DNA of 64,000 nt from Phyllobacterium myrsinacearum (GTDB lineage: Bacteria > Pseudomonadota > Alphaproteobacteria > Rhizobiales > Rhizobiaceae), in contig NZ_PVBT01000003.1 in NCBI RefSeq assembly GCF_002980555.1, positions 124,001 to 188,000 on the forward strand, read 5' to 3'. The notes beneath the pieces were generated by a model, which was not told the DNA's origin, ran no database searches, and saw nothing but the letters and a program-made list of their open reading frames with translations. Of the stretch, positions 1-64,000 are shown one piece after another (the stretch's first letter is position 1; each line of letters starts with the position of its first letter). The translations under genes were made by a program, and so were the position numbers.

Positions 1-2
1 CC

Positions 3-533
3 ATAGTCCATTCGCGCACGCTGGATAAAAGCCTGATGCCGTGGATTATCACCTCGCAGACCGTGCCGATCCTGGCCATTGCGCCGATGATCATCGTGGT
101 GCTCAACGCGGTCAATATCACGGGGCTTTTGCCCAAAGCGATGATCTCCACCTACCTATCGTTCTTTCCCGTTGCCGTCGGCATGGTCAAGGGCCTGCGC
201 TCGCCGGAAATTATGCATCTCGACCTGATGCGCACCTATAACGCGTCGAAGGCACAGGTATTCTGGAAGCTGCGCTGGCCGGCATCCATGCCCTATCTCT
301 TCACCTCGATGAAGATTGCCGTCGCCATCAGCCTGGTTGGCGCCATCGTCGGTGAATTGCCGACCGGGGCGGTCGCGGGCATCGGTGCGCGGCTCCTGGC
401 CGGTTCCTACTACGGCCAGACGGTGCAGATCTGGGCCGCATTGATTGCAGCCGCGCTGATGGCGGCCATTCTCGTCAGCCTGATCGGGCTGATGGCCACA
501 CTCGTCAACCGGCGCATGGGGGTACGGCCATGA
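3..533 (+). CDS. ABC transporter permease, NMT1/THI5-linked (partial, 5' end missing)
   Basis: Inner-membrane permease of a binding-protein-dependent importer. The reading frame is open to the left edge, so the gene starts outside the window. The visible part has several hydrophobic segments and the EAA-type cytoplasmic loop (around 'DLMRTYNASKAQVFWKLRWP'), which docks on the ATPase. The stop overlaps the start of the next permease gene by 4 nt (ATGA), so the two are translationally coupled. The third gene encodes an NMT1/THI5-like binding protein, a family that carries pyrimidines, thiamine precursors or similar compounds. The ATPase gene is presumably upstream of the window. The substrate cannot be read from the sequence. 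Confidence 0.9.
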   Translation: MVHSRTLDKSLMPWIITSQTVPILAIAPMIIVVLNAVNITGLLPKAMISTYLSFFPVAVGMVKGLRSPEIMHLDLMRTYNASKAQVFWKLRWPASMPYLFTSMKIAVAISLVGAIVGELPTGAVAGIGARLLAGSYYGQTVQIWAALIAAALMAAILVSLIGLMATLVNRRMGVRP

Positions 534-1639
534 GACTATCCCGTTCGCCGCTGGCCATTGCCGCCTTCCTGCTCGCCGTTCCCGGATTGCTGATATCGTC
601 CGGCGGCGATGTTTTCGACACGCTCACCTATTCGACCCCGGTCATCCTGTTCGTTGCAGCCGCCGTTGCCATGTTCACGAGCGTATCTATACCATCGCTG
701 GTCGTCGTTCTCGTGCTTGTCCATGTGGTCGCCTTCTGCCTCATTGGACTGCTCCATGCGATGCCGCAGCCGCCGGGACCGTCGATCGGCTACTGGTGCA
801 TGGTGGCATCGTCCTGGCTGCTTGCATGGTTCAGCGTGCAGAATCTGGCCGGTTTGAAACTGGCTTCGCCGCAGGCCCAGCGGCTGGTCAATCTCGCCCT
901 GCCGGTGCTGTTCGGTGCCTGGCTGCTGATCCTGTGGGAAATCATTGTCCGCGGCTTCGGCGTACCGAGCATCCTGCTGCCGCCTCCCTCCATGATCGCG
1001 GAGCGCATTTCCAGTTCCGTGCCGACGCTCTGGGCGGATTTTCAGCAGACCTATTTGAAAGCCGCCATTGCCGGTTATGCCATCGGCTGCGGCTCCGGCT
1101 TCCTTGCCGCCATCATTGTCGACCGGGTACCCTTCCTGCGCCGGGGACTGCTGCCCATCGGCAATCTCGTGGCCGCTCTTCCGGTTGTCGGCATCGCACC
1201 GATCATGGTGATGTGGTTCGGCTCCTACTGGGAATCGAAGGCCGCCGTGGTTGTCATCATGACCTTCTTTCCCATGCTGGTGAATACCGTGGCCGGACTT
1301 GCCGCATCCGGCGCGATGGAACGCGACCTGATGCAGACCTACGGCTCCAGCTACGGACAGACCCTTTTGAAGCTGCGCCTTCCCGCCGCCATGCCCTTCA
1401 TCTTCAACGCGCTGAAGATCAATTCGACGCTGGCCCTCATCGGCGCCATTGTTGCCGAATTCTTCGGCTCGCCCATTGTCGGCATGGGCTTCCGCATCTC
1501 GGCCGAAGTCGGCCGCATGAATGTCGATATGGTCTGGGCGGAAATTTTCGCCGCGGCGCTTGCGGGCTCCCTGTCTTACGGGCTTATTACCCTCGTCGAG
1601 CGGGCAGTTACTTTCTGGCACCCTTCCTACAGAACTTAA
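530..1639 (+). CDS. ABC transporter permease, BPD_transp_1 family
   Basis: Second membrane subunit of the importer, 369 aa. Residues 1 to about 130 form an extra hydrophobic block of about four membrane segments. The C-terminal 250 residues are a standard permease domain with an EAA loop ('DLMQTYGSSYGQTLLKLRLP'). It is longer than the usual 250-280 aa permease because of that N-terminal block. The ATG overlaps the previous stop codon. The binding-protein gene follows 26 nt downstream, preceded by a good Shine-Dalgarno (agaggag). Two different permeases suggest a heterodimeric channel. Confidence 0.9.
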   Translation: MRLSRSPLAIAAFLLAVPGLLISSGGDVFDTLTYSTPVILFVAAAVAMFTSVSIPSLVVVLVLVHVVAFCLIGLLHAMPQPPGPSIGYWCMVASSWLLAWFSVQNLAGLKLASPQAQRLVNLALPVLFGAWLLILWEIIVRGFGVPSILLPPPSMIAERISSSVPTLWADFQQTYLKAAIAGYAIGCGSGFLAAIIVDRVPFLRRGLLPIGNLVAALPVVGIAPIMVMWFGSYWESKAAVVVIMTFFPMLVNTVAGLAASGAMERDLMQTYGSSYGQTLLKLRLPAAMPFIFNALKINSTLALIGAIVAEFFGSPIVGMGFRISAEVGRMNVDMVWAEIFAAALAGSLSYGLITLVERAVTFWHPSYRT

Positions 1640-1665
1640 AAACAAGAACAGAGGAGAACTGAAAC

Positions 1666-2652
1666 ATGAAGAAGACGATTGCATTGACGATGGGGCTGGC
1701 GATGACGCTGATGGCGGGTTCGGCGCTGGCTGCCGACAAGCTGACCCTGCAGCTCAAATGGGTCACGCAAGGCCAGTTCGCCGGCTATTACGTCGCCAAG
1801 GACAAGGGGTTCTACAAGGAGGCCAATCTCGACGTGGAGATCAAGCCGGGCGGGCCTGATGTTGCCCCGCCGCAGGTAATTGCCGGTGGCGGCGCTGATG
1901 TGGTGGTCGACTGGATGCCGTCGGCTCTTGCCACCCGTGAAAAGGGCCTGCCGCTCGTCAATATCGCCCAGCCGTTCAAGCGCTCGGGCATGATGCTGAC
2001 CTGCCGCAAGGAGACCGGCATCACCAAGCCACAGGATTTCAAGGGCAAGACCCTCGGCGTCTGGTTCGGCGGCAATGAATATCCGTTCCTGTCGTGGATG
2101 AACCATCTGGGCCTGAAGACCGATGGCGGACCGAATGGCGTGACCGTCCTCAAGCAGGGCTTCAACGTTGATCCGCTGATCCAGAAGCAGGCGGACTGCA
2201 TCTCGACCATGACCTACAACGAATACTGGCAGGTGATCGATGCCGGTATTCCTGCTGATCAACTCGTCACGTTCAAATATGAGGACGAGAAGGTGGCCAC
2301 GCTCGAAGACGGTCTCTACGTGCTGCAGAAGAGCCTCGATGACCCGAAGATGGTGGAAAAGCTTGCCCGTTTCGTCAAGGCCTCGATGAAGGGCTGGGAC
2401 TATGCCCGCCAGCATCCGGATGAAGCCGCCAACATCGTGCTTGAAAACGATGCGAGCGGCGCGCAGACGGAAAAGCACCAGAAGCGTATGGTGGCCGAGA
2501 TCAACAAGCTGACGGAAGGCTCAACCGGCGTGCTCGATGTGGCAGCGGCAGAACGCACCGTCGACACACTCCTCGGCGGCGGTTCCGATCCCGTTATTAC
2601 CAAGAAGCCGGAAGGCGCCTGGACAACGAAGGTCACGGACGCCGCGAAATAA
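1666..2652 (+). CDS. ABC transporter substrate-binding protein, NMT1/THI5-like
   Basis: Periplasmic binding protein, 328 aa. It has a Sec signal peptide (two lysines, a hydrophobic core, cleavage near 'SALAA' at residues 19-23). The mature protein starts with the family pattern 'LTLQLKWVTQGQFAGYYVAKD', as in ThiY and pyrimidine-binding relatives that bind flat heterocycles. It is the last gene of the importer operon and is followed by a perfect intrinsic terminator. A pyrimidine or thiamine-precursor ligand is likely from the family but is not shown here. Confidence 0.88.
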   Translation: MKKTIALTMGLAMTLMAGSALAADKLTLQLKWVTQGQFAGYYVAKDKGFYKEANLDVEIKPGGPDVAPPQVIAGGGADVVVDWMPSALATREKGLPLVNIAQPFKRSGMMLTCRKETGITKPQDFKGKTLGVWFGGNEYPFLSWMNHLGLKTDGGPNGVTVLKQGFNVDPLIQKQADCISTMTYNEYWQVIDAGIPADQLVTFKYEDEKVATLEDGLYVLQKSLDDPKMVEKLARFVKASMKGWDYARQHPDEAANIVLENDASGAQTEKHQKRMVAEINKLTEGSTGVLDVAAAERTVDTLLGGGSDPVITKKPEGAWTTKVTDAAK

Positions 2653-2671
2653 TAATTCGCAGCTGGAATGA

Positions 2672-2699
2672 AAAAGGCGGGGAGCAATCCCCGCCTTTT
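2672..2699. terminator. Bidirectional intrinsic terminator between ABC and RND operons
   Basis: Perfect 12-bp stem (aaaaggcgggga / tccccgcctttt) with a 4-nt loop gcaa. It has A-tracts on one side and T-tracts on the other, so it can serve both the ABC operon on the plus strand and the convergent RND operon on the minus strand. Confidence 0.92.
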
Positions 2700-2715
2700 G
2701 CTTGTAAAGACGGCC

Positions 2716-5700
2716 CTATTCCGCGGGCAAGGGCGGCTGCGACACCACTTCCAGAAGTTCCCGTTCCAGCCGCGCTTCCTCTTCCGCCTTCGGCTTGGAG
2801 AAACCGGCGAGCAGGAGATAGGCAACGGGCGTCAGGAACAGCGTCGAGGCCGTGGCAAGTCCGAGACCGCCGACGATGACCCAGCCGAGGGCAATGCGGG
2901 CCTCAGCGCCAGCACCGCTGGCCAGAACCAGCGGAACGCCGCCAAGAATGGCGCAGAGCATGGTCATGACCACCGGGCGCAGCCGGATATTGGAGGCTTC
3001 CTCGATGGCCTGCCGCACAGTGCGGCCCTGATCGCGCAAATGATTGGCGAATTCCACAATCAGAATACCGTTCTTGGCCATGATGCCGACAAGCAGAACC
3101 AGCCCGATCTGGCTGTAGACGTTCATGCTGGTGCCGGTCAGGATCATGGCGAAGACCGCGCAGGCCAGGCCGAGCGGAACAGTCGCCATCACGATAACCG
3201 CGCTGATGAAGCTTTCAAACTGTGCGGCCAGCACAAGCAGGATGATCAGGATGGCGAAACCGAAGGTGACGAACATGCTGGCGGAATTCTCGCCGAGCGT
3301 TGCTGCCTCGGCGAGCGGAATGATGCGGTAGCCCGGCGGGAGCAGTGGCGCAGCCACCTCCTGCGCTACCTTGTAGGCATCGCCGAGGGCAAAGTCGGGG
3401 CTGAGCGCGGCGGTGATGGCGACAGACCGCATCTGCTGCTCACGGGTCAATGCCGGCGGCACGGCCACTTCCGTCAGCTTGGCGATGGTCGCCATCGGCA
3501 CGAAGCGGCCGTCGCTGGTGCGCATGAAGACGTTTTCCAGATCCGTCGGATCGTTGATCGGATTGGTGGTCGAAACCAGCTTCACGTCAAAACTGCGGTC
3601 CTCGATGTAGACCGAACCAATCTTGTAGCCGTCCAGCACCGATTGCAGCGCCTCGGCGAGGCCGGTGATCTCGATGCCGAGATCGGATGCACGCTCGCGA
3701 TCGATGGACACGGAAAGCTGTGGCTGCGTCGGTTCATTGGTCAGGCGCGGCCGGTCAAAACGTTTGTCCTTTTCAAGCGCCGAGACTATCTTGGCAGCGG
3801 CCGTTCCGAGGTCGGCGTAACTGGTTCCGACAATGGCGAACTGTAGACCGTTGCCGGCGCCACGAATGCCGAGCGAATTGGGCTGGGCGGCAAAAACCTG
3901 GATGCCGGGAATATTGCGCACGCGCTTGGACACGTCGGCGAGAATTTCCTGCTGCGTCCGGTGGCGTTCCTTCCACGTGGCAAGGCTGAGCACCATGAAG
4001 CCGCGGTTGGTGTTGCCGTTCAGTCCGGCGATGGAGAAGGTATTCTGGATTTCGCCGGAATCGCGCATCGGCTGGATCAGCGTTTCGATCTGGCGCATCT
4101 GGTCGTTGAGATATTCAAGGCTGACGCCCTGCGGCGCGGTGATGCGCAGGAAGGCGGAGGCGCGATCCTCACTCGGTGTCAATTCCTGCTTGAGCAGCGA
4201 AAAGGCGCCAAAGGCCGCACCGGCAAACAGCAGCGACGCCAGGACCACCAGCCACGGCGCGGCGAGGCACCCGTGCAGCATGCGGCGGTAGGCTTCGAGG
4301 AACCAGCCCCCTACACGCCTGATCAGGCCGGGCGAATGGTTGATATCCTCATGCTTGGCTTCGCTTGCCGAGAGCAGGCGCGAAGCCAGCATCGGGCAGA
4401 GCGTGAGCGCGACTACGGCCGAGAGCAGCACGCAGATTGCCAACACGAAGCCGAACTCGCGAAACAGACCGCCGGTTTGTCCAGGCAGGAACGAGAGCGG
4501 CACGAACACTGCCGCCAGCGTCACCGTCGTTGCGATGACCGCGAAAAACACCTCCTGCGTGCCAAGCACGGCAGCGGCGCGCGGCCCCATGCCCTGGTTG
4601 CGGCGCCGGACGATATTTTCGAGCACGACAATGGCATCATCCACCACGAGACCCGTCGCCAGCACCAGCGCCAGCAATGTCAGAATGTTGATCGAGAATC
4701 CGGCGAGATAGATCGCCGAGATGGTGCCGATCAGGGCAACCGGCATCGACACGGCAGGGATCAACGTCGCACGCAGATCCCACAGGAAGAGGTAGATGAT
4801 CAGGATGATGATGAAGACGGAGGCGCCCAGTGCGATTTCAACCTCATGCACGGCACCGTTGATGAAATCGGCATCGTCACTGGTCACGCGGATATCGACG
4901 CCTTCCGGCAATGTCTTCTGCAATTGACCGATGGCCGTCCGGATACCCTTGGAGATATCGAGCGTGTTGGATTGCGCCTGGCGGATAATGCCAAGACCAA
5001 TACCGGTCTTGCCATTGGCGCGCAGTGTCGACGTGCCGATATCGGGACCAAGCGTCACGGTTGCGACATCCCGGATCTTGGTGCGATCCTTGATGATGAT
5101 GTTTTCGAAATCCTCCGGCGTCGACACCGGCGCGGTGGCGCGAACGACGATGCTCTGGGCACTGCTGTTGATCTGGCCGGCAGGCGTGTCGAACGCCATC
5201 GTATCAAGGGCCGTGCGGACATTGGCGACCGTTAGCCCGAGGCTTGCCAGTTTGCCCTGATCGATGTCGATGCGGAAAATCTTGCTGCGGTTGCCGTTGA
5301 TCTGCACGTCGGCGACGCCGGGCACCGATGCAAGCACATCCTTGATCTGGTCTTCCACCAGAACGGTCATGTCTTCAACGGGCATCGTGGTCGAGGTGAC
5401 GGCAAGGCGCATCACCGCATCGGCATTGGCATCCGCCTTGACGATCTGCGGCGGGTCGGCCTGTTCCGGCAGCGTGTTGGTGATGCGGCTGATGGCATCG
5501 CGCATATCGGCGGCGGCAACGTTGAGATCGACGCCGTCGTTGAATTCCACGGTGACACGGCTGATACCGAAGGATGAGCTGGAGGAAATGGCTTTGACGC
5601 CGGAAACGCGCGACACCGCGCCTTCAATCGCAGCGGTCAGCTCGCGGTCGACCGTTTCGGCCGCGGCGGCCTGGAATGTTGTGGATACCGTCACCACGGG

Positions 5701-5853
5701 CCGGTCGACGTCCGGCAGCTCGCGCACGTCGACGCCATAATAGGCGGCAAGCCCGGCAACCACGATCAGGGCATTGAGCACCAGGGCCAACACCGGGCGG
5801 CGGATGAAAAGGGCGGTGAAATTGGAGCCGGACTGTCCGTGCGAATTGCTCAC
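2716..5853 (-). CDS. RND multidrug efflux permease (HAE1 family)
   Basis: Proton-driven inner-membrane pump of the AcrB/MexB type, 1045 aa, the usual length. N-terminal TM1 is followed by a large periplasmic porter domain. The TM4 proton-relay pair appears in 'LATGLVVDDAIVVLENI' near residue 400-410, and the second half repeats the fold. The adaptor gene lies 8 nt upstream in the same direction, so they form a two-gene operon. No outer-membrane factor is encoded nearby; the pump would have to use a TolC-type channel from elsewhere. Substrates are unknown. Confidence 0.95.
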   Translation of the reverse strand: MSNSHGQSGSNFTALFIRRPVLALVLNALIVVAGLAAYYGVDVRELPDVDRPVVTVSTTFQAAAAETVDRELTAAIEGAVSRVSGVKAISSSSSFGISRVTVEFNDGVDLNVAAADMRDAISRITNTLPEQADPPQIVKADANADAVMRLAVTSTTMPVEDMTVLVEDQIKDVLASVPGVADVQINGNRSKIFRIDIDQGKLASLGLTVANVRTALDTMAFDTPAGQINSSAQSIVVRATAPVSTPEDFENIIIKDRTKIRDVATVTLGPDIGTSTLRANGKTGIGLGIIRQAQSNTLDISKGIRTAIGQLQKTLPEGVDIRVTSDDADFINGAVHEVEIALGASVFIIILIIYLFLWDLRATLIPAVSMPVALIGTISAIYLAGFSINILTLLALVLATGLVVDDAIVVLENIVRRRNQGMGPRAAAVLGTQEVFFAVIATTVTLAAVFVPLSFLPGQTGGLFREFGFVLAICVLLSAVVALTLCPMLASRLLSASEAKHEDINHSPGLIRRVGGWFLEAYRRMLHGCLAAPWLVVLASLLFAGAAFGAFSLLKQELTPSEDRASAFLRITAPQGVSLEYLNDQMRQIETLIQPMRDSGEIQNTFSIAGLNGNTNRGFMVLSLATWKERHRTQQEILADVSKRVRNIPGIQVFAAQPNSLGIRGAGNGLQFAIVGTSYADLGTAAAKIVSALEKDKRFDRPRLTNEPTQPQLSVSIDRERASDLGIEITGLAEALQSVLDGYKIGSVYIEDRSFDVKLVSTTNPINDPTDLENVFMRTSDGRFVPMATIAKLTEVAVPPALTREQQMRSVAITAALSPDFALGDAYKVAQEVAAPLLPPGYRIIPLAEAATLGENSASMFVTFGFAILIILLVLAAQFESFISAVIVMATVPLGLACAVFAMILTGTSMNVYSQIGLVLLVGIMAKNGILIVEFANHLRDQGRTVRQAIEEASNIRLRPVVMTMLCAILGGVPLVLASGAGAEARIALGWVIVGGLGLATASTLFLTPVAYLLLAGFSKPKAEEEARLERELLEVVSQPPLPAE

Positions 5854-5861
5854 GCCACACC

Positions 5862-7031
5862 TCAGCCCTGTTCGCCGACGGAAGCCAGCGGCCGCGCGCC
5901 GGAATCCGTCTGGTTGGCAGGCTGGCCCTTGATCTGGACCGTACCACCCTGGCGAACGGCCTGCACGCCTTCGGCGACGATAAGGTCACCCGGGTTGATC
6001 TCGGCATTGACCAGAACATAGGCTGCATTGCGCTGCATGATACGGACGGGAACGCGCTGCGCCTTGTTATCGGCAATCTTCCAGATATAGGCACCGTCCG
6101 TGCCCCACTGGATCGCCAGCGGATCAACCGTCGGATAGGTCTCTCCGGCAAATCCCATATTCACCTGGAATGCCATGCCTTCACGCAGGGCATCGTTCGG
6201 ATTGGTGATCTTCGCCTGCACCTGCAGCGTGCGGCTGTCAGGATCGATGCGGTTGTCGATGGCATTGATCGTGCCCTTGAACGTCTCGCCCGGACGGGCA
6301 ACGGAAGTGGCGGTGACGGCGGCTCCAACCTTGATGGCCGGGGCAAAGCGTTCCGGTACCCAGAAGTCCACCAGCACCTCGCTGCGATCGGCGATGGTCG
6401 CGATCTGCGTCGTCGTGGTGATGTAGTTGCCGGCACTCACGGGCAGAATACCGACGATGCCGCCAATCGGCGCCTTGACGGCGCGCCGGTCCAGCGCCAG
6501 TTCGGCCTCACGCAGGTCGAGACCGGCATTGTCGACAGCCAATCCGGCATCGGACACCTGCACGGCGGAAACGGTGTTGGTGGTGCTGAGATTTTCCGCG
6601 CGTTTCAGCTTGGTCTGGGCGTCCTTGAGCATCGTGCGCGCCTTGTCGGCCGCGATGGTCTCCGCCTCGGAATCAAGCCGGGCAATCACGTCACCAGCCT
6701 CAACCTTGGTGCCCGAAGTGACCAGGATTTCCGTCATGCGTCCCGCAGCAAACGGTGTGACCGAAACCGAGCTCTTTGCCTTGCCCGTGCCGATGGCCGA
6801 CAGCTTGTCATTGATCTTGGCCGCGTTGGCTGCCCGGACGACGACGATCGGAACGGCCTGTCCGCCCCGTCCCTGCCCATTGGGTTGGGCTGGTTCCTTT
6901 GCCGCGGTCTGAACCTTGTCGGCACCGGCCTTTTTCAGGAAACTGGATGCGCCCGGAAAGAAATACAGCCATCCCGCGCCGGCAACGGCGAGGATAACGA
7001 CAACCAGAACAAGTTGTTTCCAGACTTTCAT
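5862..7031 (-). CDS. RND efflux periplasmic adaptor (membrane fusion protein)
   Basis: Adaptor joining the inner-membrane pump to an outer-membrane channel, 389 aa. One N-terminal membrane anchor (residues 5-25) is followed by a biotinyl-lipoyl half ('VTSGTKVEAGDVIARLDSEAE'), a helical hairpin around residues 120-170, the second lipoyl half ('APIGGIVGILPVSAGNYI') and beta-barrel domains. It is the first gene of the operon with the pump. No regulator gene is next to it; the 279-bp region to pncB must hold both divergent promoters. Confidence 0.93.
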   Translation of the reverse strand: MKVWKQLVLVVVILAVAGAGWLYFFPGASSFLKKAGADKVQTAAKEPAQPNGQGRGGQAVPIVVVRAANAAKINDKLSAIGTGKAKSSVSVTPFAAGRMTEILVTSGTKVEAGDVIARLDSEAETIAADKARTMLKDAQTKLKRAENLSTTNTVSAVQVSDAGLAVDNAGLDLREAELALDRRAVKAPIGGIVGILPVSAGNYITTTTQIATIADRSEVLVDFWVPERFAPAIKVGAAVTATSVARPGETFKGTINAIDNRIDPDSRTLQVQAKITNPNDALREGMAFQVNMGFAGETYPTVDPLAIQWGTDGAYIWKIADNKAQRVPVRIMQRNAAYVLVNAEINPGDLIVAEGVQAVRQGGTVQIKGQPANQTDSGARPLASVGEQG

Positions 7032-7310
7032 ACATCACTCCAAAAAGGCCGGTTCCGCCACCCGCGGAGCCAGCACCACTGTATTTTTGATTGTATCCCA
7101 ATGCGCATCCCGGCGCGAAAGGTTGTTTAGCGACATGAATAAAGCGCTTTGATGTCGCCGTTAATGACAAAACGGTGAGGTTACAAAGATTTAATGCAAA
7201 TGCCTGCGAGGCTTTGACTGCAGAATTTAGCCGGTTATGCCCGGTTATGCTTGATGGGCGGTTTTTGCCGTGCAACATGGCGGGCGGAAATTCCGGAAGG
7301 AGAGCATTCA

Positions 7311-8618
7311 ATGGCGACGAAGACCGACATTGCACGCCGCGTGTTCAATCACACGTGGAAACTCGACCCCATTGTCCGCAGTCTGCTGGATACGGATTTC
7401 TATAAATTGCTGATGCTGCAGATGATCTGGGGTGTTTACCCCAAGGTTGATGCAACCTTCACGCTGATCAACCGCACCACACGCGTCCGGCTGGGCGACG
7501 AGATCGACGAGGAAGAACTGCGCGCGCAACTCGACCATGCCCGCACCATCCGCTTTTCCAAGAAGGAAATGATCTGGCTTGGCGGTAATACGTTTTATGG
7601 CAAGAAGCAGATCTTCGAACCCGACTTTCTCGAATGGCTGACGCATTTCCAGCTTCCGGAATATGAGCTGACCAAACGGGACGGCCAGTACGAGCTGAAC
7701 TTCCATGGCCCATGGATGTACACGACCATGTGGGAAATCCCGGCGCTCACCATCATCAATGAACTGCGCTCGCGCGCGGCGATGAAGAAGATGGGGCGGT
7801 TCGAACTCGACGTGCTCTATGCCCGTGCCAAGGCCAAGATGTGGACGAAGGTGGAACGGCTGCGCTCCCTGCCCGATATCCGGATTTCCGATTTCGGCAC
7901 CCGCCGCCGCCATTCGTTCCTGTGGCAGCGCTGGTGCGTGGAAGCCCTGAAGGAAGGCATCGGCGAAGCCTTTACCGGCACCAGCAATGTGCTCCTTGCC
8001 ATGGACAATGACCTGGAAGCGCTCGGCACCAATGCGCACGAGCTGCCGATGGTCCTGGCGGCGCTCAGCCGGACGGACGAGGAATTGCTGAAGTCGCCCT
8101 ACAAGGTGCTGCAGGACTGGAACCGCTACTATGGCGGCAATCTTCTCATCGTGCTGCCGGACGCATTCGGGACCGCTGCCTTTCTGCGCGATGCACCCGA
8201 CTGGGTTGCCGACTGGACGGGTTTTCGCCCGGACAGTGCGCCGCCAATCGAGGGCGGGGAAAAGATTCTGTCCTGGTGGCGCTCCAGGGGCAAGGACCCG
8301 CGCGGCAAACTCCTGGTGTTTTCAGACGGGCTTGACGTCGAGACGATCGAAGAAACCTATCATCATTTCAAGGGCAAGGTGCGCATGAGCTTCGGCTGGG
8401 GGACAAACCTCACCAATGATTTCGAGGATTGCGCACCGCGTTTCAACGACCAGCTCAATGCCATTTCCCTGGTCTGCAAGGTCAGCGAGGCCAATGGCCG
8501 CCCTGCCGTCAAGCTTTCGGACAATCCGAAGAAGGCAACCGGCGACAAGGCCGAAATCAAACGCTATCTGGACTTGTTCGGCGCGGAAGACCGGGTGGAA
8601 CAGGCCGTGAAGGTTTAA
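7311..8618 (+). CDS. pncB: Nicotinate phosphoribosyltransferase
   Basis: Makes nicotinate mononucleotide from nicotinate and PRPP, with ATP hydrolysis, in NAD salvage. 435 aa. The ATG at 7311 is preceded by a strong ribosome binding site (ggaaggag), so an upstream in-frame start at 7251 is rejected. The conserved 'DFGTRRRHS' block puts the histidine that is phosphorylated in this family at residue 201. The N-terminal '[16 protein letters not shown]' is also typical. It stands alone, followed by a strong terminator. Confidence 0.96.
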
Positions 8619-8662
8619 GTGGAAGAAGCCGCATTGCTATCCTGCGTGGACCGATATGAATA

Positions 8663-8690
8663 AAACCCCGCCGGCAAGCCGGCGGGGTTT
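8663..8690. terminator. Intrinsic terminator after pncB
   Basis: A 12-bp perfect stem (aaaccccgccgg / ccggcggggttt) around a 4-nt loop caag. It lies between convergent pncB and the DUF1150 gene and can serve both. Confidence 0.88.
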
Positions 8691-8717
8691 GGAAATTCAG
8701 CGTCGACCGGACGGCTG

Positions 8718-8975
8718 TTACTGCAGCATGACTGTCTGCAGCTCGTGTTCCTGCGCGCCGACAAGGATATTGTCGCGTTCATCGGAAAGCACGATGGGGT
8801 CGCCATTGGCGGCAAAGAGCGCCCAGAGCTCGACACCCGGTGTCATCGGCGGCAATGCTGGGAAACTGGTGGCGAGATCGTCAGTCTTCACCTTGCGCAT
8901 ATAGGCGACCTGTCCGGCGCCAAGACGCGAGAATTCCAGTTCACTCAGGAAATTCTTCGAAACAGTGTTTTGCAT
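8718..8975 (-). CDS. DUF1150 family protein
   Basis: Small protein of 85 aa found in Hyphomicrobiales next to Hsp20 genes, as here. The ATG at 8975 has GGAGG 5 nt upstream; a longer in-frame version starting at 9050 lacks a ribosome site and reads through repeats. The sequence has no membrane segment. The family signature region 'LGAGQVAYMRKVKTDDL...LWALFAANGDPIVLSD' is clear. Function is not established; the heat-shock neighbour suggests a stress role. Confidence 0.85.
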   Translation of the reverse strand: MQNTVSKNFLSELEFSRLGAGQVAYMRKVKTDDLATSFPALPPMTPGVELWALFAANGDPIVLSDERDNILVGAQEHELQTVMLQ

Positions 8976-9030
8976 ATCAGCCTCCATATTCGGACAGTCC
9001 TTCCAAAGGCCCCGTCCTGTTAGAGCCACA

Positions 9031-9074
9031 CTACTGCGCCATGCGTCCACCTGGACGCATAAAGGACGCAGTAG
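9031..9074. repeat. Nested palindrome (hairpin within hairpin)
   Basis: The outer arms ctactgcg (9031-9038) and cgcagtag (9067-9074) enclose a second perfect palindrome, atgcgtcca (9041-9049) / tggacgcat (9052-9060). No T-run follows. It lies between hsp20 and DUF1150 and may be an RNA processing or stabilising structure, or part of a repeat family. Confidence 0.75.
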
Positions 9075-9084
9075 CCCTTTAGTG

Positions 9085-9131
9085 GCGCATAATCCTTTCC
9101 AAAAATCGAAGTGATTTTTGGGGTTATGCGC
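9085..9131. repeat. Intergenic palindromic repeat ending in the hsp20 stop codon
   Basis: Outer arms gcgcataa (9085-9092) and ttatgcgc (9124-9131) and inner arms ccaaaaatc (9099-9107) and gatttttgg (9113-9121) form one long hairpin with loop gaagt. The design GCGCATAA...CCAAAAATC..GATTTTTGG...TTATGCGC resembles a dispersed intergenic repeat I recall from rhizobial genomes. Its last base is part of the hsp20 stop codon, so it may also act as the 3' end of the hsp20 message. Confidence 0.75.
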
Positions 9132-9553
9132 TAGTCCTGAACTGCAATGTTGATGCGTTTGACCAATCGTTCGGGTTCCGGACGGTCGAGATCGATCGAC
9201 AGAAGCCCATTCTTCAATGTGGCAGCACTCACGCGCATTCCATCGGCAAGAACGAAAATGCGCTGGAACTGGCGCGCGGCAATGCCACGATGCAGATATT
9301 CCCGTTCGCTTTCATCGGCCTGCCTGCCGCGGATGACCAACTGATTGTCCTCTGTCGTCACTTCGAGATCGTCATTGGAGAAGCCGGCGACCGCGAGGGT
9401 GATGCGAAGCTGTTCCCGGCCACTGTCGGCGTGGATGCGTTCGATATTGTAGGGCGGGTAGCCATCACCGGATTTGGCGATACGCTCCAGCGTCTTTTCC
9501 ATCGTGTCGAAACCAAGCAGCAAAGGGCTTGAAAACGGTGTCATTCGTGTCAT
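9131..9553 (-). CDS. Small heat-shock protein, Hsp20 family
   Basis: ATP-independent holdase chaperone, 140 aa. The N-terminal 'MTRMTPFSSPLLLGFDTMEKTL' and the alpha-crystallin domain from about residue 38 ('YNIERIHADSGREQLRITLAVAGFSNDDLEV') match IbpA/HspH-type rhizobial proteins. It ends 'VKRINI', near the usual IXI tail. ATG at 9553 has gaggac 7 nt upstream; the much longer open frame extending to 10171 runs through the nucleoside hydrolase gene and is rejected. DUF1150 follows downstream, separated by two hairpins. Confidence 0.93.
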   Translation of the reverse strand: MTRMTPFSSPLLLGFDTMEKTLERIAKSGDGYPPYNIERIHADSGREQLRITLAVAGFSNDDLEVTTEDNQLVIRGRQADESEREYLHRGIAARQFQRIFVLADGMRVSAATLKNGLLSIDLDRPEPERLVKRINIAVQD

Positions 9554-9665
9554 CTGTGCAGTCCTCAGAAAAGCGACCGAAAAGAGAAACCCGGAGATGG
9601 CATTTCCCTTCTGTCCTTTGATATGGTCGATCGGCAAGCAGACTTCAAGAGAATGAAAGCAAGAG

Positions 9666-10604
9666 ATGACGCGGAAAATCATAATTGACACCGATCCCGG
9701 CCAGGACGATGCGCTGGCGATCCTTCTGGCGCTGGCAAGCCCGGAACTGGATGTTCTGGGAATCACGGCGGTTGCCGGCAATGTTCCCCTGGACCTGACC
9801 AAAACCAACGCCCGGAAGATCTGCGAGCTGGCAGGACGGCCGGATGTGAAGGTCTTTGCCGGTGCCGACCGGCCCCTGATGCGCGCGCTGGTCACGGCTG
9901 AAAACGTCCACGGCAAGACCGGTCTCGATGGCCCGGACCTGCCGGAACCCGCCATGCCCTTGCAGGACCAGCATGCGGTCGATTTCATCATCGAGACCTT
10001 GCTGACGCAGGAGAGCGGCAGTGTGACCCTGTGTCCGCTCGGCCCCCTCACCAATATTGCCCAGGCTCTGATCCGCGCCCCGCAGATCGCCACGCGCATC
10101 CGCGAAATCGTGCTGATGGGCGGCGGCTTTTTCGAGGGCGGCAATATCACCCCGACGGCCGAATTCAACATCTATGTCGATCCGCAGGCGGCCCATATCG
10201 TGCTGACATCGGGTGTACCCATCGTGATGCTGCCACTGGATGTGACGCACAAGGCTTTGACCAGCGCCAGGCGGATTGAGCGCTTCCGGGCCATGGGAAC
10301 CCGGTCCGGCGCTGCGTCCGCGGAGCTGCTGGAATTCTTCGAGCGGTTCGATGAAGAGAAATATGGCAGCGATGGCGGCCCGCTGCATGATCCGAACGTT
10401 ATTGCCTATCTCCTGAAGCCGGAGCTTTACAAGGGGCGGCATTGCAATGTCGTCGTGGAAACGGCGTCAGACCTTACCCTCGGCATGACCGTCGTCGACT
10501 GGTGGGGCGTGACCGACAGGCCGAAAAACGCCTTTTATATACGCGATGTGAACGATGAGGGTTTCTTCGACCTCCTGATTGAACGCATCGCCCGTCTTCC
10601 CTGA
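9666..10604 (+). CDS. Nucleoside hydrolase (IU-NH family)
   Basis: Hydrolyses the N-glycosidic bond of ribonucleosides to base and ribose. 312 aa, the usual size. The calcium-binding cluster 'DTDPGQDDA' is at residues 8-16; a later 'GNITPTAEFNIYVDPQAA' block matches the family's substrate-contacting region. It is divergent from hsp20, with 112 bp between starts. Which nucleoside it prefers cannot be told. Confidence 0.93.
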   Translation: MTRKIIIDTDPGQDDALAILLALASPELDVLGITAVAGNVPLDLTKTNARKICELAGRPDVKVFAGADRPLMRALVTAENVHGKTGLDGPDLPEPAMPLQDQHAVDFIIETLLTQESGSVTLCPLGPLTNIAQALIRAPQIATRIREIVLMGGGFFEGGNITPTAEFNIYVDPQAAHIVLTSGVPIVMLPLDVTHKALTSARRIERFRAMGTRSGAASAELLEFFERFDEEKYGSDGGPLHDPNVIAYLLKPELYKGRHCNVVVETASDLTLGMTVVDWWGVTDRPKNAFYIRDVNDEGFFDLLIERIARLP

Positions 10605-10612
10605 ACCAAAGC

Positions 10613-10638
10613 AGGTCCGGCAGCCCGCCGCCGGACCT
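10613..10638 (+). terminator. Hairpin after nucleoside hydrolase gene
   Basis: Arms aggtccggc and gccggacct with an 8-nt loop, 9 nt after the stop codon. There is only a weak T-rich stretch afterwards, so termination is probable rather than certain. Confidence 0.5.
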
Positions 10639-10759
10639 ATCTCCTTGTTTCATCACGAAAAGGTGAGTCGGCGTAAACCTTCAGTCAGCAATTTCCGCGC
10701 ATAATCCTCCCGTGACCGGAAGGCCCGCAAGGGCTGCGCTCAAGCCTGTTGGGATCGAT

Positions 10760-11320
10760 ATGCTGACACGACGGACGTTCTTCTGCGGATTGATGGTGAC
10801 CGTTGCCGCGCCTCAGGCAGCTTCGGCAAAACCCAGGAAACCCTTTATCCTCAACCCGGAATACATGCCGCAAATCGTTGATTACCCGACCTATGAAGAG
10901 GCCGGAACCGTCATCATCGATCCGCGCAACCGCTTTCTCTACCTCGTCGAGGATGAGTATTCAGCCATCCGTTACGGCATCGGCGTCGGACGGGCCGGAC
11001 GGGCCTTCTCGGGAACGGCGGAAGTGGGGCGCAAAGCCAAATGGCCGCGTTGGCAGCCGACGGACAACATGATCAAACGTCAGCCAGAAAAATATGCCCG
11101 CTATGCGGACGGGGTTGCCGGCGGCGGCAGCAATCCGCTGGGGGCCCGCGCCCTCTACCTCTACCGCAATGGCCGCGACACCTATTACCGCATCCATGGC
11201 ACCACCGAACCCTCATCGATCGGCAAGGCCGTCTCCAACGGTTGCATCCGCATGATCAACGAGCACGTGGTCGACCTGTACAACCGCGTTCCACTGGGAA
11301 CCGCGGTCGTCGTCCTGTGA
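10760..11320 (+). CDS. L,D-transpeptidase (YkuD domain), exported
   Basis: Periplasmic enzyme that forms 3-3 peptidoglycan crosslinks or anchors proteins to the wall. 186 aa from the ATG at 10760. The signal peptide begins with a twin-arginine-like 'TRRTFF' and ends near 'AASAKP'. The YkuD domain contains '[10 protein letters not shown]' and the catalytic cysteine in 'SNGCIRM'. The neighbour downstream is convergent. Confidence 0.93.
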
Positions 11321-11330
11321 ACCGGATCGT

Positions 11331-11873
11331 TCAGGAGCGCGTATCGGGCACGCGGCGCCAGCTATAGGTGCCCGCCCTGGTGTGGGAGCCGCGGCCCGGC
11401 TGATAATAGACCGGCGTGTCGTGCAGGTTATGGTTGGCAAGGCGCGTCAACGTCACCGAATGGGTGACCTTCAGCGTGTCAAAGCCGGTACGCAGCATAT
11501 AGGCGACCTGATCGATCAGCACATCGCCGACCGCACGCAGTTCACCCTGGTACTGATGGCGATCTTTCAGCACCTCGGCCTTCGAATAGGAGCGGCCGTC
11601 ATTGAAGGCTGGAAACTGCAGCGCAATCACAGGGATTGAACCGAGCAACGGCAGAAGCGGATCGATGCTTTCGCCGGGCGCGACGGAAACGCCGATCCGC
11701 CGGTTGGTCGCATTGCGCACGCCCTCGTCAAGCCCGAGCCAGACGGCCAGCGGCAGGATGACCGCCGGGGCATCGCCTGCCTCCTCCAGCGTTTCAGCCG
11801 TGATATAGGGGTCCTCGCGGAAACCCTCGCGGCCCCAAAGCTGGCTCTCGGGCTTTTCAGACATGTCACTCAT
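11331..11873 (-). CDS. DUF934 family protein of the sulfite reduction operon
   Basis: 180 aa, the last gene of the sulfate assimilation operon. Its ATG at 11873 overlaps the cysH stop by 4 nt (ATGA), which fixes the start and implies coupled translation. DUF934 proteins are constantly linked to cysI and cysH in proteobacteria and are thought to help sulfite reduction, but no reaction has been assigned that I know of. Conserved stretch: 'ALQFPAFNDGRSYSKAEVLKDRHQYQGELRAVGDVLIDQ'-like region near residues 85-125. Confidence 0.9.
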   Translation of the reverse strand: MSDMSEKPESQLWGREGFREDPYITAETLEEAGDAPAVILPLAVWLGLDEGVRNATNRRIGVSVAPGESIDPLLPLLGSIPVIALQFPAFNDGRSYSKAEVLKDRHQYQGELRAVGDVLIDQVAYMLRTGFDTLKVTHSVTLTRLANHNLHDTPVYYQPGRGSHTRAGTYSWRRVPDTRS

Positions 11874-12625
11874 AGATTCGAATCCGTCAGGGAAATATTG
11901 CTCAACTGGTCGGTAAGGCCAGTCAGGTGGATACCGCATTCGGTTTTATCGGTGCCTGCCCAGCGGCCGGCGCGGTCATCTTCGCCATCTTTCACCGGGG
12001 ACGTGCAGGGCATGCAGCCGATGGACCGGTAGCCTTCCGCAACAAGCGGGTGCGGCGGCAGCTGGTTGGCAGCCATATAGGCCTTCAGGTCCGCTGAGGT
12101 CCAGCGTGCCAGCGGATTGATGCGCACGCGTGCGCCGACGGACTCGAACACCGGCAGTGCCGTGCGTGTCGAGGCCTGGAACTGCTTGCGCCCGGTCATC
12201 CAGGCCCGGTACGGCGCGACAGCACGGGCCATCGGTTCGACCTTGCGGATATAGCAGCAGCGGTCCTTGTTGGTCATGGACAGCGCCCCGAAAGGATCCT
12301 CGTCTTTCAGGCTCTGCTTGAGCGGGTGGATGTCCTGCACATCGGTCAGGCCAAGTTCGTGCACGAGCTGGTCGCGGTAGCGCAGGGTTGCCGGGAAATG
12401 TTTGCCGGTCTCGAGAAAGAGCACCGGCAGGGCGCGATCCACCTGTGCGATCAGGTGCAGAAGCACCGAGGATTCCGCCCCGAAAGAGGAAACCACGGCG
12501 ATATCCTGTTTGAAGAGCTGGGTAATCGCCAGTTCGATGATCTGTGCCGGGTCGAGATTGCCATGGCGGGCTTCCAGCGCACGCGCCTCGTCCGCAACGG
12601 TGATCGCATTGGTTTCAAGCAGCAT
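11870..12625 (-). CDS. cysH: Phosphoadenylyl/adenylyl-sulfate reductase, APS-type
   Basis: Reduces activated sulfate to sulfite. 251 aa. The PP-loop-like 'VVSSFGAESSVLLH' is near residues 44-57. The pair 'RCCYIRK' and the later 'CMPC' provide the four cysteines that hold a [4Fe-4S] cluster in APS reductases, and the C-terminal 'TECGIH' carries the catalytic cysteine. The cluster cysteines point to adenylyl-sulfate (APS) rather than PAPS as substrate. The start at 12625 lies 11 nt inside the end of cysI. Confidence 0.95.
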   Translation of the reverse strand: MLLETNAITVADEARALEARHGNLDPAQIIELAITQLFKQDIAVVSSFGAESSVLLHLIAQVDRALPVLFLETGKHFPATLRYRDQLVHELGLTDVQDIHPLKQSLKDEDPFGALSMTNKDRCCYIRKVEPMARAVAPYRAWMTGRKQFQASTRTALPVFESVGARVRINPLARWTSADLKAYMAANQLPPHPLVAEGYRSIGCMPCTSPVKDGEDDRAGRWAGTDKTECGIHLTGLTDQLSNISLTDSNL

Positions 12626-14285
12626 CGGCAGCCTCGCTATAGAGCGCATCCTTGAAGGGAGCCGCGCCCAGGCGCCGGTAAGCGGCAAGGAAGGTTTCTT
12701 CCTTGTCCGTCCGGATTTCGAGATAGCGGTCGACAATGGTCTCGATCGCATCGACGATTTCTTCGGAAGAGAAGCCGCGCCCGGTGATATCGCCGATGGT
12801 GCAGACCTCGTCACCGGAGCCGCCGAGAGAAATCTGGTAGAGTTCCTCGCCCTTCTTCTCAACGCCCAGAATGCCGATATGACCGACATGGTGATGGCCG
12901 CAGGCATTGATGCAGCCCGATATCTTCAGTTTGAGCTCGCCGATGTCGGCCTGGCGCGCCGGATCGGCAAAGCGTTCCGATATGCGCTGGGCAACCGGGA
13001 TAGAGCGGGCTGTCGCCAGCGCGCAATAATCCAGACCAGGGCACGAAATGATGTCGGTGATCAGCCCCGCATTGGCCGTGGCGAGACTGTCGGTCAGCAG
13101 CAGATCATAAACAATGCGCAGATCGGCGATCGCCACATGCGGCAGAATGAGGTTCTGCTCGTGGCTGACGCGGATTTCGTCCTGGGAGAACTGTTCGGCA
13201 ATATCGGCAACCAGATCCATCTGGGCATCGGTGGCATCGCCCGGAATGCCGCCGATCGGCTTGAGCGAAATAGTCACGACGCCGTAATCCGGGTTCTTGT
13301 GCGGTGTCACGTTCTGGTCGACCCAGGCGGCAAAGACATGATCCGCCTTGCGCGCGCTGGCCAGTGCCGACCAGCCTTCCGGCCGCTGTGGGAGGTGCGG
13401 CGGACGGAAGTAGCTGTCGATGGCATCGACATCCGTCTGCGGCAGCTTCAGGTCGCTGTTCTTCAGCGCCAGCCATTCGGTTTCCACCTGGCGGGTCAGC
13501 TCTTCCGTGCCGGTTTCATGCACGAGAATCTTGATACGCGCCTTGTACTTGTTGTCACGGCGCCCGTTCAGATTGTAAACGCGCATGATTGCCGTGGTAT
13601 AGGTCAGCAGATCCTCGACGGGCAGGAAGTCGCGGATCTTCTTGGCAACCATCGGCGTGCGGCCCTGGCCACCGCCGACATAGACAGCAAAACCGATCTC
13701 ACCCGCCGCATTCTTTTTCAGGTGCAGGCCGATATCGTGCACCTGAATGGCAGCACGGTCACGCTCGGCGCCGGTAACGGCAATCTTGAACTTGCGCGGC
13801 AGGTAGGAGAATTCCGGATGCATCGACGACCACTGGCGCAGGATTTCCGCGTAGGGGCGCGGGTCGGCAACCTCGTCGGCGGCAGCACCGGCAAAGTGAT
13901 CTGCCGTGACATTGCGGATACAATTGCCTGACGTCTGCAGGGCATGCATCTCGACTTCGGCAAGTTCATCGAGAACTTTCGGCATGTCCTTGAGGGCGGG
14001 CCAATTGTATTGAAGGTTCTGGCGCGTGGTGAAGTGGCCATAACCGCGGTCATAGGTACGGGCGATATGGGCAAGCTTGCGCATCTGACGCGACGACAAT
14101 GTGCCGTAGGGGATAGCGACGCGCAGCATATAGGCATGCAGTTGCAGATAGACGCCGTTCATCAGCCGCAGCGGCCGGAACTGGTCCTCGGTCAGCTCAC
14201 CGGCAAGACGGCGTTCGACCTGATCCTTGAACTGTTCAACACGGGCGGAAACAAACGCGTGGTCAAACTCATCGTAACGATACAT
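12615..14285 (-). CDS. cysI: Sulfite reductase hemoprotein (nitrite/sulfite reductase family)
   Basis: Six-electron reduction of sulfite to sulfide, 556 aa. The siroheme/[4Fe-4S] cysteines are visible as 'SCPGLDYC' near residue 415-422 and 'GCINAC' about 38 residues later. Two ferredoxin-like half-domains flank them. The operon order cysG, DUF2849, cysI, cysH, DUF934 supplies its siroheme and its substrate, which argues for sulfite rather than nitrite. No CysJ flavoprotein is present, so ferredoxin or another donor is likely. Confidence 0.94.
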   Translation of the reverse strand: MYRYDEFDHAFVSARVEQFKDQVERRLAGELTEDQFRPLRLMNGVYLQLHAYMLRVAIPYGTLSSRQMRKLAHIARTYDRGYGHFTTRQNLQYNWPALKDMPKVLDELAEVEMHALQTSGNCIRNVTADHFAGAAADEVADPRPYAEILRQWSSMHPEFSYLPRKFKIAVTGAERDRAAIQVHDIGLHLKKNAAGEIGFAVYVGGGQGRTPMVAKKIRDFLPVEDLLTYTTAIMRVYNLNGRRDNKYKARIKILVHETGTEELTRQVETEWLALKNSDLKLPQTDVDAIDSYFRPPHLPQRPEGWSALASARKADHVFAAWVDQNVTPHKNPDYGVVTISLKPIGGIPGDATDAQMDLVADIAEQFSQDEIRVSHEQNLILPHVAIADLRIVYDLLLTDSLATANAGLITDIISCPGLDYCALATARSIPVAQRISERFADPARQADIGELKLKISGCINACGHHHVGHIGILGVEKKGEELYQISLGGSGDEVCTIGDITGRGFSSEEIVDAIETIVDRYLEIRTDKEETFLAAYRRLGAAPFKDALYSEAADAA

Positions 14286-14308
14286 TCTGCGAGGCCTTCA
14301 ATTATCAG

Positions 14309-14623
14309 TTAAGCAGCGTTTGCCGCAGGCTTTTCCGCCTGCTTGCCAAGGTCAAGACGGACGGTGGGGCCGAGCTGGCGGATGCGCTCGCGCAGGCGGA
14401 TCGGATAAAGATGTTCGCCGCGCTCTTCCACATCAATGACATTGACGTCGATGACAAGATTGGACTTGATCGCCACCTTGCCCGCTTCCTCCAGCGCCGC
14501 CGCTGCTTCCGCATGGCGGGCCACGAGGGCACCGTCAATGTGATCGAGCCATTCGCCGTTGGCCCCAAGCCATACGGCTTCGCCATCGGTCAGACGGTTT
14601 GCGGTGAGAACTTTAACACTCAT
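14309..14623 (-). CDS. DUF2849 family protein
   Basis: 104-aa soluble protein between cysG and cysI. The ATG at 14623 has aaggat 7 nt upstream; an alternative in-frame ATG at 14641 lacks such a site. Sequence begins 'MSVKVLTANRLTDGEAVWL'. The family is conserved in this exact operon position in Hyphomicrobiales. No function is known to me; context suggests a helper of sulfite reductase. Confidence 0.87.
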   Translation of the reverse strand: MSVKVLTANRLTDGEAVWLGANGEWLDHIDGALVARHAEAAAALEEAGKVAIKSNLVIDVNVIDVEERGEHLYPIRLRERIRQLGPTVRLDLGKQAEKPAANAA

Positions 14624-14641
14624 GATCATCATCCTTCGCAA

Positions 14642-16102
14642 TCAAGCGGCATTGGATTGAAGGCGGCGCGCGGCCACCGAAGAGGTTGGGGTGCGGATGG
14701 CCAGCGGCTCGGCCTTGTCGATCGCCGCACCAGCCACGGCGTCACCAATGACCACCATGACCGGGCCATCCAGGTCGGGGCGCTGTTCCAGCGCCGGCAA
14801 ATCCTGCAGCGTGCCATGGAACATGCGGCGATCCGCACGTCCGGCATTTTCGATCACCGCCACGCCGGTATCGGCATGCAGGCCGGCACGCATCAGCCGC
14901 TCGGCGACGGAGGCTGCAACGCTGCGGCCCATATAAACCGCGATGGTTGCACCCGAAATGGCGAGGCGCGCCCAATCGGGCAGCACCTCGCCTGCCATGT
15001 CATGACCCGTGGTGAACACAAGGGAGGATGCGACACCACGCAGGGTCAAAGGCAGTTGCATATCGGCTGCCGCGGCAAAGGCCGAGGTGATGCCGGGAAC
15101 GATCTCGAAGGGGACACCGGCGGACCGCAGCGCCGCCATTTCCTCACCGGCACGGCCATAGACCAGCGGATCGCCGGATTTGAGGCGCACGACGCGCTTG
15201 CCTTCACGGCCGAGCGAAACGAGAAGTGTGTTGATTTCCGCCTGGCTTTTCGAATGGCAGCCCTTGCGCTTGCCGACGGAAAGCCGGGCTGCGTCGCGGC
15301 GGCCCATGGAGACGACAGCCTCTGGCACCAGCGCATCATAAACGACGACATCCGCTTCCATGAGAACGCGGTGCGCACGCAGGGTCAGCAAATCCTCAGC
15401 GCCGGGGCCTGCGCCGACCAGCCAGACATAGCCCTTCGGCTCGTCCTGATTGTCGAGGAGCAGCCCGGCAGCCTGGCGGGCACCGTCGAGATCATTGTTG
15501 TAGACCTTGCCGGCAACATCGCCCGAGAAGAAGGAGCGCCAGAACAGGCGCCGCGGCAGGCCCTTTTTCACCAGCTTTTCAACGGCCGGACGATAGGCAT
15601 TGGCGAGACGGGCAAGATCACCCAGGCGCGGCGAGAACGCGGCATCAATACGGGCGCGAATGATCTGGCTGAGCACGGGGCCGGTGCCTTCCGAGCCAAT
15701 GGCGATGGCGATCGGCGCACGGTTGACGATGGCGGGGGTGAAGAAATCGCAAAGTTCCGGGCGGTCGACCACATTGACCGGAACATGCTGGCGGCGTGCC
15801 TCGGCGGCAATGGCGCTGTCGCGCGCTTCATCGCCCGTGGCAACAAAGGCCAGCTTTGCGCCGGAGAGGTGCTTTGGAGAAAAAATGTCCGCGATATGCT
15901 CGTGACGGCCAGCGCGGATGAAATCGGCAAGTTCCTGTTCGGGTTCCGCAGCGACAACGCGGATCATCGCATTTGTCTGCGCCAGAAGCCGAACCTTGTT
16001 CAGTGCTTCTTCGCCTTCGCCGACAACCACAACCACTTCATTCCGCACGCGGAAGAAGGCAGGAAAGACAGAAAGCTGGTTGGCATGAAAAGACATGAGC
16101 AA
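14642..16102 (-). CDS. cysG: Siroheme synthase, trifunctional
   Basis: Turns uroporphyrinogen III into siroheme, the cofactor of CysI. 486 aa. The N-terminal part (about 1-210) is the NAD-dependent dehydrogenase/ferrochelatase domain. The C-terminal part (about 225-470) is the SAM-dependent methyltransferase, with 'VWLVGAGPGAEDLLTLRA' and 'VRLKSGDPLVYGRAGEE'. First gene of the sulfur operon. Start could equally be the second ATG two codons later (16096). Confidence 0.95.
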   Translation of the reverse strand: MLMSFHANQLSVFPAFFRVRNEVVVVVGEGEEALNKVRLLAQTNAMIRVVAAEPEQELADFIRAGRHEHIADIFSPKHLSGAKLAFVATGDEARDSAIAAEARRQHVPVNVVDRPELCDFFTPAIVNRAPIAIAIGSEGTGPVLSQIIRARIDAAFSPRLGDLARLANAYRPAVEKLVKKGLPRRLFWRSFFSGDVAGKVYNNDLDGARQAAGLLLDNQDEPKGYVWLVGAGPGAEDLLTLRAHRVLMEADVVVYDALVPEAVVSMGRRDAARLSVGKRKGCHSKSQAEINTLLVSLGREGKRVVRLKSGDPLVYGRAGEEMAALRSAGVPFEIVPGITSAFAAAADMQLPLTLRGVASSLVFTTGHDMAGEVLPDWARLAISGATIAVYMGRSVAASVAERLMRAGLHADTGVAVIENAGRADRRMFHGTLQDLPALEQRPDLDGPVMVVIGDAVAGAAIDKAEPLAIRTPTSSVAARRLQSNAA

Positions 16103-16501
16103 GACAATCCCGGTGAATGCTGGGATTATCGTTGATCGGACCGCGCTTTATAAGGAACAGAAGTGCGCCGAATCGAACGGCGGAGCATAGAATTTCTGAA
16201 AATCCCAGAACAAGCGGATTCTCTTTCCATGTATTGCAAGTAAATGCCTCCCAGCCTTTGCCGGGACCAGCAAGGCGGGACAAGCGACAGCAAACGGCAC
16301 CGGATCAAGCGGTGGCGGTTTGATACACGACTACTTTTATCGTGTTAATGCAGAAATGCAAGTCCATTGTGCATATCCGGCGAGAGAAGGGGACATATCA
16401 AAACCTCCTGCGCTGGTTCAAAATTCGTATCGCGAAAATTTATTATTGTAAAACGATAATTTCTTGCTATCCTTACAGAAGAAAATTCACAGAGGTGCCC
16501 C
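16103..16501. promoter_or_regulatory. Divergent control region: cysG operon and DUF2975-HTH pair
   Basis: This 399-bp gap has no convincing gene. On the plus strand a promoter fits before the DUF2975 gene: ttgtaa (16446-16451), 16-nt spacer, tatcct (16468-16473). An inverted repeat attattgt / acgataat (16442-16449, 16453-16460; one mismatch) overlaps the -35, a likely operator for the HTH protein at 17094. The sulfur operon promoter must lie near 16110-16250, but I see no recognisable regulator site there. Confidence 0.55.
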
Positions 16502-17083
16502 ATGAGCAATCTTTCTTCGCTTGATATACCAACGACTGGACGCACGCCGGCTCACCGCGCGGAGCGCATCCGGCGTTTCAGCAAAATCATGTCCGGCCTG
16601 TATCTCGCCACATCGGTCGTCCTGACTGCCGGAACGCTCTGCTACTGGCTTGCGACGCCGCAGGCCGATATTCTGGCTTCGGCCGGTTTGCCGGCAGCCG
16701 GCGCCGGAAACCTTGGTTTCCCGACACGTCTTCTTGCCTTCCTCGTCTCGATGCTGCCGCTGGCAGCGTTGATCTGGGGATTGGGGCAGGCCCGGCGCTG
16801 CTTTGACGGCTTTGCCAGACAACAGTTCTTCACGGCCGAAACCGTTGGCAGCTTGCGTGCGTTTGCAATGGCGGTCTTCGTATCGACGCTCCTTCAGCCC
16901 TTCGCCTATTCCGCCCTCTCGCTCATCCTGACCTGGACCAACCCGGCCGGGCAGCGTGCGTTGGCCATAGGCATCAGCTCGGACATGCTGCTTGGGCTGC
17001 TGTTTGCCGGAACCATCACCGTCATTGCCTGGGTGATGCGCGAAGCCATCGCGATAGCCGATGAAAATGCCCAGTTCGTCTGA
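16502..17083 (+). CDS. DUF2975 membrane protein
   Basis: 193 aa with four predicted membrane segments (around residues 31-55, 74-95, 118-140 and 160-180). DUF2975 proteins are regularly encoded just before a small Cro/CI-type HTH protein of the YozG type, as here. The start has agaggtg upstream. The role is unknown; the pairing suggests a membrane protein whose level or activity is tied to the regulator. Confidence 0.85.
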   Translation: MSNLSSLDIPTTGRTPAHRAERIRRFSKIMSGLYLATSVVLTAGTLCYWLATPQADILASAGLPAAGAGNLGFPTRLLAFLVSMLPLAALIWGLGQARRCFDGFARQQFFTAETVGSLRAFAMAVFVSTLLQPFAYSALSLILTWTNPAGQRALAIGISSDMLLGLLFAGTITVIAWVMREAIAIADENAQFV

Positions 17084-17093
17084 GGATCAGCCC

Positions 17094-17306
17094 ATGCCCA
17101 TCAAAGTCAGGCTCAATGTCATGCTGGCCGAGCGCAATGTGAAATCCAAGGATCTGGCGGAACATGTCGGAATAACGGAAGCCAATCTGTCCCTGCTCAA
17201 ACAGGGCAAGGTGAAAGGCATCCGCTTCGAAACCCTGGAGCGCATCTGCGACTATCTCGACTGCCAGCCCGGCGATCTCATGCGCTACGACAAGGAGGAG
17301 AGCTAG
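17094..17306 (+). CDS. Small Cro/CI-type HTH regulator (YozG-like)
   Basis: 70 aa. Nearly the whole protein is an XRE-type helix-turn-helix ('[40 protein letters not shown]' region). Ten nt after the DUF2975 stop, so co-transcribed. The start at 17094 (MPIKVRLN) is chosen over an in-frame ATG at 17061 lying inside the preceding gene. It is likely to repress the operon through the inverted repeat at 16442-16460. Its last 4 nt overlap the convergent yraN gene. Confidence 0.88.
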
Positions 17307-17668
17307 GCGGTGAAAATGGCCGGCACGTGCACCGGCCAGCGCCACGGCACAATCGCCACGAGATCAAACCGCAATGACAGGTTTGCATAATCGGGCTGAC
17401 GCACGAGCCAGAGATCGGCAGCCGCCTCAATGCGCCGCATGGCGGTCCCGGTCACCGCTTCCATCGCCTGTTCGAGTGTCGGGCGGGCTTTCACTTCCAC
17501 AATGAGGACAAGGTCGCCGCGCCGGGCAATGAGGTCGATCTCCCCCTGTTTGGTGCGGTGGCGCCGCGCGACAATGCGAAAGCCTTTCAGCATCAGGGCA
17601 AGCGCGGCGAAATACTCAGCGGAGTGGCCGCGCCGGTAAGCCCTGTGTCGCTTGCCCGCGCCCGTCAT
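17303..17668 (-). CDS. YraN family (UPF0102) endonuclease-like protein
   Basis: 121 aa. It has a restriction-endonuclease-like core: '[22 protein letters not shown]', with the E-x-K of PD-(D/E)XK enzymes, at residues 41-62. The family is linked to rsmI across bacteria, as here (ATGA overlap with the rsmI stop). A role in processing branched DNA has been suggested for the family but is not settled. Last gene of the rph-to-yraN operon. Confidence 0.9.
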
Positions 17669-18564
17669 TTCATTGCGAGCAACCGCTGATAGAGTTCGCC
17701 CTTCGGACGGCCCGTCATGCGTGATGCTTCACCTGCGGCCTTGGAAGGCGGCATTTCCAGTGCCAGTGCGCGCAGCAGCGCATCGATATCATCGTCGGTG
17801 CGGGCAATGTTCTGATCGCCCTCGGGCGGTCCCACGACAAGAACCACCTCGCCGCGGATCCGGTCTTCGCCATCGAACTGCGCCGCCAGCTCCACCAGCG
17901 GCAGGGTAACCACCGTCTCGTAGGTTTTGGTCAGTTCGCGGCACAGCGATGCCTGCCGCTTCGGGCCGAACACCTCGACCATATCCGCCAGCGTCGCCGC
18001 GGCACGATTGGGCGATTCAAAGAAGACCAGCGCAGCATCCAGCGTCTTCAGGGATTCAAGTTTCGACCGGCGCTGCCCCTGTTTCGACGACAGAAACCCG
18101 GCGAAGTAAAAGCTGTCGGTAAACAGCCCCGAGGCCGTCAGCGCCGCCAGCACCGAGGATGCGCCGGGAATAGGCACCACGCGGATACCGGCAGCCTTGG
18201 CTTCCGGTACGAGACGCCCGCCAGGGTCGGAGACCAGCGGCGTCCCCGCATCCGATACCAGCGCCACGCTTTTCCCCGAAAGCAGGGCTTCGATCAGCTT
18301 TGGCCCGGCTTCCCCGGCATTGTGTTCATGATAGGCATAGGGACGCCGGGAAATACCGTACCTGTCCAGAAGCACACGGCTGACGCGTGTATCCTCGCAG
18401 GCGATCACATCGGCGGCCGCGAGGGTTTCGATACCGCGCAGCGTCATATCGCCGAGATTGCCGATGGGTGTGGCGACGATGTAAAGCGCCGGCTCGAGCG
18501 GCCGGGCGCGAAACGCCGTGTTGCCGATCTGATAGTTCCGTTCCCTGGCTTCCCCGTCAGACAC
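17665..18564 (-). CDS. rsmI: 16S rRNA (cytidine(1402)-2'-O)-methyltransferase
   Basis: Methylates the ribose of C1402 in the decoding centre of 16S rRNA. 299 aa, tetrapyrrole-methylase fold, with '[18 protein letters not shown]' and '[20 protein letters not shown]'. The start is GTG at 18564; its Shine-Dalgarno gaggg is embedded in the hemW stop (TGAGGG), which explains tight coupling. C-terminus overlaps yraN by 4 nt. Confidence 0.95.
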
Positions 18565-18573
18565 GCCGCACCC

Positions 18574-19746
18574 TCACGCTGCCAGATCGGCAATGACCGC
18601 ATTCAGAACGATAGCGCCTTCGGGCGTCGTGCGGATGCGGCTGTTGCCGATATATTCGATCAGACCCTGTTCAGCCAAGGAAATCACGCGCTTTTCCTTG
18701 ACGCCGTGGCCGGTCAGCCGCTCGTAGCGGGCAAGATCGATGCCTTCGACAAGCCGTAGGCCCATCAGCAGGAATTCATCGCCTTCCTGTTCGCCGGTAA
18801 GCAGTTCCTCTTCAACGACGCCATGACCGTTGCTCTCGACCCTGCTGACCCAGGTTTCGGGGTGACGCTCGGTGATCGTCACCGCACGCTTGCCGTTTTC
18901 GATGAAACGGCCATGCGCGCCAGGACCAACGCCGACATACTCGCCATACCGCCAGTAGACCAGATTGTGCTGGGATTCGGCTCCGGGTGCCGCGTGATTG
19001 GAAATCTCATAGGCCGGCAGGCCGCGCCCGGCCGTCACATCCTGCGTTTCAGCATAAAGTGCTGCCGCATGATCGCCGTCGGGCGTAATCAGTTTGCCGG
19101 CTTTCCACAACTGGTAGAAGGGGGTGCCTTCTTCAATCGTCAATTGATAAAGCGACAGATGATCGGCCGCATAGGAGATGGCCCGGTTCAGTTCCTCGCG
19201 CCATGCCTCGATAGTCTGGTCGGGCCGGGCATAGATCAGATCGAAGGACAGGCGCGGAAAAATATCGCGTGCCAGCCCGATTGCCACCAGGGCTTCCTCG
19301 ACATTGTGCATGCGCCCGAGCCGCCGCAGGTCCGCATCGTTCAACGCCTGCACACCCAGCGAGACGCGATTAACGCCTGCCGCCCGGTAGCCGCGAAACC
19401 GGTTGGCCTCGACGCTGGTCGGATTGGCTTCCAGCGTGATCTCGATATTGTCAGGCACAGTCCAGTTCTTCGCGATCTCATTGAGCACAGACCCGACAGT
19501 CTCCGGCTCCATCAGGGATGGCGTGCCGCCACCGAGAAAAATGCTGGAAATCGTGCGCGGCCCAGTACGTTCGCGCATGGTCGCCATTTCGCGGGCGAAG
19601 GCCGCGGTAAACCGAAGCTGGTCCACCGGCTGGTGACGGACATGCGAATTAAAATCACAATAGGGGCACTTGGCCATGCAGAAGGGCCAGTGGACGTAAA
19701 TGCCAAAGCCCCCTTCGCTCTCCTGACCGCGCAGCAATGGCGTCAT
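18574..19746 (-). CDS. hemW: Radical SAM heme chaperone HemW
   Basis: Heme-binding radical SAM protein (once called oxygen-independent coproporphyrinogen III oxidase-like). 390 aa. The cluster motif 'CMAKCPYC' (C-x3-C-x2-C) follows 'YVHWPF' and is itself followed by 'DFNSH', as in E. coli HemW. The ATG at 19746 shares one base with the rdgB stop (TGATG); an in-frame TTG at 19761 is rejected. The family may also have been annotated as HemN, but it lacks the extra C-terminal cysteine and length of true HemN. Confidence 0.94.
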   Translation of the reverse strand: MTPLLRGQESEGGFGIYVHWPFCMAKCPYCDFNSHVRHQPVDQLRFTAAFAREMATMRERTGPRTISSIFLGGGTPSLMEPETVGSVLNEIAKNWTVPDNIEITLEANPTSVEANRFRGYRAAGVNRVSLGVQALNDADLRRLGRMHNVEEALVAIGLARDIFPRLSFDLIYARPDQTIEAWREELNRAISYAADHLSLYQLTIEEGTPFYQLWKAGKLITPDGDHAAALYAETQDVTAGRGLPAYEISNHAAPGAESQHNLVYWRYGEYVGVGPGAHGRFIENGKRAVTITERHPETWVSRVESNGHGVVEEELLTGEQEGDEFLLMGLRLVEGIDLARYERLTGHGVKEKRVISLAEQGLIEYIGNSRIRTTPEGAIVLNAVIADLAA

Positions 19747-20390
19747 CAGGCCCCCAGACAATCACGGGCAAAATGCTGGAAAGCCCGTGCCCGATGCGAC
19801 AAAGCATCGGCTTCGCCCGGCTTCCAGCCATGTTTCTGCTCGGCGGTCATTTCCCCGAAGGTCGCATCATAGCCCTGCGGCTTGAACACCGGATCAAAAC
19901 CGAAACCGGCGGTGCCGCGCGGCGGCCAGACAATCTCGCCCTCCACTTCGCCACGATAATAGTTGGCTTCACCATCAGGCCATGCGAGGCAGATCACCGA
20001 AACGAAGCGTCCGCCGCGATCCCTGGCATCAGTGATTCCCCGGTCCCGCAGCGCGGTTTCCACCTTTTGCATCCCATGGGCGAAATCCCGCTTGCCATCC
20101 GGCAGTTCCGCCCAGTTGGCAGTATAAACGCCGGGGTCGCCGTCCAGCGCATCGACACAGAGGCCGGAATCATCTGATAGCGCGACAAGGCCGGTCGCCT
20201 TGGCCGCCGCGAAAGCCTTGATATAGGCGTTCTCTTCAAATGTGGTGCCGGTTTCATCCGGTTCCGGCAGGCCGAGATCGCCCGCCGACACCACTTCGAA
20301 ACCGAAGGGGCCAAGCAGATCGATCATTTCCTGGATCTTGCCCTTGTTGTGGCTGGCAACGAGCAGTTTGCCTTTTTCAAGTGTTCTCAT
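19746..20390 (-). CDS. rdgB: XTP/dITP pyrophosphatase (non-canonical purine NTPase)
   Basis: Removes ITP, XTP and deoxy forms from the nucleotide pool. 214 aa from ATG 20390, which overlaps the preceding VOC gene stop by 4 nt (ATGA); an ATG four codons earlier also exists. '[14 protein letters not shown]' and '[24 protein letters not shown]' are the hallmark substrate and metal-binding blocks. Confidence 0.95.
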
Positions 20391-20794
20391 GTCAGGTTCC
20401 ATAAAGCCGGTTCGGCAAATTCAATCGAGTTTCCGGACGGATCGCGGAAATACAGGGAGCGGGCACCATTGGGCCAGTCAAATTCAGTTTCGATGGCGAT
20501 ACCATTGGCCTCAAGATGGGACTTCCAGCCGGAAATTTCATCCCGCGTTGCACGGAAACAGACGTGACCAGGCCCCTTGGCACCATGCGCCGGGATGGGA
20601 AGACCGCCTTTGGGCCTTTCCGCCAGCTTTTCCGCATTAAACAGGATCAGGACGCCGGCTCCGCAGCGGAAAAAGACCGATTCATCGCCCGCTCGCAGGA
20701 TAACGTCCAGCCCGAGTATATCGGTATAGAACCGTGCAGCCACGTCGATATCGGTCACATACAGAGCTGTTTCCAGAATACCCGATGGCTGCAT
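20387..20794 (-). CDS. VOC superfamily protein (glyoxalase/dioxygenase fold)
   Basis: 135 aa, two babbab repeats. Possible metal ligands are in '[25 protein letters not shown]' at the start, 'GHVCFRA' midway and 'NSIEFAEP' near the C-terminus. VOC proteins range from isomerases to antibiotic-binding proteins, so substrate is open. It sits between rph and rdgB with overlaps, so it is a stable part of this housekeeping operon. Confidence 0.85.
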
Positions 20795-20806
20795 GGTGTT
20801 TTCCGC

Positions 20807-21523
20807 TTACGAGACCGCCATTTTCTGCAGGGAAACCAGCCGGGTAATGCCGTTGCGGGCAAGCCCCATCAAGGCCAGCAGCTCGTCCTGCGAGAATGGC
20901 TCGCCTTCCGCCGTTCCCTGCACTTCGACGATACCACCTTTGCCGGTCATGACGAAATTGGCATCGGTCTGCGCCGTTGAATCCTCGGCATAGTCGAGGT
21001 CGATCACCGGTGTACCATTGGAGATGCCGCAGGAGATCGCCGCGACATGATCCTTCAATACCTTCTCGACCTTGAGCATCTGGCGTGTTTCCATCCAGCG
21101 CAGGCATTCGTGCAAGGCAACCCAGCCGCCGGTGATGGCTGCCGTGCGGGTGCCGCCATCCGCCTGAATGACATCGCAATCCACGGTGATCTGCACTTCG
21201 CCCAGCGCCTGCAGGTCCACGACGGCACGCAGCGAGCGGGCGATGAGACGCTGGATTTCCAGTGTGCGGCCGCCCTGCTTGCCGGATGACGCCTCGCGGC
21301 GCATGCGGTCGCCGGTCGAACGCGGCAGCATGCCGTACTCCGCCGTTACCCAGCCCTTGCCGGTGTTGCGCATCCAGCCCGGCACCTTTTCCTCAAGACT
21401 GGCGGTGCACAGAACGTGGGTATCGCCAAACTTGACCAGGCACGAGCCTTCAGCATGTTTGGAAACGCCGCGCTCGAAGGAAATGGCGCGCATTTCGTCT
21501 GGGGCTCGTTTGGAAGGACGCAT
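20807..21523 (-). CDS. rph: Ribonuclease PH
   Basis: Phosphorolytic 3'-exonuclease that trims tRNA precursors. 238 aa, full family length, starting '[33 protein letters not shown]'-type sequence and containing '[19 protein letters not shown]' and '[14 protein letters not shown]'. First gene of the rph-VOC-rdgB-hemW-rsmI-yraN operon and divergent from hrcA, the order common in alphaproteobacteria. Confidence 0.96.
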
Positions 21524-21659
21524 GGATTGACCTCTTGAAAATATGGTTGTCCGGCCTTTTAGAGCAACGGAGGCTTAAATGGAACCATGAAGCAAAAGCT
21601 TTGATGATTGCGCCGACAATGCCTATATTCCCTGACAGAGAACAAGGGCGTCACACAGA

Positions 21660-22730
21660 ATGAACAAGGCAGTTACTCCCGAACCATTGCAGTCCCTCGA
21701 TCAGCGGTCGCGGGATATTTTCCGGCGCATCGTCGAGAGCTATCTCGGCGACGGCGAACCGGTCGGATCGCGCAACCTGTCGCGTATCCTGCCCGTCACG
21801 CTTTCTCCGGCGACAATCCGCAATGTCATGAGCGATCTGGAGCATCTCGGCCTTGTCTACGCGCCGCACGTCTCGGCGGGACGGCTGCCGACCCAATTGG
21901 GCCTGCGCTTCTTCGTCGATGCCTTCATGGAAGTGGGCGACCTTTCCTCCGACGAGCGCAATTCCATCGAGGCGCAGGTGCGGGCGGGCGGCGACGCCCA
22001 GTCGAGCGAGAACATGCTGACGCAAGCCAGCCAGATCCTGTCGGGCATGTCGCGCGGTGCCGGACTTGTCCTTGCGACCAAAGCGGAAGGCGCGCTCAAG
22101 CACATCGAGTTTGTGCGGCTGGAACCCACCAAGGCGCTGGCGGTGCTGGTGACCCAGAGCGGCGATATTGAAAACCGGGTCGTTGATCTGCCGCCCGGCG
22201 TGACGCCATCGCAGCTGATCGAAGCATCGAATTTTCTCAACGCGCATATTCAGGGCCGCACCATCACTGAAGCGCGCGCCGAAATTGCCCGGCTCAAAGA
22301 TGAAACCCAGCAGGCACTCGATACCCTGTCGCAACACCTAGTCGAACAGGGACTGGCCGTCTGGGGCGGCACGGGTGGCGGCCAACCGCCACGGCTCATC
22401 GTGCGCGGGCGCGGGAACCTCCTGGATTCCATCAACGCCGAAGCGGATCTCGACCGGCTGCGCCATCTGTTCGATGATCTCGAAACCAAGGAAGGCACCA
22501 TACAACTGCTCGATCTAGCGGAAGCAGGATCGGGCGTGCGCATTTTCATCGGCTCCGAAAACAAGCTGTTTTCGCTCTCCGGCTCATCTCTGGTCATCGC
22601 GCCCTATCGCGACTCGGAACAGCGGGTGATCGGTGCCCTCGGCGTTATCGGCCCAACCCGGTTGAACTATGCACGCATTGTTCCGATGGTGGACTACACC
22701 GCGCAACTGGTCTCACGACTGTTGCGATAG
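21660..22730 (+). CDS. hrcA: Heat-inducible transcription repressor HrcA
   Basis: Represses groESL (and sometimes dnaK) by binding CIRCE elements; its folding depends on GroEL. 356 aa. N-terminal winged helix ('[40 protein letters not shown]' region, residues 17-56), then the GAF-like and dimerisation domains. No CIRCE element (TTAGCACTC-N9-GAGTGCTAA) is visible upstream of it or grpE in this window. Followed by grpE, 127 nt later. Confidence 0.96.
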
Positions 22731-22857
22731 AGCGAAGGATACTGCACTGGCGCTGTGCCGCCACGCGAACTTCCGCCGCGTCGGGCATTTGCACTTGATT
22801 TTCATGGCCTAAACCTCGATATCCAGCGCACATTCGATTTATGAACGGACAGGATAG

Positions 22858-23571
22858 ATGACTGAAGAAAAGAAACATCATGACGCACCCGATCTCGATC
22901 AGCGCGATCTGAAGAATCCGCGCGACCGTGATGCGCTGAAGCGTGCCGCCGATGATTTTCTGAAATCGCGCAAGGCCGAAGAATATGCCATGGCGCAGGA
23001 AGAGGAAGAACAGGCGCAGGCGGCCAGCAGCGTTGAACTGGATGCGTTGCGCGGCGAAAACGGCGATCTGCGCGATCAGCTGCTGCGTCTGGCCGCCGAC
23101 ATGGAAAACCTGCGCAAGCGCACCGCCCGTGATGTTCACGATGCGCGGTCCTATTCGGTTGCCAATTTCGCCCGCGACATGCTCTCGGTTTCCGACAATC
23201 TGAAGCGCGCGCTCGAAGCCATTCCGGCCGATGCCCTCGCCAATGGCGATGCGGGTTTCAAGGCACTGGCCGAAGGCGTGGAAATGACCGAGCGCTCGAT
23301 GATGTCGGCGCTGGAACGCCACGGCGTCAAGAAGATCGAGCCGCAGGGCCAGCGTTTCGACCCGAATTTCCATCAGGCCATGTACGAAATCCCCAACGCC
23401 GACGTGCCGCACAACACTGTGCTGCAGGTGGCGCAGGCCGGTTTCGTCATCGGTGACCGCATGCTGCGCCCGGCGCTCGTCGGCGTCTCCAAGGGCGGTC
23501 CGAAGCAGGCTGCGGGCGAAGGCCAGGCAGAGCCGGGCCCGATCAACTCGCAGGCGGAAAAAGACGCATAA
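22858..23571 (+). CDS. grpE: Nucleotide exchange factor GrpE
   Basis: Releases ADP from DnaK. 237 aa: a long charged N-terminal helix with coiled-coil character (residues 25-105), the family block '[17 protein letters not shown]', and a C-terminal beta domain ('ALVGVSKGG'). dnaK is not next to it. A strong terminator follows. Confidence 0.96.
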
Positions 23572-23590
23572 TCACAGCGTTCTCTCAACG

Positions 23591-23624
23591 GCAAAGGCCA
23601 GATTCCGGTAACGGGGTCTGGCCT
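23591..23624 (+). terminator. Intrinsic terminator after grpE
   Basis: Arms aaaggccaga (23591-23600) and tctggccttt (23615-23624), closing a 14-nt loop, and followed by more T residues. Confidence 0.85.
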
Positions 23625-23690
23625 TTTTCATTTAGCTGTTTACGCTCCGTATCGGTCATGTTCTACCTTTTATATGGAGGGGAACAGCCG

Positions 23691-24344
23691 ATGACATCGA
23701 TCCAGATATTCAACTATGCGGGTGTTTTCGTTTTCGCCGCGACGGGCGGGCTCGCTGCCTCGCGCCGCCAGCTCGATATCATCGCTTTCGTGTTCCTGGC
23801 TGCGGTAACGGGCATCGGCGGCGGCACCCTGCGCGACCTCATCCTCGGCGTCCCCGTCTTCTGGGTCCGGGAGCCCGGCTATATCCTCGTTTGTGCCGCG
23901 GCGGCAATCATCGTCTATTTCTCCGCCAATCTCCTGGAATCACGCTACCGGCTTCTGCTGTGGCTCGATGCGCTGGGGCTTTCGGCCTACAGCGTCATGG
24001 GCGCGGCGAAGGCACTGGCGCTCGGCTTCAGCCCGACAATCGCCGTGGTCACAGGCATTTTGACGGCCACGTTCGGCGGCGTGCTGCGTGATATCGTTTC
24101 CGGGGAACCGTCAGTGCTGATGCGGCGCGAGATCTACGTCACTGCTGCGCTTGCCGGTTCCGCCGCCTATACGCTGCTGCTGGGGCTTTCGGCAGGGCCG
24201 GAAATGTCGGCCCTGCTCGCCGCCCTGACCGCCTTTGCGGTGCGCGGCGGCGCGCTTTACTTCGGCTGGACCCTGCCGAACTACCACAAGGTGGGCCGCA
24301 CGCCTGAAGAGCTCAAGCGTGACGGCATCGTCCGGTCAGAGTAA
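23691..24344 (+). CDS. Trimeric intracellular cation (TRIC) channel family protein
   Basis: Inner-membrane protein of 217 aa with two internally repeated three-helix units plus a seventh helix. The two glycine-rich turns 'AVTGIGGGTLRDLILGVPVFW' (first repeat) and 'ATFGGVLRDIVSGEPSVL' (second) are the family mark (UPF0126/TRIC). Start at 23691 after ggaggggaa. Prokaryotic members conduct potassium or other cations in vitro; the physiological role is unclear. Its tail overlaps the convergent kinase gene by 9 nt. Confidence 0.9.
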   Translation: MTSIQIFNYAGVFVFAATGGLAASRRQLDIIAFVFLAAVTGIGGGTLRDLILGVPVFWVREPGYILVCAAAAIIVYFSANLLESRYRLLLWLDALGLSAYSVMGAAKALALGFSPTIAVVTGILTATFGGVLRDIVSGEPSVLMRREIYVTAALAGSAAYTLLLGLSAGPEMSALLAALTAFAVRGGALYFGWTLPNYHKVGRTPEELKRDGIVRSE

Positions 24345-25328
24345 GCCGGCCTGCTGGGCTGCCACTTTCAGGTTCTGCGCCGGACGCGGGCCAATCTGCT
24401 GGATCACGAGGCCGGCGGTGAGCGACCCCAACCGCGCGCAATCGGTCAATGAGCGGCCATTGGTATAGCCGAACAGGAAGCCCGAGGCATAGAGATCACC
24501 CGCACCGGTCGTATCGACAAGCTCGGCGATCTCGATCGCCGGAACGGCAACGGTTTCGTCCTTCGAGACAACCACCGAGCCCTTTTCCGAGCGGGTGATG
24601 GCCGCAAGCTTGCAATCCTTGCGGATGGCATCGAGCCCCGTCTCGAAATCGTCGGTCTGGTACAGCGACTTCAGTTCCGCCTCGTTGGCAAAGACGATAT
24701 CAACCGTGCCGGAACGCATCAGGTCGAGGAATTCCTCGCGATAGCGATCCACGCAGAACGGATCCGACAGCGTCATCGATACTTCGCGCTTGTGCTCATG
24801 CGCAATTTTCGCTGACAGGCGGATGGCTTCCTTGGCCCGGGGCGGATCCCAGAGATAACCTTCAAAATAGGTGACCTTGGCTTCCGATACCTTGGAGCTT
24901 TCCACGTCTTCCGGTCCAAGCTCGACACAGGCACCGAGATAGGTGTTCATGGAGCGTTCGCCGTCGGGCGTGACAAAAATCATCGAGCGGGCCGTGGGCG
25001 GCGGCGCTTTCAGCACACGCGTATCGAAGGCAACGCCCTGCGCGCGGATATCGTGGGTAAAGATGTGGCCGAGCGGATCGTCGGCGACCTTGCCGAAATA
25101 GGCGGCGCGGCCGCCAAGACTGGCAACGCCGGCTGCGGTGTTGCCGGCACTTCCGCCAGAAGCTTCGATGGCCGGTCCCATGCGTTCATACAAAAATTCC
25201 GCACGATCGGCATCGATCAGATTCATCGCATTCTTGATGATACCGTTCTTGACGATGAAATCATCATCCGTGCGGGCGATGATATCGACAATGGCATTGC
25301 CGATGCAAAGCACGTCATAACTCGACAT
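24336..25328 (-). CDS. Adenosine kinase (PfkB family)
   Basis: Phosphorylates adenosine to AMP. 330 aa. The N-terminal 'YDVLCIGNAIVDIIAR', the early 'GGSAGNTAAGVASLGG' and the C-terminal catalytic 'DTTGAGDLYASGFLFG' (with the general-base Asp) match ribokinase-family adenosine kinases of rhizobia. Length and the 'SMNTYLGAC' block favour adenosine over sugars. Its upstream region contains a large inverted-repeat element. Confidence 0.88.
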   Translation of the reverse strand: MSSYDVLCIGNAIVDIIARTDDDFIVKNGIIKNAMNLIDADRAEFLYERMGPAIEASGGSAGNTAAGVASLGGRAAYFGKVADDPLGHIFTHDIRAQGVAFDTRVLKAPPPTARSMIFVTPDGERSMNTYLGACVELGPEDVESSKVSEAKVTYFEGYLWDPPRAKEAIRLSAKIAHEHKREVSMTLSDPFCVDRYREEFLDLMRSGTVDIVFANEAELKSLYQTDDFETGLDAIRKDCKLAAITRSEKGSVVVSKDETVAVPAIEIAELVDTTGAGDLYASGFLFGYTNGRSLTDCARLGSLTAGLVIQQIGPRPAQNLKVAAQQAGLL

Positions 25329-25412
25329 GAAAACTCCAGGATTGATTCAATTGCAGTTCTTGGCCTCTGGTTCGCCAAGTCCTAGCTGGAACAGCGGGCC
25401 TTGACTACCCCC

Positions 25413-25684
25413 AGAGCCTTTCCTGCTTAAATAGAATCGTTCTGCCAGAGGGAATTTGGTTCAAGATCGAGGGATTTGGCGAGACCGATGCCTTTCCATC
25501 GGGCGAAGCCGAAGCCCGATGGAATTGGGCCAAATTCACCCGGCCCTTCGGGTTTCCGGCTGGCGGACACCCACTTTGTCAGGCAGCTTCGTCCGATGGG
25601 TAAACATCGGCCTCGCTGCCTTCCGCGTGGATTGTCTCGCCATCCGGGAAACAGAACTGGTTCTATTTAAACAGGAAAGGCTCT
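25413..25684. repeat. Nested inverted-repeat element, MITE-like or structured RNA
   Basis: About 272 bp. The terminal arms (25413-25444 and 25652-25684) match over about 32 bp with two or three differences: agagcctttcctg[c/t]ttaaatagaa... Inside, tggcgagac (25477-25485) pairs with gtctcgcca (25634-25642). Within that lie two hairpins: ccatcgggc/gcccgatgg (25496-25504, 25514-25522), and ggcagc..ccgatg / catcgg..gctgcc (25582-25598, 25605-25620). The result is a multi-branched fold. It lies between the adenosine kinase and EI24 genes. I see no gene in it. Confidence 0.75.
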
Positions 25685-25766
25685 AATGCGCGCGGGCGCC
25701 TTGTCTCTACAGGACGCGCGCCTTATGTCCCAAACATTGGAAAGACCGGAAAGGAAGAACGGTACC

Positions 25767-26483
25767 ATGATTTTTGACAGCGCCCAGGCCGCAGCAAGTC
25801 ACCTGTTCCGGCCTGAATTCCGTTCTGTCCTGTGGAAGTCACTCGGAATGACCGTGCTTCTGCTGATCGGCGCCTGGTTCGGGCTACGGGAACTCTTTGC
25901 CTTGCTGGCATTGCCCTTTTTCGATCAATGGATACCGGACCTGCCATCCTGGGCCGGGTGGCTCGGCTTTGTCGCCGGTATATTCGCCAGTATCGCCCTG
26001 GCGCTCGGTCTGGCACTGCTGATTGCGCCGGTCTCGGCCATCGTTGCCGGATTGTTTCTCGACGACGTGGCTGAAGTTGTGGAAAAGTCGGATTACCCGC
26101 TCGATCCGAAGGGCCGCCCGCTGCCGGTACTGCGCTCCTTCGTGCTTTCGCTGAAATTCCTCGGCATCGTTATTCTCGGCAATATCATCGCGCTGCTGAT
26201 GCTTCTCATTCCCGGCGTCAACATCATCGCGTTCTTCGTGGTCAACGGCTACCTGCTTGGCCGGGAATTCTTCGAGTTTGCCGCCATGCGCTTCCGCCCG
26301 GAAATGGAAGCCAAGGCGCTGCGGTCCAAACATGCAATGACGGTTTTCCTGGCCGGTCTCGTCATTGCGGCCTTCATGGCCATCCCGATCCTCAACCTTT
26401 TAACCCCGCTGTTTGCCGCCGCCATGATGGTGCATCTGCACAAGGCGGTTGCGCAGTCGGAACCGCCTGCAGCGTTGCGTTAA
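25767..26483 (+). CDS. EI24/CysZ-like membrane protein
   Basis: 238 aa with four to five membrane segments (near 32-55, 70-105, 148-190, 212-232). EI24-domain proteins include the sulfate transporter CysZ, though many members have no assigned substrate. ATG 25767 has aaggaag 10 nt upstream; the frame extends upstream to 25686 but that part lies beside the repeat element and lacks a ribosome site. The last 4 nt overlap the convergent nth. Confidence 0.85.
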   Translation: MIFDSAQAAASHLFRPEFRSVLWKSLGMTVLLLIGAWFGLRELFALLALPFFDQWIPDLPSWAGWLGFVAGIFASIALALGLALLIAPVSAIVAGLFLDDVAEVVEKSDYPLDPKGRPLPVLRSFVLSLKFLGIVILGNIIALLMLLIPGVNIIAFFVVNGYLLGREFFEFAAMRFRPEMEAKALRSKHAMTVFLAGLVIAAFMAIPILNLLTPLFAAAMMVHLHKAVAQSEPPAALR

Positions 26484-27247
26484 AACACCTGCGGAGGCAA
26501 CGGCACCAGCGGCGCGGGCAGTTCCGCTGTTTTTTCCGCCGACTTGCAGATATCCGCGATGACGCAGGCCGTGCATTCGGGCTTACGGGCCTTGCAGACA
26601 TAGCGGCCATGCAGGATCAGCCAGTGATGGGCATGGTAGAGATATTCCGCCGGAATGATCTTCATCAATTTGGCTTCCACCTGATCCGGTGTCTTGCCCG
26701 GCGCAAGACCCAGCCGGTTGCCAATGCGGAATATATGCGTGTCGACGGCCATCGTCGCCTGCCCGAACGCCATGCTGAGCACCACATTGGCCGTCTTGCG
26801 GCCGACACCGGGAAGCTTGACCAGCTCGTCGCGGTTGTCCGGCACCTTGCTGCCATAGTCGCGGATCAGGGCTTCCGACAGGGCAATGACGTTTTTGGCC
26901 TTGTTGCGCCAGAGGCCGATGGTGCGAATGTATTCACCCACAGTTGCCTCGCCGAGATCGCGCATCTTTTCCGGCGTATCGGCCACCTTGAACAGGGCGC
27001 GGGTGGCCTTGTTGACGCCGACATCCGTCGCCTGGGCCGAAAGCGCAACCGCAACCAAAAGGGTAAAGGCATTGACGTGCTCAAGCTCACCCTTGGGCTC
27101 CGGCCGCTGGATGGAGAACCGGCGAAAAATCTCGTGGATTTCATCGGCGGTATAACGCGTACCCGCGACAAGGCGCGGCCGCTTCACCGGCTTTTCGGCG
27201 ATGCCGCTCACGTCAATCTGATCAAGTTTGCTCTTGGGATTTTCCAT
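26480..27247 (-). CDS. nth: Endonuclease III
   Basis: Base-excision repair glycosylase/AP lyase for oxidised pyrimidines. 255 aa. Helix-hairpin-helix 'LPGVGRKTANVVL' carries the catalytic Lys, the Asp is in 'MAVDTHIFRIGNRLGL', and the [4Fe-4S] loop is C-x6-C-x2-C-x5-C ('CKARKPECTACVIADIC'). Start at 27247; an extended frame to 27382 runs into the divergent gene. About 35-40 residues longer at the N-terminus than E. coli Nth, usual for rhizobia. Confidence 0.95.
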   Translation of the reverse strand: MENPKSKLDQIDVSGIAEKPVKRPRLVAGTRYTADEIHEIFRRFSIQRPEPKGELEHVNAFTLLVAVALSAQATDVGVNKATRALFKVADTPEKMRDLGEATVGEYIRTIGLWRNKAKNVIALSEALIRDYGSKVPDNRDELVKLPGVGRKTANVVLSMAFGQATMAVDTHIFRIGNRLGLAPGKTPDQVEAKLMKIIPAEYLYHAHHWLILHGRYVCKARKPECTACVIADICKSAEKTAELPAPLVPLPPQVF

Positions 27248-27269
27248 CACCCTTCTATACTCAAGCGTC

Positions 27270-27776
27270 ATGAGCCAAACAATGAACCCAATTGACGCTG
27301 CCGCGCGCAATGAAGAAGAAATTTTCCGCGCCCTGCTGGTGCCGCACCGGTCGCTTGGCCGGAAAGGCTTTCTCATTGTCATGGCCGCGATCGGCGGATG
27401 CAGTTTTCTGACCGGTCTTTTCTTCCTGTCGCTGGGGGCATGGCCGGTTTTCGGCTTTTTCGGCCTTGACGTCCTCGTGGTCTACCTTGCCTTCCGGATG
27501 AACTACACCGCAGCAAAGGCGCATGAAGAGGTCAGTGTTTCAAGGATCGCGCTGCAGATCAGGCAGGTAGCGCCGTCGGGCCGGACCAACCTGCACGAAT
27601 TCAACCCGTTCTGGACCCGCTTTGACGTCGCGCGGCACGCGGAAATCGGCATCACTTCCATGCGGGTGGAGGGACAGGGCAAGGCCGTGACCATCGGCTC
27701 GTTTCTCAATCCCGATGACCGGGAAAGCTTTGCCCTGGCATTCACCCGGGCCTTGGCGGCGGCCAAGGGCCGGTAG
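27270..27776 (+). CDS. DUF2244 membrane protein
   Basis: 168 aa. Two closely spaced membrane helices (about residues 33-54 and 58-76) and a soluble C-terminal domain with 'NPFWTRFDV' and 'GSFLNPDDRESFALAFTRAL', typical of DUF2244. It is divergent from nth with only 22 nt between start codons, so the two promoters must overlap the genes. Start could be 27282 instead. Function unknown. Confidence 0.87.
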   Translation: MSQTMNPIDAAARNEEEIFRALLVPHRSLGRKGFLIVMAAIGGCSFLTGLFFLSLGAWPVFGFFGLDVLVVYLAFRMNYTAAKAHEEVSVSRIALQIRQVAPSGRTNLHEFNPFWTRFDVARHAEIGITSMRVEGQGKAVTIGSFLNPDDRESFALAFTRALAAAKGR

Positions 27777-27908
27777 TTTTCATATCACGCAAGAATCGGG
27801 TGGCAGATCAGGCCCCTGCATGGTCATATGACACTCAACATGAATTGAAAACCTGATCTGCCTTTGCGGTGCAACGCACCCGGATCAGGCCGGAATGAGG
27901 TAACGACC

Positions 27909-28814
27909 ATGAAACCGCATGCCATACTTCAGAACGATATTACGCCTTCGGGCAATGACTATGCCATTGTCAGCCATATCATTGAGCGAATCAGCGAGGA
28001 TTATCGCGACCAGCCATCGCTCGAGGTGCTGGCCAGGGAGGCAGGCCTTTCGCCTACGGCCCTGCAGAAGCTTTTCACCCGTTGGGCCGGCCTGTCGCCC
28101 AAGGGCTTTCTGCAGGCCGTGACGATCGACCATGCCCGCCGCCTGCTTGACGAGGGCATGCCGCTGCTGGAGACGGCGCTGGAAACCGGCCTGTCCGGGC
28201 CAAGCCGCCTGCACGATCTGTTCGTCACCCATGAAGGCATGTCGCCGGGCGATTACAAGACCCGCGGTGCGGGCCGCGTCATCCGTTACGGCTTCCATAT
28301 CTCGCCGTTCGGGCGGGCCCTGGTGATGGTGACGGATCGCGGTCTCGCCGGCCTTGCCTTTGCCGATCAGGGGCACGAGCGTGAAACCATGGAAGACATG
28401 ACATCCCGCTGGCCCAATGCCACCTATGTCGAAGACCTTGGCGCCACCTCGCCCTATGCGGCACGGGTGTTCAACCCGGCTGAATGGCGTTCGGACCGGC
28501 CGCTGAAAGTGGTGATGATCGGCACGGACTTCCAGCTGCGTGTCTGGGAAGCCCTGTTGAAGGTGCCAATGGGCAAGGCTTGCGCCTATTCGGACATTGC
28601 CCAGGAAATCGGCTCGCCCAAAGCGTCCCGCGCCGTTGGTGCCGCGGTGGGCGCCAACCCGATTTCCTTCGTGGTTCCCTGTCATCGCGCCGTCGGCAAA
28701 TCCGGCGCCCTCACCGGCTATCATTGGGGACTGACCCGCAAACGCGCCATTCTTGGCTGGGAAGCCGGGCAGATGGGCGACGGCACGCAGCTCGACATGG
28801 CCCGCTCCGGCTGA
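27909..28814 (+). CDS. Ada-like protein: AraC-type HTH plus O6-methylguanine-DNA methyltransferase
   Basis: 301 aa. Residues 20-115 are an AraC-family DNA-binding domain ('LEVLAREAGLSPTALQKLFTRWAGLSPKGFLQ'). Residues about 215-290 are the methyl-acceptor domain with 'FVVPCHRAVGKSGALTGYHWG', where PCHR holds the acceptor cysteine. It lacks the N-terminal zinc/phosphotriester domain of E. coli Ada, so it cannot sense methylphosphotriesters in that way. ATG 27909 has gaggtaac upstream. It stands alone, with a terminator after it. Confidence 0.93.
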   Translation: MKPHAILQNDITPSGNDYAIVSHIIERISEDYRDQPSLEVLAREAGLSPTALQKLFTRWAGLSPKGFLQAVTIDHARRLLDEGMPLLETALETGLSGPSRLHDLFVTHEGMSPGDYKTRGAGRVIRYGFHISPFGRALVMVTDRGLAGLAFADQGHERETMEDMTSRWPNATYVEDLGATSPYAARVFNPAEWRSDRPLKVVMIGTDFQLRVWEALLKVPMGKACAYSDIAQEIGSPKASRAVGAAVGANPISFVVPCHRAVGKSGALTGYHWGLTRKRAILGWEAGQMGDGTQLDMARSG

Positions 28815-28841
28815 TCACCACATCCTCCCGAGACACCCATC

Positions 28842-28867
28842 AAAGCCCGGCAGAAATGCCGGGCTTT
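28842..28867. terminator. Bidirectional intrinsic terminator, ada-like / hisC-like
   Basis: Perfect 11-bp stem aaagcccggca / tgccgggcttt with loop gaaa. Its last base is the first base of the hisC-like stop codon on the other strand. Confidence 0.9.
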
Positions 28868-29937
28868 CATTTTTTCAATGATGCGATCACATCTGCCAAG
28901 CCGGACAGGAGCTTTTCACACTCTTCGTCCGTGCCGATGCTGATACGCAGATAGTCGTGTATGCGCGGTTTCGGGAAATGCCTGACCAGAATGGCCCTGC
29001 TTCTAAGCTCGGCAGCGACCTGCGCGCCGGCTAGCGTAGCATGGCGTGCAAACAGAAAATTGGCCGCCGAGGGAAGAACCTCAAACTGCAGCGCGCGCAG
29101 GGCGGCGGACAATCTTTCCCGCGTGGCCACAATCCGATCGCGCTTATCCTCAAACCATGCCCGGTCCTCCCACGCGGCAACCGCTCCCGCGATGGCGAGA
29201 CGGTCGAGGGGATAGGAATTGAAACTGTCCTTCACCCGTTGCAGCGCTTCAATCAGCGGAGGCTGTCCGACGGCAAAGCCAACGCGCAGACCAGCAAGGC
29301 CGCGCGATTTCGAAAACGTCTGGGTCACGAGCAGATTGGGATAATGCGCAACCAGAGGAATGGCACTCTCCGCACCAAAATCCACATAGGCTTCATCGAT
29401 CACCACAACCTGATCCGGGTGATCGATAAGCAATGCCTCGATTTCCGTCAGGGGCAAGGCTGTGCCGGTGGGAGCATTCGGATTGGGCAGGATGATCGCA
29501 CCGCATGGCTGCCGGTAGTCGGAAATGCGCACCGCCATCGTGTCATCGAGCGGAACAGCCCGAAAATCTATTGCGTAGAGGCGGCAGTAGGTGGGGAAGA
29601 AACTGTAGGTGACATCGGGAAACAGCAAAGGCTTGCCGTGTTTCAGCAATGCCTGGAACACATGGGCCAGCACTTCGTCAGATCCGTTTCCGGCGAAGAT
29701 GTGATTGGCATCAAGCCCATGGCTTTTGGCGATGGCTTCTCTCAGCCTGTGCGCCGTTGGATCGGGATAAAGCCGCAACGTTTCCGTCGTCTCGGCTGTT
29801 ATGGCCGCCAATGCGCGCGGTGACGGACCATATGGGTTTTCATTGGTGTTCAGCTTGGTCAGATCGGGCAGCGCCGGTTGCTCGCCCGCGACATACGGGG
29901 TCAATGTGTGCACGAGGGGACTCCAAAAACGGCTCAT
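28867..29937 (-). CDS. Histidinol-phosphate aminotransferase family (HisC-like)
   Basis: PLP-dependent aminotransferase, 356 aa from ATG 29937 ('[21 protein letters not shown]'). The start follows the family's usual N-terminus; the open frame runs back to 30033 without a ribosome site. '[10 protein letters not shown]' and the Schiff-base lysine in '[14 protein letters not shown]' are present. HisC catalyses histidinol phosphate formation, but rhizobia often have several paralogues, some acting on aromatic amino acids. No other his gene is near, so the precise substrate is uncertain. Confidence 0.85.
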
Positions 29938-30082
29938 CAAAATGTCCAGTACTGCCTTGGCGGGGTGATCGCGATTCAAGCGAACAGTGCGTGTTGCTTC
30001 CCCTACCATGGCAAAAACCGGCTTTTGCAACAATCGAAATCCCCAGCCATTGCGCTGTGCTGCAGAAACTTTCGGGCAGGCC

Positions 30083-30113
30083 TTGACCTTCCAGTTACTG
30101 GAAGAATTACCTT
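30083..30113 (+). promoter_or_regulatory. CueR-type promoter and operator of the copper ATPase gene
   Basis: -35 ttgacc (30083-30088), a 19-nt spacer, and -10 tacctt (30108-30113). The long spacer contains a perfect dyad cttccagt-t-actggaag (30088-30104). A 19-nt spacer with this dyad is the known layout for MerR/CueR activation by DNA twisting. The cueR gene lies at the end of the same operon, so it is autoregulated. Confidence 0.88.
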
Positions 30114-30151
30114 TGCGTCACTATCTTCCCGTCCATGTCGAAAGTTCCATC

Positions 30152-32524
30152 ATGAAACATGACCATCACGACCACAATCACGCCCATGGCACCCATGGCC
30201 ACAGCTGTTGCAGCACGCACGCGGCGCAGGCGGAGGTCACGCGTGATCCGGTCTGCGGCATGACTGTGGACCGGGCAACGGCAAAGCATTTCCTGCAGCA
30301 CGACAATGAGACCTATTATTTCTGCTCGGCCGGCTGCATGGCGAAATTCGAAAAAGCGCCCCGGGACTATCTCGGCGGCAGGCCGGCACCGAAACCGATG
30401 CCGGCGGGAACCCAATATACCTGTCCGATGCATCCGGAAATCGTCAGAGACCATCCAGGGTCATGCCCGCTGTGCGGCATGGCGCTCGAACCCATGGGCA
30501 TTCCCACCGGGGATGAAGGCCCAACCCCTGAACTCGTCGATTTCACCCGCCGGTTCTGGATCAGCGCGCTCTGTTCCATACCGCTGCTCTTCATCACCAT
30601 GGGCCCCATGCTTGGCCTGCCTTTCCGCGACTGGATCGGCGAAAGCCGTGCGATCTGGCTGGAGTTGGCCCTCGCCACCCCCGTTGTCCTTTGGGCAGCC
30701 ATACCCTTCTTCGAACGCGCCTGGGCGTCCTTCGTCAACCGCAGCCCCAACATGTGGACACTCATCGCCATCGGCGTCGGTGCGGCCTATGCCTTCAGTG
30801 TCGTGGCAACACTCGTGCCCGGCATTTTCCCGCATGCCTTCCGCATGCATGGCGGCAGCGTGCCGGTTTATTTCGAGGCGGCGGCCGTTATCGTTACGCT
30901 TGTCTTCCTTGGGCAAATCCTGGAGCTGAAGGCGCGCGAACGCACCGGGTCCGCTATTCGCGCCCTGCTCGACCTTGCGCCCAAAACCGCGCGCCGTGTG
31001 GCTGCGGACGGAACGGAAAGCGATATCCCGCTGGACGAGGTCGTGGCCGGCGACCGGCTGCGGGTGCGTCCGGGCGACAGCGTGCCGGTGGACGGCATCG
31101 TGCTGGAAGGCCGCTCGTCCATCGACGAATCCATGCTGACGGGCGAACCGCTGCCGGTTGAAAAGACTGAGAATGATGGGGTGACCGGCGGTACGCTCAA
31201 CCGCAACGGCACGCTGCTGATCAAGGCGGAAAAGGTGGGTGCCGATACGGTCCTGTCGCAGATCGTCGGCATGGTCGCCACCGCCCAACGCTCACGCGCG
31301 CCCATTCAGGGTCTGGCGGACCGCGTTGCCAGCTATTTCGTGCCTGCGGTGGTTCTCGTCGCCATCGTCTCGTTCATCGCCTGGGCCTGGTTCGGACCGG
31401 AACCTGGTATGATCTACGGCCTTGTCGCCGCCGTTTCTGTGCTGATTATCGCTTGCCCCTGCGCCCTTGGCCTGGCAACGCCCATGTCGATCATGACCGC
31501 CACCGGGCGCGGCGCGCAGGCCGGTGTCCTGATCAAGGATGCGGAAGCGCTGGAACGTTTTGCCGGTGTCGACACCCTGATCGTGGACAAGACCGGTACT
31601 CTCACCGAAGGCAAGCCCAAACTCACCGATATCGTGACGGCAGGCGCGCTGACCGACGACCAGTTGCTGATTCTTGCCGCCAGCCTCGAAAAGGGTTCGG
31701 AACATCCGCTTGCCGAGGCCATTGTCGACGGCGCAAAAGCCCGCGCTCTCACCCTGCTCAAGGCCGAGACGTTCGAAGCTGTAACCGGCAAGGGCGTTTC
31801 CGGCAGTATCGGCGGGCAGTCCGTCGCTCTCGGCAACAAGGCCATGATGCAGGATGCTGGCGCCGACATATCCGCCCTGAGCGCGAAGGCCGATGCACTG
31901 CGGACCGGCGGCAAGAGTGTCCTGTTCATGGCGGTTGGCGGCACGGCCGCGGGCATCATCGCGGTGGCCGACCCGATCAAGGCGACGACAGCCGAGGCAA
32001 TCCGCCTGCTGCACAAGGCCGGCCTCACCATCGTCATGGCGACGGGTGACAACCAGATCACCGCCCAGGCGGTCGCCGCCCAGCTTGGCATCGATGAAGT
32101 GCGTGCCGACATGATGCCCGAGAGCAAGAAACGGCTGGTCGATGAGCTTCGGGCCAAGGGTGCAAAGATCGCCATGGCCGGTGACGGCGTCAACGATGCC
32201 CCGGCGCTTGCTGCGGCCGATGTCGGCATTGCCATGGGCACGGGCGCCGATGTCGCGATGGAAAGCGCGGGCATTACCCTGGTGAAGGGCGACCTCATCG
32301 GCATTGTCCGTGCCCGTCATCTCGCCGATGCAACCATCCGCAACATCAAGCAGAACCTGTTCTTTGCTTTTATCTACAATGTGCTTGGCGTACCGGTTGC
32401 GGCAGGCGTTCTCTACCCCGTCTTCGGCGCCATGCTCTCGCCCATGCTGGCGGCAGCGGCAATGAGCCTTTCCTCCGTGTCGGTCATTGCCAATGCGTTG
32501 CGCCTGCGCGCATTGAAACTGTGA
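30152..32524 (+). CDS. Copper-exporting P1B-type ATPase
   Basis: Pumps Cu(I) out of the cytoplasm. 790 aa. His-rich N-terminus (residues 2-18), a YHS metal-binding domain ('DPVCGMTV...[12 protein letters not shown]'), a second heavy-metal-binding segment ('[19 protein letters not shown]'), then the P-type core: transport motif 'CPC' near residue 436, phosphorylation site 'DKTGT' near 479, and 'GDGVND' near 677. It lacks the CxxC HMA domains of CopA. ATG 30152 is chosen because it lies downstream of the CueR promoter. Confidence 0.94.
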
Positions 32525-32531
32525 GGTTGCC

Positions 32532-32927
32532 ATGAATATCGGCCATGCATCGGAAAAATCGGGCCTGCCGGCCAAAACGATCCGCTACTACGAGGATATC
32601 GGGCTGTTGAAGCCCGACCGGTCGGACAACGGCTACCGGGATTATTCGATGTCGGATGTCCACAAGCTGCGTTTCCTGCAACGCGCGCGCGGGCTGGGAT
32701 TTTCCGTGGAGGAATGCCGCCAGCTTCTGGCCCTTTACGAAGACAAGGACCGCGCGAGCTCCGATGTCAAAAGCATCGCCAGAACAAAGCTGAAGGAAAT
32801 CGAGCGCAAGCTCACCGAACTGCGCGAACTGCAGCACACGTTGCAGCACCTGGTCGCCCATTGCCATGGCGACCAGCGGCCGGACTGCCCGATTCTGGAA
32901 CGTATTTCCGGTACTAGGCCAGAGTAG
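32532..32927 (+). CDS. cueR: CueR, Cu(I)-responsive MerR-family regulator
   Basis: 131 aa. N-terminal winged helix 'MNIGHASEKSGLPAKTIRYYEDIGLLKP', a long dimerisation helix, and the C-terminal metal loop with C-x7-C ('CHGDQRPDC'), which binds a single Cu(I) in CueR. It is 7 nt after the ATPase gene and so co-transcribed. It should activate the promoter at 30083-30113. The end overlaps the convergent Dabb gene by 14 nt. Confidence 0.93.
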   Translation: MNIGHASEKSGLPAKTIRYYEDIGLLKPDRSDNGYRDYSMSDVHKLRFLQRARGLGFSVEECRQLLALYEDKDRASSDVKSIARTKLKEIERKLTELRELQHTLQHLVAHCHGDQRPDCPILERISGTRPE

Positions 32928-33207
32928 AGACCACATCGGCTGAAATGCGCAGTTCGCGCAAGGGGCGCACCACTGCTGTGGTTTCACTGTAGATCGGGTG
33001 TGCCTTGTAGGAGGCCAAAGCCTCGGCACTTGCGAACTCGCCATAAACGACAACGTCGATTTCGCCCGAGATCGGATCGGTCTTGGTGTTCTTCATGACC
33101 TCGAACACGAGGGAATGCGGAATTTCTCCAAGCCGCTTGAGACGCGTGTGAATCGTGTCGACATCATCCGGATTGCGGGCGCTGAAGAATACAATATGGC
33201 GGATCAC
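32914..33207 (-). CDS. Dabb family protein (stress-responsive A/B barrel)
   Basis: 97 aa dimeric alpha/beta-barrel protein. It opens with 'MIRHIVFFSARN', the usual Dabb N-terminus, and contains 'YGEFASAEALASYKAHPIY', a family hallmark. Dabb proteins include stress proteins and small enzymes; none can be named here. Monocistronic; the 3' end overlaps cueR. Confidence 0.87.
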   Translation of the reverse strand: MIRHIVFFSARNPDDVDTIHTRLKRLGEIPHSLVFEVMKNTKTDPISGEIDVVVYGEFASAEALASYKAHPIYSETTAVVRPLRELRISADVVSTLA

Positions 33208-33296
33208 GGTCTTGTTCCTGCTTGATCGAACTGGCGCGGACTTTTAAAGCACCCGCCTTCGGCGTCAATAGATGTGCTGTCGCAGGCGGCTTTCAT

Positions 33297-33316
33297 GACC
33301 GGCAATTTTGCCGGTC
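33297..33316. other. Perfect hairpin upstream of kdpD
   Basis: gaccggcaa-tt-ttgccggtc, 9-bp arms, in the 237-bp gap between the Dabb gene and kdpD. Without a T-run it may be an operator or part of the kdpD leader. The rest of the gap shows nothing I can name. Confidence 0.5.
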
Positions 33317-33444
33317 CGGCGTGGATTCTGCGCTGGTGGCCGCAACCACGCGGCATCCTGTCCTTGGCATTTCCACCAAGGGTGGGGTAAAGGTTCTGGC
33401 GCTCAACCGGCGCAAGCGACCTGAAAAAGCAAACTGAGGCGTAT

Positions 33445-36141
33445 ATGGCCGACCACGGTCAACAGACACGACCCGATCCTGACAAGCTGCTGGAGCTGGC
33501 AACGCGCGAATCGCGCGGCAAGCTGACCGTTTTCCTCGGAGCTGCCCCTGGCGTCGGTAAAACCTATGCCATGCTGGTGCGGGCGCAGCGCCTGAAGGAC
33601 GACGGCACGGACATCGTCATCGGCCTTGCCGAGACGCATGGGCGCGCGGAAACCGCCGAACTTCTTGAGGGGCTGGAGGTGCTGCCGCGCAAGCAGATCG
33701 GCTACAGGGACCGCACGCTGGAGGAATTCGACCTTGATGCAGCCCTCGCGCGCAAGCCAAAGGTGCTGGTCCTTGACGAGCTGGCCCACACCAATGCGCC
33801 CGGCAGCCGTCATCCGAAGCGTCATCAGGATATCGAGGAACTGATCTGGCAGGGTATCGATGTCTGGACTGCGATGAATGTCCAGCATCTGGAGAGCCTG
33901 TCCGACCTCGTCACAAAGATCACGGGCGTCACCGTTCGCGAGACCGTGCCGGATGTGGTCCTCAAGCGTGCCGATGAGGTGCTGCTGGTCGATCTGCCGC
34001 CGGCGGAACTCATTGCCCGGCTGAAGGAGGGCAAGGTCTACCTGCCCGGCAACGCCGAACGGGCAGCGCGGGGTTTCTTCAAGCCGGCCAACCTTACCGC
34101 CTTGCGCGAGCTTGCCCTGCGCCGTACCGCCGATCGCGTCGATGACCAGATGATCGACCTGTTGCGGCAAAACGCGATCGAAGGCCCTTGGGCCACCGGC
34201 GAGCGGCTGTTGGTCTGCGTTGGACCGGATAGCCTGTCCGAAAAGGTCGTCCGCACCGCAAGCCGCCTCGCCTCGGGCCTCAACGCCCGGTGGCTGGTGG
34301 TTTCACTGACCAAGACCAGCGATGCGGGCATGGACACGGCGGCAAACCAGCGGCTTGATGAAATCCTTGACCTGGCAGAAAGGCTCGGCGCGGAAACGCG
34401 GCGCGTGATTGCCCGGGACTTTGTCGACGAGATTTTCCGCATTGCCCGGCGCGAAAATGTGACACAGGTCGTGCTCGGCCGCCCGAAGGGCAAGCGCTTC
34501 TCCAACCCATTCCGGCGGTCGCTTCCCGACGAGATCGTCAAACGCTTCACCGATGTCGGCGTCCATATTGTCACCGGGGATGAACAGGACAAACCCTATG
34601 TGCCGCCGGCGCCGCAGAAGCGCTCGGCGCGCGATCTCGCCATATCCATCGCCATTCCGATAGCGGCGACGGCCGTGACGACGCTTCTGGGGCTTGGCGC
34701 CAGTGAAATCGTCCACCCGCAAAATCTTTCCATGCTCTACCTCGTTGCCGTTATCCTGTCGGCGATGTCGAGCGGGCGTTTTGCAGCCATCATTGCTGCC
34801 GGCCTGTCATTTGTTCTCTACAACTACTTTTTCATCGAGCCGGTCCACAATTTAAGCATTGCCAAACCGCATCAGCTGTTTTCACTGATCATCTTTCTCG
34901 GCGTGGCCCTGATGATCGGCGATCTCGCCGGGCGTTTGCGCGACCAGGTGGCGCGATCGCGCAATCAGGCAAAGAATACGCAGGCCCTTTACGAATTCTC
35001 GCGCAAGCTATCGGGCACAGCCCGGCTCGATGATGTGCTTGTGGCCGCAGCCATGCACCTGCATTCAACGCTTGGAACGGGTGTGGTGATCCTGCTGCCG
35101 GAAGACGGCGAGCTGTCGCTGCAGACCGCCTGGCCGCCTGATATGACGCTCGACAATACGGACATGACCGCCGTGCGCTGGGCATTTGAGAAGAATGAAC
35201 GGTCCGGGCATGATACGGGGACGCTGCCGCAGATCGACTGGCTGTTCCTGCCGATCATGACGTCGCATGGTGTCGCCGGCGTGCTTGGCCTTTCCATGAC
35301 CGAGCATCCCACCTCTCTGACGGAAAACGAAGACCGCATGCTGGTTGCCATTCTCGACCAGACGGCGATTGCCATCGACCGCGCCCAGCTGGTGCGCGAA
35401 AATGCCAAGACGGCGGCATTGCAGGAAAGCGAAAAACTGCACGCAGCGCTGTTCTCTTCGCTTTCGCACGACCTGAAGACACCGCTGGCCTCGATCACGG
35501 GGGCCGTCACCACGCTGCGCGAGCTTGGCAGCCGTATCAAGCCGGAAAGCCGGGACGACCTCCTGCTCTCCATCGAGGAGGAATCGGGGCGGCTGACCCG
35601 CTTTGTTTCCAACCTCTTCGATATGACCCGCATCGAAGCTGGAACGCTGAAGGTCAAGCACAGCCCCGTCGATGCCGCGGATATCATCATTTCATCGGTT
35701 GAGCGCATGAAACGGCTCAAACCGGGCGTTGCCATCGAGATCAGCATTGCTCCGGACCTTGCCACCGTCAGCGGGGATTCGTCCCTGCTTGGACAGGTGC
35801 TGTTCAACCTGCTTGACAATGCAGCCAAATATGGCGGCGATGGCCCGATTGCCATCTATGCCAAACAGGATGCGACTGAGGTGGCAATCAGCGTTACCGA
35901 CCAGGGCAAGGGCATTCCGGCAAGGGATATCGACCGCATCTTCGAAAAGTTCTACCGTCGTGTCAAAGGCGATGGCCGGGCAGCGGGAACCGGCCTCGGA
36001 CTGTCGATCTGCCGTGGCTTCGTTGAAGCGATGGGCGGCACGATCAAGGCGGAAAGTCCGGCAATCCGCAAGCGTGGCACGCGATTTATTATCCGGCTTC
36101 CTATTTTCGATGCAACCACGAGCGGAGACGCGCCATCATGA
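33445..36141 (+). CDS. kdpD: Sensor histidine kinase KdpD
   Basis: Potassium/turgor sensor, 898 aa. Domains in order: KdpD N-terminal ATP-binding domain with Walker A 'GAAPGVGKT' (32-40), a universal-stress-protein-like domain (about 250-370), four membrane helices of DUF4118 (about 395-500), a GAF-like region, the phospho-acceptor histidine H675 in 'SLSHDLKTPL', and the HATPase domain ('GTGLGLSICRGFVEAMGG'). It overlaps kdpE by 4 nt. kdpFABC, the pump operon it controls, is not adjacent. Confidence 0.96.
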   Translation: MADHGQQTRPDPDKLLELATRESRGKLTVFLGAAPGVGKTYAMLVRAQRLKDDGTDIVIGLAETHGRAETAELLEGLEVLPRKQIGYRDRTLEEFDLDAALARKPKVLVLDELAHTNAPGSRHPKRHQDIEELIWQGIDVWTAMNVQHLESLSDLVTKITGVTVRETVPDVVLKRADEVLLVDLPPAELIARLKEGKVYLPGNAERAARGFFKPANLTALRELALRRTADRVDDQMIDLLRQNAIEGPWATGERLLVCVGPDSLSEKVVRTASRLASGLNARWLVVSLTKTSDAGMDTAANQRLDEILDLAERLGAETRRVIARDFVDEIFRIARRENVTQVVLGRPKGKRFSNPFRRSLPDEIVKRFTDVGVHIVTGDEQDKPYVPPAPQKRSARDLAISIAIPIAATAVTTLLGLGASEIVHPQNLSMLYLVAVILSAMSSGRFAAIIAAGLSFVLYNYFFIEPVHNLSIAKPHQLFSLIIFLGVALMIGDLAGRLRDQVARSRNQAKNTQALYEFSRKLSGTARLDDVLVAAAMHLHSTLGTGVVILLPEDGELSLQTAWPPDMTLDNTDMTAVRWAFEKNERSGHDTGTLPQIDWLFLPIMTSHGVAGVLGLSMTEHPTSLTENEDRMLVAILDQTAIAIDRAQLVRENAKTAALQESEKLHAALFSSLSHDLKTPLASITGAVTTLRELGSRIKPESRDDLLLSIEEESGRLTRFVSNLFDMTRIEAGTLKVKHSPVDAADIIISSVERMKRLKPGVAIEISIAPDLATVSGDSSLLGQVLFNLLDNAAKYGGDGPIAIYAKQDATEVAISVTDQGKGIPARDIDRIFEKFYRRVKGDGRAAGTGLGLSICRGFVEAMGGTIKAESPAIRKRGTRFIIRLPIFDATTSGDAPS

Positions 36142-36824
36142 ACGAGAACCGCATCCTGGTTGTCGACGACGAGCCGCAGATCCAGCGTTTCCTGCATCCG
36201 GCGCTGACGGCGTCGGGCTATGACGTCATCTCCGCCGCCACCGCTGCGGATGCCGAACGGCTGATCGCCACCAGCGCTCCCGACCTGGTCATTCTCGACC
36301 TTGGCCTGCCTGACAAGGACGGCAAGGAGGTCATCAAAACGGTGCGCGCTTTTTCCGAAGTGCCCATCATTGTCCTGTCAGCCCGCGACCGGGAAGTCGA
36401 GAAGATTGCCGCACTTGATCTCGGCGCCAATGACTACGTGGAAAAGCCGTTCGGCATCGGCGAGCTTCTGGCACGCGTGCGCACGGCGCTGCGCCAGAAA
36501 GTGGCGGGAACCAGCGTTCCCTCGCGCTTTGAAAGCAACGGCCTCGTCGTCGACATGGTCAAGCGGGTGGTGACGCTCAAGGGTGAGGCCGTGCACCTGA
36601 CCCGCAAGGAATACCAGTTGCTGGTCCACCTCGTCCTGCATCCAGGGCTTGTCGTCACCCATCGCCATCTCCTGGCGTCAATCTGGGGAGCGGCCCATGT
36701 TGAAGATCTGCATTACCTCAGGGTTTTTGTCGGGCAGCTGCGCGCCAAGATCGAGGAAGATCCGAACCATCCGCACTTCATCCGCACCGAGCCCGGCGTC
36801 GGTTACCGGTTCATCGCGGAATAG
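36138..36824 (+). CDS. kdpE: Response regulator KdpE
   Basis: OmpR-type regulator, 228 aa. The receiver domain has the phospho-acceptor D54 ('LVILDLGLPDKDG') and acidic pair 'VDDE'; the C-terminal winged helix ends 'FIRTEPGVGYRF'. Its ATG overlaps the kdpD stop. Target would be the kdpFABC promoter elsewhere in the genome. Confidence 0.95.
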   Translation: MNENRILVVDDEPQIQRFLHPALTASGYDVISAATAADAERLIATSAPDLVILDLGLPDKDGKEVIKTVRAFSEVPIIVLSARDREVEKIAALDLGANDYVEKPFGIGELLARVRTALRQKVAGTSVPSRFESNGLVVDMVKRVVTLKGEAVHLTRKEYQLLVHLVLHPGLVVTHRHLLASIWGAAHVEDLHYLRVFVGQLRAKIEEDPNHPHFIRTEPGVGYRFIAE

Positions 36825-36912
36825 GAACCGGCCGCAGCCTGAATTCCTGTCGACAATTGCCGCGAGCTTTGACAAGCTCCGGTCAATTCAACAGCAGATT
36901 CGGGAAACGCCC

Positions 36913-37374
36913 ATGACCTCCTTTAGCGCGACGGTTCTATGGAACCGTGCTCCAGATGCCGCATTTACCGACAACAAATATAGCCGCGCCCATGTCTGGC
37001 AGTTCGACGGCGGCGCTGAGGTGCCCGCCTCCTCATCGCCGCATATTGTCCGCCTGCCCTATTCCGCAGCGGAGAATGTCGACCCGGAGGAGGCATTCGT
37101 CGCCTCGCTTTCCAGCTGTCACATGCTGTTCTTCCTGGCGGGTGCGGCCAAAAGCGGCTTCGTCGTTGATGAATACCGCGATGCGGCAAGCGGCGAACTC
37201 GGCAAGAACGAGCAGGGCAAGCTGTTCGTCAGCAAGGTCGTGCTCAAGCCGCATGTCCGCTATGCCGGCGCAGCACCGGACAGGGCAGCGGAAGAACACC
37301 TGCACCACGAGGCGCATGCGCAATGCTTCATCGCCAATTCCGTGCGTACCGATATAAGCGTCGACCTGGCTTAA
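36913..37374 (+). CDS. OsmC family peroxiredoxin
   Basis: Thiol-dependent (organic) hydroperoxide detoxification, 153 aa. The two redox cysteines of the family are visible in 'SLSSCHMLFF' and 'EAHAQCFIANS'. ATG 36913 lies 88 nt after kdpE; the open frame upstream overlaps kdpE. It is followed after 12 nt by a small zinc-finger-like gene, so they are probably co-transcribed. Confidence 0.92.
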   Translation: MTSFSATVLWNRAPDAAFTDNKYSRAHVWQFDGGAEVPASSSPHIVRLPYSAAENVDPEEAFVASLSSCHMLFFLAGAAKSGFVVDEYRDAASGELGKNEQGKLFVSKVVLKPHVRYAGAAPDRAAEEHLHHEAHAQCFIANSVRTDISVDLA

Positions 37375-37386
37375 GGAGAAAACATC

Positions 37387-37581
37387 ATGTCAGACCTGAA
37401 AATCAGCGACGCGGTCAACACAACCTGCCCCTGGTCGGGCGATCCTATCAGCGAAGACAGTCTCACGCTCTACAAGGGTGCCGTTGTCGGCTTCTGCAAC
37501 CCCGGCTGCCGCGATAAATTTGAGAAAGCGGTCAATCACTTCGAGGAAGCGCTGGCGCACAACAGACACGCAAGCGTCTGA
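37387..37581 (+). CDS. Small cysteine-rich protein (YHS/TRASH-like)
   Basis: 64 aa. 'TTCPWSGDPISEDSLTLYKGAVVGFCNPGCRDKFEKAVNHFE' fits the YHS/TRASH treble-clef pattern (C...C-x3-C), which binds metals. Preceded by aaggagaa 5 nt upstream, an excellent ribosome site. Close relatives are often labelled glutathione S-transferase by annotation transfer, for which nothing here speaks. Confidence 0.82.
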   Translation: MSDLKISDAVNTTCPWSGDPISEDSLTLYKGAVVGFCNPGCRDKFEKAVNHFEEALAHNRHASV

Positions 37582-37640
37582 CTTTTCCAAGCCCTTTCGG
37601 GGTTCGGATCACGCGGTTTCGCAATGGCGTCCAAGCCTGA

Positions 37641-37682
37641 TTGACAAACTCCGTCAGCGGGTTTACTTAAGCATATGCTTAA
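37641..37682 (+). promoter_or_regulatory. Promoter with palindromic operator over a probable leaderless start
   Basis: -35 ttgaca (37641-37646), 17-nt spacer, tactta (37664-37669). A perfect 16-bp palindrome ttaagcatatgcttaa (37667-37682) has the ArsR-family gene's ATG (37675) at its centre. The expected transcript start falls on or near that A, and no Shine-Dalgarno precedes it. The encoded repressor probably binds here. Confidence 0.65.
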
Positions 37683-38007
37683 CCAACAAACCCCACTCGA
37701 TCTCATGTTTCAGGCGCTGGCGGATCCGTCCCGGCGCTTCATGGTGGAACGGCTCAGCCGCGGCCCGGCCTCGGTCAGCGAACTGGCGAAGCCTCTGACC
37801 ATGTCCCTGCCCGCCGTGGTGCAGCATCTGCAGGTTCTCGAGAACAGCGGCCTGATCCGCACGGAAAAGGTCGGCCGGGTGCGCACATGCCACATCGAAT
37901 GGGCCGCCATGCAAACGGCCGAGCAATGGATGGATGAACGGCGCAAATCATGGGAGCGCCGGCTGGACCGGCTGGGCGAGTTTCTGGCCGAGGACGGCAA
38001 TCAATAA
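37675..38007 (+). CDS. ArsR/SmtB-family winged-helix regulator
   Basis: 110 aa. HTH '[30 protein letters not shown]' (residues 32-61). No metal-binding cysteines are present, so it belongs to the SdpR-like group paired with SRPBCC/AHSA1 proteins, as here (next gene 13 nt downstream). Likely an autorepressor of the two-gene operon. Confidence 0.9.
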
Positions 38008-38020
38008 CCGGAGCGAAGGC

Positions 38021-38494
38021 ATGACGAAGAGATCTGTCAAACACGATACATTCACCATTGAGCGCAGCTATGCGGCGGCCCCGGCGCGCGTCTTCTTTGC
38101 GCTCAGCGACAAGACCGCCAAGAGCAAATGGTTTGCCGGCCCGGACGACTGGGGCGTCGCCCGGTTCGAGATGGATTTTCGGATCGGCGGCCGCGAGACC
38201 AACAGCGGCGGACCAAAGGGCGGGCCGGTGCATAGGTTCGAGGCCATCTATCAGGATATCGTCCCGGACCAGCGCATCATCTACAGCTATGACATGTATC
38301 TCGACGACAGGCGTATTTCCGTCTCGCTGGCGACGATGGAACTCAAGCCGGAAGGCACCGGCACAAAACTCGTCTTCACCGAGCAGGGCGCCTTTCTCGA
38401 CGGATATGACGAGCCGGGACAACGCCAGCGCGGAACGGAAGACCTGCTTGACGCTCTCGGCGCATCACTGAAAGGCGCACCGGTCAACGCCTGA
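38021..38494 (+). CDS. SRPBCC/AHSA1 family protein
   Basis: 157 aa, START-like helix-grip fold for hydrophobic ligands: '[20 protein letters not shown]' and C-terminal '[31 protein letters not shown]'. It starts after gagcgaagg. Co-transcribed with the ArsR-type regulator. Ligand unknown. Confidence 0.88.
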
Positions 38495-38510
38495 TCCACC
38501 GTTTCCGGCC

Positions 38511-39464
38511 TCAGACCGGATCGCCGGAACCGGTGACGATGGTTTCGGCCGGTTCCGCCTTCATCCGCCCCTGCCGCTTCAGCTGCTGTTCGCGGAAGAA
38601 GATGAACAGGCCTGACGCCACGATAAAGCCCGAACCGATCAGCATGGGCAGGCGCGGCACATCGCCAAACACCAGCCAGCCGAACACGATGGCCCAGAAC
38701 AGAAGCGTATATTGCAACGGCGCAACGGTCGCCGCATCGGCCATCTTGAGCGCCCGGTTGACCAGCATATGCGCCAGCATGGCGACAACGCCGAGCACGG
38801 CGAGCAGGACCAGATCCCTGGGGCTGACCGGCTTCCAGTCGAAATAGAGCGAGGCGGCGCCAGCAAGACCGGCACCGACAATCTGCCAGAACACCAGCGT
38901 CGTATCGGGCGTGCCGCGCAGCGAACGGCCGAGCAGCAGCATCAGGGCGAAGGTCATGCTGCCCAGAATCGAAATGATCGCCTGCGGCGTGAGGGCCTGC
39001 GACGACGGCTCCAGGGCAATGACGACACCGATGAAACCGACGATGATGGCGCTCCACCGGCGCCAGCCGACGGGCTCCTTCAGCACGAGCGGCGAGATCG
39101 CGGCGACATAGATTGGGGCGGCCAGCCAATAGGTCATGACATCGGCCAGCGGCAGATAGACGACGGCGAAGTAGAAGGCGAAAATCTCCGCCGTCGATGC
39201 GGCAACGCGGGCAAGCTGCAGGACCGGGCGGTCCACCTGCAGGATTTTCTTCGGCCCCGAATACCAGAGGAATGGCGCGAGAATGATCAGGGCGGCGACA
39301 CTGCGGACAAAGACGACCTGACCGACGGAATAGGTCGACACCAGCCATTTGCCCATCACGTCGTTCAGGGCGAACATCAGCATGCCCAGCAGCATCAACA
39401 GGACGCCGGTGCGCGCCAGAGATGATTCGGGCGTTCCGGAAAGGGCAACCGGGCGGGCAGACAT
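38511..39464 (-). CDS. DMT superfamily transporter (EamA repeat)
   Basis: Inner-membrane carrier, 317 aa, with ten hydrophobic segments in two EamA repeats (about 20-150 and 165-290). The family exports amino acids, nucleotides or drugs; the substrate is not evident. Convergent with the AHSA1 gene, 16 nt between stops. Confidence 0.9.
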   Translation of the reverse strand: MSARPVALSGTPESSLARTGVLLMLLGMLMFALNDVMGKWLVSTYSVGQVVFVRSVAALIILAPFLWYSGPKKILQVDRPVLQLARVAASTAEIFAFYFAVVYLPLADVMTYWLAAPIYVAAISPLVLKEPVGWRRWSAIIVGFIGVVIALEPSSQALTPQAIISILGSMTFALMLLLGRSLRGTPDTTLVFWQIVGAGLAGAASLYFDWKPVSPRDLVLLAVLGVVAMLAHMLVNRALKMADAATVAPLQYTLLFWAIVFGWLVFGDVPRLPMLIGSGFIVASGLFIFFREQQLKRQGRMKAEPAETIVTGSGDPV

Positions 39465-39653
39465 GGGAGCTTCCTCGATTCTGATCTTTTTCAGAATGGT
39501 TTGATTGATTTTCTCGCGCTAATCCAGTCGAAAACAGCAAACGCCACGCGTGCCCGCGAAATAGTTTCCAGCGACGACGATCCCGTCCCTTTTCACGGGC
39601 GGCGGTGCTCTGGCACAATTCCGAATTCAGGACTATAGATTTGCGCGACTGAC

Positions 39654-40052
39654 ATGTCTGTTCAGAGAAAGAATGTGCTTATGCCACAGGTTTCGCAGCT
39701 GTTCTTCAAATCCGCGACGGTCTTCTTTCTGCTCGGTATCATCATGGGGTTGCAAATGGGGATATCAGGCGATCATTCCGCCTTTCCTGCCCATGCCCAT
39801 CTCAATCTTCTCGGTTGGGTGAGCAGCGCGATATTCGGCACCTACTACGCGCTCAACCCGGCAAAGGCCACCGGGCGCCTGCCAATGCTTCAATTCATTG
39901 TCTACACCGTGGGTATCGTCGTGATGATACCGTCGTTGTATTTCCTGTCGCTTGGGCATGCCGCGATGGAACCGCTGGTCGGCATCGGCTCGATGATCGT
40001 TCTCGCCGGCGTGCTTCTGTTCACGGTGGTGGTTTTTTCCAGGCAGGCCTGA
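39654..40052 (+). CDS. Small membrane protein with 'HAHLNLLGW' motif
   Basis: 132 aa (or 123 from ATG 39681) with four membrane helices. The sequence 'HSAFPAHAHLNLLGWVSSAIFGTYYAL' recalls heme-binding histidines of subunit I of NorB/heme-copper oxidases, and such short homologues occur alone in rhizobia. It lacks the length to be an oxidase. Function is open; divergent from the DMT gene, with 189 bp between starts. Confidence 0.75.
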   Translation: MSVQRKNVLMPQVSQLFFKSATVFFLLGIIMGLQMGISGDHSAFPAHAHLNLLGWVSSAIFGTYYALNPAKATGRLPMLQFIVYTVGIVVMIPSLYFLSLGHAAMEPLVGIGSMIVLAGVLLFTVVVFSRQA

Positions 40053-40060
40053 CAAGCATC

Positions 40061-40666
40061 CTAGGGCAAAAGCTTTTCCAGCTGCACCGCGCAGTCTCGA
40101 AGAGGCAGCGCGCTCTGGCTGGCCTTGGCCATTGCCATGGCGCCGGAATAGGCGGCAACCACCAGTGTGGCCAGCATCCCGGCCTGCCGGGATGCGAGGG
40201 CCGGGTCGTCATCCTGCAATCTTTGTGCAAGCACTCCAACCCAACGCTGGAAAATGGCGTTGGAAGCATGGCGAAAATCCGGATCAGCCAGCGAAAGCTC
40301 GACGGCCAGATTGTTGAGCGGGCATCCCGTCACCGCCTGATTACGCTCGAGTTCGCCGGCCACCGCGGAAAAAAACGCCAGAACGCCGGTCTTGAGCCGG
40401 TCTGCCTGCAGCACGGGCTCGATCGCGGTGGTGTTGACCTCACGCGCCACCCGTTCTTCGATCACGGCCAGCCCAAGGGCCTTCTTGGTGGGAAAATGAT
40501 GATGCAGGGCGCCGCCTGTCGCCCCGGCCGCCTGAACGACATCCTGAACGCTGGTCGAATGATAGCCGCGCCTTTGGAAAAGGTCCGCCGTTACATCGAG
40601 AATGCGTGAACGCATCCCCTGCGGATCATTGATCCTCTTCGGTTTTCCAACGGAATCCTGCGCCAT
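40061..40666 (-). CDS. TetR/AcrR-family repressor
   Basis: 201 aa. HTH 'TSVQDVVQAAGATGGALHHHFPTKKALGLAVI' at residues 38-69; C-terminal ligand domain. It resembles the AcuR/TetR_C_6 group. It is divergent from a NIPSNAP gene, and two direct copies of a candidate operator lie between them. Confidence 0.9.
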   Translation of the reverse strand: MAQDSVGKPKRINDPQGMRSRILDVTADLFQRRGYHSTSVQDVVQAAGATGGALHHHFPTKKALGLAVIEERVAREVNTTAIEPVLQADRLKTGVLAFFSAVAGELERNQAVTGCPLNNLAVELSLADPDFRHASNAIFQRWVGVLAQRLQDDDPALASRQAGMLATLVVAAYSGAMAMAKASQSALPLRDCAVQLEKLLP

Positions 40667-40699
40667 CTCTATCCCTTCCTACCGCTGCAGACTAACAAG

Positions 40700-40749
40700 T
40701 TGACAAAAACAGGACAACCGGTTTTATTAAAAACAGGATGACCGGTCTG
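40700..40749 (+). promoter_or_regulatory. Promoter and tandem TetR-type operators
   Basis: -35 ttgaca (40700-40705) and a poor -10 near 40723-40728. Two near-identical 20-mers, aaaacaggacaaccggtttt (40706-40725) and aaaacaggatgaccggtctg (40730-40749), each centre on accggt and repeat every 24 bp. The first covers the promoter spacer, so a bound repressor would block polymerase. Confidence 0.65.
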
Positions 40750-40772
40750 TTTTATGAAAAGGATCGAACGAG

Positions 40773-41543
40773 ATGTCTCAATTGCCATTAAAGGCTGTTC
40801 AACCGACCGAGGCGACGGGGAGGCATTTCAATTCCATCGTCGAACTCAGGAGCTATACGCTTCATCCCGGCCGCCGTGACGACCTCATCGACCTGTTCGA
40901 CGCCCATTTTCTCGAGAGTCAGGAAGCCTGCGGCATGACCATTATCGGCCAGTTCCGCGATCCCGGCGATCCCAACGCCTTTGTCTGGCTGCGTGGCTTT
41001 CAGGACATGGCAACCCGGCACGAGGCGTTGACCGCATTCTATGACGGTCCGGTCTGGAGCGCGCATCGCGACAGGGCCAACAGCACCATGATCGATTCGG
41101 ACAATGTACTGCTGCTTCATCCCGCCGAACCATCCAGCGGGTTTGCCCTTCCCGCCGCCCGGCCGGCATCTCCGGCGGAAGTCGCTTCAACGACAGTGTT
41201 TCAGGTGGCCATCTATGCACTCAACCAGCCTGCGGACCAGGGTTTCTACAGCTATTACAGCACGTCTGTCGCACCGTTCCTGCGCGAACGGGGCGACGAG
41301 CCGGTTGCCGTCTTCACATCCGAGCATGGCGAAAACACGTTCACCCGCCTCCCCGTACGGGAGAATGAAAATGTTCTGGCGGTCTTTTCCCGGTTTGACG
41401 ATGAGCCCGCATACAGAGCGTATGGGGTAGCACTGGAGAGCGATGCGGATTGGCTGTCCGAACAGGCACGGCTTGGCGCCTATCTCGCCGGCAAGCCGCT
41501 GGTAACGTGCCTGCAGCCGACCGTGCGCTCGCGGCTGCGTTGA
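40773..41543 (+). CDS. NIPSNAP family protein, two-domain
   Basis: 256 aa with two ferredoxin-like NIPSNAP/Dabb-type units: one beginning 'IVELRSYTLHPGRRDDLIDLFDAHFL' and one around 'VFQVAIYALNQPADQGFYSYYSTSVAPFLRERG'. Function of the family is largely unknown in bacteria. It is the likely target of the divergent TetR repressor. It is the last host gene before the genomic island. Confidence 0.87.
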   Translation: MSQLPLKAVQPTEATGRHFNSIVELRSYTLHPGRRDDLIDLFDAHFLESQEACGMTIIGQFRDPGDPNAFVWLRGFQDMATRHEALTAFYDGPVWSAHRDRANSTMIDSDNVLLLHPAEPSSGFALPAARPASPAEVASTTVFQVAIYALNQPADQGFYSYYSTSVAPFLRERGDEPVAVFTSEHGENTFTRLPVRENENVLAVFSRFDDEPAYRAYGVALESDADWLSEQARLGAYLAGKPLVTCLQPTVRSRLR

Positions 41544-41589
41544 GGCGGCCGCCATGTGCTGTGCACAGAATTCTGAAATCAATGAAGAT

Positions 41590-41608
41590 TTGGTGGAGCC
41601 AAGCGGGA
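41590..41608. repeat. Left attachment site (attL) of the island
   Basis: ttggtggagccaagcggga, an exact copy of the 3' end of tRNA-Ala at 53486-53504. No other tRNA sequence accompanies it, so it is the duplicated core left by integration. Confidence 0.9.
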
Positions 41609-41849
41609 AATCCATCTGGCTTCCCATAACCCAACCTTTTCAGGTACTTATGATACATCGCCTATAGTCGGGTATACCAGAATTGTTACCAATAAAACAA
41701 GCCAATTTAGTATTACAGAATTACATTATTCGGCGCGTGCTTTGGGAAGACACTCGCATCTTTTTCTTTCACAGCTGAGCGGTTTCGTCGCACTAAAAGA
41801 AAACCTGCGGTACCCGACAAACCGGAAGAACGGTTATTCGGAATGGCAT
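41609..41849. other. Non-coding left end of the island
   Basis: AT-rich DNA between attL and the end of the methyltransferase gene. I see no gene or strong terminator. The pieces gggtatacca (41673 region) and tgtatacca (53400 region) at the two ends of the island are alike and could be integrase arm-type sites, but this is weak. Confidence 0.4.
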
Positions 41850-43025
41850 TCACGCAGGCTTTTGAAGCGATATGATTGTTTCTGTACGCATTCGCTTACC
41901 AAGTTGCGATCCCGTAATTGGCAAATACCTATTGGTACTTGGAATTTCGCGCTCATATACGCCTTTAATCTCCAACCCTGTCGCAACCGCAGCACTAATA
42001 ACGGCTTGAGAATTACGTATAAAAACTCCCTTCAAGCAGGAATTTCCTACAACGAAAATTCCCGTGCCTCTCGGTTTCAAAACGCGTTCAACTTCTGAAA
42101 GCGAACGGCCCATGTCGTCGACATAGCGGAAAATCATATTACGATCCCGTTGAGGAAGATTTTGCAAATCTCCCATCTCCAGCATCACTTCGTCATTGTT
42201 CAAAGATGACGCTTTATCTGAAAGTGATTTCTCCGCTCCTATACTGCCAGAGCGAATTATCCGGAGTTCCGATATTGTATACCCTAACCAAACAAGCGCT
42301 AATTTATGCCCTCGCATATAATCTATGGCGTTAAGATATGGTGGAGATGTTACAACAGCATCAACAGAACACTCATCCACGTCCAAAAGGGAACGAGCAT
42401 CTCCTATAAAAGCTCTTCCGCTCCCGATCTGAGAGACTTCACTTAGCCTCTTTAGAATTTGGTTAACCGCTTTCTTAAATCCGCCGAATACGTCAAAATC
42501 ATTCTCCTGAGTTACTCGATGCGGGCGGCTGTGTGACGTGTCGCGAGCCAAAGATGCTGCACGCTCTTTCGTTACTATTATTCTGCTAAGCCCTAACTTT
42601 AACACATCTACTACTGCCGCAGAGTGCTTGCATATCGATATAGCGTAAGAAAGACGTCGCAGTTCTTGCTTCTGTCGTTCCGCGAACCAAAAGTCGACAA
42701 ACTTTAACGTTTCTTCATCGTTATCCAACCATTGAAGAACAAACGAGTTATTGGCCAGAGACATCGCCGCATCGACGATCGATGACAATGCTTCTGTCGC
42801 CTCAGCTACATCTGCTTTTGACGCCCATACGTTACTCATCAAAACGGCTAGAGGATCGACATCATAACCGATTGCTGAGTGGCCAAACTCGATTGCTTGT
42901 CGCAAAACAGTGCCGGAACCGACCATCGGATCGAGGACAACAGAATTACTTGGCAGATCGCCCATAGCCCGAAACGCCAGTTCTGGCGCCATTCTTGCGG
43001 GAAATGGATGAACTGGCTTTATCAT
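41850..43025 (-). CDS. DNA methyltransferase (probable N4-cytosine or N6-adenine), island cargo
   Basis: 391 aa. It opens with 'VHPFPARMAPELAFRAM', a signature of small DNA methylases; SAM-binding motif I 'LDPMVGSGT' is at 31-39 and catalytic motif IV 'TSPPY' at 226-230. TSPPY is most typical of N4-cytosine enzymes. Between the motifs lies a 190-residue insert, possibly target recognition. The start overlaps the ATPase stop by 4 nt (ATGA), so the two are made together. Likely role: protecting host DNA from the partner, as in restriction-modification. No separate specificity subunit is present. Confidence 0.87.
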   Translation of the reverse strand: MIKPVHPFPARMAPELAFRAMGDLPSNSVVLDPMVGSGTVLRQAIEFGHSAIGYDVDPLAVLMSNVWASKADVAEATEALSSIVDAAMSLANNSFVLQWLDNDEETLKFVDFWFAERQKQELRRLSYAISICKHSAAVVDVLKLGLSRIIVTKERAASLARDTSHSRPHRVTQENDFDVFGGFKKAVNQILKRLSEVSQIGSGRAFIGDARSLLDVDECSVDAVVTSPPYLNAIDYMRGHKLALVWLGYTISELRIIRSGSIGAEKSLSDKASSLNNDEVMLEMGDLQNLPQRDRNMIFRYVDDMGRSLSEVERVLKPRGTGIFVVGNSCLKGVFIRNSQAVISAAVATGLEIKGVYEREIPSTNRYLPITGSQLGKRMRTETIISLQKPA

Positions 43026-45646
43026 ACGCTCGTCTCCTGATCGGAATGCAATTTCTCAAGTTGCGCCGCTACTGCTGCTGCCACGCGTTCTGCCGATGCA
43101 TTTACAACAATTTTGTCATCGGTTATTCCAATGAGATCAGGCACCAAAATTTGCAAACCTCTTACAAGATTTATTACGTCGCTATCTCGTACGGTTGCAA
43201 CGCCTAACTCTTCACGACACGTGTAAGCAACGGTAGATGCAGCAAGCACATCGGGAACCTTGCCTTTTAAGGCCTCCAAGGCTCGAATAAATACATCTAT
43301 TGTTATTTTTCGCCCCTCGCTAAGCGTTTCTGCAAGTTTATCAACCCATTCAGTGAGTAATTTCGGATCCCTAAAGCCGAACATCTCTCGGAGTTTGGGA
43401 AGCGGTATTGCGCCGTATTCGACGGTATATTCAAGAAGTCGGCCAAGATCACTTGCTTTTATCGGAGTTATATTTCCGATCTCTGTGCAACGAGTTATCA
43501 AAGCACCCTCGCTAAACCCAGGCGCCACAACTAAAGCGTAATCCGCAGCGTAGCGCTTTCGGTGCTCGTTAATTCCATCAAGGCTAAGATTACCGGTTTT
43601 TGCAGTCTCACCCTTCGAGGACTTTGCATCGAATGTGAAGCTAAAAAGCGGCGGCTTCGGGTTTGCCTCGGTTGGATCTTGGTAGGTCGGATAGGGATAA
43701 GCACTCGCGATCCCCTCGGGTTCTCCAGACTTAGCCAGATCTCGGACAGTGAAACCCAGATATTGCAGAGCTTCAGAGACTGCCTTTTCGAGGCGCTGGC
43801 TATTTTCGCTTTCGTGTTGAGTTTGGAGCAAAATTTTCGCAATATGAGTCCCAGACTTTCGTGACTGAAGCGCTTTAAAACGCAGTAATTTGTCACGGTA
43901 TTCCCTCAGATCTTCAATCATCTTCGGTTCAATACCGATATTTACCGCATAAACGTCAGATAGAAGATTAACCATCGCGATAGTTCTAAGGAGCTCTTTC
44001 TCTGCTTTGGTTCTTGAATGTTCAGCGACAAACGGATGATCTTTATTTACAACAATTGTATTGTCAGAAATTCTGAACTTAGCAAAACTTTCGTCCCCGG
44101 TCTTCTCGTACTTAATTTGCCCAAGAGCATTTCTAATATTATCTGACGTGTTCTCCCGCCAAGAGTCACGTTTTTCCTCTCGGTTCACGATGCCGGTTTC
44201 ATCAAACAAACCCGTTACAACCGCCTTGGATTGCAAAGTATCCGAAACAACCGTCCTCAATGGATTAAGCGAAAGAACTCCAAGGGATTGAACCAATACG
44301 TCGCCACCATCAGGCATCGCTGATTGAGGATCACTGTCATAAAACGTACGAGCTTTATTGAACGCCCTCCTCAAGAAAGCTCTAAATATACGAAGCTCGC
44401 GCTTATCTAAGAACTGTTCGCGATTGGTCGTTAGAAATGGATTTAGGTCATCAGCCCGAACTGCCATTCGAAATCTCGCCCAAGCAGCGTGACTTAAGTT
44501 CTGTTCTCCAAAGCTTGGGTCATTCTGATTTACGACACGGCCAAGAACATTAACATGGAAGCCATTGGAGGCACCTCGCTCGTCGCTTTTACCTCCACTA
44601 ATTTTATCCTCAAACAAATAAACCGTACCTGTAACGCGACCTATTCCAGGTATTTCAGCATGAGGATACGGCGACGAATGTAACTTAATTGTGATCTTTT
44701 CAGCCTCCGCCGACTGGGATGAGTCAGCAGCACTCGTCTCAAGTTCAACGCTATCAAAATCCAGTTCCGGACCGATTACCCAAGTCTTCAATCTAGGAGT
44801 ATTTACCTTTGACGAGATTAATTTCTCACCATTAATCTGGATGCTCATCTCAGCTCCGAATGGCAGCGCTGATACCAACATCCTCCGCAAGGTCCCGAGC
44901 TTCAGCTCTCGCCCAGCGGGTTTTAATTCCGATAAAACGACAAGCGTCCAAGTTTGCTTTCTGTCTCGATCTAAGCTCGAAGAAGGAGCGCGGAATTCTT
45001 CCAACTCGAGATCAGCATCCTCATCCCCTGAGTTACCTAATGTAGTGTTCAACTTTTCGCTAATTAACTTCTTTATTTCCTCACCTCCCTCGATGTTATC
45101 GAGAGATTGATCAACCGTTTCTTGTGTAACTTCAAATACATCCAGGTCTATTTCGCTAATCAGACGATCAGAAGTTTTATCGCTTGTTTTTTCGACGGCA
45201 GAGTAATCCATGGTTACGCGGCGAATTATACCGTCTTCTGCTTTACAAATATAAGTCAATTTATTTGCAAGAAGATACGTTGCAAGTTTTCCAATACCAA
45301 ACTTGCCAACTACTCGCCTTCCAAATTGTTCAGGCCGACTTCTTTTCGGGGAAAATGCAATGTGCCAAAGTGTCTTTAACCCCTCCAAATCCATGGACGA
45401 ACCATTGTCCAAAACGCACATAGTCGCACTGGATGTAGAGAGATCCACGGGAATGCGGACATCGACCCAATCGGCACCCGCGTCCCATCCATTTGAGATT
45501 AGCTCTTCAAATGCTTTTTGGGGCGATGAATACAACTGTTCGCTAAAATGCTCGAGAAATCGAGTGCCGATCTCAACCGAGATCTTTTCTTTTAAACTAC
45601 CGATTTCATCTGGCAGCTTGCCTGCCGTGACCGTATTGGCGTCCAT
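43022..45646 (-). CDS. GHKL ATPase with C-terminal PD-(D/E)XK-like nuclease region, island cargo
   Basis: 874 aa. Bergerat-fold motifs are clear: N-box 'FEELISNGWDAGAD' (46-59), G1 'DNGSSMD' (80-86), G2 'GKFGIGK' (114-120), as in Hsp90, MutL and MORC. An S5-like transducer region follows (about 230-430, ending 'FLTTNREQFLD'). A nuclease-like core lies near 618-700: helix 'EKAVSEALQYLGF', 'SGEPEG' (640-645) and 'FTFDAKSS' with D673/K675. The rest has no match I can name. First gene of an operon with a DNA methyltransferase. This looks like an ATP-dependent restriction protein; no named system is claimed. Confidence 0.8.
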   Translation of the reverse strand: MDANTVTAGKLPDEIGSLKEKISVEIGTRFLEHFSEQLYSSPQKAFEELISNGWDAGADWVDVRIPVDLSTSSATMCVLDNGSSMDLEGLKTLWHIAFSPKRSRPEQFGRRVVGKFGIGKLATYLLANKLTYICKAEDGIIRRVTMDYSAVEKTSDKTSDRLISEIDLDVFEVTQETVDQSLDNIEGGEEIKKLISEKLNTTLGNSGDEDADLELEEFRAPSSSLDRDRKQTWTLVVLSELKPAGRELKLGTLRRMLVSALPFGAEMSIQINGEKLISSKVNTPRLKTWVIGPELDFDSVELETSAADSSQSAEAEKITIKLHSSPYPHAEIPGIGRVTGTVYLFEDKISGGKSDERGASNGFHVNVLGRVVNQNDPSFGEQNLSHAAWARFRMAVRADDLNPFLTTNREQFLDKRELRIFRAFLRRAFNKARTFYDSDPQSAMPDGGDVLVQSLGVLSLNPLRTVVSDTLQSKAVVTGLFDETGIVNREEKRDSWRENTSDNIRNALGQIKYEKTGDESFAKFRISDNTIVVNKDHPFVAEHSRTKAEKELLRTIAMVNLLSDVYAVNIGIEPKMIEDLREYRDKLLRFKALQSRKSGTHIAKILLQTQHESENSQRLEKAVSEALQYLGFTVRDLAKSGEPEGIASAYPYPTYQDPTEANPKPPLFSFTFDAKSSKGETAKTGNLSLDGINEHRKRYAADYALVVAPGFSEGALITRCTEIGNITPIKASDLGRLLEYTVEYGAIPLPKLREMFGFRDPKLLTEWVDKLAETLSEGRKITIDVFIRALEALKGKVPDVLAASTVAYTCREELGVATVRDSDVINLVRGLQILVPDLIGITDDKIVVNASAERVAAAVAAQLEKLHSDQETSV

Positions 45647-45943
45647 TCAGTCCCCCCAAATTAAAACGCATGCCAAGACAAGCTTAGCGAAAGCGAAATT
45701 CCAAACACCTTTATCCTATTCGCGGTTAGCCTGACCACTGGCATTTGTCACTTTTAAGGGGAGAGCTAACTTAAAAAATAGAGCTCTTATATCTTGAACA
45801 TTGCCCTTGATAATGAAGAGTTATCCAAGTTGTTGATTGACGGTAAGCGCTGTTCTGGTCCCACTTCGTATGACCGATTGACAGCATCGCTTGACGTTCA
45901 TCGAGGTCAACAGCGATATTCTGACCGAGAGGAAACCCGCGTG
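45647..45943. promoter_or_regulatory. Divergent promoter region of the cargo operon
   Basis: 297 bp between the ATPase start and the DUF3885-like start. It must drive both. Open frames across it (for example 45771-46082 on the minus strand) lack ribosome sites and overlap the DUF3885-like gene. No clear operator is seen. Confidence 0.4.
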
Positions 45944-46507
45944 ATGCATTCGGATACGTCGATAAAGCCAGACTTTGAACGCGAATGGTCTTCATTCCAC
46001 GCCAATCGAAGGCCATTGGGCTGGATGCTTCGATCGGACAAGTCGTTGGCATGGGTCCGGTTTCATTCGTTACCGAACTCAAAACGATATCCGGAGAACG
46101 AAGCCGAGGAAGGCATTATCCTCAGTCGAGCCTATAGCCTCGGGAATGCGACATTGGGAACGGATGCCAGTTGCTGGCAGATTGAATGCCGCGCAAAAGA
46201 GGTAAACTCACCATATTGGAATGCTCCTGTGGGCGGCACAACAGCAACGACATTTGCTGATGACGACGAGACGCAGTGGTGTGCAAATGTTTTAGAAACT
46301 CACTGGCGGCAAGGCACCCTAGATTGCATTTTACTGGCAATCGCTAACGATAAGACGGGACCGACGATGTGGATGGACCGGAAAACCGGAAGGATTTTTG
46401 CTCCATACGATGGCGGTTTCGACCTGTTGGTGTCATCGCCAGAGGAGGTTGAGCAGTTGAGGGTACGGTTTGGCGATTGGCTGTCTGATCATCCCGAAGG
46501 TCTGTGA
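45944..46507 (+). CDS. DUF3885-like protein
   Basis: 187 aa from ATG 45944; a longer frame to 45794 exists. 'LAWVRFHSLPNSKRYPENEAEEGIILSRAYSLGNATLG' and the C-terminal 'WMDRKTGRIFAPYDGGFDLLVSSPEEVEQLRVRFGDWLSDHPEGL' match what I recall of DUF3885, a family of unknown function that often lies near toxin/immunity or mobile genes. Divergent from the ATPase-methyltransferase operon. Confidence 0.6.
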   Translation: MHSDTSIKPDFEREWSSFHANRRPLGWMLRSDKSLAWVRFHSLPNSKRYPENEAEEGIILSRAYSLGNATLGTDASCWQIECRAKEVNSPYWNAPVGGTTATTFADDDETQWCANVLETHWRQGTLDCILLAIANDKTGPTMWMDRKTGRIFAPYDGGFDLLVSSPEEVEQLRVRFGDWLSDHPEGL

Positions 46508-47081
46508 GAGACCAGCCCATGACCTGCCGCATCAGGTGATGGATTTGCTTTTGAATGTCCATGGCAAAAAGCTCGTCAACCCCGCTTTGCTTGTGGCCGT
46601 TGACGATGGCGGCGAGCATGTTGGTCAGATAACGATCCGGGCCGAATAAACAATTCGTCAAGGATGGCTTCGCGCGGCTTGATTGCCACAAAGCCAATGA
46701 CAACACTTTCCCGAACGGCGACTGTCACGTTCCAGCCCGCGACAATCTCCAAGTCGACCGCGCTCGTAGCTCGCTCAAAGTCGGCATAACCAGAGGGCCA
46801 ACACCTTCTAGGCTTGCGCTGCTATGCCAAATCTCGGCAATCGCATCACATTCGTTACCGATTAATGATCGAAGTTCGCAGGACCGATTTTCTTCGTGCA
46901 TGGCTTTTTCCAGCAGCCTGAGGACGAACAAAGCAACGTCCTCAAACATGCACAAATGACACTGACCTGACGTGTATTGGCGGAAACGAAGGCAATGGCC
47001 ATCGCCCAGATTTCGGACTGCGATCTTTCAATGGAAAAAGAGCCATGAAGAACAATGAAAACAAGCTGGAAAACTTTGGGT
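46508..47081. other. Gene-poor island segment with decayed sequences
   Basis: 574 bp without a convincing intact gene. Short minus-strand frames (46725-46955, 46862-47107) show no known domain. A piece of IS66-type transposase can be recognised at 46554-46631. Confidence 0.5.
46554..46631 (-). pseudogene. IS66-family transposase C-terminal remnant
   Basis: The minus strand encodes 'YLTNMLAAIVNGHKQSGVDE', close to the C-terminus of IS66 TnpC proteins (typically YLTDVLTxIVNGHPQSxIDELLPW). The downstream PW-Y ending is lost, and upstream transposase sequence is absent. It is a fossil rather than a working element. Confidence 0.5.
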
Positions 47082-47417
47082 TCAGCCGAACAAGGGCCAG
47101 ACCCCAATCAACGCGACACTAGCGACAATAGCCAGCAACACATAGCGAGTGATTTTGAAATGGCGTGCTGAGATTAAATCTTCTGCCTGCAACTGTTCGC
47201 GAGCGGCCAGATATTCGGCACGAGACAGGCGACCGGTTACATTGGCAATCCTCAATCTCAGAACATGTTTGGATGCAACGTTTGTGCACTGCCGCGCAGG
47301 ATCTTGATCAAAGGCACACAGTTGCTCGATGCTAACAGCTGCGGATTTAACAGATGGCTTGTTTAGCGCATCCGGTTTTTCTGCCTGCATTTCGTCCGCT
47401 ACGCGTTTGCCTGCCAC
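47082..47417 (-). CDS. Hypothetical small protein with one C-terminal membrane helix
   Basis: About 111 aa if started at GTG 47417, or 102 aa from ATG 47390. A hydrophilic region ('LRIANVTGRLSRAEYLAAREQLQAEDLISARHFK') is followed by one membrane helix ('YVLLAIVASVALIGVWPLF') at the extreme C-terminus, so it may be tail-anchored. Divergent from the Xre gene, with the big inverted repeat between them. Not recognised. Confidence 0.5.
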   Translation of the reverse strand: MAGKRVADEMQAEKPDALNKPSVKSAAVSIEQLCAFDQDPARQCTNVASKHVLRLRIANVTGRLSRAEYLAAREQLQAEDLISARHFKITRYVLLAIVASVALIGVWPLFG

Positions 47418-47449
47418 AATGATTACCCCAGTAATTACCGACCCTGTAT

Positions 47450-47493
47450 AATCCGTAATATAATTCCAGCTTATTGCAATTATATTACGGATT
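47450..47493. promoter_or_regulatory. 16-bp perfect inverted repeat, probable Xre operator
   Basis: aatccgtaatataatt (47450-47465) and aattatattacggatt (47478-47493) are exact reverse complements separated by 12 nt. The site lies between divergent small-protein and Xre genes. Its size suits two dimers or one dimer with bent DNA. Confidence 0.75.
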
Positions 47494-47564
47494 GTTGGTT
47501 TATAGTAATTGCACTCACTGCTGCACACAGGCGTAGCCACGTACACACTGATGTGGAGTGTGGC

Positions 47565-47900
47565 ATGGACGATCTTCGGACGAGATTTGGACGTTTGGTT
47601 GCTGTTCATCGGCGTAAAGCCGGTATGACACAGGATGCGCTTGCCGAAGCTGCAGGTGTCAGCGTGGACATGATTTCAAAGATTGAGACGGGTGCGTCGG
47701 GTGCGCGGTTTCCTCTGATTGAACGCCTTGCTCAGGCGCTAAGTGTTGATCCAGCCGAATTTTTCACAGCAGAGCTGCCGTCGCAAACAAATCGTAATCC
47801 ACTGCTCAGCTCAATTAATGTCACTCTAGCGGGGCTGGACCAGAAAAACCTACTCTGGATCAACGGCCTTATCAAAGCAGCGCTAAATCAGAAGAAGTGA
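47565..47900 (+). CDS. Xre-family transcriptional regulator
   Basis: 111 aa from ATG 47565 (an ATG at 47553 is possible). HTH 'MTQDALAEAAGVSVDMISKIETGASGARFPLIERLAQAL' occupies residues 21-60; the C-terminal 50 residues are of unknown fold. Upstream lies the 16-bp inverted repeat. It may control island genes, perhaps as the maintenance/excision switch. Its stop abuts the convergent recombinase stop. Confidence 0.87.
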   Translation: MDDLRTRFGRLVAVHRRKAGMTQDALAEAAGVSVDMISKIETGASGARFPLIERLAQALSVDPAEFFTAELPSQTNRNPLLSSINVTLAGLDQKNLLWINGLIKAALNQKK

Positions 47901-49040
47901 CTACAGCAAGCGGCCGATGGCAGCATCGGTGAACAGATCGGTATCACGGATGTATCGGGCAAGGCTTGCTTCGGCTCGATGACCAGTGGTTTGTCTAATC
48001 TTATGGCTCGATGCGCCAGCCTGAGCAGCAGATGTAGCAAAGCCCGCTCTAAGCGAATGACCGGAAAACGGTAATGGGTCATAACCCGCATCGTAAATCC
48101 TTGTCTTTACCACAAAGCTTACGGCCTCTCCTGAAATCCTGCTTTTCGATATTTGACCGTGTTTATTAATCCTCACGAATATGGGGCCGTCATGTTGATT
48201 AAGGAGATCAAGCCAAGCTTTTAACGCGCCTACAGGACAATGCCGGGTTCTTCCGAATGGAACCGCAATTTTTCTGCCTTGGGCCTCTTGATCGGTTTTC
48301 GAACGGCGCAATGTGGCTAGCACTCCTTTAGAGACAAATTCGACATCCTCAATATTGAGTAAAGCAATTTCTGATCGTCGCATGGCGGTAGCAAATCCAA
48401 GCAACAGCAAGGCTCGATCCCGAATGTCTTTGGAACGATCTCCCAATTTATCGAGCATTGCGAATAGGTCATCGCGCAAGATTGCCGCCGCCTGTCTTTG
48501 CGCTATGCCATGCATTCGGCGGATACCGCGCATGGTTGATTTCACCAATTCTGATTTCACAGGATCTTCAATTCCAAGTGTACGGTGCGCCTTGGACAGG
48601 GAAGCGAGCCTACGCTGGATAGTGGCGACAGCGTATTGGCCTGCCATCTCTGCTAGATAATTGGCGACGTCGTGAGGTGTTGCCGGGATTACCCGATTAG
48701 TGGCTTCAAAATGCTCCATATCTGCCCTGTAGGCGCGTTTTGTATTATCGGAGATGGAATGAGAAAGAAAAGACTGAACCCTCGTGGAGGGCCCGATAAG
48801 ATAAGAGGTTTCAAAATTGCAATTAATTGCACTAGAGGCAGTATGATTTTGGGTTGTGCAATTAATTGCAATTTTTGCTGAGACCGGTTCAGAAATGCGT
48901 TTCACGGAACCATCAGAGGTTAACAAAGTGGAAGACAAATGATCCTCAGTCAGTTTCTGACGATTATTTATGATCCGGTGCGAAAGCTCGGAATTTCCTG
49001 CAATGTGCGGAATACGCAACGGGATAGCTCCATCCACCAT
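47901..49040 (-). CDS. Tyrosine recombinase (small, XerC/D-like)
   Basis: 379 aa from ATG 49040, which lies 1 nt after the upstream gene's stop with ggaagg just before it. Core-binding domain 'SDNTKRAYRADMEHFEAT' starts near residue 94; the catalytic domain has R in 'TAMRRSEIALL', 'HSLRAGFAT' (HxxR), the 'TGH' histidine, and Tyr in 'SLARYIRD'. Residues 1-90 have no known domain and are crossed by two identical palindromes; a later start cannot be excluded, but no ATG occurs before M28 of the core. A second recombinase besides the tRNA-side integrase. Confidence 0.85.
   Translation of the reverse strand: MVDGAIPLRIPHIAGNSELSHRIINNRQKLTEDHLSSTLLTSDGSVKRISEPVSAKIAINCTTQNHTASSAINCNFETSYLIGPSTRVQSFLSHSISDNTKRAYRADMEHFEATNRVIPATPHDVANYLAEMAGQYAVATIQRRLASLSKAHRTLGIEDPVKSELVKSTMRGIRRMHGIAQRQAAAILRDDLFAMLDKLGDRSKDIRDRALLLLGFATAMRRSEIALLNIEDVEFVSKGVLATLRRSKTDQEAQGRKIAVPFGRTRHCPVGALKAWLDLLNQHDGPIFVRINKHGQISKSRISGEAVSFVVKTRIYDAGYDPLPFSGHSLRAGFATSAAQAGASSHKIRQTTGHRAEASLARYIRDTDLFTDAAIGRLL
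48818..48870. repeat. Two identical 14-bp palindromes inside the recombinase gene
   Basis: tgcaattaattgca occurs at 48818-48831 and 48857-48870, 39 bp apart. Each is a perfect palindrome and each encodes an 'AINC' tetrapeptide in the recombinase frame. The half-site tgcaat recurs in the pair at 50441-50492. Confidence 0.8.
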
Positions 49041-49041
49041 A

Positions 49042-50151
49042 TCAGCGAACCTTCCGCGTGCGACGGAGTGTGAGTTCAGCACGCAGTTCGTTGAGATGCT
49101 CCAGATTGCGCGCGACCGCATTGATTAATTCATCGATGCCTGCTAACGGAAATCCAATCTTGGCGAAATCGCTCTCCCGCCCTAGCACTTCAAGGTCTTT
49201 ACAACCGTGCCACGTGAATTGCGGTGTCGTCGGTATCGCATCGACATAGTAAGCCGCCATGGCTGCTGCATCTTGCGCTCTGTAATCGGCCACCCAGCAG
49301 CTCAAGACTCTGGAAACATCCTCGTTCTCTACTGCAAAGCGACCGATAGCAGCTTTGCCAATGCGCGTATGCTTATCGAATGTATAGAGCGGGATGCCAG
49401 CAGCTTCTGCGGAATGGAGAGGCGCGTCTTCAATGATGTATGGGGCTTCTGGATTTTCCGTTGCAAATGCGGCCATCCACAAAGCGGGTGTCATGATGCA
49501 GATAGGATCATGCGTTTTGCCGCAGGCTATCATTGTTGCCGACAGGCATTGTTCTGGAGCGCCATGAGTGGCAAAGCTTTCCAAAAGATTTTTGAGGTCA
49601 CCCGTGCCGACACGCCGCTCATCGCTACAATCCAACCCTGATGCATACCATGTTGCAATGGCACGAGTGACAAGAGGCAATCGCATGTCACTGGACATGC
49701 CTATTCGCTTTTCGAGTGTCTGGCCGCCAACATAACAACGATCCTTTTCGAATGCGGGATGATGCCGCGCAGCGCAGACGAGATAATCGGGTGAGCGATC
49801 TTTGGGAGCAACGGCAAGAGCCCGCACCACATCCACGAGGACAGTTACGTCGTCGCCATGGCTGCGCCGCCAATCCCGGTCACTGGCCTTTGAGACCAAT
49901 ATCAACGTATCCGGCGAAGCAGGTCCGATATCCTCGAAAGCAATGATTAGAAATCGGCGCCAAATTGCCGCCCCGCGAAGCTGAAACAGCCGGAGCGCAG
50001 CCGCAACCGCGATATCGGTTTCACCTCTTCGAATGGCCTTATGCAACAAGCTGGATGCCACCCACGGATCAATGAGGCATATTGTATTCGTAGGGCTGGA
50101 GAAAAAAAGTTCAGCTTCTTCAGGATGGGGGTGATTTACATTTTGCGACAT
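49042..50151 (-). CDS. Protein related to the C-terminal region of MgsA/RarA
   Basis: 369 aa. 'SSLLHKAIRRGETDIAVAAALRLFQLRGAAIWRRFLIIAFEDIGPASPDTL' resembles the helical 'collar' region of MgsA/RarA AAA+ proteins (their 'R.L..ia.EDIGlAdp.al' stretch). The AAA+ ATPase part, with Walker motifs, is missing. The C-terminal 200 residues are not recognised. Its stop is 1 nt from the recombinase start, so both are translated together. A nested palindrome lies just upstream of its ATG. May act with DNA replication or recombination of the island. Confidence 0.55.
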   Translation of the reverse strand: MSQNVNHPHPEEAELFFSSPTNTICLIDPWVASSLLHKAIRRGETDIAVAAALRLFQLRGAAIWRRFLIIAFEDIGPASPDTLILVSKASDRDWRRSHGDDVTVLVDVVRALAVAPKDRSPDYLVCAARHHPAFEKDRCYVGGQTLEKRIGMSSDMRLPLVTRAIATWYASGLDCSDERRVGTGDLKNLLESFATHGAPEQCLSATMIACGKTHDPICIMTPALWMAAFATENPEAPYIIEDAPLHSAEAAGIPLYTFDKHTRIGKAAIGRFAVENEDVSRVLSCWVADYRAQDAAAMAAYYVDAIPTTPQFTWHGCKDLEVLGRESDFAKIGFPLAGIDELINAVARNLEHLNELRAELTLRRTRKVR

Positions 50152-50155
50152 TACA

Positions 50156-50185
50156 GTTTTCCTTGTGTAGACTACTCAGGAAAAC
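50156..50185. promoter_or_regulatory. Nested palindrome upstream of the MgsA-like gene
   Basis: Arms gttttcct (50156-50163) and aggaaaac (50178-50185) enclose gtag-a-ctac (50167-50175). It is 5 nt from the start codon, so it would affect transcription start or translation of the gene. Confidence 0.6.
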
Positions 50186-50440
50186 GGTAACTTTGTAGCG
50201 GCTAAAGCCAAGATATTATTACACTTTTTACCTTCTTCTCCAGAAAAGAGCTCGCTGAGAAAACCACCCGATGATAGGGGAAAAGCGAAGGAGCTAGTCT
50301 GTCCTATTTATTGTCGCGGGCCGCCGATGGGACAGCCAAACTTACATTCCATTCCTCGCGAATAGCGGTGAGAAACAAAGCGAAGAATGTTTAAAATTGG
50401 GAGCATTTTCTCAACGGAATTTTTGGCCCTACCCAGATAT

Positions 50441-50492
50441 GCGTGCAATCAATTGCACACGCCCTTTATGAAAAGTGCAATTGATTGCACGC
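50441..50492. repeat. 18-bp perfect inverted repeat made of tgcaat palindromes
   Basis: gcgtgcaatcaattgcac (50441-50458) and gtgcaattgattgcacgc (50475-50492) are exact reverse complements with 16 nt between. Each arm is itself nearly palindromic. It is in the 403-bp gap between the Rep-like gene and the MgsA-like gene and matches the half-site of the palindromes at 48818 and 48857. Candidate replication origin or operator; the rest of the gap (50186-50440, 50493-50554) shows nothing else. Confidence 0.8.
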
Positions 50493-50554
50493 AGTAATCC
50501 CGTCGTTAAGAAGCAATCCTATGTGATCAAGTTGATCTTCCCTGATCGAGTCAA

Positions 50555-51589
50555 TCACATTAGTGGCAATTTGCCGGTAAATATCATCTCCTCAAGCATG
50601 ACTGGCCAATGCGTCCAAATAGCATCAGGGTTCCACCATGGCGCAGCATGCTGTTTCAAATGCTTGCGATAAATGGTACGTCTTTCATCCGAGATGACAG
50701 CTAGGGCATTTGTAAGTTGTCGCACCCGAACGCTATCGCAGAATAGTTGCCAGTGCTCCTTCGCCGGCTTACTTGTTGCCTCAACTGGAGGGAGCGGTGG
50801 TATTTTTTCAAGAAGCGTTATGGTCGCGAAGGGGTTCTTAAACGATGCTATTTTTGAGACCGGAGAATTGCCCAGTTTTGTAATTCGACGTTCTACCCTT
50901 ACGCCCACTTTCCCCAAAAATGGCTGTCCTTTGGATTTTCGTTTTTCACCACGATCGTAAATTAATGTTTGATTGCCACTCTTCTTACCAAGTGTAACTG
51001 TTTGAAGTCGGCCATCAAAACTCCATGTCCGCGAACTTATGCCCTGAGCGGGAAGAAGCAGGAAGCTCTCCATGTAGAGGTTGGGGAAATCCATCGCTAT
51101 GTCGAGCCGGGTAATTTGTCCGTGGTTGCGTACATATTCCCAGCCGTCTTCGATCCATCCCCCCAAAACTATGTGCAGCTCCTCCATACCTGTCGGTTGC
51201 AAATCGACGGGTACAAACTCCAGCCGAAACTTAGTTATGCGCTGCGATTGGCTATCATAGCCTATCTGAATGTGAGGGTATTTTTTGACGTCAACTAAGC
51301 AGTCAAGAACAATGCGCTTAGCAAAAGTGTATTCTTTGTTCTTGGGTTTCGGCGCATCTATGAGCGTTGTTAGAATGCCGAGATCGCTGAAGAACGCTTT
51401 ATACATTTCATGACCGTGGCTTTTATCAGGTGTAACCACGATGCTGATTTTATCTATAAAGGGTTTGGGACATATAGAGATATTCGTATTAGCTAATATC
51501 GGACCTGATTTAGAATATGGCTTTTCCGGGTGAGTTTCTGTCTTGTTAGAGGACACCACCTTTTTCTTCTTCAGATTTATAAAGCTCAT
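50555..51589 (-). CDS. Replication initiation protein, Rep_trans-like
   Basis: 344 aa. A lysine-rich N-terminus (residues 1-40) precedes a core with 'QITRLDIAMDFPN' and 'GNQTLIYDRGEKRKSKG' and then 'GVRVERRI', the series seen in rolling-circle initiators of the Rep_trans/pT181 class and in ICE-borne homologues. Such proteins nick one strand at an origin. In the island this suggests replication of the excised circle. The catalytic tyrosine cannot be named with confidence. Confidence 0.68.
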   Translation of the reverse strand: MSFINLKKKKVVSSNKTETHPEKPYSKSGPILANTNISICPKPFIDKISIVVTPDKSHGHEMYKAFFSDLGILTTLIDAPKPKNKEYTFAKRIVLDCLVDVKKYPHIQIGYDSQSQRITKFRLEFVPVDLQPTGMEELHIVLGGWIEDGWEYVRNHGQITRLDIAMDFPNLYMESFLLLPAQGISSRTWSFDGRLQTVTLGKKSGNQTLIYDRGEKRKSKGQPFLGKVGVRVERRITKLGNSPVSKIASFKNPFATITLLEKIPPLPPVEATSKPAKEHWQLFCDSVRVRQLTNALAVISDERRTIYRKHLKQHAAPWWNPDAIWTHWPVMLEEMIFTGKLPLM

Positions 51590-51654
51590 ACCTACCCCGC
51601 TTAGTTCGCCCGATGAGCATAAGGCTAGGCAGGAAAGGTAAATATCAGCTCACT

Positions 51655-53394
51655 CTATTCAAGGTTCTTGCTCTGATGAAGAAACATTAGATCCAAACCC
51701 TCATATGCAATCCCATTGACCCATTCTACATGCAAATCTGGATTACCGGGATCGCCATAATCATCACTAATAGCTTTTCCACTGGGAGACCAACCAGCTA
51801 TCGCCAACAAAGTTTCAGAGGGCGCTTTTATACGCCGCAATGCGTCTCGCACATTATGCCGCAAACTATAAAGGCTTTGACGCTGTCCCAACTCTATTTC
51901 TTCTGGAATAAAATGCTCATTTAGCCGCCGTGCTGCATACCAGGCGCAATTACCGTATTTATTAGGTATCAATCCCCAGAAAAGACGTTGCCCATTTTTC
52001 GACGCCGCATCGTTTCGTGTCTTCACAAACTCAACCAACCCGATCTTGAGCAATTCAGAATGCACCGGCACTCGTCGACGACTGCTTTCTGTTTTCAGAC
52101 TTTTTGCGTCCTCTCCACCCCCCTCAGCAAGATCTAGATACCACGTACCCTTGTCTGTTTGCTTCAAGTCGGAGAAGTGCAGTTGGGCAACTTCGTTCGG
52201 CCTCGCACCGCTAAAAAGCATAATCAGCGGTAACCAGAACCGCCACTCCCGATCCGCTTTGGTATAAGGTTTCAGCGCGCTCGGAACGCAACGGTGATAG
52301 AATTTTCCCTCAAAGAAGCCTTTTAACTGATGATGCGTCCACGGAAGCCGCTTTTGGTCTGACGCAACATTATCCTTTTTAAGAGGGCGGGCTTCAGCCG
52401 CAGGGTTATTTGACAATAACTTCTTGCGCAACGCGACTTTGAGCATATCCCTGAACACATCAAGATAGTTCGACTGCGAAAGCGGGGAGAGAATTGACCC
52501 TCCGTTGGATTGTGAGCGAAGGATAGCATCTTCAAGGGGCAGTCCGGGGAACCGCTTGTTTCTATTGGTTGGCAATTTCGCAAGCATACCGCGAACGTGT
52601 TGGACTAAGTCATCATCGATTGTTGCAACCATTTTTTCGCTACCGATAATCTCTTGCAGAGTTTCGACTATTGCCTTCACCTTGTCGAACCGCTTTTGGC
52701 TGACACCGTTTAAATGATACTCAGCTTCTCGTTCGGTGATGAAAATCTGCGCCAACTCAGAAAACGAGATAGAAGAAGAACGACTTGGGTTAAACAAATG
52801 GTCATAAAACAGGCGATCGTGCCGATCGTCATACCTATCGATTTTTTTACGTTGTACCTCAACCAGCCCTCGCCGTACGATCTCAGCAAAATCCCAATAT
52901 GTTTCTGAAGCGACGTTCGATGCGCCCGCCTCTTTTAAAAGTTGATGAGTCGCGTCACTTACCCATCCATCTCGCGTCGGGTCGCCGTAGCTGGTTAAAA
53001 TGCCAAGCTCTATTTTAGCATTCTGTTTTCTCTCATACAGATCGTCGCTATCTTCGGGCGGATCCATCAAAAACTGCGCAGCGCTCCTTTTGTCCAACTT
53101 CTGGACCGTCAAGCGCACATGTTCCGTCAGCATGTGAAGTGAAATATCTTGCAGTTTCGATGAGCCCGCTTTGCTCGGTGAGTTTTGAGTTTCCTCAAGA
53201 GAGGCAAAAAGCGCATCCGTTTTTACATCTTCGATGGCTCGTAAGCGCTTGGCGTCAGCACGACTCGTTACACCAAGCGACCGCTTAATGAACGTTCGGC
53301 CAAGTGCGTCAACGAGATGTTTGGGCACACGCCGATAATAGTGCCAAACCTCACCGCGCTTTTGAAGATGGAGGGTTTCTGACACTAGCTTCAT
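51655..53394 (-). CDS. Site-specific tyrosine integrase of the island
   Basis: 579 aa, larger than typical integrases. N-terminal DUF6538-like segment ('LHLQKRGEVWHYYRRVPKHL'), long middle region, core-binding domain around 215-330, catalytic domain from about 370: R in 'SGARPNEVAQL', K in 'SLKTESSRRRVPVH', 'LRHNVRDAL' (HxxR), W in 'IAGWS', and Tyr in 'SDDYGDPG'. It lies 92 nt from the tRNA-Ala it uses as attachment site, reading away from it. Confidence 0.92.
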   Translation of the reverse strand: MKLVSETLHLQKRGEVWHYYRRVPKHLVDALGRTFIKRSLGVTSRADAKRLRAIEDVKTDALFASLEETQNSPSKAGSSKLQDISLHMLTEHVRLTVQKLDKRSAAQFLMDPPEDSDDLYERKQNAKIELGILTSYGDPTRDGWVSDATHQLLKEAGASNVASETYWDFAEIVRRGLVEVQRKKIDRYDDRHDRLFYDHLFNPSRSSSISFSELAQIFITEREAEYHLNGVSQKRFDKVKAIVETLQEIIGSEKMVATIDDDLVQHVRGMLAKLPTNRNKRFPGLPLEDAILRSQSNGGSILSPLSQSNYLDVFRDMLKVALRKKLLSNNPAAEARPLKKDNVASDQKRLPWTHHQLKGFFEGKFYHRCVPSALKPYTKADREWRFWLPLIMLFSGARPNEVAQLHFSDLKQTDKGTWYLDLAEGGGEDAKSLKTESSRRRVPVHSELLKIGLVEFVKTRNDAASKNGQRLFWGLIPNKYGNCAWYAARRLNEHFIPEEIELGQRQSLYSLRHNVRDALRRIKAPSETLLAIAGWSPSGKAISDDYGDPGNPDLHVEWVNGIAYEGLDLMFLHQSKNLE

Positions 53395-53486
53395 GCCTCT
53401 TGTATACCACGTGCGTGACCAAAAGGCAGATCGTAAGTAACTGTAATCACTTCACAGTTAATGAAATCACTATCTTAAGAGGGTGT

Positions 53487-53562
<76 letters not shown>

Positions 53563-53726
53563 ATTCCATTAGCCGGTTTCGGCTAAGCCGGATAAATCCG
53601 GCTGGACAGTCGAACGGTTGGGAACCGTTCCGAGGCGGGTACATATCGCCCGCCGCAGAGAAGATCAAGGTCTATTCGCCGGATATTTCCGTTATTTTTC
53701 GGAAGAGCGAAAGACCTTGTTCAAAA

Positions 53727-54116
53727 TCAGTTTTCGTCGTCTTCGCCGATGCCGCCGCCGAGGATATCGGTGACGTCGTCATCTTCGTCTTCCTCGTCTT
53801 CGGCCAGGAACGTGTCGTCATCATCGGCATCGTCGACGTCCACATCGACATCATCGCCCAGATCCGGCACGTCGCCATCAACATCGCCATCAGCTTCTTC
53901 AAGCGACACGAATTCCGGCTTTTCCAGAACAACGTCGAGTTCTTCGGTCTCGACCTCTTCCTCTTCTTCACGCGCAGAAGGAACGGTCGAATCAAAATAG
54001 CTGAGCGGATAGCTCTTGCCCGTATAGGGGGAGACGATCGGATCGCGGTTCAGATCGTAGAATTTCTGACCTGTCTCAGGGTCAACTCGCTTGGTACCAA
54101 GTTTTGGATTTACCAC
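53727..54116 (-). CDS. TIGR02300 family acidic protein
   Basis: 129 aa. The conserved N-terminus 'LGTKRVDPETGQKFYDLNRDPIVSPYTGKSYPLSYF' (residues 6-41) is followed by an extremely acidic low-complexity tail of Asp/Glu repeats. Start is GTG at 54116 with gagg upstream. The family lies divergent from aroA in rhizobia, as here. Function unknown. Confidence 0.9.
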   Translation of the reverse strand: MVNPKLGTKRVDPETGQKFYDLNRDPIVSPYTGKSYPLSYFDSTVPSAREEEEEVETEELDVVLEKPEFVSLEEADGDVDGDVPDLGDDVDVDVDDADDDDTFLAEDEEDEDDDVTDILGGGIGEDDEN

Positions 54117-54356
54117 GTTATGCCTCGTCTTCTGGCTGCGCCTGCATCCGGTATGCCATCGTCCAACCGTTTATGCCAGCGCTCATCAAATGGATTTCTG
54201 GTCCCATAAACGCAATTCAGCGCATTTGTCAAAGCCAAAACGACGCGAGATTGCCGTTCGGCCGAACTATGCATTTGCAAGATGACCCGACGAACAAGCT
54301 GTGTTAGGAACGCCGGCGCCTACAGGCTCGAGATGAAACACCAATTTTCCTTGTGA

Positions 54357-55724
<1,368 letters not shown>

Positions 55725-55729
55725 TATCG

Positions 55730-56086
55730 ATGAGCGCGCTCTTTTCCGCCCTGACGGTGTACGCTCTTTATATGATGTCGAGCGTTCCGTTTGCCGTCTG
55801 GGCGGCGCGAAGCGCCCATCGCGGCACAATTTCCAGTGGATCATCACGGCCGTGGCCCGGCATTTTGAGTTCGATCATGCGGGTCGTTCTTCCCATACTC
55901 CTGATCTTCCTCTATGCGTGGAATGTCTTCGATGGTTCCCGGCCGGGTGTATCCGCGCTTGAGGCTGCGGGAACAAGCGATTGGATGCCCTATCAGTTTT
56001 TACTTCTGCCGCCCGCATTCGGGTCAATCGTCGGTTATGGTATAGGCTTCCTCATGGGCGCAAAGGCAAGAAACAGAGAGCGATGA
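55730..56086 (+). CDS. Small membrane protein between aroA and cmk
   Basis: 118 aa with three hydrophobic segments (about 7-25, 45-65, 88-112). ATG 55730 is 5 nt after aroA's stop, so translation is coupled. Not recognised as a named family. Confidence 0.65.
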
Positions 56087-56150
56087 TCGAACCTGCTGTC
56101 CATTTGCAGACTGCGTTGACAACGGCTCCCCTGCAGGCAGGGAGCGTCTG

Positions 56151-57128
56151 ATGTTCTTCCTGCTGACGTCCCTGGTCATTGTTGGCGTTGCCTATGCCAT
56201 TGAACGGTTTGCGCTCAAGGTCCGTTTCGGGCTCTTCGCTCTCCTGTTCTGGCTGTTCGTGTTCCAGTTTGCCCTGATATTCGCCATTGATGCGCTTCTG
56301 CAGAACATGTCCGCCTATCTGCCGGCATGGCTTTCCGCGCTGGCAACCACGGTCGGCGGATTCGCGTTCGTCACGATCGGCATCACGCCGCTGATCACGC
56401 TCGTCCTTGCCGCGGCCTATCTGCTGTTTGCCCTTGGCAACTGGCTGTTTGACCGCGATGAAAAGGATGACATCCATGCGGCGCCATTGCGTTTCACCAT
56501 TGCCATCGACGGACCGGCCGCATCGGGCAAGGGCACGCTGGCCCGGCGGCTTGCCGATTATTACGGCTATCATCATCTCGATACGGGCCTGACATACCGT
56601 GCGGTCGCCAAGGCACTGCTTGACCAGAACATGGCGCTCGATGATGAATTTCTGGCGGAGAAGGCGGCGCGCGGCATCGATCTGTCCAAACTCGACCGCA
56701 CGGCCCTGTCCACGCATGATGTGGGCGAAGCGGCATCCAAGGTGGCTGTTATGCCGGCGGTCCGGCGGGCTCTGGTTGCGGCGCAGCAGGCTTTTGCCCA
56801 GCGCTCCCCCGGTACGGTCCTTGACGGGCGCGACATCGGGACGGTGGTCTGCCCGGACGCGCCGGTGAAGCTCTATATCACCGCCTCCCCGCAGGCACGG
56901 GCGAAGCGGCGTTTTGACGAAATCAAATCCTCGGGCGCGCCTGCCCAATATGAGGAGATTCTGGCCGATCTCACCCGCCGCGACGCCCGCGATATGGGCC
57001 GCACGGACTCGCCATTGAAGCCCGCTGCCGACGCGCACTTGCTAGATACGACGGAAATGGATATAGAGACCGCGTTTCTTGCTGCCAAAAAGCTGATTGA
57101 TCAGGCTTTGGCGGGAAACAAGCATTAA
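56151..57128 (+). CDS. cmk: Cytidylate kinase with N-terminal membrane domain
   Basis: Phosphorylates CMP and dCMP. 325 aa in one open frame: residues 1-100 hold about three membrane segments, residues 112-325 are a full cytidylate kinase with P-loop '[20 protein letters not shown]', '[11 protein letters not shown]' and '[11 protein letters not shown]'. Normal Cmk is about 210-230 aa. No ATG or GTG in frame lies close to the kinase domain; the nearest start is TTG at 56487, with aagga 20 nt upstream. So either this is a real fusion, or the kinase starts at that TTG. rpsA follows, as usual. Confidence 0.85.
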
Positions 57129-57254
57129 ACCAGCATCTGCCACCGATCCATGCACCGGATTGCCCGCATAGGGCGGATTGGCCCGCAGATGAACCGTAAC
57201 GCGAACCACCGGTGCTGTGTCCGATGACTTTGTCCGGACATATCAGGAGTATTT

Positions 57255-58955
57255 ATGTCTCAAGCCAATCCAACGCGCGAAGATTTCGAAGCTCTTCTCG
57301 CCGAGTCCTTTGCCACCAATGACCTTGCTGAAGGTTATGTCGTCAAGGGCCGTATCGTCGCCATCGAAAAAGACATGGCGATCATTGACGCCGGCCTCAA
57401 GGTTGAAGGCCGCGTACCGCTCAAGGAATTCGGCGCGAAAGCCAAAGACGGCTCGCTGAAGCCGGGCGATATCGTTGAAGTCTACGTCGAGCGCATCGAA
57501 AACGCCCTCGGCGAAGCCGTTCTGTCGCGTGAAAAAGCACGCCGCGAAGAGAGCTGGGTCCGCCTTGAAGAGAAGTTCAACCGCGGCGAGCGCGTCGATG
57601 GTGTCATCTTCAATCAGGTCAAGGGCGGTTTCACCGTCGATCTCGACGGCGCCGTCGCCTTCCTGCCGCGTTCGCAGGTCGACATCCGTCCGATCCGCGA
57701 CGTTACCCCGCTGATGCACAACCCGCAGCCCTTCGAAATCCTCAAGATGGACAAGCGTCGCGGCAACATCGTTGTTTCGCGCCGTACCGTTCTTGAAGAG
57801 AGCCGTGCTGAACAGCGCTCTGAAATCGTCCAGAACCTTGAAGAAGGTCAGGTCGTTGAAGGCGTCGTCAAGAACATCACCGATTACGGTGCGTTCGTTG
57901 ATCTGGGCGGCATCGATGGTCTGCTGCACGTGACTGACATGGCATGGCGCCGCGTCAACCATCCGTCGGAAATCCTGAACATCGGCCAGACGGTCAAGGT
58001 TCAGATCATCCGCATCAACCAGGAAACACATCGTATTTCGCTCGGCATGAAGCAGCTCGAAAGCGATCCCTGGGATGGTATCGGTGCGAAGTACCCGATC
58101 GGCAAAAAGATCACCGGTACGGTTACGAACATCACCGACTACGGTGCATTCGTCGAAATCGAGCCAGGCATCGAAGGCCTTATCCACGTTTCCGAAATGT
58201 CCTGGACAAAGAAGAACGTGCATCCGGGCAAGCTGCTCTCGACCACGCAGGAAGTCGAAGTCGTTGTTCTCGAAGTGGATCCGGTCAAGCGCCGCATCTC
58301 GCTCGGCCTCAAGCAGACCCTCGACAACCCATGGACGACCTTCGCAGACAAGTTCCCTGTCGGCACCATCGTTGAAGGCGAAGTCAAGAACAAAACCGAA
58401 TTCGGCCTGTTCATCGGCCTCGACGGCGACGTGGACGGCATGGTTCACCTCTCCGACCTCGACTGGAACCGTCCCGGCGAGCAGGTCATCGAAGAGTACA
58501 ACAAGGGTGACGTCGTCAAGGCGCAGGTTCTCGATGTTGACGTCGAGAAGGAACGCATCTCGCTCGGCATCAAGCAGCTCACAGGCGACAAGGTCGGTGA
58601 AGCGGCAACCTCGGGCGAACTGCGCAAGAACGCCGTTGTAACCGTTGAAGTCACGGGGATCACCGATGGCGGCCTCGAAGTCCGTCTGGTTGACCACGAT
58701 CTCGACTCGTTCATCCGTCGTGCGGATCTGTCCCGCGATCGTGACGAACAGCGTCCGGAACGCTTCACGGTTGGCCAGAAGGTCGACGCCCGCGTCATCG
58801 CCTTCGACAAGAAGACCCGCAAGCTGCAGGTCTCCATCAAGGCGCTGGAAATCGCTGAAGAGAAGGAAGCCGTTGCACAGTACGGTTCGTCCGACTCCGG
58901 CGCTTCGCTGGGCGACATCCTCGGTGCCGCTCTGAAGAAGCAGGAAAAGAACTAA
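57255..58955 (+). CDS. rpsA: 30S ribosomal protein S1
   Basis: 566 aa with six S1 RNA-binding repeats; the strongest copies contain 'VKNITDYGAFVDLGGIDGLLHVTDMAW' and 'VTNITDYGAFVEIEPGIEGLIHVSEMSW'. Strong Shine-Dalgarno (aggag) before ATG. Codon use is markedly biased, as expected of a highly expressed gene. Separated from cmk by 126 nt; a terminator follows. Confidence 0.97.
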   Translation: MSQANPTREDFEALLAESFATNDLAEGYVVKGRIVAIEKDMAIIDAGLKVEGRVPLKEFGAKAKDGSLKPGDIVEVYVERIENALGEAVLSREKARREESWVRLEEKFNRGERVDGVIFNQVKGGFTVDLDGAVAFLPRSQVDIRPIRDVTPLMHNPQPFEILKMDKRRGNIVVSRRTVLEESRAEQRSEIVQNLEEGQVVEGVVKNITDYGAFVDLGGIDGLLHVTDMAWRRVNHPSEILNIGQTVKVQIIRINQETHRISLGMKQLESDPWDGIGAKYPIGKKITGTVTNITDYGAFVEIEPGIEGLIHVSEMSWTKKNVHPGKLLSTTQEVEVVVLEVDPVKRRISLGLKQTLDNPWTTFADKFPVGTIVEGEVKNKTEFGLFIGLDGDVDGMVHLSDLDWNRPGEQVIEEYNKGDVVKAQVLDVDVEKERISLGIKQLTGDKVGEAATSGELRKNAVVTVEVTGITDGGLEVRLVDHDLDSFIRRADLSRDRDEQRPERFTVGQKVDARVIAFDKKTRKLQVSIKALEIAEEKEAVAQYGSSDSGASLGDILGAALKKQEKN

Positions 58956-58982
58956 GCGTCTGCTGACGTTCTGACTGAAACG

Positions 58983-59012
58983 AAACCCGCCGGTCCCAGG
59001 ACCGGCGGGTTT
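58983..59012. terminator. Intrinsic terminator after rpsA
   Basis: Arms aaacccgccggtcc and ggaccggcgggttt, 14 bp, with a T-run after. It lies between convergent genes. Confidence 0.92.
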
Positions 59013-59025
59013 TTCTTTGCCGTTT

Positions 59026-59613
59026 TCAGATCGTATCGAACTGGATCAGGATGAAGACGAGCTGGCAGATAAGCGCCAGACTGAGGAATATCCATTGCAT
59101 CCTCTGCTCGCGCAGATAGGCAGCAGCACCGCAGACAGCGATCAGGAAAAGATTGCGCAGGGGATAGACGGGCCCCAGCGCGTGAAAATGCTCCCGGCCC
59201 TTCATGGCCGTATCGGCGAAATCGACGAGGAAGATCGCCATCAGCAAGCCGAAGAACCAGGCACGCCGCGACATGAAGTAGTTTTCGTAGCCGGAATAAC
59301 CCTCCATGCTGTCGGGAAAAAGCATGCCGCAGGCCAGAAAGTGCAGGCTGGCGTAAAAAATGACGAAGAGATAGGCCTCGAACTTCCACACCAAAGTCTG
59401 GTGCAGGTAAAATTCAAACCACCAGAAATGCACCACGGTCAGAAAGGTGAACAATACCCAGCCAAGGTGAATCGGATAAATATTCTTGCGCAACGGATGC
59501 TGAATGATACGGGCGACACCGGTGAGCAGACGGGAAATACTCAAACCCAGAATGATACCGATGATCACACGCACATGGGTAAAGACTTCCGGGCTCGGAA
59601 TATTGCCATCCAT
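59026..59613 (-). CDS. Integral membrane protein, unknown function
   Basis: 195 aa from the second ATG (59613), which has gaggggga 6 nt upstream. Five to six membrane segments; aromatic-rich 'VVHFWWFEFYLHQ' in the middle. No family named with confidence. Monocistronic, convergent with rpsA. Confidence 0.75.
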   Translation of the reverse strand: MDGNIPSPEVFTHVRVIIGIILGLSISRLLTGVARIIQHPLRKNIYPIHLGWVLFTFLTVVHFWWFEFYLHQTLVWKFEAYLFVIFYASLHFLACGMLFPDSMEGYSGYENYFMSRRAWFFGLLMAIFLVDFADTAMKGREHFHALGPVYPLRNLFLIAVCGAAAYLREQRMQWIFLSLALICQLVFILIQFDTI

Positions 59614-59698
59614 TGTATGCTCCCCCTCCATTGACCGATTCTGACCGATCCGGGGTTATGCTACCCAAGTCTTAACCCGAAGCAAACCTCGGGAAGAT

Positions 59699-60697
59699 TT
59701 ATTCCGCCGAGAATTGTACTTTCATCGTCTGCGGCGTTGCTGCGCCTTTCGCGAGATAGGGAAGAAGGTCAGCCAGCGGCAGGCGGTGGGAGACAAGCCT
59801 TGCCATGGTTCCGTTGTCACGCTGCAATATGGCCAGCGCGTCGGGAATATTGCGGTTGAGCGAATGGGACCCGACGAGACTGATCTGACGGCGGAATATT
59901 TCGAACGGGGCGATCTGGATGCGTGCGTCCGGGGCGCTGACCCCGAAAACCAGCGCCGTTCCACCATCGGCCGTGTAGGCGATCATGTCTTCCACCACCC
60001 TGGCGATACCCGTTGCATCGGCGACAAAATCAAAAGCCTTCACCTGTTTCCCAAGCGCGGCCGAGCCGGATACAATCGGCGTGAGGCCAAGCGATTGGGC
60101 AAAGCTCAACCGGTCCTCATTGATGTCGGCAATGCTGACATTCTCGACGCCCTCCGCTTGCAGCGACAGGGCCATCAGCAGTCCGATCGGACCGGCGCCG
60201 AAGACAAGGGCGTTTTTGGCACGCACGGCATGGGCATTGCCGAGTCCGTTGAGCACGCAGGCCAGCGGTTCGGCCAGCGCTGCAATGTGAAAAGGCAGAT
60301 GGCCGATGTCATGGAGGTGGCCGGTCTTGACCGCACTGTACTGCGCAAAGCCGCCGTTGCGCGAGACGCCATAGGCTTCAAGGCGGTCGCACAGATTGGT
60401 CAATCCCTTGCGGCACGACCGGCAGGTGCCGCAGGGGATGTTCGGATCGATGGCCACGCGGTCGCCAGGACGCACATCCGTGACATCGTCCGCGACCATT
60501 TCGACGATGCCGGCATATTCGTGGCCGGGAACAAGCGGAAAGGCGCCGTTGCCATATCGCCCATGCAGCACGTCGATATCCGTATGGCACAGGCCGGATG
60601 CCATCACCCGGACCAGCGCATGGCCGGGCGCAAGTTCCGGCTCATCAAGATCGGCGAGACCGGCAATGCCGAGGCCAGTGAATTGAATGGCTTTCAT
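59699..60697 (-). CDS. Zinc-dependent alcohol/polyol dehydrogenase (MDR family)
   Basis: 332 aa. Catalytic zinc ligands in 'GLCHTDIDV' and 'PGHEYAG'; structural zinc lobe 'CGTCRSCRKGLTNLC' with four cysteines; Rossmann 'VFGAGPIGLLMALS'. Its pairing with a sugar/polyol binding protein, LacI regulator and PfkB kinase suggests a polyol such as sorbitol, mannitol or related. It begins at ATG 60697 (MKAIQFTG) after a gap of 82 nt from the binding-protein gene. Confidence 0.9.
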   Translation of the reverse strand: MKAIQFTGLGIAGLADLDEPELAPGHALVRVMASGLCHTDIDVLHGRYGNGAFPLVPGHEYAGIVEMVADDVTDVRPGDRVAIDPNIPCGTCRSCRKGLTNLCDRLEAYGVSRNGGFAQYSAVKTGHLHDIGHLPFHIAALAEPLACVLNGLGNAHAVRAKNALVFGAGPIGLLMALSLQAEGVENVSIADINEDRLSFAQSLGLTPIVSGSAALGKQVKAFDFVADATGIARVVEDMIAYTADGGTALVFGVSAPDARIQIAPFEIFRRQISLVGSHSLNRNIPDALAILQRDNGTMARLVSHRLPLADLLPYLAKGAATPQTMKVQFSAE

Positions 60698-60779
60698 GGC
60701 AATTCCATCCTGTTGTTGCAGGGAGTGCTGGCTTGCAGGTGCCGTGGCCCGCACATCCCATGCGGGCCACGGCAAGAGG

Positions 60780-62102
60780 CTATTTGATGTAGCCGGCGCG
60801 GGTCATGATCTGCTCGACCTGCCGCTGTCCGGAATCCAGCGCCTGATCGACGGTTTGCGTGCCCGCGAGCGCCGACGATATCAATTGGCCGACCGTCGTG
60901 CCGAAGGCCTGGAACTCGGGAATGGCCACGAACTGTACACCGGTATAAGGCACGGGATCTTTCGTCGGCTTTGTCGGATCGGCGGCCATGATGGATGCCA
61001 GAACCGTTGCGGCAAACGGTGCGGCCTTCTGATAGTCCGGATTGTCATAGGTGGATTTGCGCGTTCCCGGCGGAACCGCAACCCAGCCTTCACTGGCGGC
61101 GACCCGCTTGACATAGTCCTTCGACGTCGCCCATTTCAGGAAGGATTTCGCGGCATCGACCTTCTTCGAGGTGGCCGGAATAGCCAGAGTCCAGGCCCAT
61201 GACCAGCCGGCGCCATTGGGCGTCACCTGAACGGGTGCCCGCGTGAAGGCCACCTTGTCCGCCACCTTGCTTTGCTTGGGATCGAAAACGCGGCCCGCCG
61301 CCGAGGTCGCGTCGATCCACATAGCACAGTGGCCAGTGGCGAACAGCGCCTGGTTTTCATTGAAGCCGTTCGAGGTCGCACCGGGCGGGCCGTACTTCTT
61401 CATCAGGTCGACATAGGTCGCAATGGCCTCTTTCCACGGCGCCGAGTTGATCTGCGGTTTCCAGTCCATGTCGAACCAGCGCCCGCCATAGGTGTTGATC
61501 ATGGTTCCGAGGAACGCCATGTTCTCGCCCCACCCCGCCTTGCCGCGCAGGCAGATGCCATATTGCTCTTTCGACCTGTCGGTCAGCTTGGCGGCAAACT
61601 GCTTGATCTGGTCATAGGTAGGCTGATCGGGCATGGTCAGGCCCGCCGCATCGAAGAGATCCTTGCGATAGAGCGTGAACGAGCTTTCCGTGTAGAACGG
61701 GACCGCATAGAGCCTGCCATCGACGGTCAGGCCCTTTTTGATCGGATCGAGCAGGTCGGCGTAATCATAATCGTCGCCGAGGTCATCCACCGACGCCAGC
61801 CATCCGGACTTGCCCCAGATCGGCTCCTCGTAACCGCCAATGGTCAGAATATCAAACTGGCCGCTTTTGGTGGCGATATCGGTGGTCACGCGCTGACGCA
61901 GCACGTTTTCTTCCAGGACCACCCAGTTGAGCTTGTTGCCGGTCGCCTTCTCCCATTCGGGCGACAATTTCTGCATCACGATCATATCGGCATTGTTGAC
62001 GGTCGCGATGGTCAATTCTTCTGCAGACACAGTGCTGGCAAGAGCGCCGGTGGCGGCGGTCATGAGCAGCAGGTGCGTTGCCCTCCTCAAGGTAACGCTC
62101 AT
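60780..62102 (-). CDS. Polyol/sugar ABC transporter substrate-binding protein
   Basis: Family 1 solute-binding protein, 440 aa. Signal peptide 'MSVTLRRATHLLLMTAATGALASTVSAEE' cleaved after about residue 27. The mature part resembles SmoE-type sorbitol/mannitol binding proteins ('GYEEPIWGKSGWLASVDDLG', 'YGICLRGKAGWGENM'). ATG 62102 with ggaggagg 6 nt upstream. No permease genes are in the window on this strand, so they may be elsewhere or beyond the right edge. Confidence 0.9.
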   Translation of the reverse strand: MSVTLRRATHLLLMTAATGALASTVSAEELTIATVNNADMIVMQKLSPEWEKATGNKLNWVVLEENVLRQRVTTDIATKSGQFDILTIGGYEEPIWGKSGWLASVDDLGDDYDYADLLDPIKKGLTVDGRLYAVPFYTESSFTLYRKDLFDAAGLTMPDQPTYDQIKQFAAKLTDRSKEQYGICLRGKAGWGENMAFLGTMINTYGGRWFDMDWKPQINSAPWKEAIATYVDLMKKYGPPGATSNGFNENQALFATGHCAMWIDATSAAGRVFDPKQSKVADKVAFTRAPVQVTPNGAGWSWAWTLAIPATSKKVDAAKSFLKWATSKDYVKRVAASEGWVAVPPGTRKSTYDNPDYQKAAPFAATVLASIMAADPTKPTKDPVPYTGVQFVAIPEFQAFGTTVGQLISSALAGTQTVDQALDSGQRQVEQIMTRAGYIK

Positions 62103-62133
62103 TTTTTCCTCCTCCAAGGTTAAGTCTACGAAC

Positions 62134-62147
62134 TTTACGCACGTAAA
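62134..62147. promoter_or_regulatory. LacI-type operator 1
   Basis: tttacg-ca-cgtaaa: a 6+2+6 palindrome 31 nt upstream of the binding-protein start, in the 393-bp gap before the lacI-like gene. A related sequence occurs before the PfkB gene. The remainder of the gap (62160-62495) shows no gene. Confidence 0.7.
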
Positions 62148-62495
62148 CTTAAAATAAGTCATACCAAAATATTTGCAGGTCTGTATACAAGATTCTGTAT
62201 GGGGCCTTCCGCCAAAGCGGCACCTGCCGATGGAGCCAGTATGCATTCAGCATCGCCGTTCGGGGACATCGCGGGCTGACGGGCGTTACAGGAGCGAAAG
62301 TTTGACATGATCCAGAATTGTTGTGGTTTAATCGAAAACTTGACGCATGTGATCGGCTCTGTAAATTTTTGTTTGGCCTCGCGGGTCGCGGGTGCCAGGC
62401 ATATAAACGGAAAGACCGGTGAAATTGTCTCAGGACATTTTCTTCACAAGCACGGCGATGTCTCCTAAAACAGGCGAATCGATCGTGAAAAGGGA

Positions 62496-63542
62496 ATGCA
62501 CGCGGTGAAAAAGACGATCAGAACAATGGAAGACTTTTCCGCGTTTGTGGGATTGTCGCGGCCAACCGTATCGAAATACTTCAACGATCCCGGCTCCGTG
62601 CGCCAGAAAACCCGCGACATCATCGAGGCCGCGGTCAAGCAATCCGGCTTCCGTCCGAATATTTTCGCGGTCAATCTCAATCGCCGCCGCACCAATATTC
62701 TCGGCATCATCATCCCGAATTCAACCGATCCGTTCTACACGGCCTTGACCCGTCGGATCGAAGGCATCGCCGAACAGGCCGGCTATCTTGCTTTTGTTCT
62801 CAGCTCCGACGGCAAGCCGGAACTCGAAGAGCGTGCCATCGAAACCTTCAAATCGATGAATGTCGCCGGTTCGATCATCGCGCCGCTCGGCGTGCAGTCG
62901 CACCAGGAAAAGCTGCTGAAACTGGGCGAGTCCATCCCCATGATCTATGTGGACTCTCCTCTGGATACGGTTTCGCCCTTTGTCGGTACCAACAACCGGC
63001 AGAGTTTCCAGCTTATTGTCGATTACCTCACCCGCTCCGGCGATGCCCCCTGCTATTTCGGCATGCCGCCGGTCAACAGCAATGCGTTCGAACGGCGCGA
63101 GGCCTATTGCGAGGCGATGGACAGCCTCAGGCTGGAGCCGCGCGTCGTCGAAGCGGAACAGGCGGCCGACTGGGATTTCGAAAAATCAGCGTTCGATGCC
63201 ACGAGCCAGATCCTGCGCAATGGCGGCTTTCCGACCAAAACCGTGCTCTGTGCCAATGACCGCGTGGCATTCGGGGTGATTGCCGCCGCATACCAGGCTG
63301 GCGTGAAGGTCGGGCGCGGCGAGGATTGCGATCTGCGCGTTGCGGGCCATGACGATCAACCCCTGTCACGCTACATGTGCCCGCCGCTGACGACGGTCGC
63401 CCAGAACTACAACGAGATCGGCAGGCTGGCGGCGGCGCTGCTGTTCCACAAGCTCGGCGAACATCAGGACTCCAAGTTCGAACTGCCAGCCAATGAACGG
63501 ATACTGCTGAACGCCGAGATCATGCTGCGCACATCCGCCTGA
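62496..63542 (+). CDS. LacI-family transcriptional regulator
   Basis: 348 aa. HTH 'TMEDFSAFVGLSRPTVSKYFNDPGSVRQKTRDII' at residues 10-43, hinge near 50-60, then the periplasmic-binding-protein-like effector domain. An in-frame GTG at 62505 has better ribosome-site spacing (aaaaggga) than the ATG at 62496. It lies between the dehydrogenase/binding-protein genes and the PfkB gene and likely represses both through the two operators. Confidence 0.93.
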   Translation: MHAVKKTIRTMEDFSAFVGLSRPTVSKYFNDPGSVRQKTRDIIEAAVKQSGFRPNIFAVNLNRRRTNILGIIIPNSTDPFYTALTRRIEGIAEQAGYLAFVLSSDGKPELEERAIETFKSMNVAGSIIAPLGVQSHQEKLLKLGESIPMIYVDSPLDTVSPFVGTNNRQSFQLIVDYLTRSGDAPCYFGMPPVNSNAFERREAYCEAMDSLRLEPRVVEAEQAADWDFEKSAFDATSQILRNGGFPTKTVLCANDRVAFGVIAAAYQAGVKVGRGEDCDLRVAGHDDQPLSRYMCPPLTTVAQNYNEIGRLAAALLFHKLGEHQDSKFELPANERILLNAEIMLRTSA

Positions 63543-63548
63543 TATAAA

Positions 63549-63564
63549 CTTGTCGCGCGTAAAG
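63549..63564. promoter_or_regulatory. LacI-type operator 2
   Basis: cttgtcgcgcgtaaag; 12 of 16 bases agree with operator 1 (ctttacgcacgtaaac). It lies 9 nt upstream of a -35-like ttgaca (63574-63579) before the PfkB gene. Confidence 0.6.
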
Positions 63565-63654
63565 ATTTATTTGTTGACACGGAAATTATAGAGCTTATCT
63601 GTTTGTGCCGAGCGTATTGACGATTCAAGCGCGAGACAACAGGCAGACAGCGAC

Positions 63655-64000
63655 ATGACGGTTGACGTGACCCCCTCCTCCCTGGCCCCGGAGAGCCTTG
63701 GCCCGACCATCACCGTTGGTGAAATCCTCGTCGAGATCATGGCCACGACGATCGGCAAGGGATTTCTCGATGCCCAGCCGCTGGTCGGTCCGTTTCCAAG
63801 TGGTGCGCCGGCTATCTTTATCGACCAGGTGGCCAAACTCGGCGGACAGGCCGGCATCATTGCCGCGGTCGGCAATGACGATTTCGGGCGCCTGAATGTC
63901 GAACGGCTGCGCCGGGATGGTGCCGATGTCTCGGCCATCGCCGTCAGTTCCGATTATCCCACAGGCAGCGCCTTTGTCCGCTATGCCGATGATGGCACGC
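63655..64000 (+). CDS. PfkB-family sugar kinase (partial, 3' end missing)
   Basis: Open frame from ATG 63655 to the window edge, 115 codons. Ribokinase-fold features: '[11 protein letters not shown]' near the start, '[32 protein letters not shown]' and '[12 protein letters not shown]'. Fits a fructokinase or related sugar kinase acting after the dehydrogenase in a polyol route. Truncated by the window, not by mutation. Confidence 0.87.

Follow-up and report, generated by a model that had tools for sequence, protein, structure and literature searches.

A role for MORC-like GHKL ATPases in restriction was predicted from gene context in 2008, when Iyer, Abhiman and Aravind (PMC2292703) described a GHKL plus S5 module in MORC and paraMORC proteins, operons (MORC and paraMORC1-5) marked by methylase neighbours and lateral spread, a C-terminal RE-fold nuclease in paraMORC3, and a proposed model of ATP-driven looping. 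Among the named systems, BbrUII/HgiDII (NCBIfam NF050001, paraMORC3) has an N-terminal GHKL ATPase, a nuclease-like C-terminus and, in a phage member, an adjoining methyltransferase gene; the methylases M.HgiDII and M.BbrUII are reported as m5C enzymes (PMC5867850). VcSduA, a Shedu protein with a GHKL N-terminus, joins that ATPase to a C-terminal PD-(D/E)XK nuclease of the DUF4263 type within one polypeptide (PMC12137116). The comparison extends to the three-gene CglI/NgoAVII restriction-modification systems, described with a PLD-type nuclease and a DEAD-helicase ATPase in a separate protein (PMC4267653), and to the HEF_HK/Response_reg_2 elements, described as GHKL proteins adjoining DNA methylases; in these a second ATPase domain is kinase-like, and another protein stands where the nuclease would be (PMC8011034).

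Two genes from a stretch of Phyllobacterium myrsinacearum DNA (64,000 nt, called the window here) combine these traits: a GHKL and S5-like module and a nuclease in one protein, P0001, a methylase neighbour, P0002, and lateral spread. Both reading frames lie where the preliminary description had placed them and overlap by 4 nt on the minus strand (Table 1). The cargo position that it had proposed is also borne out. P0001 and P0002 sit within an 11.9-kb tRNA-Ala island bounded by exact 19-bp repeats, and a genome of the same genus (L152) holds the precise empty site, its two flanks overlapping by exactly one repeat copy. GC content is 0.44-0.47 within the island, against 0.55-0.62 outside.

Table 1. 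Features of the island locus, in window coordinates.
Feature	Position	Strand	Size or basis
ATPase-nuclease fusion protein P0001 (GHKL ATPase - PD-(D/E)XK nuclease)	43022..45646	minus	874 aa
GHKL/Bergerat ATPase domain, ~residues 28-165 (E48/N52/D55 N-box, D80-N81-G82, G114-KFGIGK-120)	45152..45565	minus	HATPase_c_3 and invariant motifs
S5-like transducer region of P0001, ~residues 226-430 (invariant W233, T234, K280, G362, R370)	44357..44971	minus	S5 assignment inferred
Predicted PD-(D/E)XK nuclease domain, residues 600-745 (E620, P643-E644, D673-A674-K675, H695)	43412..43849	minus	profiles, hhalign
P0001 C-terminal region after nuclease, residues 746-874	43025..43411	minus	alignments, identity profile
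DNA methyltransferase P0002, 391 aa: HPFPARMAP, DPMVGSGT, ASLARDTSHSRPHR, TSPPY	41850..43025	minus	ORF, Pfam
Left 19-bp att repeat copy	41590..41608	+	exact repeat, empty site
Right 19-bp att repeat copy (tRNA-Ala 3' end)	53486..53504	+	exact repeat, empty site
tRNA-Ala (ggc), integration target	53487..53562	minus	
Integrase-like gene adjoining tRNA, probable island integrase	51655..53394	minus	DUF6538 E=7.7e-15; phage-integrase match weak, E=0.052

Relatives of P0001 are not found by single-sequence scans of genome contigs or viral contigs, nor did a viral scan with a weak three-row nuclease alignment give a match; the family surfaced through a class-wide profile search, which found genome G735, and then a two-row alignment. 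A scan of GTDB genomes yielded 62 loci from many bacterial and archaeal phyla, all but one of which were taken as members of the family, and 65 loci were examined in all, three of them viral; at L141 no ORF matched the profile. The main alignment, A5, holds the window and 55 of the 65 loci (56 rows), leaving out L083, L100, L102, L108, L110, L123, L130, L133, L135 and L137, which were broken, split or truncated, nearly identical to another row, or outside the family. A second, A6, retains 50 of these rows (without L089, L091, L109, L111, L117 and L118).

The ATPase assignment is firm, and the domain is complete. Residues 40-164 of P0001 score 61.1 bits with Pfam HATPase_c_3 (E=1.5e-16), whose cut-off is 25, and the N-box, DNG and GKFGIGK motifs from which a Bergerat fold had been read are upheld across the family, E48, N52, D55, D80, G82, G114, G117, G119 and K120 being invariant in all 56 aligned members. 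Searched at full length against the PDB, P0001 found weak matches only, the best at E=0.048, with Hsp90-type proteins among the matches listed. As to the S5 motif of MORC (GhXhhpXXRhl), every one of the 56 aligned members has G362 and R370 at the correct spacing, and window-protein residues 366-367 (N, V) misfit h and p by eye. The suggestion that such ATPases are rare as restriction motors needs correcting, GHKL ATPases being already an established theme in restriction-modification by the 2008 account (PMC2292703) and by the NCBIfam BbrUII/HgiDII model; as for "motor", the module more likely acts as a clamp or switch.

The C-terminal nuclease emerges from the family rather than from the window protein, whose nuclease region on its own matched no nuclease model at E<=1. 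Across the 56 aligned members E620 is invariant, K675 and H695 are each kept in 55, position 644 is split between D (31 members) and E (25, the window protein among them, although D is usual at this position), and position 673 is mostly D (49 members, the other 7 having E). The sole member with R for K675, L087, has R for H695 as well, and its methylase is likewise decayed to a 31-bit fragment. A 50-member nuclease profile matches HindIII (E=0.0017), and member by member Mrr_cat, the Pfam family matched most often, is hit by 18 of 50 nuclease regions and FokI_cleav_dom by 7. In hhalign comparisons the same profile reaches 98.6% with a "restriction endonuclease" from a plasmid, itself above the Pfam Mrr_cat cut-off, and 0.2% with the phage ParaMORC3 protein. 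Conserved motifs (E620, D/E 644, D/E 673, K675) and profile homology thus support a predicted PD-(D/E)XK domain of Mrr/FokI/HindIII-like type at residues 600-745, in the place (618-700) where a missing nuclease fold had been named in advance as counting against the restriction reading. Sliding identity among ten close members exposes variable stretches at residues ~151-225 and 301-325; neither made an arguable case for a target-recognition domain, and no such domain was identified.

Set against the named systems, P0001 stands apart. Neither Pfam, PADLOC nor NCBIfam holds a whole-length model for it, and the exact match to a named defence system that would have counted against the preliminary reading did not appear. 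Its BbrUII/HgiDII score is 56.5 bits, over residues 26-160 only, against a curated cut-off of 550 that the positive control P0012 passes with 751 bits; P0001, P0008 and P0010 match in the ATPase part alone (53-60 bits), and the strongest hit among the 56 members (E=3.4e-22) still falls well short of a full match. A score of 751 bits places the phage gene that was deposited under the name ParaMORC3 (PV340563.1) in BbrUII/HgiDII. P0001 is placed outside that group because the shared part is the ATPase only and its nuclease appears to be Mrr/FokI/HindIII-like; its methylase, moreover, is predicted to be of the N6/N4 rather than the m5C type. The E-D-ExK pattern of paraMORC3 is present as E, D/E, D/E-x-K; between this nuclease region and that of the ParaMORC3 deposit no relationship was detected. 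Shedu membership was rejected, as neither P0001 (at E<=1) nor any of 50 nuclease regions has a DUF4263/SduA Pfam match, and so was MZA, judged by the MzaB equivalog score and the MZA gene set. The pair is apparently a widespread, unnamed relative of the known ATPase-carrying restriction systems. Since GHKL ATPases have been linked to restriction since 2008 (PMC2292703), its novelty lies in the family and the nuclease type, not in the concept.

P0002 was rightly called a methyltransferase: it carries HPFPARMAP, DPMVGSGT (32-39) and TSPPY (226-230) and matches Pfam N6_N4_Mtase (E=1.2e-8). A methyltransferase gene, or its fragments, adjoins the ATPase-nuclease gene in 57 of the 65 loci, as judged with profiles seeded with the methylases of these same loci and counting L083, whose methylase is in fragments; 397 genomes of the order give a rough background, just 26 of them having any match to P0002. 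The homologues are therefore not mostly solitary, the outcome that had been named as speaking against the restriction reading. In 53 of the 57 the two genes share a strand, with gaps of -125 to +206 nt in all 53 and -13 to +27 nt in 44. When the closest gene on either side was taken (99 near genes, clustered), no family other than the methylases recurred beside the ATPase-nuclease gene in over 7 of 52 neighbourhoods. Five methylase groups, of which types 3 and 4 were found by looking at neighbours, act as partner across the family; partners have been exchanged, and within groups they diverge together: protein distances correlate at Mantel r=0.76 (26 type-1 pairs) and 0.77 (20 type-2 pairs), with 0 of 5000 permutations as high. 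On these comparisons the pair is a real family.

Eight loci of the survey count as lacking a methylase, L087 among them. L125 and L130 lie at contig ends, L133 has its ATPase cut to 147 aa and adjoins a transposase gene (by eye), L137 has an ATPase-domain match only, and L093 has a C5 cytosine (m5C) methylase 119 nt downstream. In L089 and L097 the nuclease site is intact and no methylase was recognised nearby, the flanks having been checked with four methylase profiles and by eye; in L083, from a metagenome bin, the nuclease motifs are intact and the methylase is broken. These last three speak against the restriction reading, since such loci should be toxic if cutting is unconditional.

Close relatives of the methylase also occur apart from an ATPase-nuclease, on an Allorhizobium plasmid and in genome G312. 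Eight viral loci hold P0002-like methylases, one of them on the contig of L138. A methylase resembling type 2 (by eye) accompanies a HEF_HK-type protein in Allorhizobium and genome G066, and two Flavobacterium loci hold both kinds, HEF_HK-type and ATPase-nuclease.

The pair is, with good probability, an ATP-gated, type II-like restriction-modification system; the preliminary description had already proposed a restriction system. The methyltransferase would act on a base within some short sequence of the host DNA, modifying its exocyclic amino group, as the SPPY motif and Pfam match suggest, and P0001 would be the restriction enzyme. By analogy with Hsp90, MutL and MORC, its GHKL module would bind ATP and probably dimerise; dimerisation may close a clamp on DNA and join two Mrr/FokI-like PD-(D/E)XK domains, which would then cut DNA without the methylase mark, in keeping with the looping model proposed for MORC/paraMORC operons (PMC2292703). 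The gene overlap and the tRNA-targeting island may keep both components together, and the system presumably acts against phage.

It is improbable that P0001 is instead a type IV-like nuclease whose Mrr-like domain cuts foreign-modified DNA while the methylase does marking or regulation. Mrr_cat is the leading Pfam match, and Mrr-like enzymes can be modification-dependent (PMC11279042); such a nuclease needs no methylase, yet most loci have one adjoining, the two proteins co-diverge, and in L087 methylase loss accompanies nuclease decay. The active site argues the same way. Many Mrr enzymes carry QxK, whereas the site here is DAK. An ATPase, a methylase and a nuclease are also the parts list of systems that defend without site-specific cutting, by BREX-like exclusion or ATPase-triggered abortive infection, the methylase marking self. 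No BREX or DISARM protein was found among 8 window proteins in a PADLOC scan, no further gene family recurs beside the pair, and the nuclease site is conserved, so this reading seems just as doubtful, even though phage protection is on record for VcSduA, a protein that likewise unites GHKL and nuclease parts (PMC12137116).

Least likely of the three is a MutL-like pair for repair or replication maintenance. NCBIfam MutL models match at most 7 of the 56 members (best E=5e-5), and the 2008 account leaves room for functions outside restriction-modification where paraMORC3 proteins stand alone (PMC2292703). Against a housekeeping role stand the patchy distribution (1 of 21 genomes of the genus, the other 20 giving no full-length P0001 match, and no other such match in 397 genomes of the order), a 56-row tree on which the phylum label changes 21 times, the mobile island and the exchange of different methylases.

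As a predicted restriction-modification pair, the family marks an annotation gap, Pfam, NCBIfam and PADLOC (2023) having given P0001 no full-length model. With its compact two-gene form, active-site residues defined over 56 members and natural methylase exchange, it makes the role of ATP, whether gate, loop or clamp, directly testable.

Two minus-strand genes in the window, which share a 4-nt overlap, encode the proteins P0001 and P0002. The preliminary description had read them as a Bergerat-type ATPase fused to a PD-(D/E)XK-like nuclease region, followed by a methyltransferase, and each of these identities was borne out. The GHKL ATPase of P0001 is clear (HATPase_c_3, residues 40-164, E=1.5e-16), and P0002 matches N6_N4_Mtase as well as many PADLOC MTase_II models, with a top score of 91.8 bits. 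The TSPPY motif and motif order of P0002 suggest N4-cytosine or N6-adenine methylation; SPPY may favour N4-cytosine.

Features of the gene pair and its island (window positions)
Feature	Position	Strand	Remarks
P0001, GHKL ATPase-nuclease	45646..43022	minus	874-aa ORF
P0002, DNA methyltransferase	43025..41850	minus	391-aa ORF
19-bp repeat, left copy	41590-41608		exact match to right copy
19-bp repeat, right copy	53486-53504		3' end of tRNA-Ala
DUF3885 protein (E=1.8e-30)	45794-46507	opposite to pair	upstream of pair
HTH regulator, HipB/RstR-like	47553-47900		in island
Second tyrosine recombinase, XerD/phage-type	47901-49121		in island
369-aa protein	49042-50151		overlaps recombinase gene
14-bp palindromes, first pair	48818-48831/48857-48870		spacing 39 bp
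14-bp palindromes, second pair	50444-50457/50476-50489		spacing 32 bp

Motif and homology indicate that residues 600-745 of P0001 form a PD-(D/E)XK domain. All 56 aligned members have E620, and 55 retain K675 and H695; position 644 holds D (31 members) or E (25), and position 673 holds D (49) or E (7). A 50-member nuclease profile found HindIII in the PDB (E=0.0017), and single members matched the Pfam families Mrr_cat (18/50, best 2.8e-5), FokI_cleav_dom (7/50, best 2.5e-4) and DUF2130 (6/50), none of which matched the window's own nuclease region. The nuclease profile gives 98.6% in hhalign against a Staphylococcus plasmid protein named 'restriction endonuclease', which itself exceeds the Mrr_cat cut-off, and the region is also related in a single blastp comparison to a Gordonia plasmid protein (E=2e-13). 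On Gordonia plasmid p174 a protein with the related Mrr/FokI-like nuclease domain (L024:4591-6825) is encoded next to genes whose annotations read TnsA-like, Mu transposase C-terminal and AAA ATPase.

The family is sparse among genomes close to the window's own and widespread beyond them. Full-length P0001 occurs in 1 of 21 genomes of the genus, the window's own, with an ATPase-part match in one other; 21 of the 22 matches among 397 genomes of the order are confined to residues 16-181. A C-terminal-part profile run against 385 genomes of the class recovered the window and one relative, in G735 (852 aa, 39% identity to P0001), directly 3' of which lies a methyltransferase 46% identical to P0002. 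Seeded with P0001 and the G735 protein, a search through GTDB species genomes turned up 62 loci, 61 of them counted as family, and a search of viral contigs 4, with 3 counted. L137 was rejected as a member, its ATPase part alone matching. Members with 52-65% identity come from Burkholderia, Asticcacaulis, Xanthobacter and Afipia, among others; the more remote ones (about 28-40%) come, for instance, from Streptomyces, Clostridia, Bacteroidota, Methanolobus and uncultured archaea. Phylum labels need 21 changes on the ATPase-nuclease tree (52 labelled rows of a 56-row tree, quick method). Many loci come from metagenome bins, and some of their phylum labels may for that reason be wrong; L082 and L135 share identical coordinates and scores under two labels.

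The pairing itself also recurs, as the preliminary description's interpretation would have it. A methyltransferase adjoins the ATPase-nuclease gene in 57 of 65 loci, against a rough background of any P0002 match in 26 of 397 genomes of the order. The two genes lie on the same strand in 53 pairs and converge in 4; all same-strand gaps lie in the range -125 to +206 nt, with 44 of the 53 at -13 to +27 nt. Profile typing, with profiles seeded from the same 65 loci and the t3 and t4 seeds chosen by neighbour inspection, assigned 28 loci to t1 (P0002-like), 24 to t2 (with t2b, HxYPAKF-type, and the L083 fragment), 2 to t3 (about 300 aa, SPPY first) and 3 to t4 (about 240 aa, convergent). At L093, scored as lacking a methylase, a gene for a C5 cytosine methylase lies 119 nt downstream; none was recognised near L089 or L097, whose nuclease site is intact. 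Types t1-t4 need 4 changes on the 56-row tree, or 8 with 'none' as a state. Protein distances for ATPase-nuclease and methylase are correlated in type 1 (r=0.76) and in type 2 (0.77), with 0 of 5000 permutations as high, although shared descent by itself adds to correlations of this sort. Methylase exchange also happens: the window methylase is closest to that of L095 (58%), whose ATPase-nuclease is merely 37% identical to P0001, whereas L077 shows 64% for the ATPase-nuclease and 52% for the methylase.

Decay of both parts was seen once. Of the aligned members only L087 (7899-10547) has R at both K675 and H695, and of its methylase a 31-bit fragment is left. Such joint loss is expected of a restriction system, though this is a single case. 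L083 is the opposite, with nuclease motifs intact and methylase broken.

The pair lies, as proposed, in a tRNA island, being the left-most cargo of 11.9 kb between the 19-bp repeats; an integrase-like gene adjoins tRNA-Ala. The empty site is clean in G779 of the same genus (L152), where flanks 87% (left) and 98% (right) identical to the window's overlap by exactly one 19-bp copy. GC of the pair is 0.44-0.47 versus 0.55-0.62 outside the island (1-kb bins). The second recombinase and the HipB/RstR-like regulator suggest a composite element. The palindromes (TGCAATTAATTGCA and one-base variants) are possible regulator or recombinase sites. A weak match to MgsA/RarA C-terminal was all that the 369-aa protein gave; AAA+ was not matched.

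Further arrangements were seen at other loci. In Escherichia phage PhiR44_1 (L030:7986-9944) a gene deposited as ParaMORC3 exceeds the cut-off of the BbrUII/HgiDII restriction family; it lies in a stretch of phage structural genes, next to one annotated Dcm. Related 741-aa proteins lie directly downstream of the pair at L116:10468-12690 and L128:10478-12700; the one scanned, from L116, has two GHKL-type ATPase domains, as in HEF_HK proteins. On an Allorhizobium pseudoryzae plasmid (L029:3046-9185) a P0002-like methylase diverges from an operon that encodes a second SPPY methylase, a double-GHKL protein and a protein of 409 aa.

The pair is probably a type II-like restriction-modification system; in outline, the restriction reading of the preliminary description was correct. 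By analogy with GHKL relatives, P0001 may be an ATP-controlled dimeric clamp: ATP binding by the GHKL module would close the dimer on DNA, and the closed dimer would license the nuclease domains. ATP-driven DNA looping has been proposed for MORC and paraMORC proteins by Iyer and colleagues (PMC2292703). Since one nuclease family is partnered by different methylases, an m5C enzyme among them, the nuclease probably recognises its target by itself.

The preliminary description did not recognise the pair as a named system. The family appears to be a new, unnamed variant among GHKL-containing restriction systems, a kind that is already known. The pair stands for a real and widely distributed family, one that is broad as well as compact and that lends itself to direct testing.
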